Made by a program: the position numbers and the translations under genes
Notes under the pieces: model-generated
Database searches by the model: none
Seen by the model: the letters and a program-made list of their open reading frames with translations, nothing else
Told to the model about the DNA's origin: nothing
Source: Candidatus Tectimicrobiota bacterium
GTDB taxonomy: Bacteria; Tectomicrobia; Entotheonellia; Entotheonellales; Entotheonellaceae
Assembly (NCBI GenBank): GCA_026005175.1
Contig: BPKO01000003.1
Coordinates: forward strand, 186,001 to 250,000
Direction of reading: 5' to 3'
Length of the DNA: 64,000 bases
Shown: positions 1 through 64,000 of the stretch, one piece after another
How positions within the stretch are numbered: the first letter of the stretch is position 1
Layout of the letters: each line of letters starts with the position of its first letter

Positions 1-288
1 GCTTGTAACCGCCCGGTTGGCGCCGTCCGTCTTGACGTTTATCCGCTTGCTGGCTGCGCCGAAGAAGCCGCGCGTCTCGCCGGTTACCAGAGGGGTCGCC
101 CGGGAAGGCAAGAAAACGCCCGTCGTCCGCCATGCGGGCGGCCGCCGTGGGCCTTGGCGCCTCACAGGACGCTTGTCGCTGGCTTTGCGCCTGGCGCGAA
201 GAAGCAACGCGCAGCACGACGCCTATATACAGCGGCGGTTGTGAGGACGCGCAGCCTGCGATGGCAAGCCCTCCTGCCCATTCACATT

Positions 289-1398
289 TCAAGACCTGAC
301 CCCGTGGCGGGCGCGGGCGATGTCTGCCTCGCTGTAGCGGAAGGCGCGAAAGACCCAGTTGTTGAGCCCCGGCCGTCCCGGCTCATAGAAAAAGTAAGGG
401 TTGATGTACTCCCACACCACCTCGCCGGCGCGCGTCACCTCGAAGAGGCGGCCGCTGCAGCCCTCGCAGATGAGCGTGTTGCCGTTGGGCAGCCGCTGCG
501 CCCCGGAAATGTAAGGGCTGAAGAAGTCAAAGAGCGACTGGTCGTGGTACTCCCAGACGATGGCGTTGGTGCGCGGGTCGACCTCGATGACCCGCGAATA
601 CGACGCAGGATGGTCGCGGCGGTGCATGCCGTTGTCGAAAATGAGCACGTGGCCGCCCTCTAGCGGGCGCGGGTCGTGCTGCTGCGCCAGGGGCGGGCTG
701 CCCAGCTTCCACAGGATGCGGCCGCTGGGGCGCTCGACCAGCACCACCGTGGAGATGTTGCGGAAGCTCACCAGCAGGTGGCCTTCCGGGGTCTCGGCCA
801 CGGTGTTGCCGTGCGTCCACTCCTCGCGGTGGTCCTGCGGCGTGATGACCTCGGTCTCCACGTCCAGGTGCTCCCAGCTGCGCCACTCCCACACCACCTC
901 GCCCTCGGTCGTCACCTCGAGCAAGTAATCGGCGTAAATGCGGCCGTTGGCTTCGGTGCCCGGCAGGCCGCCTTTGATCTGGCGGTGCAGCGCTTCGGGC
1001 ACCGGGCGCAGGCAAAGGAGCATCACGTTGCCGTTGCGCAGCTTGCGGGCGTCGTGGTGGTGGTCGGGATGCTGCACCTGCCACAGCACCCGGCCGTGCC
1101 AGTCGACTTCCATCACCACCCCGCCCTTGAAGCGGCGCCAGGCCTCGAAGCGCTCCAGGTCCTGCATCACTTTGCCGCCGTAAAGCAAGTGGCCGTTGTC
1201 GAGCAAGTAGCCGTAAAGGCCCGGACGGTAGGGCAGCTGCCAGGTGTGCACCACTTCCCCCTGCATGTCGATGAGGTACACGGTGCCGTCGCCAAACATG
1301 GGGGTAAAGAGGGTGTAGCCGGTAAATGCCAGGTCGGGGTCGTACGCCGTCAGCCCGGTGCGGGCGCGGCGGATGCGCTGCTGGTCAACGCGGGTCAT
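289..1398 (-). CDS. Arylsulfotransferase (ASST)-family beta-propeller protein
   Basis: A 369-residue protein of the arylsulfotransferase/ASST-like family, whose members fold as a beta-propeller. The sequence shows repeated blade-like segments of the type 'G.VVHTW', 'GRVLWQ', 'GEVVWEW' and 'GEVVWEY', each followed by an 'L.NGH/NGN' turn (for example 'LDNGHLLY', 'LRNGNVML', 'LPNGNTLI'). No signal peptide is visible, so a cytoplasmic location is more likely than the periplasmic one of classical ASST. Many relatives have no proven sulfotransferase activity, so the substrate is unknown. An AAGGAA ribosome-binding site precedes the ATG. It is divergent from the ring-cleavage dioxygenase pair across about 190 bp. 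Family assignment is fairly secure; the reaction is not. Confidence 0.75.
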   Translation of the reverse strand: MTRVDQQRIRRARTGLTAYDPDLAFTGYTLFTPMFGDGTVYLIDMQGEVVHTWQLPYRPGLYGYLLDNGHLLYGGKVMQDLERFEAWRRFKGGVVMEVDWHGRVLWQVQHPDHHHDARKLRNGNVMLLCLRPVPEALHRQIKGGLPGTEANGRIYADYLLEVTTEGEVVWEWRSWEHLDVETEVITPQDHREEWTHGNTVAETPEGHLLVSFRNISTVVLVERPSGRILWKLGSPPLAQQHDPRPLEGGHVLIFDNGMHRRDHPASYSRVIEVDPRTNAIVWEYHDQSLFDFFSPYISGAQRLPNGNTLICEGCSGRLFEVTRAGEVVWEYINPYFFYEPGRPGLNNWVFRAFRYSEADIARARHGVRS

Positions 1399-1468
1399 CG
1401 GGGTTCCTTTCAGACGCGAAAGTCTCGGGATCCTACGGCCGTCAATGGGGTACCCCCTTCTATACCCC

Positions 1469-1498
1469 TACGGACGGCCCAAAGCAAGGCCGCCCGTA
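1469..1498. promoter_or_regulatory. Inverted repeat in a divergent intergenic region
   Basis: Arms TACGGACGGCC and GGCCGCCCGTA (11 bp, one mismatch) flank an 8-base loop. The perfect palindrome GGGGTACCCC lies just left of it at 1447-1456. Both sit between divergent genes, so they may be an operator or a leader hairpin. No T-run follows, so this is not a terminator. Confidence 0.35.
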
Positions 1499-1586
1499 GG
1501 GCATTGTCCGGCCTCGCCCCGTGGGCTATACTCCCTGCCGCCGGGCGCTACGGAGAAGGCCGAACCCTCAGGCGAGGAGACGCGCG

Positions 1587-2378
1587 ATGGGAACCCTGGT
1601 GGCGGCAATGGCGGCGCCGCATGCCCCACAGCTAGTGGCCATGCCCGAGACCGAAGACCCGGAACAGGTGCGCCAGGTGCACGCGGCGCTGGGGACGCTG
1701 CGCCAGCTGCTCGCAGCCGCCCGCCCCGACGTGCTGCTGGTCATCGGCGGCGACCACATCGAGGGCTTTTTCCTCAACGCCGTGCCGGCCCTGGGGATCT
1801 ACGTGGGCGGCAGCTGCGCTGGCTCATTCAGCATTTACACCTACCGCTATGACGTCCATGAGGAGCTGGCACGCTTCCTCCTTGAAGAAAGCCTCAACGC
1901 CGGCTTCGACGTGCTCTACTCGCAGGAGCTGCCGCTCGACTACGCCTTCTTCGTGCCGCTGCACTTCGTGATGCCCTCGCCGCCCCTGCCCATCGTGCCC
2001 CTCTTCGTCAACGTCTACTTGCCGCCGCAGCCGCCGCCGTGGCGCTGCTACCAGTGGGGACAGACGCTGGCCACCTTGCTGGCACGGCGGCCCGAACGCG
2101 TGGCCCTACTGGCCAGCGGCGGGCTGTCGCACTACCCGGGCACGCCGCGCTACGCCCAGCCAGATTACGCATTTGACCGCTGGCTGCTGCACCTGCTTGA
2201 GGTGGGGCGCGGCAGCGAGCTGGCCCGCCTCTCTTCAGCGCAGCTCGATGCCGCGGGCAACGTCGAAACGCGCACCTGGATCACCCTGCTGGGTGCGGTG
2301 GGCGACCGGCCGGCGCGGGTGCTGACCTACCAGCCTTCTTGGCACCACGGCTACGCGGTGGTTTACTGGCCCCTGTAA
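1587..2378 (+). CDS. LigB-type extradiol ring-cleavage dioxygenase, catalytic subunit
   Basis: A 263-residue member of the LigB superfamily (class III extradiol dioxygenases, Fe(II)-dependent opening of catechol-type rings). Family landmarks are the N-terminal 'APHAPQLV' with a potential metal-ligand His, 'VLLVIGGDHIEGFF' in the middle, and 'LLASGGLSHYPGTP' carrying the conserved Ser-His. The C-terminal 'SWHHGYAVVYWPL' resembles the end of protocatechuate 4,5-dioxygenase beta subunits. The ATG at 1587 was chosen because GGAGA lies at a good distance; the frame is open further upstream, but without a better site. It is followed 16 nt later by a LigA-like small subunit, which supports a two-subunit enzyme. 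The natural substrate cannot be told from sequence. Confidence 0.8.
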   Translation: MGTLVAAMAAPHAPQLVAMPETEDPEQVRQVHAALGTLRQLLAAARPDVLLVIGGDHIEGFFLNAVPALGIYVGGSCAGSFSIYTYRYDVHEELARFLLEESLNAGFDVLYSQELPLDYAFFVPLHFVMPSPPLPIVPLFVNVYLPPQPPPWRCYQWGQTLATLLARRPERVALLASGGLSHYPGTPRYAQPDYAFDRWLLHLLEVGRGSELARLSSAQLDAAGNVETRTWITLLGAVGDRPARVLTYQPSWHHGYAVVYWPL

Positions 2379-2394
2379 GCACGGAGGTCGCGCC

Positions 2395-2667
2395 ATGGCC
2401 CTTTACTACCCTTTTCCCCCAGCGCGTGCCTACCCGCTCAACAAGTGCCTCTTTGCCCTCAAAAGCGACGCAGCGTTTCGCCGGCAGTTCCTTGCCGACC
2501 CCGCGCAGGCCCTGCGGGCGTTTCCCCTCGACGCCGAAGAACGACAGGCCCTCCTTGCGGGCGATGCCGAGCGCCTCGTGGCCCTGGGCGCCCATCCCTA
2601 CCTCGTCTTTATGGCTCGCCTGCGCCTCGACATGGAGCAGCAGACGCAGCGCTACACGTACTTCTAG
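2395..2667 (+). CDS. LigA-like small subunit of extradiol dioxygenase
   Basis: A 90-residue protein resembling the LigA (alpha) domain of protocatechuate 4,5-dioxygenase. This is a small helical subunit that closes over the LigB active site. Typical features are 'AYPLNKCLFALKSDAAFR', 'FLADPAQALRAFPLDAEERQALLAGD' and 'LVALGAHPYLVFMARLRL', a pattern shared with stand-alone LigA proteins. An AGG-rich site precedes the ATG, 16 nt after the LigB stop, so the two are very likely co-translated. It converges on the ThDP-enzyme gene with only 28 bp between stops. Confidence 0.78.
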   Translation: MALYYPFPPARAYPLNKCLFALKSDAAFRRQFLADPAQALRAFPLDAEERQALLAGDAERLVALGAHPYLVFMARLRLDMEQQTQRYTYF

Positions 2668-2695
2668 CCGCCGCGCCCCTGCCCGCGCCGGCCGC

Positions 2696-4396
2696 TCAGA
2701 GCGCCTCGAGCAGCTCGTCCAGGGCGTGGGTGTAAGGAACGGCCGGGTACATCGTCTCCCGGGCGTCAAGGGTGCAGTCAAAAAGCATGAGGCCGCGGGT
2801 GCGCAAGAGGCGCCGCAGGGAGAGCAGGTCGTCTCGGAGCAAGGGCCGCAAGGGCGCCGGGAGGCGCCGGCGGCGGATGGCGTAGCTGCGGATGCCGGCG
2901 GCGCGCGCGTAGCGCACAAACGAGATCGGGGGGTTGAAGTCGCTGATAAAGTCTGCTTGCCGGCCCAGGCGCCGCTCGAAGTTGCGCGTCGAGCCCAGGC
3001 CGCCGTCGTTGAAGACCACGATCTTGAGGTTGGCGCAGCCTTCGCGGGCCGCCGTGTGCAGCTCGGCCAGGGACATGAGGAGCCCGCCGTCGCCGCACAC
3101 CGCCACCACCGTGGCCTCGGGTCTGCCAAGGCTGGCGCCGATGGCCGCCGGCAGGCCAAAGCCCATGGCCCCGAAGTGGCACGAGGCAATGGCGTGCGCG
3201 GGCTGCCGGCACGGGCTGTACTTGGTCATCCAGTACTTGTGGTGGCCCGAATCCTTAACCACGATGCTCTCGGGAAGGGCGGCGGCAATGGCCTCCACGA
3301 GCTCGAGCGCCTTGAGCGCCCCCGTGCGCCGAATGGGCAGCGGGTGCTCCTGCTTCCACTGGAGGAAGGCGTTGATCCAGCCCGGGCGGCTGAGGGTTTT
3401 GGGCAGCGCCTGGCTGAGCGCCGTCAGCACACCGGCAATGGGCTCGTGCAGGGCGATGTCCACGGGCACGTTGCGGCCCAGCACGTCTTTGTTGAGGTCC
3501 ACGTGGACTTTCTTGGCCTGAGGAGCAAAGCGCTGCGGATCGCCGGTGGCACGCTCGTCCAGTCCGGTGCCCAGGGCAATGAGCAGATCGGCGTGCTGCA
3601 CGAGGTAGGCGGCCACGTGGCTGCCGTTGTGTCGCAACAAGCCGCCGTAGAGGCGGTCGCTGGTGGCCATCACCCCCGTTCCCCCCATGGTGTGCACCAC
3701 CGGGATGTCGTAAGCGGTGGCAAAGGCCCGGATGAGGGCGTAGTCCTGGCGGGCACCGGCGCCCACGACGAGGACGGGACGCTGCGCTTCAACGAGGAGC
3801 TGCGCCACTTTTTTTATTTCCCACCAGCGGCTCCACCGGCTCAGGGTGGTCTGGCGCTCCGGCACCACAAGGGTAGCCGCTTCCGCTTCCAGGGAGGCAC
3901 TCAGGATATCGTCGGCCAGGTCGAGGAGCACCGGGCCGTAGGGCTCGGTCCACGCGGTGCTAAAAAGCTGGGAGAGGGCGCGGGGCACTTGCTGCGGTTC
4001 GTGCACGTAGCGCGCCGCTTTGACCGCCTCCGCCGCAGTGAAGGCGGCCGTGGCGTTAAAGTCCTGGAAGCTGTTCTTGCCAAAAAGGGCGCGGTGGACG
4101 TTGCCGGTGATTGCCAGAAGCGGGACGCCGTCTTTTTTTGCTGCCACCAGCGGGGTGAGGAGGTTGGTGGTCCCCGGCCCTTTGGAGGCACACACCACCC
4201 CCGGCTTGCCGGTGGCCTGCGTGTAGCCGGCAGCGGCAAAGCCGGCACCGCGCTCGTCGGCCGTTTGCACGTAGCGCAGGCCCACGTCGCGGACCGCGGC
4301 AAGCAGCACGAGGTTGGACTGTCCGGGATAGCCAAAGACCACCTCCACGCCGCTCTGGCGCAGCGTGCGCATGAGGTAGTGGGCCACCGTCTGCAT
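2696..4396 (-). CDS. Thiamine-diphosphate enzyme, acetolactate synthase/pyruvate oxidase-like
   Basis: A 566-residue ThDP-dependent enzyme with the three-domain order of acetolactate synthase, benzoylformate decarboxylase and pyruvate oxidase. The N-terminal Pyr domain has the conserved catalytic Glu (E48, in 'TADERGA') and 'SKGPGTTNLLTPL'. A central Rossmann-like domain includes 'RPVLVVGAGARQDYALI'. The C-terminal PP domain has the Mg/ThDP motif beginning 'CGDGG' and ending 'FNDGGLG'. No FAD-specific or acetolactate-synthase-specific signature is decisive, and no regulatory subunit gene is adjacent, so this is probably a catabolic 2-oxoacid decarboxylase or synthase. Its neighbours (dioxygenase, CoA-transferase) are compatible with degradation of aromatic or 2-oxo acids. 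The exact reaction is unknown. Confidence 0.75.
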   Translation of the reverse strand: MQTVAHYLMRTLRQSGVEVVFGYPGQSNLVLLAAVRDVGLRYVQTADERGAGFAAAGYTQATGKPGVVCASKGPGTTNLLTPLVAAKKDGVPLLAITGNVHRALFGKNSFQDFNATAAFTAAEAVKAARYVHEPQQVPRALSQLFSTAWTEPYGPVLLDLADDILSASLEAEAATLVVPERQTTLSRWSRWWEIKKVAQLLVEAQRPVLVVGAGARQDYALIRAFATAYDIPVVHTMGGTGVMATSDRLYGGLLRHNGSHVAAYLVQHADLLIALGTGLDERATGDPQRFAPQAKKVHVDLNKDVLGRNVPVDIALHEPIAGVLTALSQALPKTLSRPGWINAFLQWKQEHPLPIRRTGALKALELVEAIAAALPESIVVKDSGHHKYWMTKYSPCRQPAHAIASCHFGAMGFGLPAAIGASLGRPEATVVAVCGDGGLLMSLAELHTAAREGCANLKIVVFNDGGLGSTRNFERRLGRQADFISDFNPPISFVRYARAAGIRSYAIRRRRLPAPLRPLLRDDLLSLRRLLRTRGLMLFDCTLDARETMYPAVPYTHALDELLEAL

Positions 4397-4567
4397 ACAC
4401 CCCCCTTAACCCAGGCTCAGTGAAACCGCCCGCGCCGCTCTATGGTAGCGAACCGCTGCCAAGGTAGCAAGTCTTTTCCCAAGCGAGGCGCTACCACCAG
4501 GCACGCCGTCTTGCTATGATAGCCCGCCGGACTTTCACTAGAGACTGATGTGAGAAAGGAGCCGACC

Positions 4568-5782
4568 GTGTCGACCCCACCGCCTGCTGCCCCTTCTGGC
4601 CCCATGCAGGGCATCCGCGTTCTCGACCTTGGCGTATGGGTGGCGGGGCCCTTTGCGGCTTCGCTGCTTGCCGACTTCGGTGCCGAGGTGATCAAAATCG
4701 AAGAGCCGCCCCACGGCGACCCCATTCGCCGCGGCGGCCAGTTCACCGGTCCTGGCGCCCACTGGTGCATCGACGGCCGCAACAAAAAGTCGATGACCCT
4801 CAACCTGCGCACCGCGCGCGGCCGCGAGCTGCTCGGCCAGCTCCTGGCCCGCGCCGACGTGCTCATCGACAACCACCGCCCCGGCATGCTCGACGCCTGG
4901 GGCTTTAGCGAGGCGCGCCTGCGCGCGCTCAACCCCAGGCTGATCGTGGTCAACGTGTCGGGCTATGGCCAGAGCGGCCCCTACGCCCAGCGCCTGGCCT
5001 ACGACCGCATCGCCGCGGCCATGGGCGGCCTGCTCTACCTCAACGGCTACCCCGACCGGCCGCCGGTGCGCACCGGCATCATCGTCTGCGACTATATCAC
5101 GGCGCTGTTCAACACCATCGGCGTGCTCATGGCCCTCTACCATCGCGACGCCCGCGGCGGCAGCGGCCAGCGCCTCGACGTGGCCATGTACGAGTGCGTC
5201 TTTCGCCTGCTGGAAGCCACCCTGCCCGCCTACGACAAGCTCGGCATCGTGCGCGAGCGCATTGGCAACGTCTCCCCGGGCTTTTATCCCGACGACATGT
5301 TCGAGACCGCCGACGGCGCCTGGATCGTGCTCTCTGCCGTTACCGACCGCCACTTTGCCGCCCTGTGCCGCCTCATGGGCCGCGAGGATCTGCTCCACGA
5401 CCCTACCCTGGCCACCCCCGAAGACCGTGGCCGCCAGCTCACCCGCCTGCAAGCCCTCATTGGCGCCTGGGTGAAGCAGCACCGCCGCGACGAGGTGCTC
5501 GCCCTGCTCACCGAAGCCCGCCTGCCCTGCGCCCCGGTGATGCGCATCGACGACATCGTGCGCGACCCCCACTACCAGGCCCGCGGCACCATCATCGACG
5601 TCGAGGATCCCCAGCTCGGGCGGATAAAGCAGCCGGCGGTGGTGCCGCGGCTGTCGGCCACTCCCGGCGCCGTCTATCGCGGAGCCCCACCCCTGGGCGC
5701 CGACACCGACGCCATTCTGCGCGACCTCCTGGGCCTCTCGCCAGCCGAGATCGCCGAGCTGCACCGCCAGGGTGTCGTGTAG
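4568..5782 (+). CDS. CaiB/BaiF family (class III) CoA-transferase
   Basis: A 404-residue formyl-CoA:oxalate/carnitine CoA-transferase-type protein. The N-terminus has the family hallmark 'GIRVLDLGVWVAGPFAASLLADFGAEVIKIE', cited here only by its ends G-I-R and K-I-E, followed by 'NKKSMTLNLRTARGRELL'. The usual catalytic Asp lies in 'RLDVAMYECV', and the C-terminal 'LPCAPVMRIDDIVRDPHY' is also typical. The enzyme moves CoA between carboxylic acids; the substrate pair cannot be read from sequence. An earlier in-frame GTG exists at 4550, but GTG 4568 is preferred because AAAGGAG sits just upstream at 4555-4561. A possible extended -10 (TGCTATGAT, 4512-4520) lies upstream. Confidence 0.88.
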   Translation: MSTPPPAAPSGPMQGIRVLDLGVWVAGPFAASLLADFGAEVIKIEEPPHGDPIRRGGQFTGPGAHWCIDGRNKKSMTLNLRTARGRELLGQLLARADVLIDNHRPGMLDAWGFSEARLRALNPRLIVVNVSGYGQSGPYAQRLAYDRIAAAMGGLLYLNGYPDRPPVRTGIIVCDYITALFNTIGVLMALYHRDARGGSGQRLDVAMYECVFRLLEATLPAYDKLGIVRERIGNVSPGFYPDDMFETADGAWIVLSAVTDRHFAALCRLMGREDLLHDPTLATPEDRGRQLTRLQALIGAWVKQHRRDEVLALLTEARLPCAPVMRIDDIVRDPHYQARGTIIDVEDPQLGRIKQPAVVPRLSATPGAVYRGAPPLGADTDAILRDLLGLSPAEIAELHRQGVV

Positions 5783-5857
5783 CCGCGGTCGCCAAGGCCG
5801 CCGCCCGGAAGATACAATTGCCTTGAGACCCGGGACACGCGCGGCGGAGGAGCAGTT

Positions 5858-8845
5858 ATGGCGCAGACCACGGCCATCGATCCGGCTTACCTCGACAGCG
5901 AGATCCGCAAGCTCGGCGAGCAGCTCTGGCCGCGCCTGCAAGGCGAGCGGCCAGGACTGTTCAACCGCAGCGCCCTGCAAGGGCGCCTGCTCGACTGGGT
6001 GATGAAAGACCCGAGCTTCAAAGTCGACCTCTTTCGCTTTGTCGACGTGCTGCCGGTGCTGCGCTCCACCGAGCAAGTGGCCCGCCACGTGCGCGAGTAC
6101 CTCTTGCGGGACGGCCGCGAGCTGCCCGGCCTGGTGAGCGCAGCCCTCAAAGCCGCCAGCGGCGGCCTGGCCGCCGGGCTTGCCGCCCGCACCATCAAGC
6201 AACACCTCACCGAGCTGGCCACCCGCTTCATCGCCGGCCGCGACGTGGCGGCAGCGCTGCCGGTGCTGCGCCAGCTGCACCGCGAGGGCTTTGCCTGCAC
6301 CGTGGACTTGCTGGGCGAAGCCACCCTCAGCGACGCCGAGGCCGAGGCCTATGCCGAGCGCTACCTGGCCCTCATCGACACCCTGGCCGCCGAAGCGCCT
6401 TCCTGGCCGGCGCATTCCCTCCTTGACCACACCCCCCTGGGGCCGCTGCCGCGCGCCAACGTGTCGCTCAAAGTGTCGGCCCTGGCGCCGCAGCTCGACC
6501 CCGTGGATGCCGCCGGCAGCGTGCGCCGCCTGCGCCAGCGCGTGCTGCCGCTGCTGCTGCGGGCCCGAGAGCGAAACGTCTTTGTCAACTTCGACCTCGA
6601 GCAGTGGGCGCTGCACCGCATTACCTACGACCTCTTTGCCGAGGTGGCCCTGCACCCGCAGCTGCGCGACTGGCCCCACCTGGGCATCGTGGTGCAGGTC
6701 TACCTGAGGCGCGCCCCAGAAGACGCCGAGCGCCTGCTGGCCCTGGCCCGCCGCCGCGGCACGCCGCTGACTGTGCGCCTGGTCAAAGGCGCTTACTGGG
6801 ACTACGAGGTGGTGCACGCGCGCCAGCACGGCTATCCCTGCCCGGTGCTCACCGACAAGGCCGCCACCGATGCCCAGTACGAGCAGCTCACCGCCTTCTT
6901 GCTGGCGCATCACGAGGAGCTGTGGCCGGCCTTTGGCAGCCACAACCTCCGCTCCCTGCTCCACGCCCTGGTGCTGGCGCGCGAGCTCGGCCTGCCCGCC
7001 GGCGCCCTGGAAGTGCAGATGCTTTACGGCATGGCCGAACCCGAGCGCAAGGCCTTGCGCGACTTGGGCTACCGGGTGCGCGTCTATACGCCGGTGGGAG
7101 AGCTGCTGCCCGGCATGGCCTACTTGGTGCGGCGGCTGCTCGAAAATACCGCCAATCAGGGCTTTTTACGGCTGAGCCACTACGAGCAGGCCGATCTTGG
7201 CACTTTGCTGGCGCGGCCGCAGCCGCGCCCCGCGGCGCCCGCCTCGCCCGACCTGCGCTTTGGGGACCTGCAGGCCCCCTTTGCCAATTGCCCCCTGACC
7301 GACTTTACCGATGCCGCGCAGTGCGAGGCCTTTGCCAAGGCGGTAGAAGCCTGCCTGGCCACCCTGCCGCGGCGCGTGCCGGTGGTGGTGGACGGCCGGC
7401 CACGCTACGAGGGGGCGCAGCTGCAGCGCGTTTGCCCCAGCGACACCCGCCTTCAGGTAGCCACGGTGACCTTGGCCACGCGCGCCGACGCCGACGCCGC
7501 GGTGGCAGCGGCGACGCAAGCCTGGCCGGCCTGGCGGGATACGCCTCTGGAAGCGCGCGCCTTGCTGCTCGAGCGGCTGGCCGAGCGCCTGTACGCCGAC
7601 CGCCTGGCGCTGGCCGCCTTGCAAACCCTGGAAGTGGCCAAGCCCTGGCGCGAAGCCGACGCCGACGTTGCCGAGGCCATCGACTACTGCCGCTACTACG
7701 CCCGCCAAGCCCTCGAAGAGCTGGCGCCACAGCGGCTGGGACCCGTGCCCGGCGAGGACAACGTGCTGTGGTACGAGGGGCGAGGGCCGGCGGTCATCAT
7801 TGCGCCGTGGAACTTCCCTCTGGCCATCCTGTGCGGTATGGCCACCGCAGCGCTGGTGGCCGGCAACCCGGTGATCCTCAAGCCGGCCGAGCAGGCCAGC
7901 GCCGTGGCCTACGCCTTCTACGAGCACCTGCGCGCCGCCGGCTTCCCGCCCCAGGTGGTGCAGTTTCTCCCCGGCCTGGGCGAAGAAGTCGGCAGCCACC
8001 TGGTGGCGCACCCCGGGGTGGCCCAGATCGCCTTTACCGGCAGCATGGCGGTGGGACTGGCCCTCCTCGAAGCGGCGGCCAAGACGCACCCGGGGCAGCG
8101 GCAAGTCAAGCGGGTGGTGTGCGAGATGGGGGGCAAAAACGCCATCATCGTCGACGAAGACGCGGATCTGGACGAGGCGGTGGCCGGGGTGGTGCAGAGC
8201 GCCTTTGGCTATGCCGGGCAGAAGTGCTCGGCCTGCTCCCGCGTCCTGGTGGTGGGCAGCGCCTACGAGCCCTTTGTGCAGCGCCTGATTGCCGCCTGCC
8301 GCAGCCTCCTCATCGCCCCGGCGCACAGCCCCGCCTGCCGCCTGGGGCCGGTGGTCGACGCCGAGGCTTACGAGCGCCTGCGCCGCGTCATCGCCGATCC
8401 TGGCCCCGGCGCGCAGCCGCTTTACGTCGGCGAGGCGCCGGCGGGCGGCTTTTACGTGGCCCCGGCGATTTTTGCCGTGCAGGACGCCCAGCACCGGCTG
8501 ATGCAAGAAGAGCTCTTTGGTCCCGTGCTGGCGGTGATGCACGTGGCGACCTTTGCAGAGGCGCTCGAGGTGGCCGTCTCGACGCGCTACGCCCTCACCG
8601 GCGGCGTCTACTCGCGCACCCCCAGCCACCTGGCGCAGGCACGCCAGCGCTTTCGCGTCGGCAACCTCTACCTGAACCGCCCCTGCACCGGCGCCATGGT
8701 GCAGCGGCAGCCCTTTGGCGGCTTTGGCATGAGCGGCCTGGGCAGCAAAGCCGGCGGCCCGGGCTACTTGCGGCAGTTTGCCGATGCCCGCTGCGTGACG
8801 GAAAACACCATGCGCCACGGCTTCACCCCTGACGTGGCGTGGTGA
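5858..8845 (+). CDS. putA: Bifunctional proline dehydrogenase / glutamate semialdehyde dehydrogenase
   Basis: A 995-residue PutA that oxidises proline to glutamate via P5C and passes electrons from FAD to quinone. The proline dehydrogenase barrel occupies roughly residues 100-450. It shows 'LVKGAYWDYE' and the C-terminal substrate-binding 'RRLLENTANQGFLR'. The aldehyde dehydrogenase half (about 500-985) shows 'APWNFPLAILCGM', 'VVCEMGGKNAIIVDEDADL' with the catalytic Glu near residue 755, and the nucleophilic Cys near 790 in 'GYAGQKCSACSR'. At this length it lacks the N-terminal DNA-binding domain and the C-terminal extension of long PutAs, so it is a minimal type that should not repress its own gene. 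A GGAGGAG site precedes the ATG. It converges on a sigma-54 activator gene. Confidence 0.95.
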   Translation: MAQTTAIDPAYLDSEIRKLGEQLWPRLQGERPGLFNRSALQGRLLDWVMKDPSFKVDLFRFVDVLPVLRSTEQVARHVREYLLRDGRELPGLVSAALKAASGGLAAGLAARTIKQHLTELATRFIAGRDVAAALPVLRQLHREGFACTVDLLGEATLSDAEAEAYAERYLALIDTLAAEAPSWPAHSLLDHTPLGPLPRANVSLKVSALAPQLDPVDAAGSVRRLRQRVLPLLLRARERNVFVNFDLEQWALHRITYDLFAEVALHPQLRDWPHLGIVVQVYLRRAPEDAERLLALARRRGTPLTVRLVKGAYWDYEVVHARQHGYPCPVLTDKAATDAQYEQLTAFLLAHHEELWPAFGSHNLRSLLHALVLARELGLPAGALEVQMLYGMAEPERKALRDLGYRVRVYTPVGELLPGMAYLVRRLLENTANQGFLRLSHYEQADLGTLLARPQPRPAAPASPDLRFGDLQAPFANCPLTDFTDAAQCEAFAKAVEACLATLPRRVPVVVDGRPRYEGAQLQRVCPSDTRLQVATVTLATRADADAAVAAATQAWPAWRDTPLEARALLLERLAERLYADRLALAALQTLEVAKPWREADADVAEAIDYCRYYARQALEELAPQRLGPVPGEDNVLWYEGRGPAVIIAPWNFPLAILCGMATAALVAGNPVILKPAEQASAVAYAFYEHLRAAGFPPQVVQFLPGLGEEVGSHLVAHPGVAQIAFTGSMAVGLALLEAAAKTHPGQRQVKRVVCEMGGKNAIIVDEDADLDEAVAGVVQSAFGYAGQKCSACSRVLVVGSAYEPFVQRLIAACRSLLIAPAHSPACRLGPVVDAEAYERLRRVIADPGPGAQPLYVGEAPAGGFYVAPAIFAVQDAQHRLMQEELFGPVLAVMHVATFAEALEVAVSTRYALTGGVYSRTPSHLAQARQRFRVGNLYLNRPCTGAMVQRQPFGGFGMSGLGSKAGGPGYLRQFADARCVTENTMRHGFTPDVAW

Positions 8846-8869
8846 TCAATTCCGCCAGCCCGGGGCAGA

Positions 8870-10441
8870 TTACTTGGGGCGCCGGATGCCGAGCTTCTTC
8901 ATGCGCGCCTCCAGGGTGGTCGGCTTTAGCCCCAGCAGCTTGGCGGCGCCCCGCTCCCCGCTTACCCGCCAGCCGGTCTGCTCCAGCGCCGCAAGGATGT
9001 GGTCTCGCTCGCACTCCGCCAGGGTGGGGAAGCGGGCGGCAGGAAGGCGGGAACGGGGCAGCCAGTCGCCAAGCTCGAGGCGCGGGCCAGGGCTCAAGAT
9101 GACTGCCCGCTCGATGAGGTGCTCGAGCTCGCGCACGTTGCCAGGCCAGGGGTAGGCCTGCAGGGCCTCCAGGGCGCGCGGCGCGATGGTGTCGATGCGC
9201 TTGCCCAACTGCCGGCTAAACTTCTGCACAAAGTGGCGCACCAGAAGGGGAATGTCTTCGCGGCGCTCGCGCAGCGGCGGCAGCTGGATGGGAAAGACTT
9301 GCAGGCGGTAAAAGAGATCCTCGCGAAACCGCCCTTCCTGCACCGCTGCCGCCAGGTCGCGGTTGGTGGCCGCAATCACCCGCACGTCCACGCGGAGGGT
9401 GGTGGTGCCGCCGAGGCGCTCGAATTCGCCTTCCTGAAGGACCCGCAGCAGCTTGCCTTGCAGCTCCAGGGGCAGGTCGCCGATTTCGTCCAGGAAAATG
9501 GTGCCGCCGTGGGCCAGCTCAAAGCGGCCGATGCGGCGCGCGAGCGCCCCGGTAAAAGCGCCTTTTTCATGGCCAAACAGCTCGCTCTCGATGAGGCCCG
9601 CCGGCAGGGCAGCACAGTTCACTTTGACCAGCGGCCGCTCCCGGCGCGGGCTGAGGTGGTGCACGGCGCGGGCAACCAGCTCCTTGCCGGTGCCGGTTTC
9701 CCCCAAAATGAGCACGGTGGCGCTGGTAGGGGCAACCGCCTCCACGGCTTGCAGCACGCGCTGCAGCGCCGGGCTGCGGCCGACGAGCGCTTCGAAGTTG
9801 TGCTGGGTTTTGATTTCCTCTTGCAGGTAAACGCTTTCCTGCTCCAGGCGGGCCTTGAGCTGGGCGATTTCTTCGTAGGCCATGGCGTTTTCAAGCGCCA
9901 GGGCCACTTGGTGTGCCACTTCAAGCAGGAAAGCGGCGTCTTCCTCGCAGTAGCGGTCGGGCGTGCGGCTGCCAACGTTGAGGGCACCCAGGGCGCGCCG
10001 CGGCGTCAGCAGCGGCACAGCGAGGTACGAGCGTATCCCCTGGCGAAGCAGCGCCACTTCCTCCGGGCTGTGGCGCCCCTGCTGCTGCAGGTCCCGGCAC
10101 CGCAGCGGCCGCTTCTGGGCCAGGAGCTGGCCCAGCCCACTGCCCTCGCGGGGGATGACGACGCCGAGGGCCAGCTGGGGCACCTCTGGCGCGTCTTCGG
10201 CCAGCGCCACCACGGTGAAGGCGTCCTGCGCCGGATCGTACAGGGCGAGGCTGGCGCGATCAAACGGCAGCACGCGGCGCAGCGCCCCGGTAAGCGCCCG
10301 AAACAGCGCCTGGCGCTCGTGGTGGACGATAAGGGCGTTGTTCACTTCCAGCAGCGCGCGCCAACGGGCTTCGGCGTGGCGCAGCTGGGCAGGGTGCTCC
10401 GCCGCCCGCTCACCGGCCAGCGGGGTTGCTTCCTGGGTCAT
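8870..10441 (-). CDS. Sigma-54-dependent transcriptional activator (GAF-AAA+-Fis HTH)
   Basis: A 523-residue enhancer-binding protein. Residues about 25-185 form a GAF sensor domain ('[24 protein letters not shown]'; only its ends matter here), followed by a coiled linker '[19 protein letters not shown]'. The AAA+ core has Walker A 'GETGTGKE' near 245, the sigma-54 contact motif GAFTGA near 292, and Walker B '[13 protein letters not shown]'. The C-terminal 40 residues are a Fis-type helix-turn-helix ending '[17 protein letters not shown]', like FhlA/NorR-class activators. ATG 10441 is preferred over upstream starts because GAGAGG precedes it. It has no receiver domain, so it is not a classical response regulator. 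Paired palindromes and a sigma-54 promoter at 11.06-11.19 kb are plausible targets. Confidence 0.93.
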
Positions 10442-10712
10442 GGAGCCTCTCTTGCCGCGCGCCGACGGCCCGAGGCCGCCGCAGCACGGCGCTGCCCGAC
10501 AGGGGGTGACCGCGCCTCGGCAATATAGTCTTCCTGGCAAACGAGGTCAAGCGCGTTGCCCTGCTCTGCCGTTTCTTGCCGCTTTGGTGCAACCTTTGGG
10601 CAGCCCGGGCATCTAATGGGCGAGAGCAGGGCGCAGAGATGCCGGAGCCGCAGGGGGCGGGATGGCGAGAGCAGGCCCGCCAGGATGGACCCGCGAGCAG
10701 GGGGAAACGGCG

Positions 10713-10991
10713 ATGTGGCGGTTTTTCCGCAGACGCATGGTGATGTGCCGACAGCTGGTCGAGTTGCTGAGCGACTACGTGGATGGCGAGCTGCCGCCTG
10801 CCCTGCGCCGCCGGCTCGAAGCGCACCTGGCGGACTGCGCGCCCTGTGCCACGTTTCTGCAGACCTTCAGGCAAACGCAGGCCGCGGCCCGCAGCCTCCA
10901 CTGCGAGGAGATGCCCCCCGAGCTGCGGCAGCGCCTGCGGCGCTTCCTGCGCGAGCAGCTCAGGAACCCGCCTCCTGAAGCCCAGGGGTAA
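10713..10991 (+). CDS. Zinc-finger (zf-HC2) anti-sigma-like protein
   Basis: A 92-residue protein with a mycothiol/RsrA-type putative zinc finger. The pattern is a Cys in 'MCRQLVELLSDYVDGELPP' and then the H-x3-C-x2-C motif in 'HLADCAPCATFLQTF'. Such domains bind Zn and often hold an ECF sigma factor until oxidation releases it. The C-terminus is charged and helical, with no membrane segment, so it would be soluble. The start is ATG 10713 behind GGGGGAAA; ATG 10737 is an alternative. It is not adjacent to a sigma gene in the usual sigma/anti-sigma order; the nearest (11969) lies beyond the thioredoxin pair. The partner is therefore inferred only. Confidence 0.75.
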   Translation: MWRFFRRRMVMCRQLVELLSDYVDGELPPALRRRLEAHLADCAPCATFLQTFRQTQAAARSLHCEEMPPELRQRLRRFLREQLRNPPPEAQG

Positions 10992-11062
10992 TAGCACCCC
11001 TTGCCTGCTCCCGGAAAGCACGCGGCCAACGCGCAGGTCCCCGCCCGCTTCCCCCTGCACCG

Positions 11063-11097
11063 TCCCAAGATATCGGGAGGCTCCCAATATGTTGGGA
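11063..11097. promoter_or_regulatory. Paired palindromic sites, candidate sigma-54 activator enhancer
   Basis: Two 16-bp imperfect palindromes, TCCCAAGATATCGGGA (11063-11078) and TCCCAATATGTTGGGA (11082-11097), are spaced 19 bp start to start, about two helical turns. Together they also form a 35-bp overall palindrome. They lie about 80-110 bp upstream of a sigma-54-type promoter, the usual place for an upstream activating sequence. The activator encoded at 8870-10441 is the obvious candidate binder (inference). Confidence 0.65.
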
Positions 11098-11172
11098 AAT
11101 GCGGCGGTGGCGGACGCGGGACGGCGGCGGGAAAAACGACGCAATCCCTTGTCCTGTAGGCTCTTGCAGAGA

Positions 11173-11189
11173 TTGGCACGAAATTTGTT
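11173..11189 (+). promoter_or_regulatory. Sigma-54 (-24/-12) promoter of trxA
   Basis: TTGGCACGAAATTTGTT matches the sigma-54 consensus TGGCACG-N4-TTGC, with GG and the -12 G at exact spacing. The only deviation is GT instead of GC at -12. It lies about 27-40 bp before the thioredoxin ATG at 11215, leaving a short leader with a good ribosome-binding site. The palindromes upstream strengthen the call. Confidence 0.75.
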
Positions 11190-11214
11190 TTCTTAACCCG
11201 CAAGGAGAGAGGCA

Positions 11215-11550
11215 ATGGCAGAGCACGTTTTGACGTTGGATGACCGCGCGTTCGAGCAGGCGGTCCTGGCCAGTTCCCGGCCGGTGCTGGTGGACTTCTG
11301 GGCCCCCTGGTGCGGGCCGTGCCAGGCGATGGCACCGGTGATCGAAGCGCTGGCGGTGGAGTTCGCCGGGCGCGCGACGGTGGCCAAGCTCAACGTGGAC
11401 GACTTTCCGGCCCTGGCGGTCCGCTTCGGCATCCGCACCATTCCCACCCTGCTCTTCTTCAAGGACGGACAAGTGGTGGAGCGCCTGGTGGGGGTGGTGG
11501 CCAAGCAGGTGCTGGCAGAGAAGCTGCAGGCGCTGGGAGAAACGCCATGA
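11215..11550 (+). CDS. trxA: Thioredoxin
   Basis: A 111-residue classical thioredoxin. It has '[19 protein letters not shown]' with the redox pair at Cys33 and Cys36 (WCGPC, residues 32-36), and the cis-proline motif '[13 protein letters not shown]'. The second half of the fold ('[18 protein letters not shown]') is complete. It reduces protein disulfides in the cytoplasm, drawing on thioredoxin reductase, which is not in this window. AGGAGAG precedes the ATG. Control by the sigma-54 promoter at 11173 is unusual for a thioredoxin and suggests a specialised, inducible copy. The stop overlaps the start of the next small gene (ATGA), so the two are translationally coupled. Confidence 0.93.
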
Positions 11551-11789
11551 AGGCGACCGCCTCAGTGGCCGCGGAGGTGCCAGCCCTCGTGCTGCCAGCA
11601 GGCAGGCGTACACCCCGGACAATGACCCTGTACGACCTGATCGCCGCGCTGCAAGCGGTGGCAAGCTCAGGACAGGCAGGAGAAGAGTCCCTGGTGGTGG
11701 CCGCGGTGGTGCACCTGCTGCGCAGCGGGCACGTGGTCTTTCTCAGCGCTGGCGCAAGCCTTGCCGAGGGCCAGGCCACGGCGGGGTAA
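11547..11789 (+). CDS. Small conserved-looking protein coupled to thioredoxin
   Basis: An 80-residue protein whose ATG overlaps the trxA stop codon (ATGA). After a loose N-terminus of about 25 residues, it has a helical core '[13 protein letters not shown]' and '[20 protein letters not shown]'. I do not recognise a named family; the acid-start helix plus '[11 protein letters not shown]' resembles a small uncharacterised domain. No Cys is present, so it is not itself a redox protein. Tight coupling and a shared sigma-54 promoter suggest it acts with this thioredoxin. Confidence 0.65.
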
Positions 11790-11968
11790 AGCGGGCAGAG
11801 GGCCGGGCTGGCGCGGGGCGGGCGGCAGGCATCTGGTGATCTCCGTCACGGCAGGGTGAGGAATAGCAGCATGGAGAGTCGCGTTTGCACCAGTACAGCC
11901 CCAAGCACCGGCAGCGGCAAAGTGGCGGGGCCTGCGGTGGCAGGAAGGGGTAGAAGAGGAACCCTCGC

Positions 11969-12559
11969 ATGGACCAGCAAGAGCAAGTGCTGCTTGCCCG
12001 CGCCAAGCAAGGAGACGTGGAGGCCTTCGAGCGCCTGGTCATTGCCTATGAAGACCAAATCTACCGCCTGGCCCTCAGGCTCACCGATGACCCTGCCGAG
12101 GCAATAGAGGTGGTGCAGGACGTCCTGCTCACCCTTTACAAGAAGCTCTCCACGTTTCACGAAGCGGCCGCGTTTTCCACCTGGCTGTATCGCATCACGG
12201 TGAACGCGGCATATATGAAGCTGCGCTCCCGCAAGCGCCGCATGGAAGTGGCCCTAGAGGACTACCTGCCCGCCTTCACCGAGGACGGCCGCCTGCAGGA
12301 GGACGCCGCCGGCTGGGCCCAGAATCCGGAAACGACGCTGCTCTGCGAGGAAGCCAGAGCGCGCCTGCGGCAGGCCATCGCGCAGCTGCCTCCCGATTAC
12401 CGGGTGGTCTTCGTCCTCAAAGACCTGGAAGGCCTGAGCCACCACGAAATCGGCAGCCTGCTCGACTTGAGCGTTCCTGCCGTGAAGTCTCGCCTGCACC
12501 GGGCGCGGCTCTTTCTGCGCCACCAGCTGGCCACGTACTTTGCCCGCCTCCGCGCGTAA
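11969..12559 (+). CDS. ECF-type RNA polymerase sigma factor
   Basis: A 196-residue extracytoplasmic-function sigma factor. Region 2 spans about residues 20-90 ('FERLVIAYEDQIYRLALRL', 'STWLYRITVNAAYMKLRSR'). Region 4 is near the C-terminus ('LPPDYRVVFVLKDLEGLSH', 'VPAVKSRLHRARLFLRHQL'). Region 1 is absent and region 3 minimal, as in all ECFs. AGAGGA precedes the ATG. A STAS-domain gene follows 11 nt after the stop, an unusual partner. The zinc-finger anti-sigma-like protein at 10713 is a possible antagonist, although other genes lie between them. Confidence 0.92.
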   Translation: MDQQEQVLLARAKQGDVEAFERLVIAYEDQIYRLALRLTDDPAEAIEVVQDVLLTLYKKLSTFHEAAAFSTWLYRITVNAAYMKLRSRKRRMEVALEDYLPAFTEDGRLQEDAAGWAQNPETTLLCEEARARLRQAIAQLPPDYRVVFVLKDLEGLSHHEIGSLLDLSVPAVKSRLHRARLFLRHQLATYFARLRA

Positions 12560-12570
12560 GGAACCCGACC

Positions 12571-12861
12571 GTGCTGCGCATCACGCCTGTAGCGGCAACG
12601 CCCGCGCGCGTGACGCTGAAGCTCGAAGGCCGGCTCGTGGCCGACTGGGCCTCCTTGCTGGCAGAGGCGTGCCAGGCCGCGCGGCAAGCCCATCGCCAGG
12701 TGCGCCTGGACCTTGCCGAGGTGACCTTCATCGACGGCCGCGGCGTGGCCGTGCTGCAGCGGCTTGCGGCAGACGGCGTGGAACTCCTCAACCCTTCCGC
12801 TTTCGCCGAGGCGCTGCTGGCCAGGGCCGGCGTGCCATATTGCCGCAGCGAAGAGGCCTGA
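12571..12861 (+). CDS. STAS-domain protein (anti-sigma antagonist-like)
   Basis: A 96-residue single STAS domain, starting at GTG behind TAAGGAA. The pattern 'VTLKLEGRLVADWASLL' (strand-helix), 'VRLDLAEVTFIDGRGVAVL' (the buried strand and phosphoacceptor loop) and a final helix match anti-anti-sigma factors and MlaB-like STAS proteins. At the loop, Asp-Gly-Arg-Gly replaces the usual Asp-Ser/Thr-x-Gly, so the phosphorylatable Ser/Thr is missing. This argues against regulation by a serine kinase. It lies 11 nt after the ECF sigma gene, presumably co-transcribed; the partner is unknown. Confidence 0.75.
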   Translation: MLRITPVAATPARVTLKLEGRLVADWASLLAEACQAARQAHRQVRLDLAEVTFIDGRGVAVLQRLAADGVELLNPSAFAEALLARAGVPYCRSEEA

Positions 12862-12954
12862 ATCTTTGAGCTGCCAGGGTCAACTGCGGACGACACCGCG
12901 GTCTTCGTGAAGTTTTATTTCACCACCTGTCCTCTGGCCCGACTTTCACCGACT

Positions 12955-15625
12955 CTACGCCTCGCGCTGGGTCGTGCCGATCTCGTCCAGCAGCTTGGCG
13001 ACCAGCGCCGTCCAGCCGGTCTGATGGCTGGCGCCCAGCCCTTTGCCCGTCTCGCCGTGAAAGTACTCGTAGAAGAGAACGCAGTCTCGCCAGTGGGGAT
13101 CCTCCTGGAAGAGCGGCTCTCCACCAAAGACGGGACGGCGCCCTGCCTCATCCCGGAGAAACAGCCGGATCAGGCGGCGGCTCAGCTCGTCGGCGATCTG
13201 GTCGAGCGTCAGGTGGTTGCCCGACCCGACGGGAAACTCACACCGGAGCGAGCGGCCAAAGTAGGCCGCGTATTTTCGCAGCGCCCGGATCATCAAGTAG
13301 TTCATCGGGAACCAGATTGGGCCCCGCCAGTTGGAGTTCCCGCCAAACAGGCCGGTCTCCGACTCGCCCGGTTCGTAGCGGACGGTATAAACGCTCCCGT
13401 CGCAGGCGAACTGATAAGGGTGTTCTCGGTGCCAGCGGGAGAGGGAACGCAGCCCGTATTCGGAGAGGAAATGCTCCGGATCGAACAGCGTCCGGCAGAT
13501 CGCCTCCAGCATCTGCCGGTTGACGATCGAGAGCAGCCGTCCTCCGGAGGCTCCCGGTTCGGTCAGCGAATGGATGTTGTCCACCAATCCAGGACGGTAT
13601 TTGATAAACCACGCCATCCGACGCTGGAAACGTGGCAGGCGCTCCAGCGCCTTCTCTTCAAGAATCTCGACGGCGAAGAGAGGGATCAGTCCGACCAAGG
13701 AGCGTACCCTCAGCGGAATGAGCGTTCCGTTGGGAAGGTGGAGCAGGTCGTAAAAGAAACCGTCTTCCTCGTCCCAGAGGTTGTGCTCCCCTCCGGCCAT
13801 GTGGCGCATGGCGTGGGCGATGTAGATGAAGTGCTCGAAGAACTTGGTTGCCACGTCTTCATAAGCGGGGCGGGTCTGGGCCAGCTCGATCGCGATCCGC
13901 AGCATGTCCAGGCAGTACATCGCCATCCAGGCGGTGCCGTCGGCTTGTTCCAGGTGACCGCCGGTCGGCAGCGGCGTACTGCGATTGAAGACGCCGATGT
14001 TATCGAGCCCCAGGAAGCCACCCTGGAAGACGTTGTTCCCGTCGTGGTCCTTCCGGTTGACCCACCAGGTAAAGTTCAGCAGGAGCTTGTGAAAAACGCG
14101 CTCCAGGAAGTCGGTGTCCGGCACGCCGTTTCGTTCTCGGTCGATCTTGTAAACCTCATAAGCCGCCCAGGCGTGCACCGGCGGGTTTACGTCGCTAAAG
14201 TTCCACTCGTAGGCAGGAATCTGTCCGCTCGGATGCATGTACCACTCGCGGAGCAGGAGGATGAGCTGCCGCTTGGCCCACTCCGGGTCCACCATTGCCA
14301 GCGGCACGCAGTGAAAGGCCAAGTCCCAAGCAGCGTACCAGGGGTATTCCCACTTGTCCGGCATGGAGAGCACGTCCAAGTTATAAAGATGCATCCACTC
14401 GACGTTTCGTCCGTACCACCGGGAGGCGGGTGGGGTGGGCATCCCCGGGTCGCCGTGAAGCCACAGCTCCACGCTGTAGTGGTAAAACTGCTTAGTCCAC
14501 AGCAGTCCTGCGAACGCCTGCCGCTGAACGCGGCGCTCATCCTCCGTCATCTCGAGGCGATGGATTGCTGCGTAAAACTCGTCTGCCTCCTGAATTCTCC
14601 GCTGGAAGACCGCTTCAAAGTCGGCAAAAGGCTCGGCGTGTTGCACATTAGAGAAGCGCACCCATACCGAATAGCTCTCGCCCGGCCCCCAGGACCCACC
14701 AGAAGTGAGCGGCGACCTTGGTTCCCTCTCGCATCGGATTGACGCACTCTTTGCGCCCTTCGACGACGGCCCGATGAATTGCGTCCTTCACGTAGGGGGA
14801 CGGGTTGGGAACGCCAAAAAGCCGTTCGTGGTTCGTCTCGTTCTCGGTGAAGAGCAGGGGAGGGTCCTGGAGCCCGTGTTGATCGGTGACAAACCACCAG
14901 CGCTCGCCGATATGCCGGTGGTTGGTGTAGACAACCCCGGCGCGAAGCTTCTGTAGCTTGGGACGTGGGCGCCTGTCTCCCCAGGACCAGGTGTTTCGGT
15001 ACCAGAGATGCGGGAGAATGTGAATCGGAGCGGGCGTCCCACCCCGGTTGATCGCGGTGATTCGGCAGAGGATATCCTCCTGATCCGCCTTGGCGTACTC
15101 GATAAAGACATCGAAGTAGCGCCCCGCCTCAAAGTCGGGCCGGAGCGCGTCGAGCAGCTCGTATTCAGGATCCTGGCGCGTTCGCTGGAGTGACTCCCAG
15201 ACCAGCCCGTCGTAAGGGTATTCGACCTGGGGGTACTTGTAGAGCATCTTCATGTAAGAGTGGGTCGGCGTCCCGTCCAGATAGAAGTAGTACTCCTTCA
15301 CGTCTTCGCCGTGGTTGCCCTGAGTCCCGGAGACTCCAAAGAAGCGTTCTTTTAAAATCGGGTCCTTTTCGTTCCAGAGGGCAACAGCCAGACAGAGGTT
15401 CTGAAAGCGGTTGCAGAATCCCCCCAGTCCGTCTTCGTTCCAGCGATAGGCGCGGCTGCGGGCGTGGTCATGAGGAAAGTAATCCCAGGCGCTGCCGTCG
15501 GGGCTGTAGTCTTCGCGGACGGTTCCCCAGGAGCGTTCGCTGAGGTACGGTCCCCAGTGCTTCCAGTCGGCACGGCGCTCTAGCGAGTCGAGCAGGCGGC
15601 GGTGCTCAGCGGTCGGACGTTTCAT
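12955..15625 (-). CDS. GH63/MGH1-type glycoside hydrolase (one-base frameshift)
   Basis: Read as one gene of about 889 codons. The N-terminal part (15625 to about 14690) has '[18 protein letters not shown]' and '[17 protein letters not shown]'. The C-terminal part (about 14690 to 12955) carries the alpha/alpha-barrel with '[20 protein letters not shown]'. Both halves match the widespread bacterial 'glucosidase' family related to GH63 and mannosylglycerate hydrolase; the substrate is probably an alpha-glucoside or glucosylglycerate-type compound. The frame breaks at the C-run near 14689-14693. Removing one base joins '...[19 protein letters not shown]'. This looks like a sequence error, though true inactivation is possible. 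ATG 15625 follows GGGGTGG. The gene is visibly lower in GC than its neighbours, suggesting horizontal origin. Confidence 0.82.
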
Positions 15626-15899
15626 TCCTTCCACCCCAACTTTACGGCCCCCCTATAGACCAGGGGGCAAGAAAGCTACGCGTGTTCAGGACTCTGCGAT
15701 CGGATAGGTCCGGGAGTCGATGTAGACTACTGGGAAACGTAGTCACTTTATTCCCTTACCCCCTTTGGTCCGCCTCTCGCCGACGGCTGCCGGCCTGAAT
15801 CCTTCCTGGGCCCGGGGACATCTAACCAAGCAGAAAGAAGTTAGCCCCGGCTCTGATCCGGGGGCAGCGAAACCCTGCATGTCGTGTAAGGAGACGACA

Positions 15900-16544
15900 A
15901 TGAAGAAGCTGAACTTTGGCTCGGCCTTCGTTGCTGGCCTCGTGGCCACGGGGGCCATGACTTTGTTGATGTATGCGGCTCCGCTGCTGGGGCTACCCAA
16001 GATGGACATCCTGCGCGCCCTGGGCAGCCTCGTTCCCTGGCAGGGCTCGCCATACCTTCCGGGGATCCTCCTGCACTTTGGCATCGGTAGCAGCCTGGCC
16101 GTCTTCTATGCCCTCTTCTTTGCCCGCCTGCTGCCGGGGCCGCGCTGGGCCCGCGGTGCCCTTTACAGCCTGCTGCCCTGGCTTTTTGCCATAGTTGCCA
16201 TGGGCCCGCTCATGGCCTTGGTGCAGTCCTGGACGGCCCCGGCCCTGGCAGGCCAGGCAATGAATCCCTGTGCCGTGGTTAACCCCTGCGCGGCTGGCGC
16301 GCGCCCTGCCAATCCCTGCGCCATCCGGCCCCAGGCGGCCAACCCCTGCGCTTCTGCGGGCACCGCTGCCGCCCCGCAGGCGCTCAACCCTTGCAGTGCA
16401 GTGGCTGGCCCCGGGCAGACCGCACCAAGCCCGTGGCTGCTGCGGCTGCTGAGCCTTGTGAACCACCTCGTCTACGGGGCGCTGCTTGGGCTTCTGTACC
16501 GGCCACGGGTCACGGCGCCGGCCGCCGCGGCGCGCGTTGCCTGA
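15900..16544 (+). CDS. Membrane protein with five NPC motifs
   Basis: A 214-residue integral membrane protein. Hydrophobic segments lie at about residues 10-32 ('FVAGLVATGAMTLLMYAAPL'), 55-80, 85-112 ('LYSLLPWLFAIVAMGPLMAL') and 180-200. Between the third and fourth segments is a loop of about 55 residues holding five Asn-Pro-Cys motifs, all followed by Ala or Ser ('MNPCAVVNPCAAG', 'ANPCAI', 'ANPCAS', 'LNPCSA'). The framework resembles a small family of uncharacterised membrane proteins (DUF6789-like; low certainty). The regularly spaced Cys suggest metal or redox binding, which is inference. AAGGAG precedes the ATG. An ECF sigma gene starts 12 nt after the stop, so they are probably co-expressed. 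Confidence 0.72.
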   Translation: MKKLNFGSAFVAGLVATGAMTLLMYAAPLLGLPKMDILRALGSLVPWQGSPYLPGILLHFGIGSSLAVFYALFFARLLPGPRWARGALYSLLPWLFAIVAMGPLMALVQSWTAPALAGQAMNPCAVVNPCAAGARPANPCAIRPQAANPCASAGTAAAPQALNPCSAVAGPGQTAPSPWLLRLLSLVNHLVYGALLGLLYRPRVTAPAAAARVA

Positions 16545-16555
16545 AGGAGAAGGCC

Positions 16556-17164
16556 ATGGCGGAAGCCGCAGCCTGGAAAAGCAAGCAAGAAGCCTTCGCC
16601 GCTGTGGCCCTGGCCCACAGCAGCGCGCTGTACCATACCGCCCTGCGCCTCACCCGGGACCCCGACGCGGCGCAGGACCTGGTGCAGGAGACTTACCTGC
16701 GGGCTTACCGCTTCTTCCACCGCTTTCAGCCAGGGACGCAGGCTAAGGCGTGGCTGATCACCATCCTGCGCCATGCATACATCAACGCCTGGCGCCAGGC
16801 CGTCCGCCGCCCCGCGCAGGTGGACTTTGCGGCGGTGGAACCCGTCTACGCCGCGCCAGACTCCGCCCCAGAGCGGCCAGGCCGCCTCGAGGCGCAGCTC
16901 GACCACCTGCTGCAGGACGAAGTCAAACAGGCGCTGGCGTCCCTTCCAGAGCCGTACCGCCAGGTAGTGGTGCTGGCCGACCTGGAGGACTACGCCTACA
17001 AGGAGATTGCCGCCCGCCTGGACTGCCCGATAGGCACCGTAATGAGCCGGCTGTTTCGGGCCCGGCGGCGGCTGCGGCGGCAGCTCGAGGCCTTTGCCCG
17101 CGCTGCGGGGTACCTCCAAAGCCCCCCGCAGGACACGGCTCGCCCTCCCGCCGCGCCTGCCTAG
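16556..17164 (+). CDS. ECF-type RNA polymerase sigma factor (RpoE-like)
   Basis: A 202-residue sigma factor. Region 2 is 'SALYHTALRLTRDPDAAQDL' through 'AKAWLITILRHAYINAWR', and region 4 is 'LPEPYRQVVVLADLEDYAY' through 'IGTVMSRLFRARRRLRRQL'. It is of the RpoE/SigR-like type that often pairs with a zinc-finger anti-sigma factor, yet none follows. Downstream is a degraded region that may have removed one. GAAGGAGAA precedes the ATG. The gene lies 12 nt after the NPC-motif membrane protein, which may be its sensor or a co-regulated target (inference). Confidence 0.92.
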   Translation: MAEAAAWKSKQEAFAAVALAHSSALYHTALRLTRDPDAAQDLVQETYLRAYRFFHRFQPGTQAKAWLITILRHAYINAWRQAVRRPAQVDFAAVEPVYAAPDSAPERPGRLEAQLDHLLQDEVKQALASLPEPYRQVVVLADLEDYAYKEIAARLDCPIGTVMSRLFRARRRLRRQLEAFARAAGYLQSPPQDTARPPAAPA

Positions 17165-17598
17165 CCGGTGGCGGCACGCTGAGGCGGCCGGAGCCGGCAG
17201 GCTGGAGATGCCGGCTCCCGGCGCCCGCCCCTGCAAACAAGGAGAAACGCGATGGGCCGCCCCACTGCGCCATACGCGCCACCGCATGAATGCCCGGCTC
17301 TATGCTCGACGCTGGCCCCTGCGGGGCAGTAGCCGGCCTCGGCATATCAGTGGTATATGATCACCGTGATGTAGAACCTCGTACCAGTTGAAGCTGCTGT
17401 CCTGATCCAGATGGCCTGGCTTCTTGACATCCCCTCAACGCCCTAAGGCATCTCTCAGCTCAGGCGAGAGACACCACCGACGGCACAAAATATGCAAGGT
17501 GTCTTACTGGGCTGTTTCCCTCAGAGCGAGGCGCATCCTTTTGCCGCTAGCGGCATCTTATAGCCACGGAAGAAAAAATCGAAAGCCAATGGCTCGGC
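17165..17598. other. Degraded intergenic stretch with gene remnants
   Basis: About 430 bp without an intact gene. It contains a strong AAGGAGA ribosome-binding site in front of a 26-codon frame (17252-17332) that looks like a truncated gene start. It also contains, at 17423-17449, a sequence like the ends of IS200/IS605 (IS1341-type) elements. The base composition drops around 17340-17580. It is followed by truncated mlaE and glycine-zipper fragments. No tRNA or att-like direct repeat was seen. Confidence 0.5.
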
Positions 17599-17902
17599 AT
17601 GCCAAGAGAAGAAAGCATACCGGAAAGGGCTCTGATGCCGCTTGCTGAACGGCTCCCGAAGATAACACGGGCGATGGCGGCCCTGGGCGAAGCAACCCTG
17701 CTCGTGCTCCGGGCAGGGCTCGCAGGGGTGATGCCGCCCCTGCACCGGCCGGAATTTCTCCGCGAAACCGCCAAAATCGGCGTCCACTCCCTGGTGCTCG
17801 TCCTCTTCACCGGGTTTTTTACCGGGATGGTGCTGGCCCTGCAGCTCTCGGTGCAGCTCGAGGTCTTTGGAGCCACGTCCCTGGTGGCGGCCTTTGTGAG
17901 TA
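17599..17902 (+). pseudogene. mlaE: MlaE fragment (5' part only)
   Basis: About 100 codons match the N-terminal part of MlaE, the permease of the Mla phospholipid-transport ABC system. They include 'FLRETAKIGVHSLVLVLFTG' and 'FTGMVLALQLSVQLEVFGA', which correspond to the amphipathic helix and first membrane segment. MlaE is normally about 260 residues. Here similarity stops after 'TSLVAAFV' and the frame runs on into unrelated low-complexity sequence. The missing part contains the remaining membrane helices and the ATPase-coupling helix, so this cannot be functional. No mlaF or mlaD is adjacent. Confidence 0.7.
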
Positions 17903-18124
17903 CTTCGACTCTCTCCCCTGCTGACACTGGCAGCCGACGCCGCAGCCGGTGCTGCCGTTGGGGCAGCAACCGGGGACCCGGCCACCGGCACGGCAATCGG
18001 GGCAGCAGCCGGCGGCATCGGGGGCGCAGCCACCGGGGGTACTACCGTCTACGGCAAGAGCCGGGAGGCGTATAACCGTGCCTTCGCTGCCTGCATGCAG
18101 GCCCGTGGCTATGCAGTGAGATGA
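17903..18124 (+). pseudogene. Glycine-zipper protein fragment (3' part only)
   Basis: A frame ending at TGA 18122-18124 encodes 'LTLAADAAAGAAVGAATGDP', then Gly/Ala repeats ('GTAIGAAAGGIGGAATGG') and a C-terminal 'YNRAFAACMQARGYAVR'. This is the typical tail of glycine-zipper (YMGG-like) envelope proteins, which normally have an N-terminal lipoprotein signal. No start codon lies in frame before the upstream TGA at 17897. It therefore begins exactly where the mlaE fragment loses similarity, a join of two broken genes. Confidence 0.6.
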
Positions 18125-18228
18125 GGACTCTCAGGGAAGCCCGGGCACGCTTCTGGCTTGCGCCAGGGTGGTCGCCGTGGCAGACTTGTGCAGTGAAAGC
18201 CCCTTTACTCAATGTGCGAGGAGCCCGC

Positions 18229-18345
18229 ATGCGTAGCCTCTTCACGGCTCTAGCCTTTCTCGCCATCCTCCTGGCCGTCTTGCCGGCGGTCCGGCGGTGT
18301 CGCTACCCCGTGCCGCCACGCCGAGAAACCGACGAGAAAGGCTGA
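18229..18345 (+). CDS. Small single-span membrane peptide
   Basis: A 38-residue peptide. One hydrophobic stretch ('LFTALAFLAILLAVLPAV') is followed by a basic, then charged tail ('RRCRYPVPPRRETDEKG'). AGGAG lies 6 nt before the ATG. It sits 104 bp after the glycine-zipper fragment and 50 bp before the thiol oxidoreductase. It has no recognised family. It could be a genuine small membrane protein or the remnant of an exported protein. Confidence 0.4.
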   Translation: MRSLFTALAFLAILLAVLPAVRRCRYPVPPRRETDEKG

Positions 18346-18395
18346 AGCGCGCCACCGAGCAAAGCCCGTTCTGCCGCCCCTGACAAGGAGGAGTC

Positions 18396-19073
18396 ATGTC
18401 CCAGCAGCCTGCGTGGATCGACTTTCACTTCGACGTCATGTGCCCCTGGGCTTACCAGGCCTCCAAGTGGATCCGGGAGGTGCGGGCCCAGACCGGCCTG
18501 GAAATTCGCTGGAAGTTCTTCAGCCTGGAAGAGATCAACCGCGCCGAGGGAAAAAAGCACCCCTGGGAACGCCCCTGGTCTTACGGCTGGTCCCTGCTGC
18601 GCATCGGCGCCTGGCTGCGCCGGCGTGCCATGGACGACCTTGACCGCTTCTACGCCGCCGCCGGCCGCGCCCTGCACGAGGAAGGGCGCAAAGTGCACTT
18701 GCCCGAAGGCGCCAAGGCGGTGATCGCCGAGCTGGGCTTTGACCCGCAGCTGGTGGACGACGCCCTGGCCGACCCCACCACCCACGACGAGGTGCGCGCC
18801 GACCACGAGGCCGCGGTGGCGCGCGGCGGCTTTGGCGTCCCCACCCTGGTGTTTCCCGACGGCACCGCCCTCTTTGGTCCGGTGATCACCCCGGCCCCCA
18901 CGGGCGCCGCCGCCCTGCGCCTGTGGGATCTCACCTTGGGCTGGTGCGAGTTTCCCCACCTGTACGAGCTACGGCGGCCGAAGACGGCGGCCGACTTCGC
19001 CCACATCGAAGCGCAGTTCGCTCCCTACTACCAGGCGCGCGACTGGCCGACCATCCAGAACCCGGCGCCCTGA
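18396..19073 (+). CDS. DsbA-family thiol oxidoreductase with single active-site Cys
   Basis: A 225-residue thioredoxin-fold protein with the DsbA helical insertion, close to the FrnE / mycothiol-dependent nitroreductase (Rv2466c-like) group. The active-site motif is 'FDVMCPWAYQASKWI': CPWA rather than CPWC, so the resolving Cys is absent. The cis-Pro region 'GGFGVPTLVFPDGTALFGP' is intact. No signal peptide is present, so it is cytoplasmic. A monothiol mechanism with a low-molecular-weight thiol is likely; isomerase or reductase activity on small molecules is possible. AAGGAGG precedes the ATG. It converges on the amidase with 7 bp between stops. Confidence 0.8.
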   Translation: MSQQPAWIDFHFDVMCPWAYQASKWIREVRAQTGLEIRWKFFSLEEINRAEGKKHPWERPWSYGWSLLRIGAWLRRRAMDDLDRFYAAAGRALHEEGRKVHLPEGAKAVIAELGFDPQLVDDALADPTTHDEVRADHEAAVARGGFGVPTLVFPDGTALFGPVITPAPTGAAALRLWDLTLGWCEFPHLYELRRPKTAADFAHIEAQFAPYYQARDWPTIQNPAP

Positions 19074-19080
19074 GTCTGCC

Positions 19081-20493
19081 TCAGGCGGGAAGCGGCGGCC
19101 GGCGCCGGTGCCAGTCGCTGCGCGCCTCGTAGGCGTCGCCAATCCGCAGCACCGTGGCTTCGGCAAAGGGCTTGCCCACGATTTGCAGCGCCAGCGGCAG
19201 GCCGGTGGCACTGAAGCCACAGGGCAACGTGAGGGCCGGCTGCCCGGTGAGGTTGAAAGGACAGGTGGCCGAAACCAGGGCCGGCAGCAGCCGCACTTCC
19301 CGCCCGGCAAGGCGGACGGTTCTGGCTTCCAGTGGCGGCGCCGGGACCAGCGCCCCTGGGGTGAGCAGGGCGTCGACGTGGGCGCAGGCGGCCAGCACGT
19401 CGCGCCGCAGGCGGGCGCGGGCCTGCTGTGCCCGCACGTAGTCGGTGGCCAGGATGTCTCTGCCCCGCTCGAGGAACGCGCGCACCTGGGGGCCGTAATC
19501 CGCGGCCTGGCGCTGCAAGGAGGGGGCGTGCCAGACGTAGGCCTCGGCATTGATGATCACCTGGGCTATGGCCCAAGCCTCGCTCAGGTCGGGCAAGGCC
19601 ACTTCTTCTACCTGCGCTCCTGCCTCTTGCAGCACGCCTACGGCGGCATCAAAGGCGCGGCGCACCTCGGCGTCGGTAAAATCGGCAAAAAACGCCTTGG
19701 GCACCCCTAGCCGCAGGCCAGCGAGGTCTCCGTGCAGCCCGGCCGTGTAGCTGGGTACGGGGGCCTCGCTGCAGGCAAGATCGCGGGCGTCGGGCCCGGC
19801 CAGCACTTGCAGCAGCAGGGCCACGTCGCGCACGCTTCGGGCCATGGGGCCGACGTGGTCCAGCGACCAGGCCAGGGGTATGACGCCAAAGAGGCTGACG
19901 CGACCGTAAGTGGGCTTGAGGCCCACGATGCCGCACAGCGCTGCCGGCAGGCGGATGGAACCGCCGGTATCGGTACCCAGCGCCGCGGCGCAGAGCCCGG
20001 CCGCCACCGCCGCCCCTGAGCCGCTGCTGGAGCCGCCGGGGCTGTGCTCGGGATGCCAGGGATTGCGCACCGGACCGTAGCGGGCGCTGGGCACCAAGGT
20101 GGCAAACTCGTTTAGGTTCAGCTTGCCCAGCAGCACGGCGCCCGCTGCCCGCAAGCGCTCCACCACCGCGGCGTCATGGTCGGGAAGGACGTGCTCCAGG
20201 ACCCGCGCGCCGCCGGTGGTGGGAATATCCCTGGTGGCGATGAGATCCTTGAGGGCCAGCGGGATGCCGTGCAGGGGGCTGCGCGGCCCGTAGCGGCGGA
20301 GCTGCGCCTCCGCCTCCCTGGCCTGCTGCAGGGCAAGCTCGGCGGTGACGGTAATGTAGCTGTTAAGGTGGGCATCGAGGCGCGCGATGCGCTCCAGGTA
20401 GGCCTGGGTAAGCGCGACCGGGGACAAGTCGCCGGCGGCCAGGCGCGCCGAGAGCTGGCTTAGCGACTGGAAACAGAGCTCGTCTGTAGCCAT
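19081..20493 (-). CDS. Amidase signature family hydrolase
   Basis: A 470-residue amidase of the GatA/AS family. The Ser-cisSer-Lys triad is visible: Lys in 'PLALKDLIATRD', cis-Ser in the Gly/Ser-rich 'SPGGSSSGSGAAVAAG', and the nucleophile in 'ALGTDTGGSIRLPAA'. The rest ('GLKPTYGRVSLFGVIPLA', 'DHVGPMARSVRDVALLLQ') is full length. Without gatB or gatC nearby, it is more likely a catabolic amidase than the tRNA amidotransferase subunit. GAGGAG lies before the ATG, and it is divergent from the HAD gene across about 75 bp. The amide substrate is unknown; the Liv-type importer downstream might supply it (inference). Confidence 0.88.
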   Translation of the reverse strand: MATDELCFQSLSQLSARLAAGDLSPVALTQAYLERIARLDAHLNSYITVTAELALQQAREAEAQLRRYGPRSPLHGIPLALKDLIATRDIPTTGGARVLEHVLPDHDAAVVERLRAAGAVLLGKLNLNEFATLVPSARYGPVRNPWHPEHSPGGSSSGSGAAVAAGLCAAALGTDTGGSIRLPAALCGIVGLKPTYGRVSLFGVIPLAWSLDHVGPMARSVRDVALLLQVLAGPDARDLACSEAPVPSYTAGLHGDLAGLRLGVPKAFFADFTDAEVRRAFDAAVGVLQEAGAQVEEVALPDLSEAWAIAQVIINAEAYVWHAPSLQRQAADYGPQVRAFLERGRDILATDYVRAQQARARLRRDVLAACAHVDALLTPGALVPAPPLEARTVRLAGREVRLLPALVSATCPFNLTGQPALTLPCGFSATGLPLALQIVGKPFAEATVLRIGDAYEARSDWHRRRPPLPA

Positions 20494-20567
20494 AATGGAG
20501 ACTCCTCTGAGATACGGGCATTATCGCCGCCGGCGCCCGAAAACGCCAGCCACGAAGGAGATCGCCG

Positions 20568-21281
20568 ATGCCGCCGATTCGCGCCGTCCTTTTCGATTTG
20601 GGAGGGACCCTGTACGACTACGGCGCCCTGGCACCGGGGGACGGCGAGGCGCTGGTCGCGCTGCTGCGCTGGGCCGGCAGCCACGCCGACCCCGAGACGA
20701 TACACCGCGCGTATCGCCAGGCGCTGAAGCAGGTCTTTTACGATTACCTGCCACGGCCCTTCTACCTGCACCGCGACCTTTTCCGCGACGCCGTGCTGGC
20801 CACGGCAGCGGCGCTGGGGCTCACCCTCAGCGAGGCGCTGCTGGCGCGCTACCGCGGGCTCCTGCGGACCCAGCAGCAGCGGGCCTTTGCCTGGCGCGAG
20901 GGCGCCCGCGAGACCCTGGCGGCGCTGCGCGCACGCGGCCTGCGGCTGGGCATCGTCAGCAACATCGACGACGACCAGCTGGCACGCCTGGCAGAACTGG
21001 GGGATCTTGACCGTGAAGTCGACTTCCTGCTCTCCAGCGAGCAAGCGCGCTCGTGCAAGCCCGACGAAGGCATTTTCCGCCAGGCGCTACGCCTGGCTGG
21101 CTGCGCGCCGCAGGAGGCGCTCTTTGTGGGCGACTCGCGGCTGCAGGACGTCGCCGGCGCCAACCGCGCCGGACTGCGCTCCGTGCTGCTGTGGCACCGC
21201 CAGGACCGCGAGCCGCCGGCAGGCGAGCCACGGCCGCACCACGTCATCCGGCGCCTGCCCGAGCTGCTCGCCCTGCTGTAA
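20568..21281 (+). CDS. HAD-superfamily hydrolase
   Basis: A 237-residue HAD subfamily IA phosphatase-like protein. Motif I is 'AVLFDLGGTLYDYG': nucleophile Asp11, with Gly at the position of the usual second Asp, as in the 'FDLGGTL' subgroup. Motif II is 'GIVSNIDDDQLARL', motif III the Lys in 'SCKPDEGIFRQAL', and motif IV 'ALFVGDSRLQDVAGA'. The helical cap lies between residues 15 and 90. The substrate cannot be predicted. GAAGGAG precedes the ATG. It is followed by a promoter and the LLM gene. Confidence 0.85.
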   Translation: MPPIRAVLFDLGGTLYDYGALAPGDGEALVALLRWAGSHADPETIHRAYRQALKQVFYDYLPRPFYLHRDLFRDAVLATAAALGLTLSEALLARYRGLLRTQQQRAFAWREGARETLAALRARGLRLGIVSNIDDDQLARLAELGDLDREVDFLLSSEQARSCKPDEGIFRQALRLAGCAPQEALFVGDSRLQDVAGANRAGLRSVLLWHRQDREPPAGEPRPHHVIRRLPELLALL

Positions 21282-21341
21282 AAGGGGACAGGCGACTTTT
21301 TCATGGAAGGCGTCGAAAAAGCCGCCGGCCTCTTGGCTGGC

Positions 21342-21370
21342 TTGATGCTGGTGGGGGACGTTGCTACACT
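21342..21370 (+). promoter_or_regulatory. Sigma-70-type promoter before the LLM gene
   Basis: TTGATG (21342-21347) and TACACT (21365-21370) are separated by exactly 17 bp, about 44 bp before the start at 21414. It could drive the LLM gene and possibly the Liv operon behind it. Confidence 0.55.
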
Positions 21371-21413
21371 GGGTGCCGTCTGAAAAGGGAGAACCCTTTG
21401 GTTTGCGAGGTGG

Positions 21414-22535
21414 ATGATGCGCTTTGGTATCGTGCTGAGCGTTCCCTGGATGCCGGGGTCGGACCCGAGCCAGTGCTTTGCCGAGGGTCTCGAAGAGGCA
21501 GAGCTCGCCGAGGACCTGGGGTTTGACAGCGTCTGGGTCACCGAGCACCACTTTTCCCTGCATGGCCTCTGCTCGGGGATCACCCCTTTTCTTGCCGCCC
21601 TGGCGATGCGTACCCGCCGGCTGCGCATCGGCGCCGCGGTCTTCGTGCTGCCCCTGTGGAACCCGGTGCGGCTGGCAGAAGACGTCGCGGTGCTGGATCA
21701 CTTGAGCGGCGGGCGCATCGAGTTCGGGGTGGGTACCGGCTACCGGCTAGACGAGTTCCGCGGGTTCAATGTTTCTCCGGACCTCAGCCGCGAAATGGGG
21801 CGGGAAGCGTTGGAGACCATCCTGCGCCTGTGGACGGCGGACGGGCCGGTGACGTGGGAAGGCAAGTATTACCGCGTCAACGACGTGGCCGTTCATCCCC
21901 CGCCGCGGCAGCAGCCCCATCCCCCGGTGTGGTTTGCGGCCAACTCGGCCCCTACCATTGCCTACGTGGCCGAACACGGCTTTCACTGGATGGCCGCCTC
22001 CACCTTTGGCACGCTGGACCAGCTGGTGGCCCGCCGGCGCTTGCTCGACCAGGCTCTGCGCCAGGCAGGCCGCGACCCGGATGCCATTCGGGTTTACACC
22101 CACATCCCGACGTACGTTGCCGCAGCAGCCGACTACGAAGCAATTCGCCAGGAGCTCGAGCCCGGGGTGCGCTGGTTCCGGCGCGCGGCCCGCTGGTTTG
22201 CCGTCGGCTCTCGCCACCTAGGCGGCACCATTTACGATACCGGAGCCGCCGGACCGGAGGAAGACTTCGACTTCCGGGCGTTTTATGAGGGCAACGCCTT
22301 TATCGGCGATGCCGAAACCTGCTACCGCAAAATCGAAGCCTTCTGCCGCCGCTTTCGGCCAACCGACCTGGTCTTTGCCTTCCGCCTCGGCCAGCCCCAC
22401 GAGCGGACGATGCGCGCCATGGCGCGCTTTGCACGCGAGGTCCTGCCCCACCTGCGCACTCTCGGCCCCTTCCCGGCTGCGGCTGCAGACGGCGAGGCAG
22501 AGGAACTGGGGCCCGTCGAAGGGCCAGGGCCGTAA
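21414..22535 (+). CDS. LLM-class flavin-dependent oxidoreductase
   Basis: A 373-residue bacterial-luciferase-like (LLM) protein, a TIM barrel using reduced FMN or F420. Recognisable parts are 'EDLGFDSVWVTEHHFSLHG', 'LRIGAAVFVLPLWNPVRLAE', 'DHLSGGRIEFGVGTGYRLDE' and 'PPVWFAANSAPTIAYVAEH'. Length is normal. The start is ATGATG at 21414/21417 behind GAGGTGG. It lies 73 bp before livH and in the same direction, so it may oxidise the compound that the importer brings in. The cofactor (FMN or F420) cannot be decided from sequence. Confidence 0.88.
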   Translation: MMRFGIVLSVPWMPGSDPSQCFAEGLEEAELAEDLGFDSVWVTEHHFSLHGLCSGITPFLAALAMRTRRLRIGAAVFVLPLWNPVRLAEDVAVLDHLSGGRIEFGVGTGYRLDEFRGFNVSPDLSREMGREALETILRLWTADGPVTWEGKYYRVNDVAVHPPPRQQPHPPVWFAANSAPTIAYVAEHGFHWMAASTFGTLDQLVARRRLLDQALRQAGRDPDAIRVYTHIPTYVAAAADYEAIRQELEPGVRWFRRAARWFAVGSRHLGGTIYDTGAAGPEEDFDFRAFYEGNAFIGDAETCYRKIEAFCRRFRPTDLVFAFRLGQPHERTMRAMARFAREVLPHLRTLGPFPAAAADGEAEELGPVEGPGP

Positions 22536-22607
22536 CAGCGATCCGCCGGGATTCTGCGGTATTCCTTTGGCCACACCAGCGCGACTGTCGCAGGGGAGCA
22601 GGAGGGC

Positions 22608-23468
22608 ATGCCCCTTACGTTTTACTTGGTGCAGGCGTTTAACGGCATCACGTTTGGGGCGCTGCTGTTTCTGCTGGCCAGCGGCTTTACCCTCATTTTC
22701 GGGCTAATGCGGGTGGTAAGTCTCACCCACGGCGCCTTTTATCTCCTGGGCGGCTATATCGGACTGACGGCCTTGCGCCCCTTGGGGAACTTCGGGCTGG
22801 CAGTGGTGGCCGGGGCGCTGGCCATTGGTCTGGTAGGTGTTCTGATAGAGCGCTTTCTCCTGCGACGGGTATGGGGCCAGCCCCTCGCCGAGGCGCTCCT
22901 CACCTTTGGCCTGGCTTTCATTCTGGCGGATGCGGTGTTGATGATCTGGGGCGGCGACCCCCGCAATGTCCCCATCCCCCGTTTCCTGCGGGGCTCGGTG
23001 GTGGCCTTTGGCCTTTTCTTCCCAAAGTTTCGGCTCTTCACCCTGCTCCTGGGCGTGGGAGTCGCCCTGTTTCTCTGGTGGCTTCTGGCCTGCACGCGAG
23101 TGGGGCGCATCATCCGTGCAGGCGTCGACGACTTGGAAATGGTCGCCGCCCTGGGTATCAACATCCGTGCCGTGTTCACCGGGGTGTTCTGTCTTGGCTC
23201 GATGCTGGCAGGCCTGGCCGGCGTCGTGGGCGGCGCCTTCCTGAGCCTTTACCCCGGCGCCGACGCGGAGATTCTGCTTTTGGGCCTTGTGGTCGTCATC
23301 CTGGGCGGTTTGGGCAGTCTAGAAGGCGCGGTGGTGGGCAGCCTGGTGGTGGGCTTGTTGGACACCTTTGGCAAGGCTTTCTTCCCAGAGTTGTCCTATT
23401 TTACGATTTTTGGCCCTATGGCCCTGGTACTGGCCCTGCGTCCCCGCGGCTTGTTTGGGAGGGTCTAG
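22608..23468 (+). CDS. livH: Branched-chain amino acid-type ABC transporter permease LivH
   Basis: A 286-residue inner-membrane permease with about eight hydrophobic segments. It has the LivH-family pattern 'GLMRVVSLTHGAFYLLGGYI' and the coupling region 'GRIIRAGVDDLEMVAALGIN', followed by 'GLVVVILGGLGSLEGAVVGS'. It is the first of a livH-M-substrate-binding-G-F operon. Only this set, with a periplasmic receptor, forms the complete importer. The next gene begins directly after its stop (GTG at 23469), indicating translational coupling. GGGGAGCAGGAGG precedes the ATG. Confidence 0.92.
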   Translation: MPLTFYLVQAFNGITFGALLFLLASGFTLIFGLMRVVSLTHGAFYLLGGYIGLTALRPLGNFGLAVVAGALAIGLVGVLIERFLLRRVWGQPLAEALLTFGLAFILADAVLMIWGGDPRNVPIPRFLRGSVVAFGLFFPKFRLFTLLLGVGVALFLWWLLACTRVGRIIRAGVDDLEMVAALGINIRAVFTGVFCLGSMLAGLAGVVGGAFLSLYPGADAEILLLGLVVVILGGLGSLEGAVVGSLVVGLLDTFGKAFFPELSYFTIFGPMALVLALRPRGLFGRV

Positions 23469-24518
23469 GTGCGCACCGCTTGGACTTGGGCAAGTGTGGC
23501 GGTGTTGGGCACTCTAGGGATGTTCGCGCCCCTCTACTTGCCCGCGTTTTATTTGCGGTTACTGACCGAGTCCCTCATCTACGCGATGTTTGCCATGAGC
23601 ATCGACCTCCTGGCAGGCTATGCCGGGCTGGTTACCTTAGGGCATGCTGGGATCTTTGGTATCTCGGCTTATTTGGTGGGCTACCTCACCGCGCGCTTGG
23701 GCCTCCCCATGCACGTCACGTTTCCTTGCGGTGTGCTGGGGGCCGTGGGCGCTTCGTTGCTGTTTGGCATCATGGCGGTGCGCACCTCGGGTGTGTACTT
23801 TCTTCTCATCACCATGGCCCAGGGCATGATCGTGTGGGGACTGGCCTTTCGCTGGACTTCGGTGACCGGCTCGGAAAACGGCATCCGGGGGATCTTGCGT
23901 CCTGACGCCCTCGCCACGCAGCAAGCATACTACTACGTGATTCTAGGAGCTTTTGTCTTGGTGGCCTTTTTGCTGGTGCGCCTCGTACGCTCTCCCTTTG
24001 GCCTTTCTCTTCTGGGCTTGCGGGAAAACGAAGCGCGCCTACGCGCTCTGGGCTATTCGGTCTGGCTTCACCGGCTGCTGGCCTTTCTGGTGTCGGGGTG
24101 CTTTGCCGGCATCGCCGGGGCCTTTTATGCCTTTCACAACAACTTCGTTAGCCCAGACGCCGTGCACTTTGTCCTCTCAGGCCAGGGCTTGCTGATGGTC
24201 ATCCTGGGTGGGGCGGGAACCCTGGTGGGGCCGGTGGTGGGTGCCGGAGTATTTATCTTCTTGCGTAACGTGGTGAGCCTTTACACCGACCGCTGGCCGA
24301 TGGTGCTGGGGGCTCTCTTCGTGCTGACCGTGCTGCTGGCCCCACAGGGGCTCGTGGGCTTGGCCCGACAGCTTCTTCGCCGCTGGCCAGCGGGGGCAGA
24401 GCCAGCCCCCGTTGGCAGCACGCTGCCGTACGGGGTGGTGTCTCCCCAACCCCTCGACGGCCGCAACAACCCCGCGCCCCATCAACCTACCAATCACCCT
24501 GGAAAGCGAAGGAGATAA
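23469..24518 (+). CDS. livM: Branched-chain amino acid-type ABC transporter permease LivM
   Basis: A 349-residue second permease, starting with GTG immediately after the livH stop. It has the LivM signature 'GYAGLVTLGHAGIFGISAYL' and the coupling region 'LLGLRENEARLRALGYSVWL', then 'GFALSGQGLLMVILGGAGTL'-like sequence near residue 235. The last 40 residues are an extended Pro/Asn-rich tail. It works with LivH as the heterodimeric channel in the inner membrane. Confidence 0.92.
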   Translation: MRTAWTWASVAVLGTLGMFAPLYLPAFYLRLLTESLIYAMFAMSIDLLAGYAGLVTLGHAGIFGISAYLVGYLTARLGLPMHVTFPCGVLGAVGASLLFGIMAVRTSGVYFLLITMAQGMIVWGLAFRWTSVTGSENGIRGILRPDALATQQAYYYVILGAFVLVAFLLVRLVRSPFGLSLLGLRENEARLRALGYSVWLHRLLAFLVSGCFAGIAGAFYAFHNNFVSPDAVHFVLSGQGLLMVILGGAGTLVGPVVGAGVFIFLRNVVSLYTDRWPMVLGALFVLTVLLAPQGLVGLARQLLRRWPAGAEPAPVGSTLPYGVVSPQPLDGRNNPAPHQPTNHPGKRRR

Positions 24519-24521
24519 GCG

Positions 24522-25814
24522 ATGCAGCGCCACCCAATGACGCGCCTTGCACTGGCGGCAGCCACCTGGCTCCTGGTGCAGGGGCTGCTTTTGGCAACGG
24601 CCGGGGTTGCCCGCGCCGAGCAAAGGCCTGCTGCAGCGGGCGAACCGATCCGCATCGGCGTCCTGGTGCCCCTCTCTGGCATTGGCGCCGCGGCCGGCAA
24701 GGATGCCACCGACGGGTGGAACCTGTGGTGGCAGCGCCATGGCCGCACCGTAGCAGGACGAGAGATTCAAAGCTTCATCGAAGACACCGCAGGAAACCCC
24801 GACTTGGGACTGTCTAAAGCCCGCTTGCTGGTAGAGCAACGCCAAGTCCATATGCTGGTGGGAACGGTGTTTGCCAGTGTGGGTCTGGCGGTAGCCACCT
24901 ACGTGGAGCAGGTCGGGATTCCCACGTTTTACCCCATCGCGGCGGCCGACGACCTCACCCAGCGCCACCGCGTCCCCAACCTGATGCGCATTGCAGGCTG
25001 GAGCAGCAGCCAAGTCACCCACCCCTTTGGAGAGTGGGTGGCGACCACGACCCCGTGCCGGCGTCTGGTGACCCTGGCTGCCGATTATGCCTTTGGTCAC
25101 GAAGCGGTAGGCGGTTTCGTTAACACCTTTACCGATGTGGGAGGCCAGGTGCTGGAACAGATCTGGCACCCCATTGCCGAAACGGACTTCAGTCCCTATC
25201 TGGCCCGTCTTGCCGCCACCAGACCCGATTGCGTCTTTGCCATGCCCGTGGGCGCCCCTATCATCCGCTTCATCCAAGCCTGGCACGACTTGGGCCTGTG
25301 GGGGCGCATTCCCCTCTACGTTGGCGAGGTGGTCACCGATCAGGCCATCCTGCGGGGCATCGATCCTCCCGATCTGGTCGTTGGACTCATCTCGGCAGGC
25401 CACTGGGCCGAAGGGCGGGATGACGCCACCACGCAGGAGTTTGTGCGGCTCTACGAGGACGCCTACCGGATTCTTCCTTCGTACTATGCCGCGGCGATGT
25501 ACACCGCCGCCCAGTGGCTGACCCGGGCGATTACCGCAGCCAACGGGCGCGTGGAAGACCGCCAAGCCTTCCTCCAGACGGTGCGGGCCACCCAGTTGCA
25601 AGAAACCCCCTTCGGGCCGGCTCGCCTCGATGACTATAACCATCCCATTTTCAACGTTTACATCCGGGAAGTGGTCAAGCGGCCCGACGGGCGGGCCTGG
25701 AACGTGGTGCGCCACACCATCCCCAACGTGAGCCAGTTTTACAAGTACGACCCCGAGGCCTACCTGCGCCAGCCGGTTTACAGCCGGCAATACCAGGGGA
25801 TTAATTGGCCCTGA
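24522..25814 (+). CDS. Periplasmic substrate-binding protein of the Liv-type importer
   Basis: A 430-residue type I periplasmic binding protein (Peripla_BP_6/LivK superfamily). A Sec signal is visible: 'MTRLALAAATWLLVQGLLL' ending in a likely cleavage at 'GVARAEQ'. The mature part begins 'EPIRIGVLVPLSGIGAAAGK', followed by 'LVEQRQVHMLVGTVFASVG' and 'YAAAMYTAAQWLTRAI'. The internal pattern is nearer to amide/urea or aromatic-acid receptors than to LivK itself, so the ligand may not be leucine. The gene sits between livM and livG; GAAGGAG precedes the ATG at 24522. Confidence 0.88.
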   Translation: MQRHPMTRLALAAATWLLVQGLLLATAGVARAEQRPAAAGEPIRIGVLVPLSGIGAAAGKDATDGWNLWWQRHGRTVAGREIQSFIEDTAGNPDLGLSKARLLVEQRQVHMLVGTVFASVGLAVATYVEQVGIPTFYPIAAADDLTQRHRVPNLMRIAGWSSSQVTHPFGEWVATTTPCRRLVTLAADYAFGHEAVGGFVNTFTDVGGQVLEQIWHPIAETDFSPYLARLAATRPDCVFAMPVGAPIIRFIQAWHDLGLWGRIPLYVGEVVTDQAILRGIDPPDLVVGLISAGHWAEGRDDATTQEFVRLYEDAYRILPSYYAAAMYTAAQWLTRAITAANGRVEDRQAFLQTVRATQLQETPFGPARLDDYNHPIFNVYIREVVKRPDGRAWNVVRHTIPNVSQFYKYDPEAYLRQPVYSRQYQGINWP

Positions 25815-25826
25815 AGGAAAGGGCGG

Positions 25827-26576
25827 ATGGCGGCAGTGCCGGCTTTGCAGCTGGAGGAGGTTACTCGCAGCTTTGGTCGCCTGCAGGCGGTCGATGGGGT
25901 AAGTCTTCGCGTTGAGGCAGGCGAACGCAGAGCGATTATCGGCCCCAACGGTGCTGGAAAGACGACGCTCTTTAACCTCATTACCGGGGAGCTGCCTCTC
26001 ACCCGAGGGCGCATCTTTCTCTTTGCCCAAGAGCTGACGCACTTGCCGGTAGAAGCCCGCATTGCGCAGGGCCTGGGACGCACCTATCAGGTGACCAACC
26101 TCTTCCCGCAGCTGACCGTGGAACAAAACCTCTTGCTCGCCGCCCTGGGGCTGACACGGACCAAGTTCAGGATGCTGGCGGGCTTGCCGCGCAGCGGGCC
26201 AGTGCGAGAGCAAGTAGAGCGCCTCCTGGCAGAGGTGAGGCTGGAATATGCTCGCCAGAGGCCCGCCCGTGAACTCTCCCACGGAGAGCAGCGCCAGCTG
26301 GAAGTCGCCATGGCCCTGGCCAGCCGCCCCCGTGTGCTGCTGCTGGACGAACCGGCAGCCGGCCTCTCGGCCGCCGAGCGCGTGATGATGGGCTCCCTGA
26401 TCCGTGCTTTACCCCGTGACCTCACGGTGGTGTTCATCGAGCACGATATGGACCTGGCCCTCGGGCTGGCCGATCGGGTCACCTGCCTGCATTACGGGCA
26501 GATCATTGCCGAGGATACCCCGGACCGGATCCGCACCAACGCGCAAGTACAGCGGGTCTACCTGGGAGTTGGATGA
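25827..26576 (+). CDS. livG: Liv-type ABC transporter ATP-binding protein LivG
   Basis: A 249-residue ATPase. Walker A is 'IGPNGAGKTTLFNLITGE' near residue 33. The family-specific 'GLGRTYQVTNLFPQLTVEQN' matches the LivG group. The ABC signature is altered to 'ARELSHGEQRQLEVAMAL', normal for LivG, and Walker B is 'VLLLDEPAAGLS'. The C-terminal tail is the usual 'VQRVYLGVG'. Its stop overlaps the livF start (ATGA). Confidence 0.92.
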   Translation: MAAVPALQLEEVTRSFGRLQAVDGVSLRVEAGERRAIIGPNGAGKTTLFNLITGELPLTRGRIFLFAQELTHLPVEARIAQGLGRTYQVTNLFPQLTVEQNLLLAALGLTRTKFRMLAGLPRSGPVREQVERLLAEVRLEYARQRPARELSHGEQRQLEVAMALASRPRVLLLDEPAAGLSAAERVMMGSLIRALPRDLTVVFIEHDMDLALGLADRVTCLHYGQIIAEDTPDRIRTNAQVQRVYLGVG

Positions 26577-27289
26577 TGCTGGAGGTGATCGAACTGCACA
26601 GTCACTACGGCACCGCCCACATCCTTCAGGGGCTGTCGCTCGCTGTGCCGCTGGGCAAAGTGGTCAGCGTGCTGGGGCGCAACGGAATGGGCAAAACCAC
26701 CCTGGTGCGGTCTATCATGGGGCTCACCCCTCCCGAAGTCCGTAGCGGAGACGTGCGCTACCAGGGAGAAGCCTTGCGCGGGCTTTCCCCTTACGAAATC
26801 GCCCGCCGTGGCCTGGGACTGGTGCCCCAAGGCAGGCGGGTCTTTCGCTCCCTGTCGGTGCTGGAAAACCTCACCTTGGCCGCACGCGGCCCGCAAGGCA
26901 ATGGCAAGCCAGCCTGGACCCTGTCCCGCGTCTTTGCGCTTTTTCCGCGTCTGGAAGAACGCAAGCACCAGCGGGCCGGGACGCTTTCCGGCGGCGAACA
27001 GCAAATGCTGGCCATCGCCCGCACCCTGATGACCAACCCCAGCCTCCTGCTCATGGACGAACCCTCTGAAGGGCTGGCTCCGCTGCTCGTGTCTCAGCTA
27101 CGCGACCAGATCCTGGCACTCAAGGAGACAGGCATCGCTATTCTCCTCGTAGAACAAAACCTGGGTCTGGCAATGGCCCTGGCCGACGAAGTCTACGTCA
27201 TCGAAAAAGGCATGGTCGTCTTTAACGGCACCCCCCAGGACCTGGAGGCCAATCCGGAGCTTCGACAGCGGCACCTGGGGGTGGGATGA
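26573..27289 (+). CDS. livF: Liv-type ABC transporter ATP-binding protein LivF
   Basis: A 238-residue ATPase paired with LivG. It has Walker A 'LGRNGMGKTTLVRSIMGL', the signature 'AGTLSGGEQQMLAIARTLM' and Walker B 'LLLMDEPSEGLAP'. The C-terminal 'LRQRHLGVG' mirrors LivG. Translation is coupled to livG by a 4-nt overlap. It is the last transporter subunit of the operon; an alcohol dehydrogenase follows 25 nt later. Confidence 0.92.
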   Translation: MMLEVIELHSHYGTAHILQGLSLAVPLGKVVSVLGRNGMGKTTLVRSIMGLTPPEVRSGDVRYQGEALRGLSPYEIARRGLGLVPQGRRVFRSLSVLENLTLAARGPQGNGKPAWTLSRVFALFPRLEERKHQRAGTLSGGEQQMLAIARTLMTNPSLLLMDEPSEGLAPLLVSQLRDQILALKETGIAILLVEQNLGLAMALADEVYVIEKGMVVFNGTPQDLEANPELRQRHLGVG

Positions 27290-27314
27290 GGCATCCAGGA
27301 AGGAGGAAAGACCC

Positions 27315-28343
27315 ATGCAGGCAATGGCCGTGGTGGACTATGCGCGCCCCCTTGCACTCCTGGAGCTGCCCGAGCCCTCCCCTCCTCCTGGGCATGCTCT
27401 GCTGCGGGTGTTAACTTGCGGCGTATGCCATACCGACCTCAAAGTCGTCCGCGGACGCATGCCGTTCTCTCCCTCTTTGCCTTTGCCTCACGTGCCCGGG
27501 CATGAAATCTGCGGGGAAGTGGTGAGTGCTCCGCCGCACAGCGAGGTACGGCCGGGTGATCGCGTCGTTGTCTACAACTACCAGACTTGCGGCCAGTGTG
27601 CCCAATGTCGTTCGGGCCGCGAAAACCTGTGCCAACAGCTTCAGGGACTGGTAGGCTTCACCTTGCCGGGCGGCTTCCAAGAATGGCTGACGGTTGCCCC
27701 GGAGCGGCTGTTTCGTCTCCCGGCCTCCCTGCCGCCAGAGATGGCCTCCGTTGTCGCCTGTGCCCTTGCTACTGCCTATCGGGCAGTAGCGGTGCGGGGT
27801 GCGGTGCGGCCCGCAGAAACGGCCGTTGTGATAGGCGCTGGCGGGGTGGGCCTGCATGCCCTGCAGATCGCCCGCACTGCCGGCGCCCGTACCTTGGCGG
27901 TGGATATCGCGGCCCGCAAACGAGAAACCGCCGCCGCCTGGTGCGACGCGCCACCCTGTGCGCCCGAGGAGGCCCAGGAACGCGTCCACGAAGCCACTGC
28001 CGGCCGCGGTGCGGAGCTGGTGGTGGATACCGTGGGGCATGCTGCGACCCTGGCCCTGGCTGTGCGCCTGGTCCGCGCCGGCGGGCGGGTCGTCCTGGTA
28101 GGCTACGATGTCGAAAGGGAGGCCCCTTTGCCCACGCACGTGCTGGTGATGCAGGAAGTGACGCTGCTGGCTTCGCGCTACGGCACCCGCAGTGATCTCG
28201 AGCGCGTCCTCTCCCTTCTCGCCTCGGGTGCCGTCCGCCCCGTGGTCGACGGCGTTCTGCCTCTGACAGAGGCCAACGAAGCCCTGCGCCGGCTCGCCGC
28301 CGGAGAGGTCATGGGACGCGTGGTCTTGCAAGTGGCATCGTAA
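27315..28343 (+). CDS. Zinc-dependent alcohol dehydrogenase
   Basis: A 342-residue medium-chain dehydrogenase/reductase. The catalytic zinc site starts with 'CGVCHTDLKVVRGR' and 'PGHEICGEVV'. The structural zinc lobe has four Cys in 'TCGQCAQCRSGRENLC'. The cofactor fold is 'AVVIGAGGVGLHALQIA', with an acidic residue after the second strand ('TLAVDIA'), which suggests NAD(H). AGGAGG lies before the ATG, 25 nt after livF, so it is probably co-transcribed and handles an alcohol or aldehyde derived from the imported substrate. Confidence 0.9.
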   Translation: MQAMAVVDYARPLALLELPEPSPPPGHALLRVLTCGVCHTDLKVVRGRMPFSPSLPLPHVPGHEICGEVVSAPPHSEVRPGDRVVVYNYQTCGQCAQCRSGRENLCQQLQGLVGFTLPGGFQEWLTVAPERLFRLPASLPPEMASVVACALATAYRAVAVRGAVRPAETAVVIGAGGVGLHALQIARTAGARTLAVDIAARKRETAAAWCDAPPCAPEEAQERVHEATAGRGAELVVDTVGHAATLALAVRLVRAGGRVVLVGYDVEREAPLPTHVLVMQEVTLLASRYGTRSDLERVLSLLASGAVRPVVDGVLPLTEANEALRRLAAGEVMGRVVLQVAS

Positions 28344-28399
28344 GCCCTCCTGCCTTCCCACGCCGCAAAGGCAGACCCCGCACTTTGACCTCCCCACCG

Positions 28400-28428
28400 T
28401 TGCCGGCGGCCGCTTTTTCCTCTATGCT
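28400..28428 (+). promoter_or_regulatory. Sigma-70-type promoter before the CobW gene
   Basis: TTGCCG (28400-28405) and TATGCT (28423-28428) with a 17-bp spacer lie 60 bp before the CobW start. It marks a new transcription unit after the alcohol dehydrogenase. Confidence 0.45.
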
Positions 28429-28487
28429 TTCGGCACAGAAAGAAGGCCCTGTCAGTCTACCGCCGACGTCGTCGCAGAGGAAACGGT

Positions 28488-29378
28488 ATGCCGGCGACCA
28501 GCACCAAACGCGTTCCCGCGCTGGTGGTGTCGGGCTTTCTCGGCTCGGGCAAAACCACCCTGGTGCGCCACCTGCTGCAAGACGCCCAGCGCACCGGCGT
28601 GCGGGTGGCGGTGATTTCCAACGAGTTTGGCGAGCTGGGCATCGACCGCGCCCTGCTTGGCGCCGGCGAGGCCGCCTATGTCGAACTTGCCGGCGGTTGC
28701 GTCTGCTGCCAGCTTTCCGACGAACTGCGCGACACGCTGCAGCTGCTCCGGGAACGCGTACAGCCCGAGCGCATTATCGTCGAAACCTCGGGCCTGGCCC
28801 TGCCCTCCGACATCCAGCTGCAATTCTGGCGCGAACCGGTCAGCACCTGGATCGAAGACGACATGGTGCTGGTGGTGGTAAACGCCGAGCAGCTCTACGA
28901 AGGCCGCGACCTGGAAGGCCTTTTTGAGGATCAGGTGTCGTCTGCCGATCTCCTACTCCTCAACAAGATCGACCTCGTCCCGCCAGCGGCGCTGCCGCAG
29001 CTTTCCGCCGCCTTGCAGGCCATGGCCCCGGACACGCCGGTGCTGTGCGCCACTTACGGCCAGATCGATCCGGCAGTACTCTTTCCACCCGAAGCGGTAC
29101 CGGCCCGCCGCCAACCGCGCGCGCGGGCTTCCTCACACCACCACGACGCCTTTGAGGCGATCGAAGTGTCGGTTCCCGAAGGCATCGCGCCCGAAGCGCT
29201 CTGCGAGCAGCTGCGCAGCCTTGGCGCGCTGCGGGCCAAGGGCTTCGTGCGCACCGCACGCGGCCTCGAGCTGGTGCAGGGCGTGGGGCGGCGTCTTGAC
29301 TTGCTGCCCGCGCCCACCACACCGGCCAGCGACCTCATTGGCCGGGTCGTCGTCATCCGGCGCCGCCTCCATGCCTGA
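28488..29378 (+). CDS. CobW/COG0523-family metal-chaperone GTPase
   Basis: A 296-residue P-loop GTPase. Walker A is 'VSGFLGSGKTTLVRHLL'. The metal-binding CxCC motif is in 'ELAGGCVCCQLSDEL', and the guanine motif is 'LLLNKIDLV'. A His cluster 'SSHHHDAF' precedes the CobW C-terminal domain. COG0523 proteins deliver Zn, Co or Fe to client enzymes. Without a Zur site, riboswitch or paralogous client next to it, the metal is open; the zinc alcohol dehydrogenase upstream is one possible client. Its stop overlaps the start of the MFS gene. Confidence 0.88.
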   Translation: MPATSTKRVPALVVSGFLGSGKTTLVRHLLQDAQRTGVRVAVISNEFGELGIDRALLGAGEAAYVELAGGCVCCQLSDELRDTLQLLRERVQPERIIVETSGLALPSDIQLQFWREPVSTWIEDDMVLVVVNAEQLYEGRDLEGLFEDQVSSADLLLLNKIDLVPPAALPQLSAALQAMAPDTPVLCATYGQIDPAVLFPPEAVPARRQPRARASSHHHDAFEAIEVSVPEGIAPEALCEQLRSLGALRAKGFVRTARGLELVQGVGRRLDLLPAPTTPASDLIGRVVVIRRRLHA

Positions 29379-30576
29379 CCCCACGGCCGGCAGCACCCGG
29401 CACGGAGCGGCCTACAAGTGGTACGTGCTCGCCCTGGGGACCCTGACCCATACCCTGGTGGTCGCCATGCCGATGATGTCGATGCCGGTGTTGTTCGCAG
29501 AAATCGCGGCGGAGCTGGAGTTGACCCTGGTGCAGGTGGGATGGATCTGGGGTCTGGGATTTCTCACCGGCATTGTCACCAGCCTGCTGGGCGGAGCGCT
29601 CACCGACCGCTTCGGCACGCGGCGCGTGCTGGTCGCCAGCTGCTGCCTGGCCGGCATCCTCGGCGCCCTGCGGGGTCTGGCAGGCTCTTTTGTCTCCCTG
29701 GCAGCCGCCACGTTTTTCTTCGGGCTGCTGCCCCCGGTTATCCCCATGAGCGTGCACAAGACCTGCGGCCTGTGGTTTCCCCGCGCGCAGCTGGGGCTAG
29801 CCAATGGCATGGTCTCTACCGGCATGGCCCTGGGGTTCATGCTCGGCTCGCTGCTCAGTGCCACCGTGCTCTCTCCGCTGCTGGGGGGCTGGCGCCGAGT
29901 GCTCTTTTGCTATGGCGCCGTGTCTCTGCTCGTAGGCCTGGGCTGGGCTTGCACCCGCACGACCCCGACCCCACCAGAAGCGACTTCCCAGAAGCTCTCC
30001 CTCTGGTCTGCCTTGGCCAATGTGGCCCGTGTGCGTGACGTCTGGCTGCTAGGCGCCACCATGCTTGGGCTCAGCGGCTGCATCCAAGGCACCCTGGGCT
30101 ATCTGCCACTTTATCTGCGCCGCATTGGATGGCCAGGTGCCATGGCCGATGCTGCCCTGAGTGCCTTCCACGGGGCCAGTATGCTCGCCACCATTCCCCT
30201 CGCCTTGCTGTCAGACAAGCTGGGCACGCGCCGGCGCGTCTTGCTGCTCGCTGCGTGCACCCTCACCACCGGCGTCGCCTTGCTGGCCCTCCCCGGGGGA
30301 ACCCTGGTCTGGCCCGCCGTCGTAGTTGCCGGCACGGTGCGAGACGGCATGATGGCCGTGCTCATGACCCTGATCATGGAACACCGGGCAATCGGAACGG
30401 GTTATGCCGGCACCGCAATGGGCCTGGTGCTTCTTTTTTCCCGCCTCGGCAGCCTCCTCTCCCCGCCTCTTGGCAACAGCCTCGCCGCCCTCTCTCCCTG
30501 GCTGCCGTTTGGCTTTTGGGCCGTCCTTGGGATGGTGGGAATTGGATGCCTGCTGCGCGTGCGCGAATCCAGCTAA
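29371..30576 (+). CDS. MFS transporter
   Basis: A 401-residue major facilitator with twelve predicted membrane segments. The loop 2-3 motif is 'GGALTDRFGTRRVLVAS' and the equivalent second-half motif is 'LALLSDKLGTRRRVLLLA'. ATG 29371 overlaps the CobW stop by 8 nt and was chosen because the family N-terminus ('YKWYVLALGTLTHTLVVAMP') begins a few residues later. It resembles CynX/NNP-type anion or sugar-acid carriers in general layout, but the substrate is unknown. Coupling to a CobW protein could mean metal-related export or uptake (inference). Confidence 0.85.
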   Translation: MPDPTAGSTRHGAAYKWYVLALGTLTHTLVVAMPMMSMPVLFAEIAAELELTLVQVGWIWGLGFLTGIVTSLLGGALTDRFGTRRVLVASCCLAGILGALRGLAGSFVSLAAATFFFGLLPPVIPMSVHKTCGLWFPRAQLGLANGMVSTGMALGFMLGSLLSATVLSPLLGGWRRVLFCYGAVSLLVGLGWACTRTTPTPPEATSQKLSLWSALANVARVRDVWLLGATMLGLSGCIQGTLGYLPLYLRRIGWPGAMADAALSAFHGASMLATIPLALLSDKLGTRRRVLLLAACTLTTGVALLALPGGTLVWPAVVVAGTVRDGMMAVLMTLIMEHRAIGTGYAGTAMGLVLLFSRLGSLLSPPLGNSLAALSPWLPFGFWAVLGMVGIGCLLRVRESS

Positions 30577-30613
30577 CCTGGCGCACGCCGCTCCCGAATG
30601 CCCGGCTGTGGCC

Positions 30614-31459
30614 TCAGGCTTTGCCGGCCGAGCCAAAGAGGCGCAGCTTGTCGGCCACCACGGCCTGCATGGCCGCGACCGCCCGCTGCAGAAGCGGCAG
30701 CAGCTCGGCAGACGGCGCCGCCTGCAACCCCTCCCGCAGCGCCGCCAAGTAAGCGGCACGCACTTCGGTGTTGACGTTGAACTTGCACACCCCCAGGGCA
30801 ATGGCCTGCGCAATCAGCGCCGCGGGCAACCCCGAGGCGCCGTGCAGGACCAAAGGCACCGGCACCGCCTGCCGGATGGCCGCCAGGCGCGCCATATCGA
30901 GCCGCGGCTCGCCGCGGTAAGTCCCGTGCACGTTGCCGATGCACACCGCCAGGGCATCGACGCCGGTGCCGGCCACGAATTCCGCCGCCTGCGCCGGGTC
31001 AGTAAGGCAGGCGGCATATTCTGGCACACTGAGGCCGTCTTCGGTGCCGCTGAGCCGCCCCAGCTCGGCTTCCACCCCGGCGCCGTGCGCGCGCGCCAGC
31101 GCCACCGCCTCGCGGGTAAAGGCGAGGTTGTCGGCGTAGGCCAGGTGCGAGCCGTCGGCCATCACCGAAGTGACGCCGGCGGCCAGCGCTTCACGGATCG
31201 CGCTGGCAGACGTGGCATGGTCGAGATGGACGGCCACCGGCACCGCCGCCTGCTGCGCCGCTTCCCGGCAGAGGGCCAGCAGCGGCGTGCCGCCGTGCGC
31301 AAGGGCACTCGGGTGCACCTGCAAGATGACCGGGCTGCGCAGCGCTTCGGCAGCACCAATGACGGCACGCACCCCTTCGAGGTTGTACACGTTGAACGCG
31401 CCCACCGCGTACCCGCCGGCGCGGGCGGCGGCAAGCAGCACTTGTAGCGAAGCCAGCAT
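30614..31459 (-). CDS. Class II ketose-bisphosphate aldolase-like protein
   Basis: A 281-residue aldolase of the FbaA/GatY/KbaY family (Zn-dependent). Landmarks are 'VPVAVHLDHATSASAI' with the catalytic Asp and a zinc His, 'GVTSVMADGSHL', 'GVEAELGRLSGTEDGLS', 'IGNVHGTYRGEPRLD', 'PLVLHGASGLP' with a zinc His, and phosphate-binding 'CKFNVNTEVR'. Length is normal. It starts 6 nt after the stop of the four-carbon acid sugar kinase, so the pair should phosphorylate and then cleave a sugar acid or ketose. Confidence 0.88.
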   Translation of the reverse strand: MLASLQVLLAAARAGGYAVGAFNVYNLEGVRAVIGAAEALRSPVILQVHPSALAHGGTPLLALCREAAQQAAVPVAVHLDHATSASAIREALAAGVTSVMADGSHLAYADNLAFTREAVALARAHGAGVEAELGRLSGTEDGLSVPEYAACLTDPAQAAEFVAGTGVDALAVCIGNVHGTYRGEPRLDMARLAAIRQAVPVPLVLHGASGLPAALIAQAIALGVCKFNVNTEVRAAYLAALREGLQAAPSAELLPLLQRAVAAMQAVVADKLRLFGSAGKA

Positions 31460-31465
31460 GGCCGC

Positions 31466-32890
31466 TTATTCTCCTGCCGGCAGCCGGCAGGCGGCAACGA
31501 GGGTGCGCAGCGCCTCTGGCCCTCCCACGTTGCCCGGGAAAACCACGTAAGCCAGCCCCGGAAAGCGCGTCTCCTCGCCCAGCTGCCAGACCGGTACCCC
31601 GGGCAGGATCTGCCCCAGCACCATGGCCCGCCGCACCCCAAGCCCGCGCGTGGCAATGTCGCTGGCGGTGATGCCGCCCTTGGCCAGCAGGTAGCGCGGC
31701 CGCACGTCCAAGGCCTGCACCACCGCCACCAGGCCGGCAGAAACGCGCTGCGCAATGGCAAGGCTGTCGGCCGCCTCACGCCCCGTCACCACCTCGCGGC
31801 TGGTAAACACCACCACGTCGGCACCCCGGCGCAGCGCCACGTTGACCTGGCGGGCCGTGTCGGCGACCACCCTGTCGCGTTCGCGCTCTGACAGCAGCGC
31901 CGCCACCGGCAGCTCCAGCGCCACCACCCCGGGCTCAGCCAGCAGCTGGGCCAGCTGGCTCGTGGTGCGCGGCACGTGGGAGCCGACCAGCGTCAGGCTG
32001 CCGTGGCCCCCTGCCGCGGTGAGGGCTGCCGGCGGCAGCAGCGCTTGCGGCGGGATGCCGGCCCGCACCGGCACGAACGAGGCGGCGGTGCGGTAAAGAA
32101 AGCGCTTGCCCTGCGCCTCGGCGGCCAGCAGCCCCTGCACGAAGACCTCGAGGTCGCGGCGGCACAGGGCGTTGACCACACACACGCGGCCGCCTGCAAG
32201 CGCCAGCAAGCGCGCCGTTACCTGCGACGGCCCCCCGCGGCGCAGATCTTCAAGGGACACCGAGGCCACGGCGGCGGCCGGAATCCGGCCGCCGGTTTTT
32301 TCCTCCACCCAGCGGGGCAAGTGCGAGGTGCGGTAGCCAAAGGCCGCATCGCGGGCAAATTCCGTGGCCGCCGCCGGCACCAGCGTTTCTCCCTCGGCCA
32401 CGTAGTGCACGTCGCCAAGGGTGTAGCGCCCGCCTTCCTCGAAAAAAGGCACCAGCAGCCAGGCGTCAAACGGCGTCTCCAAGGCGGCTGCCAGCGCTTC
32501 GACTTCGCCCGGGAAGTGGCCGCGCAGGGTGGAGTCGCTGCGGCTTACCACCACAAAGCGGCGCCCCGTCTGCCGCGCCGCCTGGCACAAGGCACGGCCG
32601 ATTTCGGCGTTGCACGCCTGCGCCGCCGCCAGCGGCAGGCTGCGGGAGTTGGTAAGGAGGTAAACCGCCGGCAGAGAATTGGCAAGTTCGGCCGCCAGCG
32701 CCGCCACCGGCCAGGCAGTGAGCACCGGCACCCCATGCACCGTCTGCGTGCCGGTGGGGTCGTCGTCGAGAACCACCACTTTCTCGGCTCTCGCTTCCAG
32801 GGCGGCCCGGATCGCGGGCTGCGGGTCCTCAGGCCACGGCGGCGGCAGCTGCCGCAGCACCTCGGCCAGGGCAAGACGGGGTTCGGCCAT
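31466..32890 (-). CDS. Four-carbon acid sugar kinase family (DUF1537/OtnK-like)
   Basis: A 474-residue kinase. The N-terminal domain has 'KVVVLDDDPTGTQTVHG', 'YLLTNSRSLP' and 'SRSDSTLRGHFPGEVEAL'. The C-terminal nucleotide-binding domain has 'LLAKGGITASDIATRGLG', 'GQILPGVPVW' and 'VFPGNVGGPEAL'. Characterised relatives phosphorylate D-erythronate, D- or L-threonate or related acids. ATG 32890 follows AGAGGA; a longer open frame upstream lacks similarity. It is transcribed with the class II aldolase, but no sugar-acid dehydrogenase is nearby to complete the known pathways. Confidence 0.85.
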   Translation of the reverse strand: MAEPRLALAEVLRQLPPPWPEDPQPAIRAALEARAEKVVVLDDDPTGTQTVHGVPVLTAWPVAALAAELANSLPAVYLLTNSRSLPLAAAQACNAEIGRALCQAARQTGRRFVVVSRSDSTLRGHFPGEVEALAAALETPFDAWLLVPFFEEGGRYTLGDVHYVAEGETLVPAAATEFARDAAFGYRTSHLPRWVEEKTGGRIPAAAVASVSLEDLRRGGPSQVTARLLALAGGRVCVVNALCRRDLEVFVQGLLAAEAQGKRFLYRTAASFVPVRAGIPPQALLPPAALTAAGGHGSLTLVGSHVPRTTSQLAQLLAEPGVVALELPVAALLSERERDRVVADTARQVNVALRRGADVVVFTSREVVTGREAADSLAIAQRVSAGLVAVVQALDVRPRYLLAKGGITASDIATRGLGVRRAMVLGQILPGVPVWQLGEETRFPGLAYVVFPGNVGGPEALRTLVAACRLPAGE

Positions 32891-33028
32891 GCGTTTTGTC
32901 CTCTGGGCAGCGAGGGCTTGCAATCTAACCCGGGCGCCGCCTCGGATTATACGCCGCGCCACCGCCGGGTCAACCCTGGAGGCTGTGGTATACTGCCGCA
33001 GATCCCCTGCCGGAGGACGCCCAGAGCC

Positions 33029-33937
33029 ATGACCACCGCGCGCCTGCCTACTTGTCAAGTGACATGGCCCGAGCCCCTGGACCTTCCCGCCTCGCTGGAG
33101 GGCTTTCGCCGCTGGGGAGACGACGGCCTGGAGCGCTGGGACGGCCGGGTGCTGGTGCGCACTGCCCGCCTGGCCGGCGAGTCCGTCCCCTTTGCCTGCA
33201 CTGTCCTCGGCACCGTCGAGGCGCCAGCGGTGCGGGTGCAGGTGGCCGCGGCCCGCCACCTGCCCGCCGTGGCCCGCCTCGTGCAGGAGATGGTGGTGCG
33301 CACGCCTTCCGCGCTGGCCGCTTTGGTAGCCCGTGACGCCGTGATTGCCCGCCTGGCGCGTCACTACCGCGGCGTGCGGCCGGTGCTGCAGAGCGACCCC
33401 TTCGCTGCCCTCGTCCGCGCCATCACCGCGCAGCAAGTCAACCTGCGCTGGGCACACACGGTGCGGCGCCGCCTCGCCGAAGCCTTTGGCACCCGGCACC
33501 GCCTTGGCCCCTTCTACGTCTACAGCCTCGAGCCCGAACGGCTGGCCCGTGCCGACCCTGCCGCCCTGCGCGCCTTGCAACTGACCCAGCGCAAGGCCGA
33601 GGCGATTATCGCCCTTGCCCAGGCTGTGGCAAGCGGCGCCTTGGACCTCGACGCCCTGCGGCAGCGCTCCGATGCCGAGGTGGTGGCCTGCCTGACGGCC
33701 CAGCGTGGCCTGGGGCGCTGGAGCGCCGAATGGTTTTTGGCCCGCACCCTGGGACGGCCGTGCGTGGTGGCCGGCGATCTGGGGGTACGCAAGGCCGTGG
33801 GCCTGGCCTACCTGGGAGGACGGGTGCCGTCAGAAGCCGAAGTGCGCACGCTGACGGCGCACTGGGGCGAGGCTGCTGGGGTGGCACAGCAGCTCCTCCT
33901 GCACGCCCTGCTACACGGCTGGCCTGCGGCTTCCTGA
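33029..33937 (+). CDS. alkA: DNA-3-methyladenine glycosylase II (AlkA-like)
   Basis: A 302-residue base-excision repair glycosylase. An N-terminal TBP-like domain covers about residues 1-110. The helix-hairpin-helix DNA glycosylase core begins 'DPFAALVRAITAQQVNLRWA', with the hairpin 'LTAQRGLGRWSAEWFLARTL' and the catalytic Asp in 'VVAGDLGVRKAVGLAYLG'. It removes alkylated purines. GGAGG lies 12-16 nt before the ATG, a long spacing. A -10 element TATACT at 32989-32994 is upstream, without a clear -35. Confidence 0.88.
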   Translation: MTTARLPTCQVTWPEPLDLPASLEGFRRWGDDGLERWDGRVLVRTARLAGESVPFACTVLGTVEAPAVRVQVAAARHLPAVARLVQEMVVRTPSALAALVARDAVIARLARHYRGVRPVLQSDPFAALVRAITAQQVNLRWAHTVRRRLAEAFGTRHRLGPFYVYSLEPERLARADPAALRALQLTQRKAEAIIALAQAVASGALDLDALRQRSDAEVVACLTAQRGLGRWSAEWFLARTLGRPCVVAGDLGVRKAVGLAYLGGRVPSEAEVRTLTAHWGEAAGVAQQLLLHALLHGWPAAS

Positions 33938-33989
33938 GGCGGCGAGCGATTTTTTCCCTGGCATCGGCCGCCGGCACGCGTTATATTTA

Positions 33990-34230
33990 CCCTGTCTGTA
34001 CCGCCGGGGCCCGGTAGGCCCGGCGCGGAAGAACGCTTTGGAGAGCGTGCAGGATGAGAGATTCGAGCGATCCGAGTCGATCAGGACAGCGATCCGACCG
34101 TCATCCCATGGCTCTCCTGCTGGGGAAGGAGGCGAGAGAGCGCCGGTAACCCTCTGTCGCTAGCAGCGCCTCGCACCCGAACGCCTCCCCCGGGCAGAGC
34201 CGTGGGGGTAGGTCGTTCGGTTTTTTTTTT
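33990..34230 (+). ncRNA. Structured RNA / transcription-attenuation leader candidate
   Basis: The 320-bp gap between alkA and the next gene holds no coding frame but several local helices. They are CGCCGGG/CCCGGCG around 34004-34029, ACGCT/AGCGT near 34034-34049, GCAGGA..GAG pairing with CTCTCCTGC (about 34047-34058 with 34113-34121), GGCG/CGCC and CGCT/AGCG further on, and finally a strong terminator at 34177-34230. The 9-mer GCGATCCGA occurs twice. A TATATT -10-like hexamer lies at 33982-33987. I could not match it to 4.5S, 6S, RNase P, tmRNA or a known riboswitch. It may be a stand-alone small RNA or an attenuator controlling the 63-residue gene. Confidence 0.45.
34177..34230 (+). terminator. 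Strong intrinsic terminator
   Basis: The outer stem CCGAACG/CGTTCGG continues through CCT/AGG and CCCCC/GGGGG with two small bulges and a 12-base loop, followed by ten T residues (34221-34230). It lies only 28 bp before the ATG of the downstream 63-residue gene. Either it ends an RNA encoded in the gap or it acts as a regulated attenuator. Confidence 0.85.
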
Positions 34231-34258
34231 CGCCCGTTGCGGCAGAAGGAGGTGTGCG

Positions 34259-34450
34259 ATGGCGCTTGTCACACAAGGGAGGGTTCTCAAGTTCACTGGG
34301 CGCAACCGCTTCGAGGCCAAGCGCAAGGCCTTGCGCTTTTGGTACACGCACCGCGACGTCCTGCGCGAAAGCATGCAGGACTTTGTGAAAAAGTGCTCGC
34401 TGAGTCCCGATCAGAAAGTGATCACGTACCATCCCCAGCCACCGCGGTAA
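34259..34450 (+). CDS. Small basic protein of unknown function (63 aa)
   Basis: A 63-residue basic protein with an excellent AAGGAGG site 7 nt before the ATG. Its middle, 'RNRFEAKRKALRFWYTHR', is rich in Arg/Lys and aromatic residues, and it ends with 'KCSLSPDQKVITYHPQPPR'. I recognise no family. Size and charge suggest a nucleic-acid- or ribosome-associated protein (inference). It starts 28 bp after a T10 terminator, so its expression may depend on read-through or on a promoter inside the spacer. The cca gene follows after 35 bp. Confidence 0.6.
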   Translation: MALVTQGRVLKFTGRNRFEAKRKALRFWYTHRDVLRESMQDFVKKCSLSPDQKVITYHPQPPR

Positions 34451-34485
34451 GCCCTGCGGCGGCCACGCCGGCCGCGCTTCGCATC

Positions 34486-35877
34486 ATGCACGAGCTGGCC
34501 ACCTTTCCCTTTGTCCGGGCGCTGCAAGCGCGCGGCGCCCGGATCTACCTGGTGGGAGGGACGGTGCGCGACGCGCTGCTGGGCCTGGCGCGCAAAGACC
34601 TCGACTTGCTGGTAACCGGAGTGCCCCAGCGCCAGCTGATGCGCCTGCTGCGCCCTTACGGGCGCGTGCAGCTCACTGGCCGCGCCTTCGGGGTGATCAA
34701 GTTCCTGCCCCAGGGCTGGGAAGGGCCGCCAATCGACATTGCCTTGCCCCGCACCGAAGTCTCCACCGGCGTGGGCCACCGCGATTTTGTCGTCACCTTC
34801 GACCACACGCTGCCGGTCGAAACCGACCTGCAGCGCCGCGACTTCACTATCAACGCCATGGCCCTGGAGCTCCCCAGCGGGCGCCTCATCGACCCCTTTG
34901 GCGGCCAGCAGGATCTTGCCCGGCGCCTGCTGCGGCAAGTCAGCCCCCGTGCCTTTCCCGAAGACCCGCTGCGCATCCTGCGCGGCGTGCAGCTCGCCGC
35001 CCGCTTTGCCCTACAAGTCGACCCGGAGACGCAGCAGGCCATGCAGGCTTGCGCCGCGCTGATTACCACCGTGGCCCCGGAGCGCATTGCCGAAGAGCTC
35101 CGCAAGCTCTTCCAGGCGCCGCAGCCCTCGCGCGGCTTTGCCCTGATGCAGGAAGTGGGCCTGCTTGGCCACATCCTGCCAGAGCTGGCCCGTCTGGCCG
35201 AGCTTCCGGAAGCAACCGGCGCCTCGTCCCTCTTTGCCCGCACCCTGCGCCGCCTCGATGCCGTGCAAGGAAGTCCCCTCCTGGAACACCGGGGCGAACT
35301 CGACTTGCTCCTGGCCGCGCTTTTTTACGACAGCGGCAGAGCCGAAGCGCCGCCGGCGGCGCCGGCCGCAGAAGTGGCGGCCCGCTCGGCGCGCCTGGCG
35401 CGCCAGCGCCTAGAGGCGCTGAAAATGACCACCATCGGCGTTCAGCCCAAGCGCGTGGAGGCCTTGATCGCCGCCAGCGCCTTTGATCCCGTGGCGCTGG
35501 CCAGCGATGCCGCCCTGCGGCACTTTGCCTCCCGCCTGGGAGCGGAAATGGCGCTGCGGGTCCTGGAGCTGCGCCTCGCCGACAGCCTCGGCAACGGCCC
35601 GCCAGAGGCCCAAACCCCGTTTCTCCACCTGCGCCAGCGCCTGCACGCCCAGCTTGCCCGCCAGGTTCCCCTTGGCTTGCCGCAGCTGGCGGTCAACGGC
35701 CACGACTTGCAGCGCCTGGGCATTCCCCCGGGGCCGCGCCTGGGGCGCATCCTGAATGCCTTGCTCCACCACGTGCTCGACAACCCGGCCTGCAACACCC
35801 GCGACCACCTCCTGGCCTTGGCCGACGAAATCGCCCGCGGTGGCGCGTCCGCGCCGGCGTGCTGTCCGCCCTCCTAG
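34486..35877 (+). CDS. cca: tRNA nucleotidyltransferase / poly(A) polymerase family protein
   Basis: A 463-residue class II nucleotidyltransferase. The head domain has 'IYLVGGTVRDALLGLARKDL', with the metal-binding Asp pair in 'KDLDLLVTG', and 'TDLQRRDFTINAMALEL' with the RRD motif. The neck has the nucleotide-specificity region 'FPEDPLRILRGVQLAARFAL'. The C-terminal part includes an HD-like helical region and 'LGIPPGPRLGRILNALLHHV'. It adds or repairs tRNA CCA ends, or A-tails; the two activities cannot be separated by eye. The start ATG lacks a strong ribosome-binding site. Its stop overlaps that of the convergent phosphoesterase by 4 bp. Confidence 0.87.
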   Translation: MHELATFPFVRALQARGARIYLVGGTVRDALLGLARKDLDLLVTGVPQRQLMRLLRPYGRVQLTGRAFGVIKFLPQGWEGPPIDIALPRTEVSTGVGHRDFVVTFDHTLPVETDLQRRDFTINAMALELPSGRLIDPFGGQQDLARRLLRQVSPRAFPEDPLRILRGVQLAARFALQVDPETQQAMQACAALITTVAPERIAEELRKLFQAPQPSRGFALMQEVGLLGHILPELARLAELPEATGASSLFARTLRRLDAVQGSPLLEHRGELDLLLAALFYDSGRAEAPPAAPAAEVAARSARLARQRLEALKMTTIGVQPKRVEALIAASAFDPVALASDAALRHFASRLGAEMALRVLELRLADSLGNGPPEAQTPFLHLRQRLHAQLARQVPLGLPQLAVNGHDLQRLGIPPGPRLGRILNALLHHVLDNPACNTRDHLLALADEIARGGASAPACCPPS

Positions 35878-36743
35878 TCCAGGTGCACAAGGCGCAGGCG
35901 GTCGCACGCCATCTCCTGCGGGGTGCGCCCCTGCCACTGCCAGGCGTAGCCCAGCGGGCTGGTACAGGCGGTGAGCTGGCCCAGGGTCACGGTGCAGGGG
36001 CGGTGGGTGTGCCCGGCGAGGGCCAGGGCGACTTCGGGCACTTGCTGGATGGCCTCGCCCAGGGCGCTGCAGCCCATAAAGGCGCTGAAGTAATCTGCCG
36101 GCAGCGCCTGGCGATGGGTTACCATCGCCTGAAAGGGCAGCATGTGGGTGACCACGACGAGGCGCCGGGCCCGCCGGCGCGCCCAGAGGAGCTGCTGTCC
36201 CAGCGCCTGCACCAGCCGCCCTGCCAACTGCTCGTCGGACAACGGCCGGCCCGCAGCCGGCCAGACGACGTAGCGCCGGTCGCTCCACACCAGTTCACGA
36301 TAACGCTTGCGCCGGTAGTCGTTTAGGGAAAGCTGGGCGTCAAAAGCCCGGTTGCGCAGCGAGTAGTCGTACCAGCCCATGGTGCCGCAGAAGGCCACCT
36401 CGCCGTGCACGTAGGGCTCAAGCCAGAGCGGGTGGAAGCCGGCTTCCCGGCACAGGGCAGGCAAAAGCTCGTAGTACTTGCGCTCGCTGGTGACGCCGCG
36501 CTCCACCCAGTGGCGCTGCCGGACCCACACGTCGTGGTTGCCGGGGACGAAGAGCTTGACGCACGGCAGGTGTCGCAGGGCGAGCAGGGTCATCCCAAAG
36601 CAGCGCTCGTCGGCCGCCACGTCCCCACAGCAGACAAAGACGTCCGGCGGGTCCGCGGTGAGGCGTGCCACCATCGCTTGCCACGCGGCGCGGTTGGCAG
36701 GGTGGTGGTCGGTATGCAGATCCGACGTAAAGGCAAGTCGCAC
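35874..36743 (-). CDS. Calcineurin-like metallophosphoesterase
   Basis: A 289-residue dinuclear metallophosphoesterase with all five family motifs: 'FTSDLHTDHH', 'VFVCCGDVAAD', 'FVPGNHDVWV', 'VVVTHMLPF' and 'LALAGHTHRP'. No signal peptide or membrane segment is present, so it is cytoplasmic. Its substrate (nucleotide, phosphoprotein or phosphodiester) is not predictable. It is convergent with cca and divergent from the ilvE block. Confidence 0.88.
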   Translation of the reverse strand: MRLAFTSDLHTDHHPANRAAWQAMVARLTADPPDVFVCCGDVAADERCFGMTLLALRHLPCVKLFVPGNHDVWVRQRHWVERGVTSERKYYELLPALCREAGFHPLWLEPYVHGEVAFCGTMGWYDYSLRNRAFDAQLSLNDYRRKRYRELVWSDRRYVVWPAAGRPLSDEQLAGRLVQALGQQLLWARRRARRLVVVTHMLPFQAMVTHRQALPADYFSAFMGCSALGEAIQQVPEVALALAGHTHRPCTVTLGQLTACTSPLGYAWQWQGRTPQEMACDRLRLVHLD

Positions 36744-36901
36744 CGTTCCTCCTCGGCCGGCTTTTTCCCCGCCGCGGGCTGGCCAGCGGGGGACATCTTA
36801 CCCCAGATGCCGCGAGCTGGCCAGTTGCCGGCGCCACGCTTGACAGCCGGGCGTGTCTCTGGTACCTTGGCGCTTTGAGCCACCACCCTAAACCGCGAAC
36901 C

Positions 36902-37202
36902 ATGGCCAGCGACCTTCCCACCATGCACGTTGAGGCGGTAGTCGTCGCAATTCTTGCCCCTGCTACAGCGCCTCACCGCCTGTCTCGTCGCGCGCGGCGA
37001 CGCCTTCGTGCAGGCGCTTACGGCGCCGCAGCGGCTAGAGATCACCGTGTTTTCGCCCCCGGAGCAGCCGCGGCTGCGCCTGGTGCTTGCAGGGAGCGCG
37101 GCGGCCACGGCGGTACGCCTCGTGCCGCCTGAGGGGGCAACGCACGACGCCTTTCTTGCTGCCTTGATCCACGATCTGACCCGGACTTGCCAGTCCGAAT
37201 AA
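36902..37202 (+). CDS. Small hypothetical protein before ilvE (one-base frameshift)
   Basis: Two overlapping frames join sensibly if one C is removed from the CCCC run at 36957-36960. The result is a protein starting at ATG 36902 or 36923 ('MHVEAVVVAIL'), continuing 'ALLQRLTACLVARGDAFVQ' and ending 'ALIHDLTRTCQSE', about 92-99 residues. The second frame alone would need a TTG start without a ribosome-binding site. It contains 'RLEITVFSPPEQPRLRLVL', a likely beta hairpin. No family is recognised. It ends 16 bp before ilvE, so it is probably co-transcribed. Confidence 0.45.
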
Positions 37203-37218
37203 CCACGGAGAGCAGCGC

Positions 37219-38160
37219 ATGAGCACGGTCCACGAACTGCCCTATGTCTGGCTCAACGGCACCCTGGTGCCGCGGGCTGAGGCCACCTTGCCGATTGGCA
37301 GTGCCGCGGCGTTCTACGCCACCAACGTCTTCGAAGGCATCCGGGCATACTGGAACGCGGCCGACGGCGAGCTTTACTGTTTTCGCCTCGACGCCCACCT
37401 GCGGCGGCTGCGCGAGTCGATGAAAATGATGCGCTTTACCATCCCTTACCGCGACGAGGAACTGGTGGCGGCCATTGGCGACACGCTGCGCGGCAACGAG
37501 GTGCGCGACGACGTCCACCTGCACTTGGTGGCCTACGTGCTCGGCAGCGGACTGGAAGCCACCGCCCCCACCGGGGTGTACATCAACGCGCGCCGCCGCG
37601 GCCGTATGACCCCACCGGGAACCGGCCTGCGCTGCTGCGTCAGCTCCTGGACACGGACCTCGGACAATGCCATTCCCATCCGCCTCAAGTGCGGTGCCAA
37701 CTACCAAAACGCCCGCCTGGCCCTGCTTCAGGCCAAAGCCGATGGCTACGATGCCCCGTTGTTTCTCAACCGTTTTGGCAAAGTGGCCGAAGGCACCGGC
37801 GCCACCTTTTTCATGGTGCGCCGCGGGCAGCTCATCACCCCGCCGGTAACCAGCGACGTGCTCGAAAGCATCACGCGCGATACCCTGATCAGCGAGATCT
37901 GCCCGCGCCTGCTGGGCCTTGAGGTCATCGAGCGCGACATCGACCGCACCGAGCTCTACGTTGCCGAGGAAGCCTTTTTCTGCGGCAGCGGCTACGAAAT
38001 TACCCCTATCACCTCCATTGACCGCCTCCCGGTAGGCAGCGGCGAGGTGGGACCGCTCACCCGCCGCATTACCGAAGCCTACATGAACCTGGTGCGCGGC
38101 ATCGACCGGCGCTACCCGGAGTGGCGTACGCCGACTTACCGCCAGGCCGCTGCAGCCTGA
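37219..38160 (+). CDS. ilvE: Branched-chain amino acid aminotransferase
   Basis: A 313-residue fold-type IV PLP enzyme that makes or degrades Leu, Ile and Val. It has 'YATNVFEGIRAYWNAADGEL', the PLP-binding Lys in 'IPIRLKCGANYQNARLAL', and 'RFGKVAEGTGATFFMVR' followed by 'VTSDVLESITRDTLI'. The phosphate-binding C-terminal 'VAEEAFFCGSGYEITPITSI' is complete. CGGAGAG lies before the ATG. There is no ilv biosynthetic operon nearby, though an ilvB-like ThDP enzyme is elsewhere in the window. Confidence 0.93.
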   Translation: MSTVHELPYVWLNGTLVPRAEATLPIGSAAAFYATNVFEGIRAYWNAADGELYCFRLDAHLRRLRESMKMMRFTIPYRDEELVAAIGDTLRGNEVRDDVHLHLVAYVLGSGLEATAPTGVYINARRRGRMTPPGTGLRCCVSSWTRTSDNAIPIRLKCGANYQNARLALLQAKADGYDAPLFLNRFGKVAEGTGATFFMVRRGQLITPPVTSDVLESITRDTLISEICPRLLGLEVIERDIDRTELYVAEEAFFCGSGYEITPITSIDRLPVGSGEVGPLTRRITEAYMNLVRGIDRRYPEWRTPTYRQAAAA

Positions 38161-38170
38161 GCGTGCTGCC

Positions 38171-38659
38171 TCAGAGGCGGGTAGACAGCAGCACCACTGC
38201 GGTGAGCAAGGCGGCGATCAGCAACGAGACCCCCTGCAGGCGGCGCATGACCCGCTGCGCCGCTGCGGCATCAAAAGGCGCGACGCCAGCGTCCATGCGG
38301 GTAAGCCGGAAGCCCAGGCCAAAGAGCTGCAGCGGGACCAGGAGCAAGGCGACAAAGACGAGTCCCAGCTTGACCAGCAAAAGGCGATAAAAGGCGGCAA
38401 GCGCACCGCTGCCCTGCCCAGCAGCCACGGTGGCCGGCAGCAGGTAGAGGCCGCCGGTGAGGATTTCCACCATCAGCGCCACGACGACCACGGTGAAAAA
38501 GCGCCGCAGCAGGCGGCCAAGGAGCCGCACCTGGAGGCGCACCTCGGCGTCGAGCTCGCGCAGGGTCGGCCACAGAAAGAAACTGAGAAAGAGGTAACCG
38601 CCAAGCACCACCACCATGGCCAGGAGGTGGAGCCAGTGCATCACCAGCGTCAGCGGCAC
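38171..38659 (-). CDS. Four-span integral membrane protein, CopD-like
   Basis: A 162-residue membrane protein with four hydrophobic segments: 'WLHLLAMVVVLGGYLFLSFF', 'FTVVVVALMVEILTGGLYLL', 'LLLVKLGLVFVALLLVPLQL' and 'VSLLIAALLTAVVLL'. The His in the first helix and the overall layout recall the CopD/heme-b small membrane family, a low-certainty match. The start is GTG 38659, with GAGGAG 9 nt upstream; the ATG six codons later is an alternative. It is convergent with ilvE. Confidence 0.65.
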   Translation of the reverse strand: MPLTLVMHWLHLLAMVVVLGGYLFLSFFLWPTLRELDAEVRLQVRLLGRLLRRFFTVVVVALMVEILTGGLYLLPATVAAGQGSGALAAFYRLLLVKLGLVFVALLLVPLQLFGLGFRLTRMDAGVAPFDAAAAQRVMRRLQGVSLLIAALLTAVVLLSTRL

Positions 38660-38802
38660 GGCACGCCTCTCCTCTCTGCGCCCCGGACGGCCGCCCGCTG
38701 CCGGCGCCACGGCGGGAAGCCCGCGGGCCTTCCACCGCGGCCGCCACCCCGCTATAATCGGCGGCCGGACAGGCAAAGGCCATCCCTAGAAGGAGGAGCC
38801 CC

Positions 38803-39966
38803 ATGGACGCCAAGGCCGCGGCCCGGGAACGCCTTTTTGTCCTTCAAGATACGCTGATCGCCCTCAGCCACCGCATTCACGCCCATCCCGAACTCGGCTT
38901 CGAGGAAGTCAACGCCTGTACCTGGCTGGCCGAGGCCCTCAGCGCCGCTGGCTTTGCCGTGGAGACGGGCATTGCCGAGTTGCCCACGGCATTTGCGGCC
39001 CGCGCGGGCAGCGGCCCCCTCCACGTCGCCATTTGCGCCGAGTACGATGCCCTCCCCGGCATCGGCCACGCCTGCGGGCACAACCTTATTGCCGCTGCGG
39101 CGGTGGGCGCCGGTGCCGCCCTCGCCCAGGTTGCTGACGAGGTCGGCCTCACCGTCCGCGTCATCGGCACCCCGGCCGAAGAAGTCGGCGACGCCGGGGG
39201 CAAAATTTTGCTGCTCGAGCGCGGCGCCTTTGCCGGCGTGCACGCGGCGATGATGGTGCATCCGGCCCCGCACGACGTGGTGACGCCGCCCATCCTCGCC
39301 GCCGCCCTGTTTGATGTCCACTATACAGGCAAGGAAGCCCACGCCGCCGCATATCCCGAGCGCGGCATCAACGCCGCCGACGCCCTCACCGTGGCCCAGG
39401 TGGCCATCGGCCTGCTGCGCCAGCACCTGCGGGCCAGCGACCGCATCCATGGCATCGTCACGCGAGGCGGCGACGCCCCCAACGTCATCCCGGCACACAC
39501 CAGCGCCCGCTACATGGTGCGGGCGCAGACCCTGGCCGAACTCGAAGCGCTGCGGCCGCGGGTGTATCGCTGCTTCGAAGCCGGCGCGCTGGCCACCGGG
39601 GCCACCTTGGAAATCAAAGGAGGCAGCAAGCCGTACGCCGAAATGCGTCACGACGCGGAGATCGCCTCCCTCTACCGGCGCAACGCCGAGCGCCTGGGGC
39701 GGCGGTTCGACGCCGGCAGCGCGCCGCGCGCCGCCGCATCGACCGACATGGGCAACGTCTCTCTGGCCCTGCCGGCCATCCATCCCCTCATCGGCATCGA
39801 CTCCTGGCCGGCGGTCAACCACCAGCCAGAATTCGCCGCCCACTGCGTCAGCGCCGCCGCCGACAAGGCCTTGCTCGACGGGGCCCTGGCCCTGGCCTGG
39901 ACGGCCATCGATCTGGCCACCGAGCCCGCGCTGCGGCAGCGCCTGCTGCGCGCCCCGGCCCCTTAA
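38803..39966 (+). CDS. M20-family amidohydrolase (AbgB/HmrA-like)
   Basis: A 387-residue M20 metallo-hydrolase. Catalytic features are 'LSHRIHAHPELGFEEV', 'ICAEYDALPGIGHACGHNLI', with metal ligands in the HACGHN loop, and 'VIGTPAEEVGDAGGKILLLE'. A dimerisation lid follows ('YTGKEAHAAAYPERGINAAD'). It belongs to the group cleaving aminoacyl conjugates such as p-aminobenzoyl-glutamate. AAGGAGGAG precedes the ATG. A perfect TATAAT at 38753-38758 marks the promoter. Confidence 0.88.
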   Translation: MDAKAAARERLFVLQDTLIALSHRIHAHPELGFEEVNACTWLAEALSAAGFAVETGIAELPTAFAARAGSGPLHVAICAEYDALPGIGHACGHNLIAAAAVGAGAALAQVADEVGLTVRVIGTPAEEVGDAGGKILLLERGAFAGVHAAMMVHPAPHDVVTPPILAAALFDVHYTGKEAHAAAYPERGINAADALTVAQVAIGLLRQHLRASDRIHGIVTRGGDAPNVIPAHTSARYMVRAQTLAELEALRPRVYRCFEAGALATGATLEIKGGSKPYAEMRHDAEIASLYRRNAERLGRRFDAGSAPRAAASTDMGNVSLALPAIHPLIGIDSWPAVNHQPEFAAHCVSAAADKALLDGALALAWTAIDLATEPALRQRLLRAPAP

Positions 39967-40080
39967 CCCGCGCGGACGCGCCGCCGGCACCAGGCTGGTG
40001 GCAGGCGCGAAAGTGTGCTACATTGTAGTGCTTGCACAGCGTCGGATGCCACCTCATGCCGCTCGGAAGGGAGTCGGGGT

Positions 40081-40422
40081 ATGGACTTGCGCGACCTGCA
40101 GAAAATGACGGTGGTCAAGTTGCGAGAAGAGGCCCTAAAGCACGGGGGCATCACCGGCGTGCACGCCATGAACAAGCAGCAGCTCATTGCCGCCCTTGCC
40201 CCCCTTTTGGGCATTGACTTGCAGGCCGCGGCCAAAGCGGCCCAGGCCAAAGTTGCCGTAAACAAGACGGCGATCAAGCAGCAGATCCGGGCCCTCAAGG
40301 CCCAGCGTGATGCGGCCCTGGCCGTCCACGACCTGACAACCCTCAAGCGCGTGCGACAGCGCATCAAGCGCCACAAGCGGCTGCTGCGCCGCCTGGCCCG
40401 CCAAGCCCGGGTGGCCAGCTAG
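40081..40422 (+). CDS. Small basic protein with Rho-N/SAP-like N-terminus
   Basis: A 113-residue basic protein. Its first 45 residues ('LQKMTVVKLREEALKHGGIT', then 'NKQQLIAALAPLLGI') resemble the Rho termination factor N-terminal/SAP-like helix-extended-loop-helix used for nucleic-acid binding. The remainder is a Lys/Arg-rich helix ('IKQQIRALKAQRDAAL', 'RIKRHKRLLRRLARQ'). GGAAGGGAG precedes the ATG, and an extended -10 (TGCTACATT) lies near 40016-40024. It heads a run of two small basic proteins and an XRE regulator. A nucleoid or RNA role is inferred. Confidence 0.7.
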   Translation: MDLRDLQKMTVVKLREEALKHGGITGVHAMNKQQLIAALAPLLGIDLQAAAKAAQAKVAVNKTAIKQQIRALKAQRDAALAVHDLTTLKRVRQRIKRHKRLLRRLARQARVAS

Positions 40423-40468
40423 GTAGTGCGGGCGCGGCCACGGACCGCATGAACCGAGGAGGCTTCGC

Positions 40469-40585
40469 ATGGCGGCACAGCGACGGCGGCGTAACAAGAC
40501 GGCCAGACTCAAGGCGATGCGCCGCCGCAAGTTACAGAAGGCTCGCCTGCGCGTGAGTCGCGGCGAGCGCAAGTACACCCGCTAG
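40469..40585 (+). CDS. Very small Arg/Lys-rich protein (38 aa)
   Basis: A 38-residue, extremely basic peptide ('AAQRRRRNKTARLKAMRRRK', then 'RVSRGERKYTR'), with GAGGAGG 7 nt before the ATG and a clean TAG stop. It lies 46 bp after the Rho-N-like gene and 49 bp before the XRE regulator, in the same direction. The composition resembles small ribosomal or nucleic-acid-binding proteins, but I recognise no family. Confidence 0.6.
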   Translation: MAAQRRRRNKTARLKAMRRRKLQKARLRVSRGERKYTR

Positions 40586-40634
40586 GCAGGATTCCGGGCA
40601 AGCGTGAACAGCGCGGGCGGGAAGGACAGCAGCC

Positions 40635-41108
40635 ATGTCACTTGCGAAAAAGATCGTCCAGCTGCGCAGAGCACACAACCTCACGCAGAAAGAACTGGCC
40701 AAAATCATCGGCGTCCACTTCTCGCACCTGAGTCGCTACGAACGCGGCATTTCTCTGCCCTCGGTGGACGTGATCAAGAAGCTCGCCCAAGTCTTCAACG
40801 TCTCCACCGATTTTCTGCTTTTTGACGACGCCAGCGAAACGGTGCGCGCCAGTATCGCCGATCGCGAGTTGCTGCGGCAGTTCGAACGCATCTCGCAGAT
40901 GGGCGAACGCGAAAAAGCCGCCATCAAAACGGTTCTGGAAGGCGTCATCGTCAAGCACGAAATCGAGAGAATGCTCGGCGTCACCCGTACCCCGGCCCCG
41001 GAGAGCCCCGACACCCCGTCTTGGGCGCCGCGCCAGGAAGGCGAGCTGCTGCACTGCCTGGACCGCGTCGTCGACGGCATGAAGCGCGCTGCTTCTAGCC
41101 GCACCTAG
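40635..41108 (+). CDS. XRE-family transcriptional regulator
   Basis: A 157-residue protein with an N-terminal Cro/cI-type helix-turn-helix: 'KIVQLRRAHNLTQKELAKII' followed by 'HFSHLSRYERGISLPSVDVI'. A helical segment 'RELLRQFERISQMGEREKAA' comes next and may dimerise. The C-terminal 40 residues are Pro/charged and probably flexible. It lies 49 bp after the 38-residue basic protein and probably belongs to the same unit. The gene ends 2 bp from the convergent comF stop. The operator is unknown. Confidence 0.85.
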   Translation: MSLAKKIVQLRRAHNLTQKELAKIIGVHFSHLSRYERGISLPSVDVIKKLAQVFNVSTDFLLFDDASETVRASIADRELLRQFERISQMGEREKAAIKTVLEGVIVKHEIERMLGVTRTPAPESPDTPSWAPRQEGELLHCLDRVVDGMKRAASSRT

Positions 41109-41109
41109 C

Positions 41110-41832
41110 TTACGCCACGCGGGCCACCGTATACACCCCAATCCAGCGGGCCCCCGCCCGCCGCAGCAGGCGGGCACACTCGCCCGCCGTGGCGCCGGTG
41201 GTATACACGTCGTCGATGAGAAGCAGCGCCGCGCCGGCACAGCGCTCGGCGTGGCGCAAGGCAAAGGCCCCGCGCACGTTTTGCCGCCGCTGCGCGGGAT
41301 TGAGCCCCACCTGTGACACGGTGGCCCGCTGCCGCACCAGCACGTCGGCCCACAAGGGTATGCCGCAAGCCCGCGCCAGGCCGCGCGCCAGCACCAGGGC
41401 CTGGTCGAACTCACGCTGGCGCAGCCGCTGGCGGTGTAGCGGCACGGGCACAAGGGCGTCGAGGGCAATGTCGCCCCAGTGGAAGGCAAATTGCGCCTGC
41501 AACAGCTCGGCCAAAGGGGCCAGCAGCCCGTAGACGCCTTGGTACTTGGCCAAGTGCAGGATCTCTCGCAGCGTCCCGCGATATAAGCCCACGGCACGGG
41601 CGCGCTCGAAAGGCGGCGGAGTGAGCAGGCAGGCGCCACAGCGGTGCCCGGGACTGGCAATCGCTTCCGCAGGCGCCGCCAGCGGCTGCCCGCACTGGGC
41701 ACACCAAGGAGGCGTGGCATACTCGATGGCCAGCCAGCACCCCTGGCACACCCAGGGCAGCGGCTGGCGGCGTGTGCTGCGGCCGCAGAGGCGACAGCGA
41801 GGCGGCAGCAGAAAGTCGAGCAAGGCACGCAT
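41110..41832 (-). CDS. comF: ComF-family phosphoribosyltransferase-like protein
   Basis: A 240-residue ComFC homologue. A four-Cys zinc ribbon is near the N-terminus ('PPRCRLCGRSTRRQ', 'VCQGC', 'PPWCAQCGQP', 'CGACLL'). The PRTase domain has 'DALVPVPLHRQRLRQREFDQ', 'RATVSQVGLNPAQRRQNVRG' and the PRPP loop 'LLLIDDVYTTGATAGEC'. In competent bacteria this family helps DNA uptake; elsewhere its role is unclear. ATG 41832 is the family-consistent start ('MRALLDFLLPPRC'). No other competence genes are in the window. Confidence 0.9.
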   Translation of the reverse strand: MRALLDFLLPPRCRLCGRSTRRQPLPWVCQGCWLAIEYATPPWCAQCGQPLAAPAEAIASPGHRCGACLLTPPPFERARAVGLYRGTLREILHLAKYQGVYGLLAPLAELLQAQFAFHWGDIALDALVPVPLHRQRLRQREFDQALVLARGLARACGIPLWADVLVRQRATVSQVGLNPAQRRQNVRGAFALRHAERCAGAALLLIDDVYTTGATAGECARLLRRAGARWIGVYTVARVA

Positions 41833-41876
41833 GGCGGCAGGGTAGCAGACGCCGCAGCAGAAGCCAAGGGCTCCTG

Positions 41877-41906
41877 TTGACCCACCTTGGGGACCTTCCC
41901 TATAAT
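41877..41906 (+). promoter_or_regulatory. Sigma-70 promoter of glcDEF
   Basis: TTGACC (41877-41882) and a perfect TATAAT (41901-41906) are separated by 18 bp, 47 bp before the glcD ATG. It is one of the best housekeeping promoters in the window and probably serves the whole glcDEF run. Confidence 0.7.
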
Positions 41907-41953
41907 GGGGAAGGAGATCCGCGCGGCAGCCGCCACTTTTGGGAGGGCCCGCC

Positions 41954-43363
41954 ATGGATAAAGCCCGACTCGTTTCCGAACTGGCCGCCATCGTTCCGGC
42001 CCCCATCGTCACTGCGCCTGAAGAGCTCCTCGTCTACGAGTGCGACGGCAATACCCTCGACAAGGCGCAGCCCGATGTGGTGGTCTTCCCCACCACCAGT
42101 GAGCAGGTCGCGGCCATCGTCAGGCTGGCCAACCAATACCAGGTGCCGTTTGTGGCCCGCGGTGCCGGCACCGGGCTGAGCGGCGGGGCCCTGGCCCTCC
42201 ACGGCGGTATCATCATCGAGATGTGCCGCATGAACAAGATCTGGGAAGTCGACTACGTCAACCAGCGCGCGGTGGTCGGCCCTGGCCTGGTCAACCTGCA
42301 CCTTTCTTTGGCAGTGGCCGACGCTGGCTACTTCTACGCTCCCGATCCTTCTAGCCAGGGCTCCTGCACGATCGGCGGCAACGTGGCGGAAAACTCCGGG
42401 GGCCCGCATACCCTCAAGTACGGCGTCACCACCAACCACGTGCTGGGCCTGGAGGTGGTGCTTCCCAACGGGGACCTCGTCCACTTCGGCGGCGCCACCC
42501 TCGACACCCCCGGCTACGACCTCACCGGTCTCTTTGTCGGCTCGGAAGGCACCTTTGGCATTGCCACCAAAGTCACCGTGCAGCTGCTGCGCAAGCCCGA
42601 AGCGGTGAAGACCATCCTGGCCGCCTTTGCCACGGTGGCCGACGCCAGCAACGCGGTGAGCGGCATCATCGGGGCCGGCCTCATCCCCGGCGCCCTGGAG
42701 ATGATGGACCACCTCACCATTCAGGCGGTGGAAGCCTTTACCGGCGCTGGATTGCCGCTTGATGCCGGCGCCGTGCTGCTCATCGAACTCGACGGCATCG
42801 CCGAGGGCATGGAAGAAGACGCTGCCCGCGTGGTGGCCATCTGCCAGCAGCACGGCTGCCGCCAGGTGCGGGTGGCCAAAGACGAAGCAGAGCGCGCCCT
42901 GCTGTGGAAAGGGAGAAAGCAGGCCTTTGGCGCCATGGGCCGCCTGAGCCCCAACTACTACACGCACGACGGCGTCATCCCCCGCACCCGCCTGCCCGAA
43001 GCCCTCGAGCGCATCCAGGCCATCGGCAAGAAGTACGGGTTGCGCATCGCCAACGTCTTTCATGCCGGCGACGGCAACCTCCATCCCCTGGTCCTTTACG
43101 ACGAGCGCAACCCCGAGGAAGTAACGCGCGTCATGCAGGCCGGCGAAGAGATCCTGCGCACCTGCGTCGAGCTGGGCGGGGCGCTCACCGGCGAGCACGG
43201 CATCGGGATGGAAAAACGCGACTGCATGCCCTGGCTGTTTACCGAGGACGACCTGGAAATTATGCACCGCGTGCGCCAGGTGTTTAACCCGCACCAGCTG
43301 TGCAACCCGGGCAAAGTCTCTACCCCTGCGCGGCAAGTGCCGCTGTGGCGCGGTGACCCATGA
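41954..43363 (+). CDS. glcD: Glycolate oxidase FAD subunit GlcD
   Basis: A 469-residue FAD-linked oxidase (vanillyl-alcohol-oxidase fold). The FAD-binding part has 'VVVFPTTSEQVAAIVRLANQ', 'VARGAGTGLSGGALAL' and 'GGNVAENSGGPHTLKYGVTT'. The C-terminal domain ends with 'ALTGEHGIGMEKRDCM' and 'FNPHQLCNPGK'. It oxidises a 2-hydroxy acid (glycolate or D-lactate) and passes electrons to GlcF. GGGAGG precedes the ATG. GlcE and GlcF follow, so this is the catalytic subunit of a three-part complex. Confidence 0.92.
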   Translation: MDKARLVSELAAIVPAPIVTAPEELLVYECDGNTLDKAQPDVVVFPTTSEQVAAIVRLANQYQVPFVARGAGTGLSGGALALHGGIIIEMCRMNKIWEVDYVNQRAVVGPGLVNLHLSLAVADAGYFYAPDPSSQGSCTIGGNVAENSGGPHTLKYGVTTNHVLGLEVVLPNGDLVHFGGATLDTPGYDLTGLFVGSEGTFGIATKVTVQLLRKPEAVKTILAAFATVADASNAVSGIIGAGLIPGALEMMDHLTIQAVEAFTGAGLPLDAGAVLLIELDGIAEGMEEDAARVVAICQQHGCRQVRVAKDEAERALLWKGRKQAFGAMGRLSPNYYTHDGVIPRTRLPEALERIQAIGKKYGLRIANVFHAGDGNLHPLVLYDERNPEEVTRVMQAGEEILRTCVELGGALTGEHGIGMEKRDCMPWLFTEDDLEIMHRVRQVFNPHQLCNPGKVSTPARQVPLWRGDP

Positions 43364-43413
43364 GGACCTGGAAGCAGCCCAGCAGGCTGCCCGCGACGCC
43401 CTAAAGGAGGCCC

Positions 43414-44784
43414 ATGTGCGCGCGTGACGGCCTGGTGCCGGCCCTGCAAGCCATTGTGGGGCCTGAAGCGCTGCTTGCCGAAGAGGCCGCTGCCCCCTAC
43501 GCCATCGAAGGGGTGGCCCCCAAAGCGGTGGTGTTCCCCGAGGAGGAGGCACAGGTGGCCGAAGTGCTGCGCGTTGCCGACGCCCACGGGGCGAGCGTGT
43601 TTCCGCGCGGTGGCGGCAGCCACATGGACCTGGGCTACCCGCCGGTCCAGGTGGACGTGGTCCTCTGCCTGGAGCGGCTCTCCCGCCACCTTGCCTACGT
43701 GCCGGCCGACCTTACCACCACCGTGCAGGCGGGCATGCGCCTGGCCGACTTGCAGCAGCGGCTGCGGCAGGAAGGGCAGTTTTTGGCCCTTGACCCGCCG
43801 GCGCGAGAGCTCACCACGCTGGGCGGCATGGTGGCCGCCAACCTGAGCGGGCCGCGCCGCCTGCTCTACGGCACCGCCCGCGACATGGTGCTGGGCACGG
43901 CGGTGATCACCGTCGAAGGCAAGCGCGCCAAAGCCGGCGGCCGCGTGGTCAAAAACGTCACCGGCTACGACCTCAACAAGCTCTACATCGGCTCCTTGGG
44001 CACCCTGGCGGTGATCGTCGAGCTGACGTTCAAGCTCTACCCGCTGCCGCCCGGCGAGCATACGGTGGGCATTGCGGTGGCCCACCACAAGGACCTCTTG
44101 CCCATTTTGCAAGCCCTGCGGCAGACGCCCTTGCGCCTCAACAGCCTGGAGCTGCTCAACGGTGCCGCCATCGACTTTCTGGCAGCGCGCAGTGGGGTAC
44201 CCGCCCCGCAGACGCCCTACTTGGTGCTGGCTCGGGTAGAAGGCACCCCGGCGGTGACCCGGCAGCAGCAGGAAAAAATCGCCACTGCCCTGCGCCGCTT
44301 GCCGCTGCACCGCAGCTGCCAGCTGCTTACCTGGGAACCCGCGCAGCAGGGGCGCCTGTGGCAGGAGATCGAGGAGTTTCCCTCCAGTGTCTATGCGCAG
44401 GCGCCGCAGAGCGCGGTGTGCAAGGTGAGCGTGCTCATGTCGGCGCTGCCGGCGTTGTTTGCCACCCTTCAGGAAGCGGAGGGCCACGCTGGGCAGGGCT
44501 GGCCGGCGCTGGCTCATGCCGGCAGCGGGATTGCCTACGTCAGTCTTACCGCGCCACCCCTGGCCGACCCGGTGGCCGAACTGGTGCAGCAGCTGCACGC
44601 CTTCGACCGTCAGGTGACGGCCCTCGGCGGGTACCGGGTGCTGCTGCACGCGCCGGTGGCGGTGAAGCAGCGCTGCCAGGTGTGGGGCCCCCCGCGCGAT
44701 GACTTTCCCCTCATGCAGGCCCTCAAAGCGGCTTTTGACCCCCGCCGGCGCCTGAATCCCGGACGCTTCATCGGAGGACTGTAA
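43414..44784 (+). CDS. glcE: Glycolate oxidase FAD-binding subunit GlcE
   Basis: A 456-residue FAD-binding subunit. It shares the GlcD fold but has 'VFPRGGGSHMDLGYPP', 'TTLGGMVAANLSGPRRLLYG' and 'AKAGGRVVKNVTGYDLNKLY', all typical of GlcE. It is needed with GlcD and GlcF for activity. AAAGGAGG lies before the ATG, 50 bp after glcD; glcF begins 4 nt after its stop. Confidence 0.9.
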   Translation: MCARDGLVPALQAIVGPEALLAEEAAAPYAIEGVAPKAVVFPEEEAQVAEVLRVADAHGASVFPRGGGSHMDLGYPPVQVDVVLCLERLSRHLAYVPADLTTTVQAGMRLADLQQRLRQEGQFLALDPPARELTTLGGMVAANLSGPRRLLYGTARDMVLGTAVITVEGKRAKAGGRVVKNVTGYDLNKLYIGSLGTLAVIVELTFKLYPLPPGEHTVGIAVAHHKDLLPILQALRQTPLRLNSLELLNGAAIDFLAARSGVPAPQTPYLVLARVEGTPAVTRQQQEKIATALRRLPLHRSCQLLTWEPAQQGRLWQEIEEFPSSVYAQAPQSAVCKVSVLMSALPALFATLQEAEGHAGQGWPALAHAGSGIAYVSLTAPPLADPVAELVQQLHAFDRQVTALGGYRVLLHAPVAVKQRCQVWGPPRDDFPLMQALKAAFDPRRRLNPGRFIGGL

Positions 44785-44788
44785 GGCC

Positions 44789-46105
44789 ATGGCCACTGCC
44801 ACCGCGCTGCCCATGTTTGACGAGCGCGAGCGTCCCCCGCGCGAGAAAATCACCGCCTGCGTGCACTGCGGCCTGTGCCTTGACAAGTGTCCCACGTACC
44901 GCCTGCTGGGGACGGAGATGGATTCGCCCCGCGGGCGCATTTACCTCATCAAGGCGGTAAGCGAGGGACGCCTGGCCATGACCCCGAGCTTTGTCGAGCA
45001 CATGTACCTGTGCCTCGAGTGCCGCGCCTGCGAAACCGCTTGCCCCTCGGGCGTCGAGTTTGGCAGCCTCATGGAGCTGGCGCGGGCGCAAATCGAGCGC
45101 CACGTGCCTCGGCCCTGGTGGCAGCGGCTGCTGCGATGGCTGGTCTTTGACGAGCTCTTCCCTTACCCCTGGCGTATGGAGCAGCTTTGCCACTTGCTGC
45201 GCGGCTACCAGCGCTTGGGGGTGCAGACCCTGGTGCGCCGCCTGCGCCTGCTGGCCCTGCTGCCGGCACGCCTTCGGCGCATGGAAGCCATGCTCCCGCC
45301 TGTGCCCAAGCGGCCTTTTACCCGCAGCGTGCCGCCGTGGCTGCCGGCGCGACCGCCACGGCAGCACCGCGTGGCCCTGTTCAGCGGCTGTGTCATGAAC
45401 CTCTTCTTCCCCGACGTGCACGAGGCCACGGTGCGGGTCCTGCAGGCCAACGGCTGTGAGGTGTGGGTTGCCCCGCAGCAGGTTTGCTGCGGCGCCTTGC
45501 ACGTGCATGCCGGGGAGCGCGAGCAGGCCAAGCGGCTGGCCCGCCGCAACATCCTGGTTTTCGAGCGCCAGGAGGTGGACGCGATCATCAACAACGCTGC
45601 CGGCTGTGGTGCCCACCTCAAGACTTACGGGGAACTGCTGGCTGACGACCCCGACTTTGCCGAGCGCGCCCACCACTTCAGCGCCAAGGTGCAGGACATC
45701 GCCGAGTTCCTGGCCCGCACGCCGCTGCGCGGCCCACTGGCGCCCCTGCGCCAGCGGGTGGCTTACGACGATCCGTGCCACTTGCTCCACGCCCAGCGCA
45801 TCGGCGAGCAACCGCGCCGGCTGCTGCGCCAGATCCCGGAACTGGAGCTGGTGCCGGTGACCGATGCCGATTTTTGCTGCGGCGCGGCTGGCATTTACAA
45901 CCTCACGCACCCGGAGGTGTCGCAGCGCCTCCTGGAGCAGAAAATCGCCCACCTGGTGGCGGCCAAGCCTGACGTTGTTGCCACCGGCAATGTGGGCTGC
46001 ATCTTGCAGCTGCAGGCCGGTATGCAGCAAGCCGGCCTTGCCATCCCGGTGGTCCACCCCGTGACCTTGCTCGCCCGGGCCTACGAGGCAGCGGGCACGG
46101 GGTAG
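44789..46105 (+). CDS. glcF: Glycolate oxidase iron-sulfur subunit GlcF
   Basis: A 438-residue protein with two 4Fe-4S ferredoxin motifs, 'CVHCGLCLDKCPTY' and 'CLECRACETACPSG'. Two CCG domains follow ('QVCCGALHVHAGE', 'DFCCGAAGIYNLTHPEV'), with additional conserved Gly/Cys in 'NAAGCGAHL' and 'GNVGCILQL'. It carries electrons from GlcDE to the quinone pool at the membrane. It starts 4 nt after glcE, so it is strongly coupled. Confidence 0.92.
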   Translation: MATATALPMFDERERPPREKITACVHCGLCLDKCPTYRLLGTEMDSPRGRIYLIKAVSEGRLAMTPSFVEHMYLCLECRACETACPSGVEFGSLMELARAQIERHVPRPWWQRLLRWLVFDELFPYPWRMEQLCHLLRGYQRLGVQTLVRRLRLLALLPARLRRMEAMLPPVPKRPFTRSVPPWLPARPPRQHRVALFSGCVMNLFFPDVHEATVRVLQANGCEVWVAPQQVCCGALHVHAGEREQAKRLARRNILVFERQEVDAIINNAAGCGAHLKTYGELLADDPDFAERAHHFSAKVQDIAEFLARTPLRGPLAPLRQRVAYDDPCHLLHAQRIGEQPRRLLRQIPELELVPVTDADFCCGAAGIYNLTHPEVSQRLLEQKIAHLVAAKPDVVATGNVGCILQLQAGMQQAGLAIPVVHPVTLLARAYEAAGTG

Positions 46106-46129
46106 CGCCGGCCAGTGCGGAACCCGACC

Positions 46130-48064
46130 ATGCCTGCCCCGGGGCGGCCGGTGGCCATCGATACCGACCCGGGCGTCGACGATGCCCTGGCGCTCATGCT
46201 GGCGCTGCGCTCGCCGGAGCTGCGGGTGGAGCTGATTACCACCGTGGCCGGCAACGTGCCGGTGACCACGGCCACGGCCAACGTGCTGCGCCTGCTGGCC
46301 CTGCTTGCCCCAGCGCGCTGGCCGCCCGTGGCCCAGGGCGCGGCGCGTCCCCTGCGCTATCCCTTGCACACGGCCCTTGACGTGCACGGCCCCGACGGCC
46401 TGGGCGGGATCACCGCGCTGCGGCAAGACGATGGCCAGCCGCGTTACCCGCTGCCTTCCCAGCCGCGGCCTTCCCGCCAGGCGGTGAGCCGGCTCGTGGA
46501 GCTGGTGGCGCGCTACCGCGGCGAGCTTACCCTCATCGCCCTGGGACCGCTGACCAACATTGCCCGCGCCATCCAGCGCGCCCCTGACACGATGCGCACC
46601 TTGGGCCAGCTGGTGATCATGGGCGGCGCCATCGGCGTGCCGGGCAACGTGACGCCAGCAGCCGAGTTCAACGTCTTCGTCGATCCCCACGCCGCCGAGG
46701 TGGTCCTGGGGGCCGGCATTCCGACCCTGCTGGTGCCCCTCGACGTCACCCGCCAGGTGCGCCTCACCCATGCCTTCCTGGAGCGCGCAGGGCGTGGCAG
46801 CCGACTGGCGCAGGCGGTGCGGGATCTGACCCGGGCGCTGCTGCGGCGCGAGCCTGAAGGGCTGCCCCTGCACGACCCCCTGGCGGTGGCCGTGGCCCTC
46901 GATCCCTCGCTGGTTTGCACTCAGGTCCTGCCCCTGGGGGTAGAAACCCGCGGGCAGCTCACGCGCGGCATGACGATTGCCGACCGCCGCACGCCGCCAC
47001 GCCGGGAGACCGCTCTGCCCCAGATTCGCGTCGCCCTCGACGTCGACGCCGAGCGCGCCCTGGCGCTGTTCGCTGCCCGGGTGCTGCGCCCGTCGCGCCG
47101 GCCGCCACCGGCCGCGGCGGCCCGCGTTACGGTGGTGGGCAGCGCCAACCTCGACTACACCGTGGTGGCCCCCCACCTGCCCGCCGCGGGCGAAACGGTG
47201 CTGGGCCGCAAGGGGCAGATGGCATACGGCGGCAAAGGCGCCAACCAGGCGGTGGCAGCCAAGCGGGCCGGGGCCGAGGTGGTCTTGGTGGCCAAGCTGG
47301 GGCAAGACCCTGCCGGCCAGGATTACGTCCGCTACCTGCGCCACAGCGGCCTCAACACCGCCGGCCTGCGCCAGGACCCTGCCCGTCCCACGGGGATGGC
47401 CCTGATCACCGTCGACCGCCACGGTCAGAACCAGATCGCCGTGGCCCCGGGGGCCAATGCGGCGCTTGCCCCCACCGACCTCGAGGAATTGCGGCCGCTG
47501 CTGACCTCTGGCCGGGTGCTGCTGGTGCAGCTCGAGACCCCCTTGCCCACGGTGACCGCCGCCCTGCGCGTGGCCAAAGAGGCCGGCATGTACACCCTCC
47601 TCAACCCGGCGCCGGCACGGCGCCTGCCCGCTGCGCTCGCCCCGCTCGTCGACCTCCTGGTGCCCAACCGCGGCGAAGCCGCCACCCTGTGCGGACTGGC
47701 CACCGAGACGCTGCAACAGGCAGCGCAGGCCGCCCTGGCCCTGCGCCGCGCCGGCTTTGCCACGGTGGTCATCACCCTGGGCGCCGATGGCCTGGTGTAC
47801 ACCGAGGGGGACGGCGTCTTTTGGCTGCCGGCCCTGCCGGTGCCGGTGCGCGACACCACGGCGGCAGGGGACACGTTTGTGGGCTACCTGGCCTGGGGAC
47901 TGGCGGCAGGGTGGCCGCTGCGAGACGCCCTGCCGCTCGCCAATGCGGCCGCTGCCCTCGCCGTGACCCGCGTGGGGGCGCAGCCGGCAATTCCCTGGCG
48001 CGACGAAGCCGAGCGCCTGCGGTGGCGGCATGCTGCCGCGCAGCGCCCCCAGCGCCTGCAGTGA
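46130..48064 (+). CDS. Nucleoside hydrolase-ribokinase fusion protein
   Basis: A 644-residue two-domain enzyme. Residues about 1-315 are an inosine-uridine nucleoside hydrolase: 'VAIDTDPGVDDALALMLALR' holds the Ca-binding Asp cluster, with 'LIALGPLTNIARAI' and 'VIMGGAIGVPGN' further on and 'LHDPLAVAVALDP' near the end. Residues about 325-640 are a PfkB-family ribokinase: 'VTVVGSANLDYTVVAPHLPA', 'YGGKGANQAVAAKRAG', 'LNPAPARRLP' and the catalytic base in 'DTTAAGDTFVGYL' (Ala replaces the usual first Gly of GAGD). One chain would release ribose from a nucleoside and phosphorylate it. The start is ATG 46130, or GTG 46115. No frame change separates the halves. Confidence 0.88.
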   Translation: MPAPGRPVAIDTDPGVDDALALMLALRSPELRVELITTVAGNVPVTTATANVLRLLALLAPARWPPVAQGAARPLRYPLHTALDVHGPDGLGGITALRQDDGQPRYPLPSQPRPSRQAVSRLVELVARYRGELTLIALGPLTNIARAIQRAPDTMRTLGQLVIMGGAIGVPGNVTPAAEFNVFVDPHAAEVVLGAGIPTLLVPLDVTRQVRLTHAFLERAGRGSRLAQAVRDLTRALLRREPEGLPLHDPLAVAVALDPSLVCTQVLPLGVETRGQLTRGMTIADRRTPPRRETALPQIRVALDVDAERALALFAARVLRPSRRPPPAAAARVTVVGSANLDYTVVAPHLPAAGETVLGRKGQMAYGGKGANQAVAAKRAGAEVVLVAKLGQDPAGQDYVRYLRHSGLNTAGLRQDPARPTGMALITVDRHGQNQIAVAPGANAALAPTDLEELRPLLTSGRVLLVQLETPLPTVTAALRVAKEAGMYTLLNPAPARRLPAALAPLVDLLVPNRGEAATLCGLATETLQQAAQAALALRRAGFATVVITLGADGLVYTEGDGVFWLPALPVPVRDTTAAGDTFVGYLAWGLAAGWPLRDALPLANAAAALAVTRVGAQPAIPWRDEAERLRWRHAAAQRPQRLQ

Positions 48065-48173
48065 CGTTGCCCCTGCGCGACTTGCGCGTTAGAATGGAGA
48101 AGCACGGGCTGCGCGTGTCCTGTTCTCTTGCCGGCGCCGCGGTGGCCTTCCTCTTTGCCTGGATACCGGTGGC

Positions 48174-48803
48174 GTGCTTGATCTCTTTGCCGATCACTCG
48201 GCAGCCGTCCTGTACGGGCTGCTTTTTCTTCTCCTGGTGCTCTGCGGCGCCGGATTCCCCATGGCCGAAGAGCTCATTTTGCTGGCAGGGGGGGTCTTGG
48301 TGGCCGCCGGCGTGCTCCACCCCCTGCTGATGCTGCTGAGCACCTTTCTGGGCGTGCTGGCCGGAGACTTGCTGCTTTTTTGGCTGGGCCGGCATCTTGT
48401 GGCGCGGCTGGCCCGGCTCTCTTGGATACAGCGCTGGCTGCTGCCCGAGCGGCTGGCCCTGGCCCAGGCGTTCTTTGCCCGCCACGGCAACAAGGCCGTG
48501 TTTTTGGCCCGCTTCGTCGCCGGCTTGCGGGCCCCCGTCTTTTTGCTTGCCGGGGCCACCGCCATGTCTCCCTGGCACTTCGCAAGCACCGACTTGCTGG
48601 CAAGCGTGCTGTTCGTGCCGGCCGTTTGCTTTCTTGGCTACGTCTTTGCCGACCGCTTCGAGCTTGTGGCGTTTTGGTTCCGCAGCGTTGAGCGCGGTGT
48701 GCTGACCCTGCTGGCCCTAGCCGCCCTCGGCTGGGGGCTGCGGGAGCTGTACGGCCGGCGGCGCCGCAAGCGCCTTCCCCCTTCGCCACCTGCAAAACCC
48801 TGA
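48174..48803 (+). CDS. DedA-family membrane protein
   Basis: A 209-residue DedA/SNARE-associated membrane protein. The re-entrant region 'LCGAGFPMAEELILLAGGVL' and the second motif 'FLARFVAGLRAPVFLLAGAT', with the conserved Arg and Pro, identify the family, which acts in undecaprenyl-phosphate or lipid flipping. Several hydrophobic spans are present, and the C-terminal tail is basic ('GRRRRKRLPPSPP'). The start is GTG at 48174. It converges on the epimerase with 4 bp between stops. Confidence 0.85.
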   Translation: MLDLFADHSAAVLYGLLFLLLVLCGAGFPMAEELILLAGGVLVAAGVLHPLLMLLSTFLGVLAGDLLLFWLGRHLVARLARLSWIQRWLLPERLALAQAFFARHGNKAVFLARFVAGLRAPVFLLAGATAMSPWHFASTDLLASVLFVPAVCFLGYVFADRFELVAFWFRSVERGVLTLLALAALGWGLRELYGRRRRKRLPPSPPAKP

Positions 48804-48807
48804 AGGC

Positions 48808-49785
48808 TTACAACCACCCGGCAGTGCGGTACCAGCGCAGGGTTTCGGCAATGCCCTCGGCCAGGGAAACGCGCGGGGCATAGCCAAACGTCTGGCGGGC
48901 TTTGCTGCTGTCGCAAAGCCAGTAAGGCTGTAGCCGTTCGCGCAGGTTGGCGCCGCTCAGCACGCTCGGGCGCCGGCGCAGGCGCGCCCAGCAGGCCGCT
49001 CCTTCGACAGCGGCCAGGGCCAGCGCGTAGGGCACCACGAGGCGGCGCAGGCGCGTGCCCAGCTGCTGGGCGATGGCTTCGCCCAGGGCTTGCCAGGTGC
49101 TGGCCTGGCCGCCCAGAAAGAAGACCTCTCCCCAGGCCTGCGGGCTGGCGGCCGCCGCCAGCAGGCCCTGCACCACGTCCTGCACGAAGCAAAGGTCGAA
49201 GTGCAGCGTCTGCCGGCCGATGCAGGGCAGGACACCGCGCTTAACGGCGCGGAAGAGGGGGAGGAAGTCGGTATCGCCGGGACCGTACACGGCGCTGGGG
49301 CGCAGCACCATCACCCGCTGGTAGCTGCGGCAGGCCAGCACCGCTTCTTCGGCACGGCGCTTGCTCGCGCCATAGGGCCCTGCGGGGCGAGGTGGGTCGC
49401 TTTCCTTAAGCGGCACGCCGCGAGGACTGGGACCGGCAGCGGCGATGCTGCTCACGTAGAGCAGCGCCGGCGGGGGCGCAGGCAGGGCAGCGCAGGCGGC
49501 CAGCACGCGCTGCGTGCCGCCGTAGTTGACACGGTCGTAGTCGGCGGCGGTGCGCGCTTTGGTGGCTCCGGCCAGGTGGAACACCACTTCTATCCCCTCT
49601 AGGGCGCGGCGCAGCGCCGCCGCGTCGTCCAGGCTCCCGACGCAGTACTCGACAGGATACATCGCCAGGGGCCGGCGGTCGCTGGTGGGGCGCACCAGGC
49701 AGCGCACCTGCCAACCGGCGGCGACCAGCGCCGCCACCAGGTGGCGGCCAATGAAGCCGGTGGCGCCGGTGACCAAAGCGCGCAT
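48808..49785 (-). CDS. NAD-dependent epimerase/dehydratase-type short-chain dehydrogenase
   Basis: A 325-residue extended SDR. The cofactor motif is 'ALVTGATGFIGRHLVAALVA'; 'VVFHLAGATKARTAADYDRV' follows; the catalytic Tyr-Lys is in 'GPYGASKRRAEEAVL', with the Ser in 'LLYVSSIAAAG'. It resembles lipid- and steroid-type 3-ketoreductases more than sugar epimerases. It is divergent from a serine-palmitoyltransferase-like gene. In bacteria making ceramides, a reductase of this family (CerR) is found near spt, so a 3-ketosphinganine or ceramide reductase role is a reasonable inference. Confidence 0.85.
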   Translation of the reverse strand: MRALVTGATGFIGRHLVAALVAAGWQVRCLVRPTSDRRPLAMYPVEYCVGSLDDAAALRRALEGIEVVFHLAGATKARTAADYDRVNYGGTQRVLAACAALPAPPPALLYVSSIAAAGPSPRGVPLKESDPPRPAGPYGASKRRAEEAVLACRSYQRVMVLRPSAVYGPGDTDFLPLFRAVKRGVLPCIGRQTLHFDLCFVQDVVQGLLAAAASPQAWGEVFFLGGQASTWQALGEAIAQQLGTRLRRLVVPYALALAAVEGAACWARLRRRPSVLSGANLRERLQPYWLCDSSKARQTFGYAPRVSLAEGIAETLRWYRTAGWL

Positions 49786-49841
49786 CGGGACTCTTGCGCC
49801 TCCCTAGGTCAGCCTCTTGGCGGGCAAGACACGAAAAGGCA

Positions 49842-49870
49842 TTGACAAGCAAAATCCTAACGCATAAGAT
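49842..49870 (+). promoter_or_regulatory. Strong sigma-70 promoter of the oxoamine synthase gene
   Basis: TTGACA (49842-49847), a 17-bp spacer and TAAGAT (49865-49870) form a near-consensus promoter, 111 bp before the ATG at 49981. The long leader holds nothing recognisable except GGAGGAGAG about 25-35 nt before the start. Confidence 0.75.
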
Positions 49871-49980
49871 ACCTGCCCGCAGGGGCAGAAGTCGGTACCG
49901 AACAGCGGTGTAGGCAGTCGGCGGGAGGGTTCGTCAGGCTGCCTCGGAGGAGAGCCACGCTTCAGGCGGAGTAAAGCCCC

Positions 49981-51165
49981 ATGAAACTCCTTGACAAGTG
50001 CCGCAATTTTACGGAGGCGACCATCGCCCGGCAACAGGGTTGGTACCCCTACTTCAAGGTCGTCGAGTCCGAACAGGGTGCCGAGGTGATCGTCGAGGGC
50101 CGCCGCATGATCATGATCGGCTCCAACAACTACCTCGGCCTGACTAGCCATCCGAAAGTCAAAGAAGCGGCGATCAACGCGATCAAGAAGTACGGCACGG
50201 GTTGTACGGGCTCGCGCTACCTCAACGGCACTCTGGCGCTGCACGAGGAGGCCGAGGCGCGGCTGGCCAAGTTCATGCAGCGCGAGGCCGCCTTGCTCTT
50301 CAGCACCGGCTACCAGACCAACCTGGGCACCATCTCGGCGCTGGTAGGCAAAGGGGACTTTGTCATCACCGACCGTCAGGACCACGCCAGCATCATCGAC
50401 GGCTGCCGGCTGTCGTTTGGCAAGATGCTCAAGTTTCGGCACAACGACGTCGAGGACCTGGAGCGCATCCTGCGCCACCTTGGCCCCGAGGCCGGCAAAA
50501 TGGTGGTGGTCGACGGGGTCTTCAGCATGGAGGGGAGCATTGCCAACCTTCCCGCCATTGCCGCCCTGTGCCAGGAGTACCGGGCGGTGCTGGTGGTCGA
50601 CGACGCCCATGCCATCGGCGTGCTGGGCCAACACGGCCGCGGCACTGGCGAGCACTTTGGCCTCGAGCACGCCGTGGACATCGCCATGGGCACCTTCAGC
50701 AAGTCCTTTGCTTCCATGGGCGGCTTCATTGCCACCGACTTCGAGATCATCGACTACATCAAGCACCACTCGCGCCCCCTCATCTTCAGCGCCAGCATGG
50801 CGCCGGCCAACGTGGCGGCGGTGATCGCCGCCCTTGACATCATCGAGCAGGAGCCCGAGCGCCGTGAGTGGCTGTGGCGCAACGCCAACCACCTGCGCAA
50901 CGGCCTCAAAGCGCTCGGCTTCAATACCGGCAACAGCGCCACCCCCATCATCCCGGTGATTCTGGGCGACGACATGCTGACCTTTCGCTTCTGGCGGGAG
51001 CTCTTCGAGCGCGGCGTCTTCACCAACCCGGCAGTGCGGCAAGCCGTCGCCCCAGGGTGTGCCTTGCTGCGCACCAGCGTCATTGCCACCCACACCCCGG
51101 CCCACATCGACCGCGTGCTCGAGGTCTTTGCCGAGGTGGGGCGCAAGCTGGGGGTGATCCCCTAA
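49981..51165 (+). CDS. Alpha-oxoamine synthase, serine palmitoyltransferase-like
   Basis: A 394-residue PLP enzyme of the alpha-oxoamine synthase family (8-amino-7-oxononanoate synthase, glycine C-acetyltransferase, serine palmitoyltransferase). The N-terminal 'GWYPYFKVVESEQGAEVIVE' and 'MIMIGSNNYLGLTSHPKVKE' resemble bacterial serine palmitoyltransferases more than BioF or Kbl. The active site is complete: 'DRQDHASIIDGCRLS', 'VVDDAHAIGVLG' and the PLP Lys in 'MGTFSKSFASMGGF'. No bio or tdh genes adjoin it; a lipid-type SDR is divergent. Sphingolipid-base synthesis is therefore the favoured inference. Its stop overlaps the convergent thiL stop. Confidence 0.82.
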   Translation: MKLLDKCRNFTEATIARQQGWYPYFKVVESEQGAEVIVEGRRMIMIGSNNYLGLTSHPKVKEAAINAIKKYGTGCTGSRYLNGTLALHEEAEARLAKFMQREAALLFSTGYQTNLGTISALVGKGDFVITDRQDHASIIDGCRLSFGKMLKFRHNDVEDLERILRHLGPEAGKMVVVDGVFSMEGSIANLPAIAALCQEYRAVLVVDDAHAIGVLGQHGRGTGEHFGLEHAVDIAMGTFSKSFASMGGFIATDFEIIDYIKHHSRPLIFSASMAPANVAAVIAALDIIEQEPERREWLWRNANHLRNGLKALGFNTGNSATPIIPVILGDDMLTFRFWRELFERGVFTNPAVRQAVAPGCALLRTSVIATHTPAHIDRVLEVFAEVGRKLGVIP

Positions 51166-52181
51166 GGCGTCGCTGCCTGGAAGTGGTCGTAGCCGGCGAC
51201 CGGCAGGGGATGGCAGCGGCCGTCGGGCAGCTGCAGGGTAACGCCGCGGCCGGCACAGATGTAGCCCACACGGGTAAGTGGGCACTGGAAGCGGCGCGTA
51301 AAGTCGGCTTGCAGCGGCGCGATGCGCCCCGGCGGGGCGGTAAAGCAGAGCTCAAAATCCTCGCCGCCGTGCAAGGCATAGGCGAGCGGGTCGGCGCCCA
51401 GGGCCGCCGCCACGCGCCGCGTTTCTTCGGCAAGCGGCAGCTGGGCCGCTTCCAGCACCGCCCCCACGCCGCTGGCCTGGCATATGTGGGCCAAGTCGCT
51501 CGAGAGGCCGTCGCTTAGGTCGATGAGGCTGTGTAGGCCGCCGTGCTCGCGCAAGTACCACGCCTCGTGCAGCCGCGGCCGCGGGCGGCGATAGCGCTCG
51601 CATACCCTCTCGGTGGCAAGGCCCGCCAGGCGTGGCGCATGGCGCAGCGCCTCGAGGCCCGCTTTGGCTTCACCCAGGGTGCCGGTGACCCAGATCTCGT
51701 CCCCCACACGAGCCCCAGAACGCCGCAGTGCCTGGCCGCGCGGCACTTCCCCCAGAACGCTGATGGTCACCGCCAGCTTGCCCGCCGTCTTGCTCACGTT
51801 GCCACCCACAATGGGGCACGAATAGGCCGTGGCCACCGCCTGCAGGCCGTCGTAGAGGCCTTCCACAAAAGCCACCTCGAGGTCAGGGGGCAGGGAGAGG
51901 GCCACCACCGCCGCCACCGGCATGCCGCCCATGGCGGCGATGTCGCTGACGTTAACCGCCAGGCAGCGCCAGCCGATGTCCTCGGGCGTGGCCCAGGCAC
52001 GCCGGAAGTGCACTTCCTCTTCCTGGGTGTCGGTGGTGAGCAGCAAGTCGCTGCCTGCGGGTAGCCGCAGCACGGCACAGTCGTCGCCGATGCCGCACAC
52101 CACCCGCGCCTCCTGCGGCGGCGGCAGGCGCTGCTGCAGGCGCGCGATGAGGGCAAACTCGCCCACCGCTTGCACCTGCAT
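51162..52181 (-). CDS. thiL: Thiamine-monophosphate kinase
   Basis: A 339-residue ThiL (PurM/AIRS fold) that phosphorylates thiamine monophosphate to the diphosphate, the cofactor of the ThDP enzyme at 2.7-4.4 kb. Motifs are 'GEFALIARL', 'GIGDDCAVLRLPAGSDLLLT', 'HFRRAWATPEDIGWRCLAVN', 'SDIAAMGGMPVAAVVAL' and 'SLIDLSDGLSSDLAHI'. The start ATG lies 4 nt after the leuS stop, so thiL is translated from the leuS message. Confidence 0.92.
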   Translation of the reverse strand: MQVQAVGEFALIARLQQRLPPPQEARVVCGIGDDCAVLRLPAGSDLLLTTDTQEEEVHFRRAWATPEDIGWRCLAVNVSDIAAMGGMPVAAVVALSLPPDLEVAFVEGLYDGLQAVATAYSCPIVGGNVSKTAGKLAVTISVLGEVPRGQALRRSGARVGDEIWVTGTLGEAKAGLEALRHAPRLAGLATERVCERYRRPRPRLHEAWYLREHGGLHSLIDLSDGLSSDLAHICQASGVGAVLEAAQLPLAEETRRVAAALGADPLAYALHGGEDFELCFTAPPGRIAPLQADFTRRFQCPLTRVGYICAGRGVTLQLPDGRCHPLPVAGYDHFQAATP

Positions 52182-52185
52182 AGGC

Positions 52186-54661
52186 TCAGCGCACGATGAG
52201 GTTGAGGATGCGGTTGGGAACGAAGAACGTCCGCTCCACCCGCTTGCCGGCCACGTAGCGCTGCAGCTTGGCATCGGCCAGCACGGCAGCGCGCACCGTT
52301 TCCTCGTCGCTGTCGGTAGGGACGGCCACCGTGCCGCGCACTTTGCCGTTGATCTGCACCGCCACCACCGTCTCCGGCAGCCGTGTCAGCGCCTCGTCGT
52401 AGGTGGGGAAGCGCTGCGCGAAGATCGAGTCCGTCTCGCCCAGGCGCTCCCAGAGCTCCTCAGCCAGGTGAGGGGCAAAGGGCGCCAGGGCGATGAGGAA
52501 CGTTTGCAAGGTGCGGCGGCTGACCGGCTTGGCGGCGTGCTCCGGGTGCAGCACGTAGTTGAGAAACTCCATCATGGCGCTGATCGCCGTGTTGAAGCGA
52601 AAGCCCTCCAGCCGCTCGGTCACCTGCTTGAGCATGAGGTGCAGCCGCTGCTCGATGTCGGGCGCCGTGGTGGCCTGCGCCCGCGGGGCCGTCTCCAGCA
52701 CCCAGTGCCAGACGCGGCGCAGGAAGCGGTACATGCCTTCGATGCCGCTGTCGTTCCACTCCGCCGTCTCCTCCGGCGGGCCGATAAAGAGCTCGTAAAG
52801 CCGCAGAGCGTCGGTGCCGTAAGTGTGCACGAGCTCGTCGGGATTCACCACGTTGCCTTTTGACTTGGACATCTTCTCCAGCTTGCCCGTCAGCTCGCTG
52901 CGGCGCACGATCATGCCCTGGTTGAAGAGGCGGGTGAAGGGTTCGTCAAACGGCACCACGCCGATGTCGTACAGGAACTTGACAAAGAAGCGGGCGTAGA
53001 GCAAGTGCAAAATGGCGTGCTCGATGCCGCCGACGTAGAGGTCAACGGGCAGCCACTTGCGCACCGCCTGCGGGTCGGCCAGCGCCGTGTCGCAGTCGGG
53101 CGAGACGTAGCGCAAGAAGTACCAGCAGGAGCCGGCCCACTGCGGCATGGTGTCGGTTTCGCGCTTGGCGGCGCCGCCGCAGCGCGGGCAGGCCACGTTG
53201 ACCCACTCGGCGATGGCCGCCAGGGGCGACTCGCCGGTGCCGGTAGGCTGGTAGCGCTCCACGTGGGGAAGCTCTACGGGCAAGTCCTCTTCGGCCACCG
53301 GCACTTCCCCGCAGCGCGGGCAGTGGATGATGGGGATCGGCTCACCCCAGTAGCGCTGGCGCGAGAAGATCCAGTCGCGCATGCGGTACTGTACCGTCTT
53401 TTGCGCCTTGCCCTGCTCGGCCAGCCAGGCCACGATGCGCTCCTTGGCTTCCTCCGAAGGCAGGCCGGTAAACGGCCCCGACTGCACGAGATGGCCGGGC
53501 CCCGGTATAGGCGGCCACCAGCCGCCCGCTGGCGTCCTTGGGGCTGTCGGGATGGGCGATGACTTCCACGATGGGCAAGCCAAAGGCGGTGGCAAACTCG
53601 AAGTCGCGCTCGTCGTGTGCCGGCACCGCCATGATGGCTCCGGTGCCGTAGCCCATCAGCACGTAGTCGGCAATCCAGATGGGGAGGCGGGCGCCGTTGA
53701 CGGGATTGATCGCCACCGCGCCCAAGTCGACGCCGCTCTTTTCTTTCTTGAGGGCGCTGCGCTCGATCTCGCTCTTGCGCCGGCTGTCTTCCACGTAGCG
53801 CAGCACCTCGGCTTCGCGCTCCGGCGCGCAGAGCTTGCTCACCAAGGGATGCTCCGGCGCCAGCACCATGTAAGTGGCGCCAAAGAGGGTGTCGGGGCGG
53901 GTGGTGAAGACCGGCAAGTCATAGGTGCTGCCGTCGCGTGCCGAAATGGCGGTAAAGGTCACCGTGGCCCCCTCGCTGCGGCCGATCCAGTTGGCCTGCA
54001 TGGTCTTGACTTTTTCCGGCCAGTCGAGCTTGTCGAGGTCCCGCAGTAGGCGGTCGGCGTAGCGGGTGATGCGCAGCATCCATTGCAGCATCTCTTTTTT
54101 GGTCACCGGCGTGCCGCAGCGCTCGCAGGCGCCGTCGATCACCTCCTCGTTGGCCAGGCCGCACTTGCAGCTTGGGCACCAGTTGATGGGCATAAACGCC
54201 TTGTAGGCCAGGCCGTGGTGGTACATTTGCAAGAAGATCCACTGCGTCCAGCGGTAGTAGCGCGGATCCGAGGTGTTGATTTCGCGCGACCAGTCGTACA
54301 TGGCGCCGATTTCTTTGAGCTGGCGGCGAAAGACGGCGATGTTGTGCTCGGTGCTCACGCGCGGGTGAATGCCTTTTTTGATGGCGTCGTTTTCTGCCGG
54401 CAGCCCAAAGGCGTCCCAGCCCATGGGGTGCAGTACCCCGTAGCCCTGGAGGGTCTTGTAGCGGCTCCATACGTCGGAGAGCACGTAGCCACGCCAGTGG
54501 CCCACGTGCAGCCCCGACCCGGAGGGATAAGGGAACATGTCCAGGCAGTAGTACTTGGGACGCGGATCGTCGTTGGCAATGCGATGGGCGCCGCGTTCTT
54601 CCCAGCGGCGGCGCCACTTCTCCTCGATTTCCCGCGGGTGGTACACGTCGTTGTGGCTCAT
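52186..54661 (-). CDS. leuS: Leucyl-tRNA synthetase (one-base frameshift)
   Basis: Read as one gene of about 824 codons, normal for bacterial LeuRS. The N-terminal half (54661 to about 53510) has the HIGH motif in '[20 protein letters not shown]', a zinc/CP1 region and the editing domain '[20 protein letters not shown]'. The C-terminal half (about 53510 to 52186) has '[20 protein letters not shown]', the KMSKS loop '[13 protein letters not shown]' and the anticodon-binding domain. The frames meet at the CCCC run near 53500, where removing one base restores '[18 protein letters not shown]'. LeuRS is essential and no second copy is visible here, so a sequence error is the best explanation. ATG 54661 matches the family start. 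Confidence 0.92.
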
Positions 54662-54796
54662 GGGTCCCCGTACCTCTGCAAGGTTTTGCCGCACCTGCCT
54701 GGCGAATTATATACCGTAAGCGGCAAAAGTCCAATGCGCTTGCCCGCCGGGCGCCGCGGTGATACCCTGTGGGCATCGCGAGGCGAGGAGGCCACG

Positions 54797-55819
54797 GTGG
54801 TGCTTCTTCCAGGCAAACTCCCTCCCCAGCTCCTGGCCGAGCTGCTTGCCGAGGAGCCGCCGCGCGACCCGCGGGTCCTGGTGGGGCCGCGGCTGGGCGA
54901 AGACGCCGCGGTGCTAGAGCCGAGCGAGCGGCTGCTGGTGGCCACCACCGACCCCATCACCTTTGCCACCGACGCCATTGGCTACTATGCCGTGACCGTC
55001 AACGCCAACGACATCGCCGTCATGGGTGGGGTGCCGCGCTGGTTCCTGGCCACTTTGCTGCTGCCCGAACAGGGAACCACGTCGGCGCTGGTGCGCGACA
55101 TTTTCCGGCAAATTCGCCAGACCTGCCGCGATCTTGGCGTGACGCTGGTCGGTGGCCACACCGAAATCACCCTCGGGGTGCCGCGGCCGCTGGTGATTGG
55201 CCACATGCTTGGCGAAGTGGCCCGCGAGCGACTGGTGACCAGCGCCGGTGCCCAGGTGGGCGACGCGGTGCTGCTGACCAAAGGCTTCCCGCTCGAAGGC
55301 ACGGCGATCATCGCCCGTGAGTGCGCGGCCCAGCTGGCCGAGCGAGGCTGCAGCGCTGCCGAAATCGCGCGCTGGCAGCAGCTGCTCTTTACGCCGGGGA
55401 TCAGCGTGGTGCGCGACGCCCACACGCTGCTCGGCGCCGCCGACGTGCACGCCATGCACGACCCCACCGAAGGCGGGGTGGCCACCGGCCTGTGGGAGCT
55501 GGCCCAGGCCTCGGGTGTGGGCTTGCGCATCGAGGCGCGGCACTTGCCCCTCTTGCCCGAAGGCGCCAGGCTCTGCGCCCTCTTTGGCCTCGACCCGCTG
55601 GGCGTTATCGCCTCGGGGGCCCTGCTGGCCACCGTGCCGGCCGCGCAGGCGGCGCAGGCCATCGCTGCCTGCCAGGCGGCCGGCATTCCCTGTGCCCGCA
55701 TCGGCACCGTGGTGGCCGATGCCCAGGAGCTGGTGCTCGAAACCGAGGGCGAGCGGCGGCCCCTGCCGCGCTTTGCGCGTGACGAAATCGTGAAGATCTT
55801 TCAGGCCGAAGGGAGGTAG
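54797..55819 (+). CDS. AIR synthase-related protein, HypE-like
   Basis: A 340-residue PurM/HypE-fold protein. The first half has 'LVGPRLGEDAAVLEPSERLL', 'ATTDPITFATDAIGYYAVTV', 'NANDIAVMGGVPRWFLATLL' and 'GVTLVGGHTEITLGVPRPLV'. The second half has 'MHDPTEGGVATGLWELAQAS' and 'ASGALLATVPAA'. HypE makes the cyanide ligand of NiFe hydrogenases and needs a C-terminal Cys. Here the C-terminus ('RFARDEIVKIFQAEGR') has none, so this is an AIR-synthase-like paralogue of unknown activity. GTG 54797 follows GAGGAG. It overlaps the amgK stop by 19 bp. Confidence 0.8.
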   Translation: MVLLPGKLPPQLLAELLAEEPPRDPRVLVGPRLGEDAAVLEPSERLLVATTDPITFATDAIGYYAVTVNANDIAVMGGVPRWFLATLLLPEQGTTSALVRDIFRQIRQTCRDLGVTLVGGHTEITLGVPRPLVIGHMLGEVARERLVTSAGAQVGDAVLLTKGFPLEGTAIIARECAAQLAERGCSAAEIARWQQLLFTPGISVVRDAHTLLGAADVHAMHDPTEGGVATGLWELAQASGVGLRIEARHLPLLPEGARLCALFGLDPLGVIASGALLATVPAAQAAQAIAACQAAGIPCARIGTVVADAQELVLETEGERRPLPRFARDEIVKIFQAEGR

Positions 55820-56835
55820 CGCCGCAGCACTGCCGCCAGCGGCCGCAAGAGGCCGTGACGCTGCAGGCGAGGCCACACGTAGGCCAGCGTCGGCGGAATA
55901 TAAGCAAGGTAGTGCCGCCGCGCCCGCGCCGTGGCCTGATAGGCAAACGTGCCGATCGCCTTCAGCCCTCGCTGCACCGCCACCAAGTCGCAGAGCTCGG
56001 CAAAGGCGGCGCGTTCGATGCGGCGGCCCTCTTCGGCTTCCATGCGCCGCAAGTAGTACGCCACCAGCGCCTGCAGCAGCGCGTCGCCCAGCAGGGCCGG
56101 CGTGCCGCGGTCGGTCAGCAGGGACATCAAATCGTAGGGCTGCGGCCCCAGACGGGCGTCCTGGAAGTCGAGGACGCCGATGCCGTGGCGCGTGGCCATC
56201 AGGTTCCACCCGTGGTAGTCGCGGTGGCAAAAGTAGCGCGGCTGTGCCGCCAGTACCGTGCAGAGCGGCAGGCAGGCGGCGGTAAACGCCTCGCGCTCGG
56301 CGGGAGAAAGCCAGCGCTGCCACAGCCCTTCCAGGGCGTGCTGGCGAAAGAAGTGGAGTTCCTCGAGGAACTTGGCCACGTCAAACGCCAGGTGCAGCGC
56401 CGGGCAGGCCGGGTCGTCGCGCCGCGTGGCCGCGGTGTGCAGCTTGACCAGCTCGTCGATGGCGCGCTGGCCCCACTCGCGGCGCCCGCTGGCCGAAGCC
56501 ACGCGCCACTGCTGGGCCAGGGTACGGTCCCCGAAGTCCTCGAGGCAGAGCAATCCTGCCGGCGGGCACGCGCCGTACACCTGCGGCACGCGCACGCCAC
56601 TGGCCCGCAAGTGGTCCCCTACGCTGAGAAAAGAAGGCGGCTGCGACGCCTCCCAGGGCTCCAGGCGCATCACCACACACGAAGCCGGCAGGCCCGCCTG
56701 CGGGCGGGACCAGCGGGCCCGCCAGAAGCGCTTGCTCGAGGCATCCGCCGCCAGCGGGGTAAGGTGGGGCGGTCCCGGGGCATGGGGAAACAGCTGCTCC
56801 AGCCACGCCTGCACGCGCGGCAGCGGCAAAGGCAT
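55801..56835 (-). CDS. amgK: AmgK-like sugar kinase (aminoglycoside phosphotransferase fold)
   Basis: A 344-residue APH-fold kinase of the COG3178 group. It has 'LAADASSKRFWRARW' (nucleotide loop), 'VVMRLEPWEASQPPSFLSVG', 'LLCLEDFGDRTLAQQW', the catalytic loop 'YFCHRDYHGWNLMATRHG' and 'GVLDFQDARLGPQPYDLMSL' with the metal-binding Asp. In Pseudomonas, AmgK phosphorylates MurNAc/GlcNAc at C1 and MurU activates the product. The same pairing is seen here, with a nucleotidyltransferase two genes upstream on the same strand. Its ATG directly follows the stop of the coiled-coil protein. Confidence 0.8.
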   Translation of the reverse strand: MPLPLPRVQAWLEQLFPHAPGPPHLTPLAADASSKRFWRARWSRPQAGLPASCVVMRLEPWEASQPPSFLSVGDHLRASGVRVPQVYGACPPAGLLCLEDFGDRTLAQQWRVASASGRREWGQRAIDELVKLHTAATRRDDPACPALHLAFDVAKFLEELHFFRQHALEGLWQRWLSPAEREAFTAACLPLCTVLAAQPRYFCHRDYHGWNLMATRHGIGVLDFQDARLGPQPYDLMSLLTDRGTPALLGDALLQALVAYYLRRMEAEEGRRIERAAFAELCDLVAVQRGLKAIGTFAYQATARARRHYLAYIPPTLAYVWPRLQRHGLLRPLAAVLRRYLPSA

Positions 56836-57111
56836 TTAGCGTTTGCCCTGGGTACGCAGGCGAAACTGTTGAATTTTTAGCGCCTTGATGCGCCGGTCGA
56901 GCCGTTCGAGCTCGAGGTCCTTTTCTGCGAGCTCGCGGTCCGAAAAGCAGCCCCGCCGCTCGACGGCCTGGCGCTGTTGCAGGAGCTGGCGCAGCTCGGC
57001 GCGCAGGCGTGCCTCCTCGTGGCGCCCGGCGAGCATGACACGTCGCTCTTGCGGCGCCACGGTTGTCTCCAGCTGTCCTGACCGTGTCCACCATCGCGAC
57101 CAGAACTTCAT
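56836..57111 (-). CDS. Small coiled-coil protein (91 aa)
   Basis: A 91-residue, highly charged helical protein. Residues about 25-85 form heptad-like helices ('EEARLRAELRQLLQQRQAVE', 'ELAEKDLELERLDRRIKALK'), and the N-terminus is aromatic ('MKFWSRWWTRSGQ'). It lies between the MurU-like gene and amgK, with zero spacing to amgK (TAA immediately followed by ATG), so it is translated with it. I recognise no family; it may be a scaffold or partner for the kinase (inference). Confidence 0.55.
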   Translation of the reverse strand: MKFWSRWWTRSGQLETTVAPQERRVMLAGRHEEARLRAELRQLLQQRQAVERRGCFSDRELAEKDLELERLDRRIKALKIQQFRLRTQGKR

Positions 57112-57219
57112 GCGCTCCCTCTCCCCCAGACACCGCCATGACGCACCCCCGCCGCCAAGGCAGGACCGCGGGGCTACCAGTATACCGCTTGTCCCCTGCA
57201 GAATACAGAGGGTGTGTCG

Positions 57220-58242
57220 TCAGGCGACGACGCCGCTGCAAGTGGCGGCAGCCGGCACGCGTGCCCCGGCAGCCACAATGCAGCCGTGGAGGTGCGCTGC
57301 GGCTCCCACCTGCACGCCGTCTCCCAGCACGCTGTACGCGATGCGGGCGCCGGCCGCCACGCGGCACGCCGCGCCCAGCACGGCATAAGGCCCCACACGG
57401 GCGCCGGGAGCCAGTTCGGTTCCGGCCCCCAGCACCACCGGCGGCACGAGGCCGGCGTGGGGAGGGGGTTGGTGTGCGTGGACCACCGTGGTGGCGGCCG
57501 GCAGTGCAGCAAGCCATCCCCAGCCGCGGCGGCCCGCCAGCAAGTCCCAGTGGGCCTGGAGGTAGCGCGCCGGCACCCCGGCGTCGAGCCAGTACCCGGT
57601 GTGCTCGTAAGCCAGGACTGCCTGGCCCGCGGCGAGCAGCGCCGGGTAGACGTCGCGAGTGGTGCTCACCGCGCCGGTGGCGGGAATGGCCTCGAGCACT
57701 TCCGGAGACAGCACCTGCACGCCGGTGAAAATCGTTTCGCGCGCCGCCGCTGGCGCAGGTCGCGGCGGGCGCCCGCTGATTTGCACCACGCGGCCGCTGG
57801 CCGCAACGAGCACCGCACCGTACGCCCTGGCCGCGGCGTCAGGCCGCACCACCAGAGTCACCAGCGCCTGCTGCTGCCGGTGCCAGTGCCACACCGCCCG
57901 CAGGTCGAGGTCGATGAGCACATCGGCGTTGACGACCAAGAAAGGCGCGTCACGCAGCAAGGCGGCGACGCGCTTCAGCGCCCCGGCAGTGCCCAAAAGC
58001 TGCGTCTCGTGCGAAAGGTGAAGCCGCAAGCCCCGCGGAGCGCCGGTGGCCAGCCATTGCTGCAGGCGGGCCGCCTGGTGGTGCATGTTGATCACCACCT
58101 CGCTAACCCCTTGCTGCTGCAAGAAGCGCAGCACGTGCGCCAGCAGCGGCTGTCCCATAAGGGGCAGCAGCGGCTTGGGACAGGTGTCGGTGAGGGGGCG
58201 CAAGCGCGTCCCCAGGCCAGCCGCCAGCACCATGGCTTTCAT
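57220..58242 (-). CDS. Sugar-1-phosphate nucleotidyltransferase (MurU-like, with beta-helix tail)
   Basis: A 340-residue nucleotidyltransferase. The catalytic domain (about 1-230) begins 'MKAMVLAAGLGTRLRPLTD' with 'CPKPLLPLMGQPLL', and has 'LLGTAGALKRVAALL' and 'FLVVNADVLIDLDL'. Residues about 250-340 have hexapeptide left-handed beta-helix repeats ('VVLGAGTELAPGARVGPYAV'). MurU proper is shorter and lacks this tail, so mannose-1-phosphate guanylyltransferase is an alternative. Proximity of AmgK favours MurNAc-1-phosphate uridylylation in cell-wall recycling. It is divergent from the HDAC-family gene. Confidence 0.8.
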   Translation of the reverse strand: MKAMVLAAGLGTRLRPLTDTCPKPLLPLMGQPLLAHVLRFLQQQGVSEVVINMHHQAARLQQWLATGAPRGLRLHLSHETQLLGTAGALKRVAALLRDAPFLVVNADVLIDLDLRAVWHWHRQQQALVTLVVRPDAAARAYGAVLVAASGRVVQISGRPPRPAPAAARETIFTGVQVLSPEVLEAIPATGAVSTTRDVYPALLAAGQAVLAYEHTGYWLDAGVPARYLQAHWDLLAGRRGWGWLAALPAATTVVHAHQPPPHAGLVPPVVLGAGTELAPGARVGPYAVLGAACRVAAGARIAYSVLGDGVQVGAAAHLHGCIVAAGARVPAAATCSGVVA

Positions 58243-58259
58243 GCCCTCGCGCTCCCGCG

Positions 58260-58288
58260 TTGTCGTCCTGCGCCCCTCGGGGTATACT
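58260..58288 (+). promoter_or_regulatory. Sigma-70-type promoter of the HDAC-family gene
   Basis: TTGTCG (58260-58265) and TATACT (58283-58288) with a 17-bp spacer lie 41 bp before the ATG at 58329. The 12-mer GGTATACTGCCG around this -10 also occurs in the alkA upstream region. Confidence 0.6.
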
Positions 58289-58328
58289 GCCGGCGATACC
58301 TAGCGAGTTTCAGCCTCAGGAGGCCCCT

Positions 58329-59271
58329 ATGGCGGTAGGGTTGGTGTATCATCCTGATTTCCTCAAACACGACACCGGTCCGCGCCATCCCGAGCGCGCC
58401 AGCCGGCTCGAAGCCATTCTGCGCGCCCTGGAAGCAAACGGGCCGGCAGTGCAGCGCCTGGCGCTGCCCGAGGACCTTGACGCCCTTTTCTGGATTGCCC
58501 AAGTGCACCATCGCCAGCACATCGAGCGCGTGCAAGCGGCCTGCCAGCGCGCCATGGCCGCCCTCGACCCCGACACCGTGGTCTGCCGCGACTCTTTTGC
58601 GGTGGCCCTGCGCGCCGTGGCCGCTGCCCTCGCTGCCGCCGACGCCGTGCTGGGCGGGCAGGTAGCGCAGGCGTTCTGTGCCGTGCGTCCTCCCGGCCAC
58701 CACGCCGAAGTCGACCGTGCCATGGGTTTTTGCCTGTTTAACACCGTGGCCATTTTGGCCCGCTACCTGCAGCGGCGGCACGGGCTGGAGAACATTTTGA
58801 TCGTCGACTGGGACGTGCACCACGGCAACGGCACGCAGCACATTTTCGAGGAAGACCCGAGCGTTTTCTACTTTAGCGTGCACCAGTACCCGTGGTATCC
58901 GGGCACGGGGGCGGCCACGGAAACCGGAGTGGGGCGCGGCAAAGGCTACACCCTTAACGTGCCGCTGCCGGCGGGCAGCGGCGACGACGTCTACCGCGAG
59001 GTCTTTCTCCACCGGCTGCGGGCCACGTGCCCTGGCCTACCGCCCCGACTGCGTGCTCATCTCGGCCGGCTTCGACGCCCACGCCGCCGATCCCCTGGCG
59101 CAGATGCGGGTCACAGAGGCCGGCTTTCGCTTCATGACCCAGGTGGTGCGCGAAATCGCCGAGGCCTGCTGCCAGCAGCGCATCATCTCCGTGCTCGAAG
59201 GAGGATACCACCTGGAAGCCCTGGGGCGCAGCGTCGTCGCGCACCTTGAGGCCCTGCAGCAAGCGGCGTAA
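58329..59271 (+). CDS. Histone deacetylase-family (acetylpolyamine/acetoin-type) hydrolase (one-base frameshift)
   Basis: Read as one gene of about 313 codons. It is a zinc-dependent deacetylase with 'HPERASRLEAILRALEANGP', 'AVRPPGHHAEVDRAMGFCLF', the zinc-binding 'LIVDWDVHHGNGTQHIFEED', and, after the frame change, 'VLISAGFDAHAADPLAQMRV' and 'ISVLEGGYHLEAL'. The frame breaks at the CCC run near 59031-59033; removing one C gives 'RATCLAYRPDCVLISAG'. Bacterial relatives act on acetylated lysines, polyamines or acetoin-like compounds. AGGAGG precedes the ATG at 58329. The last catalytic Asp and the Gly-Gly-Tyr lie in the second frame, so as printed the protein would be inactive. Confidence 0.87.
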
Positions 59272-59341
59272 AGGCGTGCCGCTTGACAGCCGGCGCCCGG
59301 CTTGGCTATGTTTGCGGCGGTGCAGGGCAAGGGAGGAGGCC

Positions 59342-60502
59342 ATGCGGCAGGTGTACCTGGATCACAACGCCACCACGCCCGTGCTGCCCGAAGTCCTCGA
59401 GGTCATGCTGCGCTATTGCCGTGACGACTTCGGCAACCCCTCGAGCGTGCACCGCTACGGCCGGCGGGCGCGGGTGGCGGTGGACGAGGCGCGCGACGCG
59501 GTGGCAGCTTTGCTGGGCGCGCCGGCGGCATCGATCGTCTTTTGCAGCGGCGGCACCGAAGCCAACAACACCATCTTGCAAGGGGTGGCCGCGGCACTCA
59601 AGGACAAGGGACGCCACCTGGTTACTTCGCAAATCGAGCACCCGGCAGTGCTCGACACCTGTGCTTACCTGGAAACTCAGGGTTATCGAGTCACTTATGT
59701 GCCGGTCAACGCGGACGGCATCGTAGAGCCCGAAGCGGTAGCGGAGGCGCTCACCGAGGAGACGATTCTCGTCTCCATCATGCATGCCAACAACGAGGTG
59801 GGCACCATCCAGCCGCTGGCCGAGATTGCCCGCCTTGTCCGCGAGCGGGGCATTTTGCTGCACACCGACGCCGTGCAGACCTTTGGCAAGATCCCCACGC
59901 GGGTCGACGAGCTGGGCGTCGACTTTCTCACCTTTTCGGGCCACAAGCTCTATGCCCCCAAGGGGGTGGGCGGCTGGTACGCGCGGCCGGGCACCCCTCT
60001 GCGCCCTTTGATTTATGGCGGGCATCAGGAGCGCGGCCGGCGCTCGGGCACGGAAAACGTGGCCGCCATTGCCGCCCTGGGCAAGGCCTGCGAGCTGGCC
60101 GCGCGCGACATGGCACGCGAGGCCGCGCGGCAGCTGCAGCTGCGGCAGGCCCTCGAACACGGCCTGCGCGAGCGCATCCCGGCGGTGCGCATCCAGGGCG
60201 AGGCGGCGCCGCGGCTGCCCAACACCACCAACGTCGCCTTTGCCGGCGTGGAAGGCGAAACGCTGCTCATGAGCCTCGACTTGCAGGGGGTGGCGGTGTC
60301 GACGGGCTCGGCGTGCAGCTCCGGCTCCCTCGAGCCCTCCCACGTGCTCAAGGCCATGGGCGTGCCCGCCGAGTTCCTCCACGGCGCGCTGCGCTTCAGC
60401 CTGGGCCGCAGCACCACCCGCGAAGAGATCGAGTACGTGCTGGCCATTCTGCCGGGGATTGTAGAGCGAGCGCGTGCCCTTTCCCCGGCGGCGACCCCGT
60501 AG
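59342..60502 (+). CDS. nifS: Cysteine desulfurase (NifS/IscS)
   Basis: A 386-residue PLP enzyme that supplies sulfur for Fe-S clusters. It has 'YLDHNATTPVLPEVLE', 'FCSGGTEANNTILQGV', the PLP Lys in 'FSGHKLYAPKGVGGW' and the catalytic Cys in 'STGSACSSGSLEPSHVL'. The loop length matches the group I (NifS/IscS) type. GGGAGGAGG precedes the ATG. IscU follows 14 nt later. HscA, HscB and ferredoxin genes are absent here, so this is a minimal NIF-like assembly pair. Confidence 0.93.
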   Translation: MRQVYLDHNATTPVLPEVLEVMLRYCRDDFGNPSSVHRYGRRARVAVDEARDAVAALLGAPAASIVFCSGGTEANNTILQGVAAALKDKGRHLVTSQIEHPAVLDTCAYLETQGYRVTYVPVNADGIVEPEAVAEALTEETILVSIMHANNEVGTIQPLAEIARLVRERGILLHTDAVQTFGKIPTRVDELGVDFLTFSGHKLYAPKGVGGWYARPGTPLRPLIYGGHQERGRRSGTENVAAIAALGKACELAARDMAREAARQLQLRQALEHGLRERIPAVRIQGEAAPRLPNTTNVAFAGVEGETLLMSLDLQGVAVSTGSACSSGSLEPSHVLKAMGVPAEFLHGALRFSLGRSTTREEIEYVLAILPGIVERARALSPAATP

Positions 60503-60516
60503 GAGGACCGCCCGCC

Positions 60517-60897
60517 ATGACCCGTTACTCCGACCTGGTGCAGGAACACTTCGAGCGCCCGCGCAACGTGGGAGAAATTCCCAACCCCGACGCCGAGGCG
60601 GTGGTCAGCAACCCGGCCTGCGGCGACACCATGCACCTTTACTTGCGGATCGAGGGCGACCGCATCGTCGAGGCCAAGTTCAAGACCATGGGCTGCCCGG
60701 CGGCGATTGCCGCCAGCTCGGTCACCACGGAAATGCTCATCGGCCGCCGCATCGAAGAGGCCTTGGCCATCACCCGCGCCGAGGTGAGCGCCGCCCTGGG
60801 CGGCCTCAGCCCCCAGAAAGTCCACTGCTCGGTGCTTTCCGAAGACGCCATCAAAGCCGCCTTGCGCCGCTATCGCCCTCGCCAAACGGAGGGCTAG
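60517..60897 (+). CDS. iscU: Iron-sulfur cluster scaffold IscU/NifU N-terminal type
   Basis: A 126-residue scaffold with the three conserved Cys: Cys35 in 'SNPACGDTMHLYLR', one in 'FKTMGCPAAIAASSV' and one in 'KVHCSVLSEDAIKAAL'. The Asp next to the first Cys is present. It receives sulfur from NifS and builds 2Fe-2S or 4Fe-4S clusters, as needed by the adjacent nuo genes. TAGGAGG precedes the ATG. Its TAG stop shares the tetranucleotide CTAG with the convergent nuoD stop. Confidence 0.92.
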   Translation: MTRYSDLVQEHFERPRNVGEIPNPDAEAVVSNPACGDTMHLYLRIEGDRIVEAKFKTMGCPAAIAASSVTTEMLIGRRIEEALAITRAEVSAALGGLSPQKVHCSVLSEDAIKAALRRYRPRQTEG

Positions 60898-62051
60898 CGG
60901 TCGATTTCACCCAGCACGATGTCGAGGCTGCCGACGATGGCCACCGCGTCGGCGATGAGGCCGCCGCGGCCGATGGCGTCGATGGCGCTGATGGCGGTAA
61001 AGCAAGGCGAGCGCCCCTTGCAACGCAGGGGCTTTTCCGAGCCGTCGCTGACGATGTAGAAGCCGATTTCGCCGCGCGGCGACTCGGTGCGCATAAACGC
61101 GTCGCCTTCAGGAGGGCGCACGCGCCGGGGCATCGCCTCGTTGGGGTCGCCACCGGGCAGCTGGTCGAGGGCCTGGCGCAGGATCTTGATCGACTCGAGC
61201 ATTTCCCGCACCCGCACCATGTAGCGATCCCAGGCCGCCCCCAGCGTCCCGAACTCCCCGGTGCCCACCGGCACGTCAAAGTCAAAGCGGTCGTAAATAC
61301 AGTAGGGCTCTTCCTTGCGCAGGTCCCAGCGCACCCCGCTGCCGCGCAGGTTGGGTCCCCCTACCCCGTAGCTGATGGCCACGTCGGGGGGCAAGACGCC
61401 GATGTTGGCGGTGCGCTCGATGAAGATCTGGTTGAACGACAAGAGGTCGTTGAGCTCCTTTACCCGCGGCTCGAAGTAGTCGAGGAACTCCATGGCCTTC
61501 TCGGCAAAGCCCGGCGGCAAGTCCTGCATCACCCCGCCGATCCACAGGTAGTTGTAGAGGAGCCGGGCGCCGCTGGCCCACTCAAAGAGGTCGAGGATCT
61601 TTTCCCGGTCGCGGAAGCACCACAGAAAGGGCGTCACCGCCCCGGTATCCAGGCCGTAGGTGCCCACCGCCAGCAGATGGCTGGCAATGCGCTGAAACTC
61701 GGCCATGATGACGCGGATGTACTGCAGGCGCTCGGGCAAGTCGGTCAGCCCCATCAGCTTTTCCACCGTCAGCACGTAGCCCAGCTCCATGCTCATCGCC
61801 GCCACGTAGTCCATGCGGTCGACGTAGGGGATGACCTGGGGATACGTCATCGCCTCGGCGTGCTTTTCAAAGCAGCGGTGCAGGTAGCCAATGTGGGGGG
61901 TGATGCGCTTGATGAGCTCCCCGTCGGTTACCAGCTCCAGCCGCAACACGCCGTGCGTGCTCGGGTGCTGCGGCCCCATCTGCAAGATGAGGTCGTCCCC
62001 CTGCCGCTCGTAACTCAGGTGGTACTCTCCGGCAACCAGCTGCGTCACCAT
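60894..62051 (-). CDS. nuoD: NADH-quinone oxidoreductase subunit D
   Basis: A 385-residue 49-kDa-type subunit that lines the quinone pocket of complex I. It has 'MGPQHPSTHGVLRLELVTDG', the quinone-site His-containing 'PHIGYLHRCFEKHAEAMTYP', 'SHLLAVGTYGLDTGAVTPFL' and the C-terminal 'VAIVGSLDIVLGEIDR'. It is not fused to NuoC. The start lies 19 bp after the nuoI stop. In this cluster, nuoD follows nuoI instead of nuoC. Confidence 0.95.
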   Translation of the reverse strand: MVTQLVAGEYHLSYERQGDDLILQMGPQHPSTHGVLRLELVTDGELIKRITPHIGYLHRCFEKHAEAMTYPQVIPYVDRMDYVAAMSMELGYVLTVEKLMGLTDLPERLQYIRVIMAEFQRIASHLLAVGTYGLDTGAVTPFLWCFRDREKILDLFEWASGARLLYNYLWIGGVMQDLPPGFAEKAMEFLDYFEPRVKELNDLLSFNQIFIERTANIGVLPPDVAISYGVGGPNLRGSGVRWDLRKEEPYCIYDRFDFDVPVGTGEFGTLGAAWDRYMVRVREMLESIKILRQALDQLPGGDPNEAMPRRVRPPEGDAFMRTESPRGEIGFYIVSDGSEKPLRCKGRSPCFTAISAIDAIGRGGLIADAVAIVGSLDIVLGEIDR

Positions 62052-62070
62052 CGGCCGTGCCTTCCTTCTC

Positions 62071-62607
62071 TCAGTTGGCCGCTACCGCCGCTTTCTTCTT
62101 GGTCTTCTTGGCGGCTTCTTCTTCCTCGAAGCGGCGCGCTTTTTCTTCGAGTTCCGGGATCTTTTCGGGCGGGATCTTGGCAAAGTGATAGATGAGGTCA
62201 AAGCGGTCAGGCGCCGCGTCTTCGTAACTCGGGGTCATGTAAATGCACTCGGTAGGGCAGGGAATGGTGCACAGGTTACAGTAGCAGCACTTGGCCATGT
62301 CGATGTCGAACTTGGTGACGTGAAAGCGCACTTTGTGGCCGGTGCTCGCCTCGCGCTCGTCTTCGGGGACGGCTTTGATCAAGTCGATGGTGATGCACTC
62401 CACCGGACAGGCCCGCTCGCACTGCCGGCAGCCGATGCAGTCGTCGATGTTGACAAACAGCTGCATGCGGGAGTTGGGCGGCAAGGTCCAGCGCTCGTCC
62501 GGGTACTGCACGGTCACCGCCGGGATGAAGAGGTGCCGCCACGTCAACCGCATGCCGACCAGGACCGTCCAGAAGGCATTCCAGATGTTGAGCAAGTATT
62601 GACGCAT
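62071..62607 (-). CDS. nuoI: NADH-quinone oxidoreductase subunit I
   Basis: A 178-residue ferredoxin-like subunit with two 4Fe-4S motifs, 'CIGCRQCERACPVECI' and 'CCYCNLCTIPCPTECI', which pass electrons toward cluster N2. The N-terminal helix anchors it to the membrane arm. The last 30 residues ('FEEEEAAKKTKKKAAVAAN') form a Lys/Ala-rich tail reminiscent of the NuoB extension. It sits between nuoC and nuoD, with short gaps and AAGGAAG before the ATG. Confidence 0.95.
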   Translation of the reverse strand: MRQYLLNIWNAFWTVLVGMRLTWRHLFIPAVTVQYPDERWTLPPNSRMQLFVNIDDCIGCRQCERACPVECITIDLIKAVPEDEREASTGHKVRFHVTKFDIDMAKCCYCNLCTIPCPTECIYMTPSYEDAAPDRFDLIYHFAKIPPEKIPELEEKARRFEEEEAAKKTKKKAAVAAN

Positions 62608-62622
62608 CCCGTCTTCCTTGTC

Positions 62623-63159
62623 CTAAGGCTCCTGTTCTTGCGTGCGGTAGACCTCGAGCCCGGTCTGCGGCGGATCCCCCACGTACGGCACGCGCACGCC
62701 GTGGTAGAACTCCTGTACCTGGTAGTCTTTGAGCAACGGATGGCCTTCCCAGTCGTCGGGCAGGAGGATGCGGCGCAGATCGGGGTGGTGGGCAAAGCGA
62801 ATGCCAAAGAGATCGTACACCTCTCGCTCGTGCCACTCGGCGGTGCGCCAGATGTCGCAGACCGTCGGCACTTCTCCCCCCTGGCGGGGCACTTCCACTT
62901 TGAGCACGATCTTGTGGCGCCGGCTCATCGAAAAGAGGTGGTATACGACTTCCAGGTGCTTGCCAGGACCATAGTCGACGCCGCTCAGGCACATGAGGAG
63001 GTCGAACTGCAGCTGCGGATCGTGCCGCAGATACTCTGCTACCTCGTGGATGGCCGCAGCGGCCACCCGCACGCTGGGATCGACGGCCTTGGCGTTGAAG
63101 CCCAGGATCTGGTCGCCAAAGCGCTCCTGCAACCGCTGGTAGATCTCTTCGGCGGTCAT
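62623..63159 (-). CDS. nuoC: NADH-quinone oxidoreductase subunit C
   Basis: A 178-residue 30-kDa-type subunit with the signature 'RTAEWHEREVYDLFGIRFAH' and 'PDLRRILLPDDWEGHPLLKD'. It packs against NuoD in the peripheral arm of complex I. It is separate from NuoD. It lies 10 bp after the nuoB stop and 15 bp before nuoI. Confidence 0.95.
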   Translation of the reverse strand: MTAEEIYQRLQERFGDQILGFNAKAVDPSVRVAAAAIHEVAEYLRHDPQLQFDLLMCLSGVDYGPGKHLEVVYHLFSMSRRHKIVLKVEVPRQGGEVPTVCDIWRTAEWHEREVYDLFGIRFAHHPDLRRILLPDDWEGHPLLKDYQVQEFYHGVRVPYVGDPPQTGLEVYRTQEQEP

Positions 63160-63169
63160 CGCATTACCC

Positions 63170-64000
63170 CTAGGCCTCGCTGCCGCTTACCGGCTTGCCC
63201 GCCTTGGCGCGCATGGCGCGCGACTTGGCCCGCGCCACCAAAATCCGCTCTTCCTTCGTCAGCTCCTTAAACGGCTTGCGCAGCAGCTCCTCGGGCACCT
63301 CTGCCAGCGGGTCCACCGCCGCTTCCGCTGCCGGAGCCGCCGCCTCCGCAGGCGCCGCTTCGGCAACCGGCGCTTCCTCTTTTGCCGCCCGCGCCGGTGC
63401 GGTCTCGGCCTTGCTGGCCACCGGCACCCCCGCCTTGGCGCGCATGGCGCGCGACTTGGCCCGCGCCACCAAAATCCGCTCTTCCTTCGTCAGCTCCTTA
63501 AACGGCTTGCGCAGCAGCTCCTCGGGCACCTCTGCCAGCGGCTCCACCGCCGCTTCCGCTGCCGGAGCCGCCGCCTCCGCAGGCGCCGCTTCGGCAACCG
63601 GCGCTTCCTCTTGTGCCGCCCGCGCCGGTGCGGTCTCGGCCTTGCTGGCCACCGGCACCCCCGCCTTGGCGCGCATGGCGCGCGACTTGGCCCGCGCCAC
63701 CAAAATCCGCTCTTCTTTCGTCAGCTCCTTAAACGGCTTGCGCAGCAGCTCCTCGGGCACTTCCACGTCTTCGGCGGCGGCAGCCGGCGCTGCCACTTTC
63801 TCCGGAGCGGCTTTCTTGGGCGCCTCTTTCTTGGGAGCGGCTTTCTTGGGCGCCGCCTTGGCCGCCGCGGCCGCCGCCTTGGCCGCCAGCTGCGGCGCCG
63901 GGCGGATCAGCTTTTCCGGTTCCTTGGGGCGCACGCGGAAGGCGCCGACGCGGATCTTCTCTTGTAGCCTGAGGAACGCTTCCAGCAAGGCTTCAGGCCG
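63170..64000 (-). CDS. nuoB: NADH-quinone oxidoreductase subunit B, 3' part, with repeat extension (partial)
   Basis: The gene runs off the right edge, so only its last 276 codons are seen. The first visible residues, 'RPEALLEAFLRLQEKIR', are the conserved end of NuoB (after the last N2-cluster Cys in 'GCPPRPEALL', outside the window). NuoB normally ends shortly after this point. Here about 250 more residues follow: an Ala/Lys/Pro linker ('KAAPKKAAPKKEAPKKAAPE'), then three copies of 'VPEELLRKPFKELTKEERIL' plus 'VARAKSRAMRAKAG', separated by Ala/Glu/Pro-rich spacers. There are no Cys or membrane segments. The stop is 10 bp before nuoC. The extension's role is unknown. Confidence 0.85.
   Translation of the reverse strand, partial: RPEALLEAFLRLQEKIRVGAFRVRPKEPEKLIRPAPQLAAKAAAAAAKAAPKKAAPKKEAPKKAAPEKVAAPAAAAEDVEVPEELLRKPFKELTKEERILVARAKSRAMRAKAGVPVASKAETAPARAAQEEAPVAEAAPAEAAAPAAEAAVEPLAEVPEELLRKPFKELTKEERILVARAKSRAMRAKAGVPVASKAETAPARAAKEEAPVAEAAPAEAAAPAAEAAVDPLAEVPEELLRKPFKELTKEERILVARAKSRAMRAKAGKPVSGSEA
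63201..63770 (-). repeat. Tandem 231-bp coding repeat in nuoB extension
   Basis: Two complete 231-bp units (63201-63431 and 63432-63662) differ at only two positions by eye. A third copy (63663 to about 63764) has one difference before it diverges. Each unit encodes 77 residues: a 34-residue charged helix-like core plus an Ala/Glu/Pro-rich spacer. The period is a multiple of three, so copy-number change keeps the frame. Confidence 0.92.

Follow-up and report, generated by a model that had tools for sequence, protein, structure and literature searches.

A repeat-built C-terminal tail on NuoB in the Candidatus Entotheonella family, a possible docking arm for an electron donor

NuoB is a highly conserved core subunit of complex I, and yet the nuoB gene at the end of the DNA stretch studied here tolerates a C-terminal tail bigger than the subunit itself. 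What is this tail, is it real, and what may it do? The stretch (the window) covers 64,000 nucleotides, C3:186001-250000 (C3 being its contig), of a 3.99-Mb MAG that consists of 14 contigs. The original prediction, made from the letters of the window, was that NuoB ends normally and then continues in frame for about 250 residues with a linker and three core sequences, and this was confirmed by the open frame.

Anatomy of the tail and its reading frame

On the minus strand, the open frame 63170-64000 runs from PEALLEAFLRLQEKIR, the end of the last NuoB helix, directly into the tail, which consists of an Ala/Lys/Pro linker and three copies of EVPEELLRKPFKELTKEERILVARAKSRAMRAKAG and stops at TAG (63170-63172). 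The extension has about 258 residues and its module about 35. No stop codon separates the NuoB core from the tail, an observation that would have spoken against the prediction, and the frames of the relatives are intact. What the window shows of the NuoB body is its last part, residues 172-190 (63944..64000); intact relatives match Pfam Oxidored_q6. The gene starts at C3:250514, which corresponds to window position 64514, past the end of the window. The body is followed by a juxta-body strap, AFRVRPKEPEKLIRPAPQLAAK (residues 191-212, 63878..63943), with 73-91% amino-acid identity between genomes, and by a linker, L0 (residues 213-249, 63767..63877), which is basic and rich in Ala, Lys and Pro by composition and is predicted to be disordered. 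Module alignment, structure prediction and DNA comparison then define module 1 (residues 250-284, 63662..63766), module 2 (residues 327-361, 63431..63535) and module 3 (residues 404-438, 63200..63304). They are separated by two linkers of 42 residues each, L1 (residues 285-326, 63536..63661) and L2 (residues 362-403, 63305..63430), which are acidic and Ala/Pro-rich by composition, and the frame ends with GKPVSGSEA and the TAG stop (63170..63199). All these features lie on the minus strand.

At the DNA level, a repeat finder detected a 231-nt family with starts at 63189, 63420 and 63651. In the register 63189/63420, units 1 and 2 show five differences, three of which (63195-63197) lie at the C-terminal edge; in the register 63198/63429, they differ at 2 of 231 positions (63311 and 63382), which is exactly the number given in the original prediction. 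An antisense frame of 268 aa (63195-63998, plus strand) is also open over the entire repeat, probably because the coding strand is rich in G+C. Downstream of nuoB, on the same strand, come nuoC (178 aa, 62623..63159), nuoI (I1, 178 aa, 62071..62607) and nuoD (385 aa, 60894..62051; a Complex1_49kDa match was found in a relative). This NuoI has a short Glu/Lys/Ala-rich C-terminus of its own, EEKARRFEEEEAAKKTKKKAAVAAN, and a comparable Ala/Lys-rich end occurs in a related MAG (G001, see below).

The frame of nuoB is broken in this MAG only, by a run of eight G (G8) in the NuoB body at about window positions 64085-64092, beyond the window, where the frame needs G7. Read across this site, NuoB has 447 residues, and the tailed frames of three relatives are uninterrupted (447, 433 and 365 residues). 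The extra G may stem from assembly or sequencing, or may be a real lesion in this strain; an assembly error is probable, since the relatives are intact and a second gene of the MAG is also frame-shifted. The latter, a histone-deacetylase-like gene, switches frame near window position 59005 in comparison with its homologues in G001 and G002, another likely assembly indel. Given such errors in and near nuoB and a MAG that is 77% complete, one may suspect that the tail itself is an assembly artefact, as the original prediction had warned, with collapsed or duplicated repeats, or belongs to a pseudogene. This is highly improbable, because three independent assemblies, including two single-contig chromosomes, carry the same tail in an unbroken frame, and because the modules show selection. 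The artefact reading is thus refuted for the tail itself, though the exact copy number in the window's MAG may still differ.

Distribution, fold and evolution of the module

The tail was present in 4 of 4 genomes examined from the family, namely the window's genome, a MAG labelled Proteobacteria (G001, SXND01000200.1) and two closed single-contig chromosomes of uncultured Ca. Entotheonella (G002, OX639990.1; G003, OY282375.1). Entotheonella is a sponge-symbiont genus of the 'Tectomicrobia' lineage (PMC10227082). The evidence base is therefore four tailed genomes of one family, in which the tail is a genuine, conserved part of NuoB. A comparison of repeat number, which the original prediction had suggested, revealed variation from two to three: three modules in the window's genome, G001 and G002, and two in G003. 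The suggested search for the core in databases and related NuoB found it in NuoB of this family and nowhere else searched. Outside the family, no module was found in GTDB r220 contigs by a scan with exact short peptide patterns, which diverged modules could escape, and there were no credible relatives in phage records, viral contigs or 386 genomes sampled across the domain. One of these 386 genomes (G051) gave a weak match (E 0.0021) in an unrelated region, which is at chance level. Some other genomes have long NuoB frames, but these are open upstream and carry no C-terminal tail: their NuoB ends about 20-83 residues past the PGCPP motif, against about 270 in the tailed NuoB. The module is absent from G004, the sole genome examined from another family of the phylum. 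This says little on when the tail arose, since the one NuoB detected there, which is tail-less, is partial at a contig start and groups with a paralogue, B2, described below. In the literature on NuoB repeats or tails, we found nothing describing this tail.

The alignment of 11 module copies has 42 columns, of which 19 are invariant (V4, E7, L8, P12, F13, K14, L16, K18, E19, E20, V24, R26, A27, S29, R30, A31, R33, K35 and G37). All 11 copies have a net charge of +4, with +5 in the second half, and most inter-module linkers contain 7-10 D/E and 0-3 K/R (one has 5 D/E and 3 K/R). For the isolated module, AlphaFold predicted a short helix that is joined by a PFK turn to a second helix of 18 residues (mean pLDDT 81). 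Within the complete chain, all three modules took the same two-helix form (about 65-84) and the linkers stayed below 50; this model was used for the modules only, because its NuoB body was poor with only three sequences as input. Thus, the module is predicted to be a helix-turn-helix mini-domain with a strongly basic second helix. No part of the tail matched Pfam above the gathering score, and the sub-cut-off matches of the linkers (RcsF, HD_5 and others) were compositional, from low complexity. A PDB sequence search with the module gave a best E of 1.4, for an ATP synthase beta chain, and Foldseek a best E of 4. The likeness to F1-ATPase beta, which lies in the DELSEED stretch in the sequence search and returned in Foldseek at E 8-9, is at chance level and was set aside as no more than a lead; module residues 15-28 resemble this stretch locally (ELSEEDRLIVARAR versus ELTKEERILVARAK), not significantly. 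As no described repeat or domain family matched, the module appears to be previously undescribed.

How the copies arose can be read from their DNA. The three cores of the window's genome are 96-100% identical, versus about 70-76% to the cores of other genera, and so were recently duplicated or homogenised in this genome. The prediction of a recent duplication or gene conversion is supported in the sense of recent homogenisation. When G002 and G003 are compared, first core against first core and last against last, the identities are 84 and 89%, while the first and last core inside one genome are 78-79% identical. These copies are closer across genomes than within them and are thus older than the split of G002 and G003. 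In three genome pairs, pN/pS was 0.02-0.26 for the modules, 0.03-0.11 for the NuoB body and 0.31-0.69 for the inter-module linkers, values that are approximate due to few sites and to synonymous sites near saturation between genera but keep the same order in every pair. They indicate that the modules are under purifying selection and that the linkers drift.

The complex I of the tailed NuoB

The tailed protein has the hallmarks of NuoB. Oxidored_q6 was matched at 101-102 bits in the three intact relatives (gathering cut-off 27), and the N2-ligand cysteines C72, C73, C138 and C169, a CC pair and two single Cys, are invariant in the four genomes. Each genome also has a second, tail-less NuoB (B2). 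The best relatives of the tailed NuoB, at 64-78% identity, come from A-B-C-D-H-I-(J)-K-L-M-N operons that have no detected E, F or G genes. In the tree, in which several deeper forks are weak, the tailed clade (100/99) is nested among NuoB of 11-subunit-type operons (G101, G043 and G029), with B2 apart. From this nesting and identity, the tailed NuoB belongs by descent to the 11-subunit class of complex I without NuoEFG. For this class, the direct electron donor is an open question, and a docking platform for several donors has been proposed (PMC11238625).

The present complex may nevertheless have borrowed NuoG or EF. The genes of the tailed set are split into separate B-C-I-D and A-H-G-I' clusters, neither the B-C-I-D nor the A-H clusters contain nuoE or nuoF, and the one NuoG found per genome lies beside A1-H1 in the A-H-G-I' cluster of four family members. 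NuoE and NuoF are present elsewhere in the genomes, in a second set with the tail-less paralogues. In G002, a second complex I cluster (G002:C1:1948001-1968000) reads L-M-A-CD(fused)-E-F-H-J-K-N and then another J-K-L-M-N; the NuoB of this second set is an orphan gene about 1.1 Mb off, and the sole NuoG is in a third place. An outgroup genome, G161, carries F-G-H-I'-B-C-I-D in one run (C8:112001-130000) with both NuoI types, the B-C-I-D order of the tailed set and a NuoB frame of ordinary length (192 aa); it may represent an intermediate stage in the mixing of the two complex I types. Moreover, a 685-residue protein with nitrate-reductase-gamma-like, 4Fe-4S and CCG domains, similar to HdrDE, follows nuoG-nuoI' in G000, G001 and G002 and comes directly after nuoG in G004. 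It is possible that this protein is a redox partner of one of the complexes.

Possible roles of the tail and comparison with known systems

When NuoEFG is missing, NuoI is the electron-entry subunit. The C-terminal tail of NuoB would then start beside the entry site, where the side of NuoI that adjoins the NuoB C-terminus would be exposed. We tentatively regard the tail as a multivalent docking arm that extends from the peripheral arm and whose likeliest partner is an acidic electron donor; both the binding and the partner are inferred, and we hold this reading with less than even confidence. In such an arm, flexible Ala/Pro-rich linkers would hold two or three basic helix-turn-helix modules. 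Through avidity, these would catch an acidic soluble donor, in our preferred view a ferredoxin-like protein and otherwise an Fe-S/flavin dehydrogenase, and so concentrate it locally at NuoI. Conserved folded basic modules, drifting flexible linkers and a variable module number are what is expected of a docking arm. The earlier idea that the tail tethers partners fits this: the modules are selected and predicted to fold alone, the linkers are not selected, and there are two to three copies. Which partner is likely changes with the NuoEFG-less class of this NuoB, which the original prediction had missed. Against a donor, the tailed cluster comes with no candidate gene for one, the complex might still acquire an NADH module from the NuoE and NuoF elsewhere and the sole NuoG beside A1-H1, and other possible ligands of basic helices are lipids, nucleic acids and the acidic linkers of neighbouring tails. 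The broader proposal, that a NuoEFG-less complex I evolved a built-in 'fishing arm' on NuoB from a new module of about 35 residues for capturing its electron donor or donors, is more doubtful still. If it holds, the modules could serve as bait for the long-sought donor of NuoEFG-less enzymes: this lineage fused selected, repeated modules to the subunit next to the electron-entry side, and a module that can be made alone is a handle for fishing its partner.

In Escherichia coli, the C-terminal extension of NuoB is found on the outside of the peripheral arm, where it contacts NuoI (1095 A^2), NuoD and NuoF (PMC8357420), which weakens the premise of the original prediction that a tail on a buried NuoB is surprising. 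It also leads to the main rival, a stabilising strap like those of E. coli: the tail would run along its own peripheral arm and its modules would be packed against NuoC/D/I, in place of supernumerary subunits or of the absent NuoEFG. The C-terminal tails of E. coli NuoB, NuoI and NuoF do so, overlapping the positions of supernumerary subunits (PMC8357420), and the 22-residue stretch that directly follows the body shows good conservation here, as expected of a strap. However, two to three near-identical modules in variable number, on drifting linkers of about 40 residues, fit poorly to unique rigid sites, and the E. coli tails are extended, with a few helical turns at most and without repeats. 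We consider the strap unlikely.

The opposite charges within the tail, +4 modules and acidic inter-module linkers, together with its suitable multivalency, could instead mean that it joins one complex I to the next or to a different respiratory enzyme, by basic modules that bind the acidic linkers of adjacent tails or a common partner, and so may form clusters or arrays in the membrane. Freely drifting linkers are odd for a binding surface, though charge alone could suffice, and this proposal seems improbable to us. The Arg/Lys-rich second helix and the Ala/Lys/Pro linker, similar in composition to histone-H1-like tails, would also suit non-specific binding of lipids or nucleic acids by basic amphipathic helices, with the tail as a membrane anchor or of no important role. 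We give this little credence: particular residues (V, E, L, P, F, K, L, KEE, V, RA, SRA, R, K and G) are invariant beyond charge, and purifying selection on the modules speaks against the absence of a role.

Compared with NuoB (PSST/Nqo6) of the 11-subunit enzymes, its closest relatives, the tailed NuoB shares Oxidored_q6 and the N2 ligand cysteines including the tandem pair, and differs in the long tail with two to three modules and in having its genes in at least two clusters. The E. coli NuoB extension is a 25-residue, extended and repeat-free segment, in contrast to repeat modules on linkers, and inspection by eye showed nothing in its end that recalls the modules. NdhS and other ferredoxin-docking subunits serve the photosynthetic NDH-1, an EFG-less complex I that takes electrons from ferredoxin; the function may be shared with the NuoB tail only by analogy, and these are separate folded subunits in place of a repeat tail on NuoB. 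In 2-oxo-acid dehydrogenase E2 chains and CsoS2-type scaffolds, small modules are carried on flexible Ala/Pro-rich or disordered linkers. The NuoB tail has no Pfam match to a lipoyl or peripheral-subunit-binding domain up to E 10 and no significant likeness to any solved chain, and its resemblance to these proteins is an analogy in layout, that of modules on linkers.
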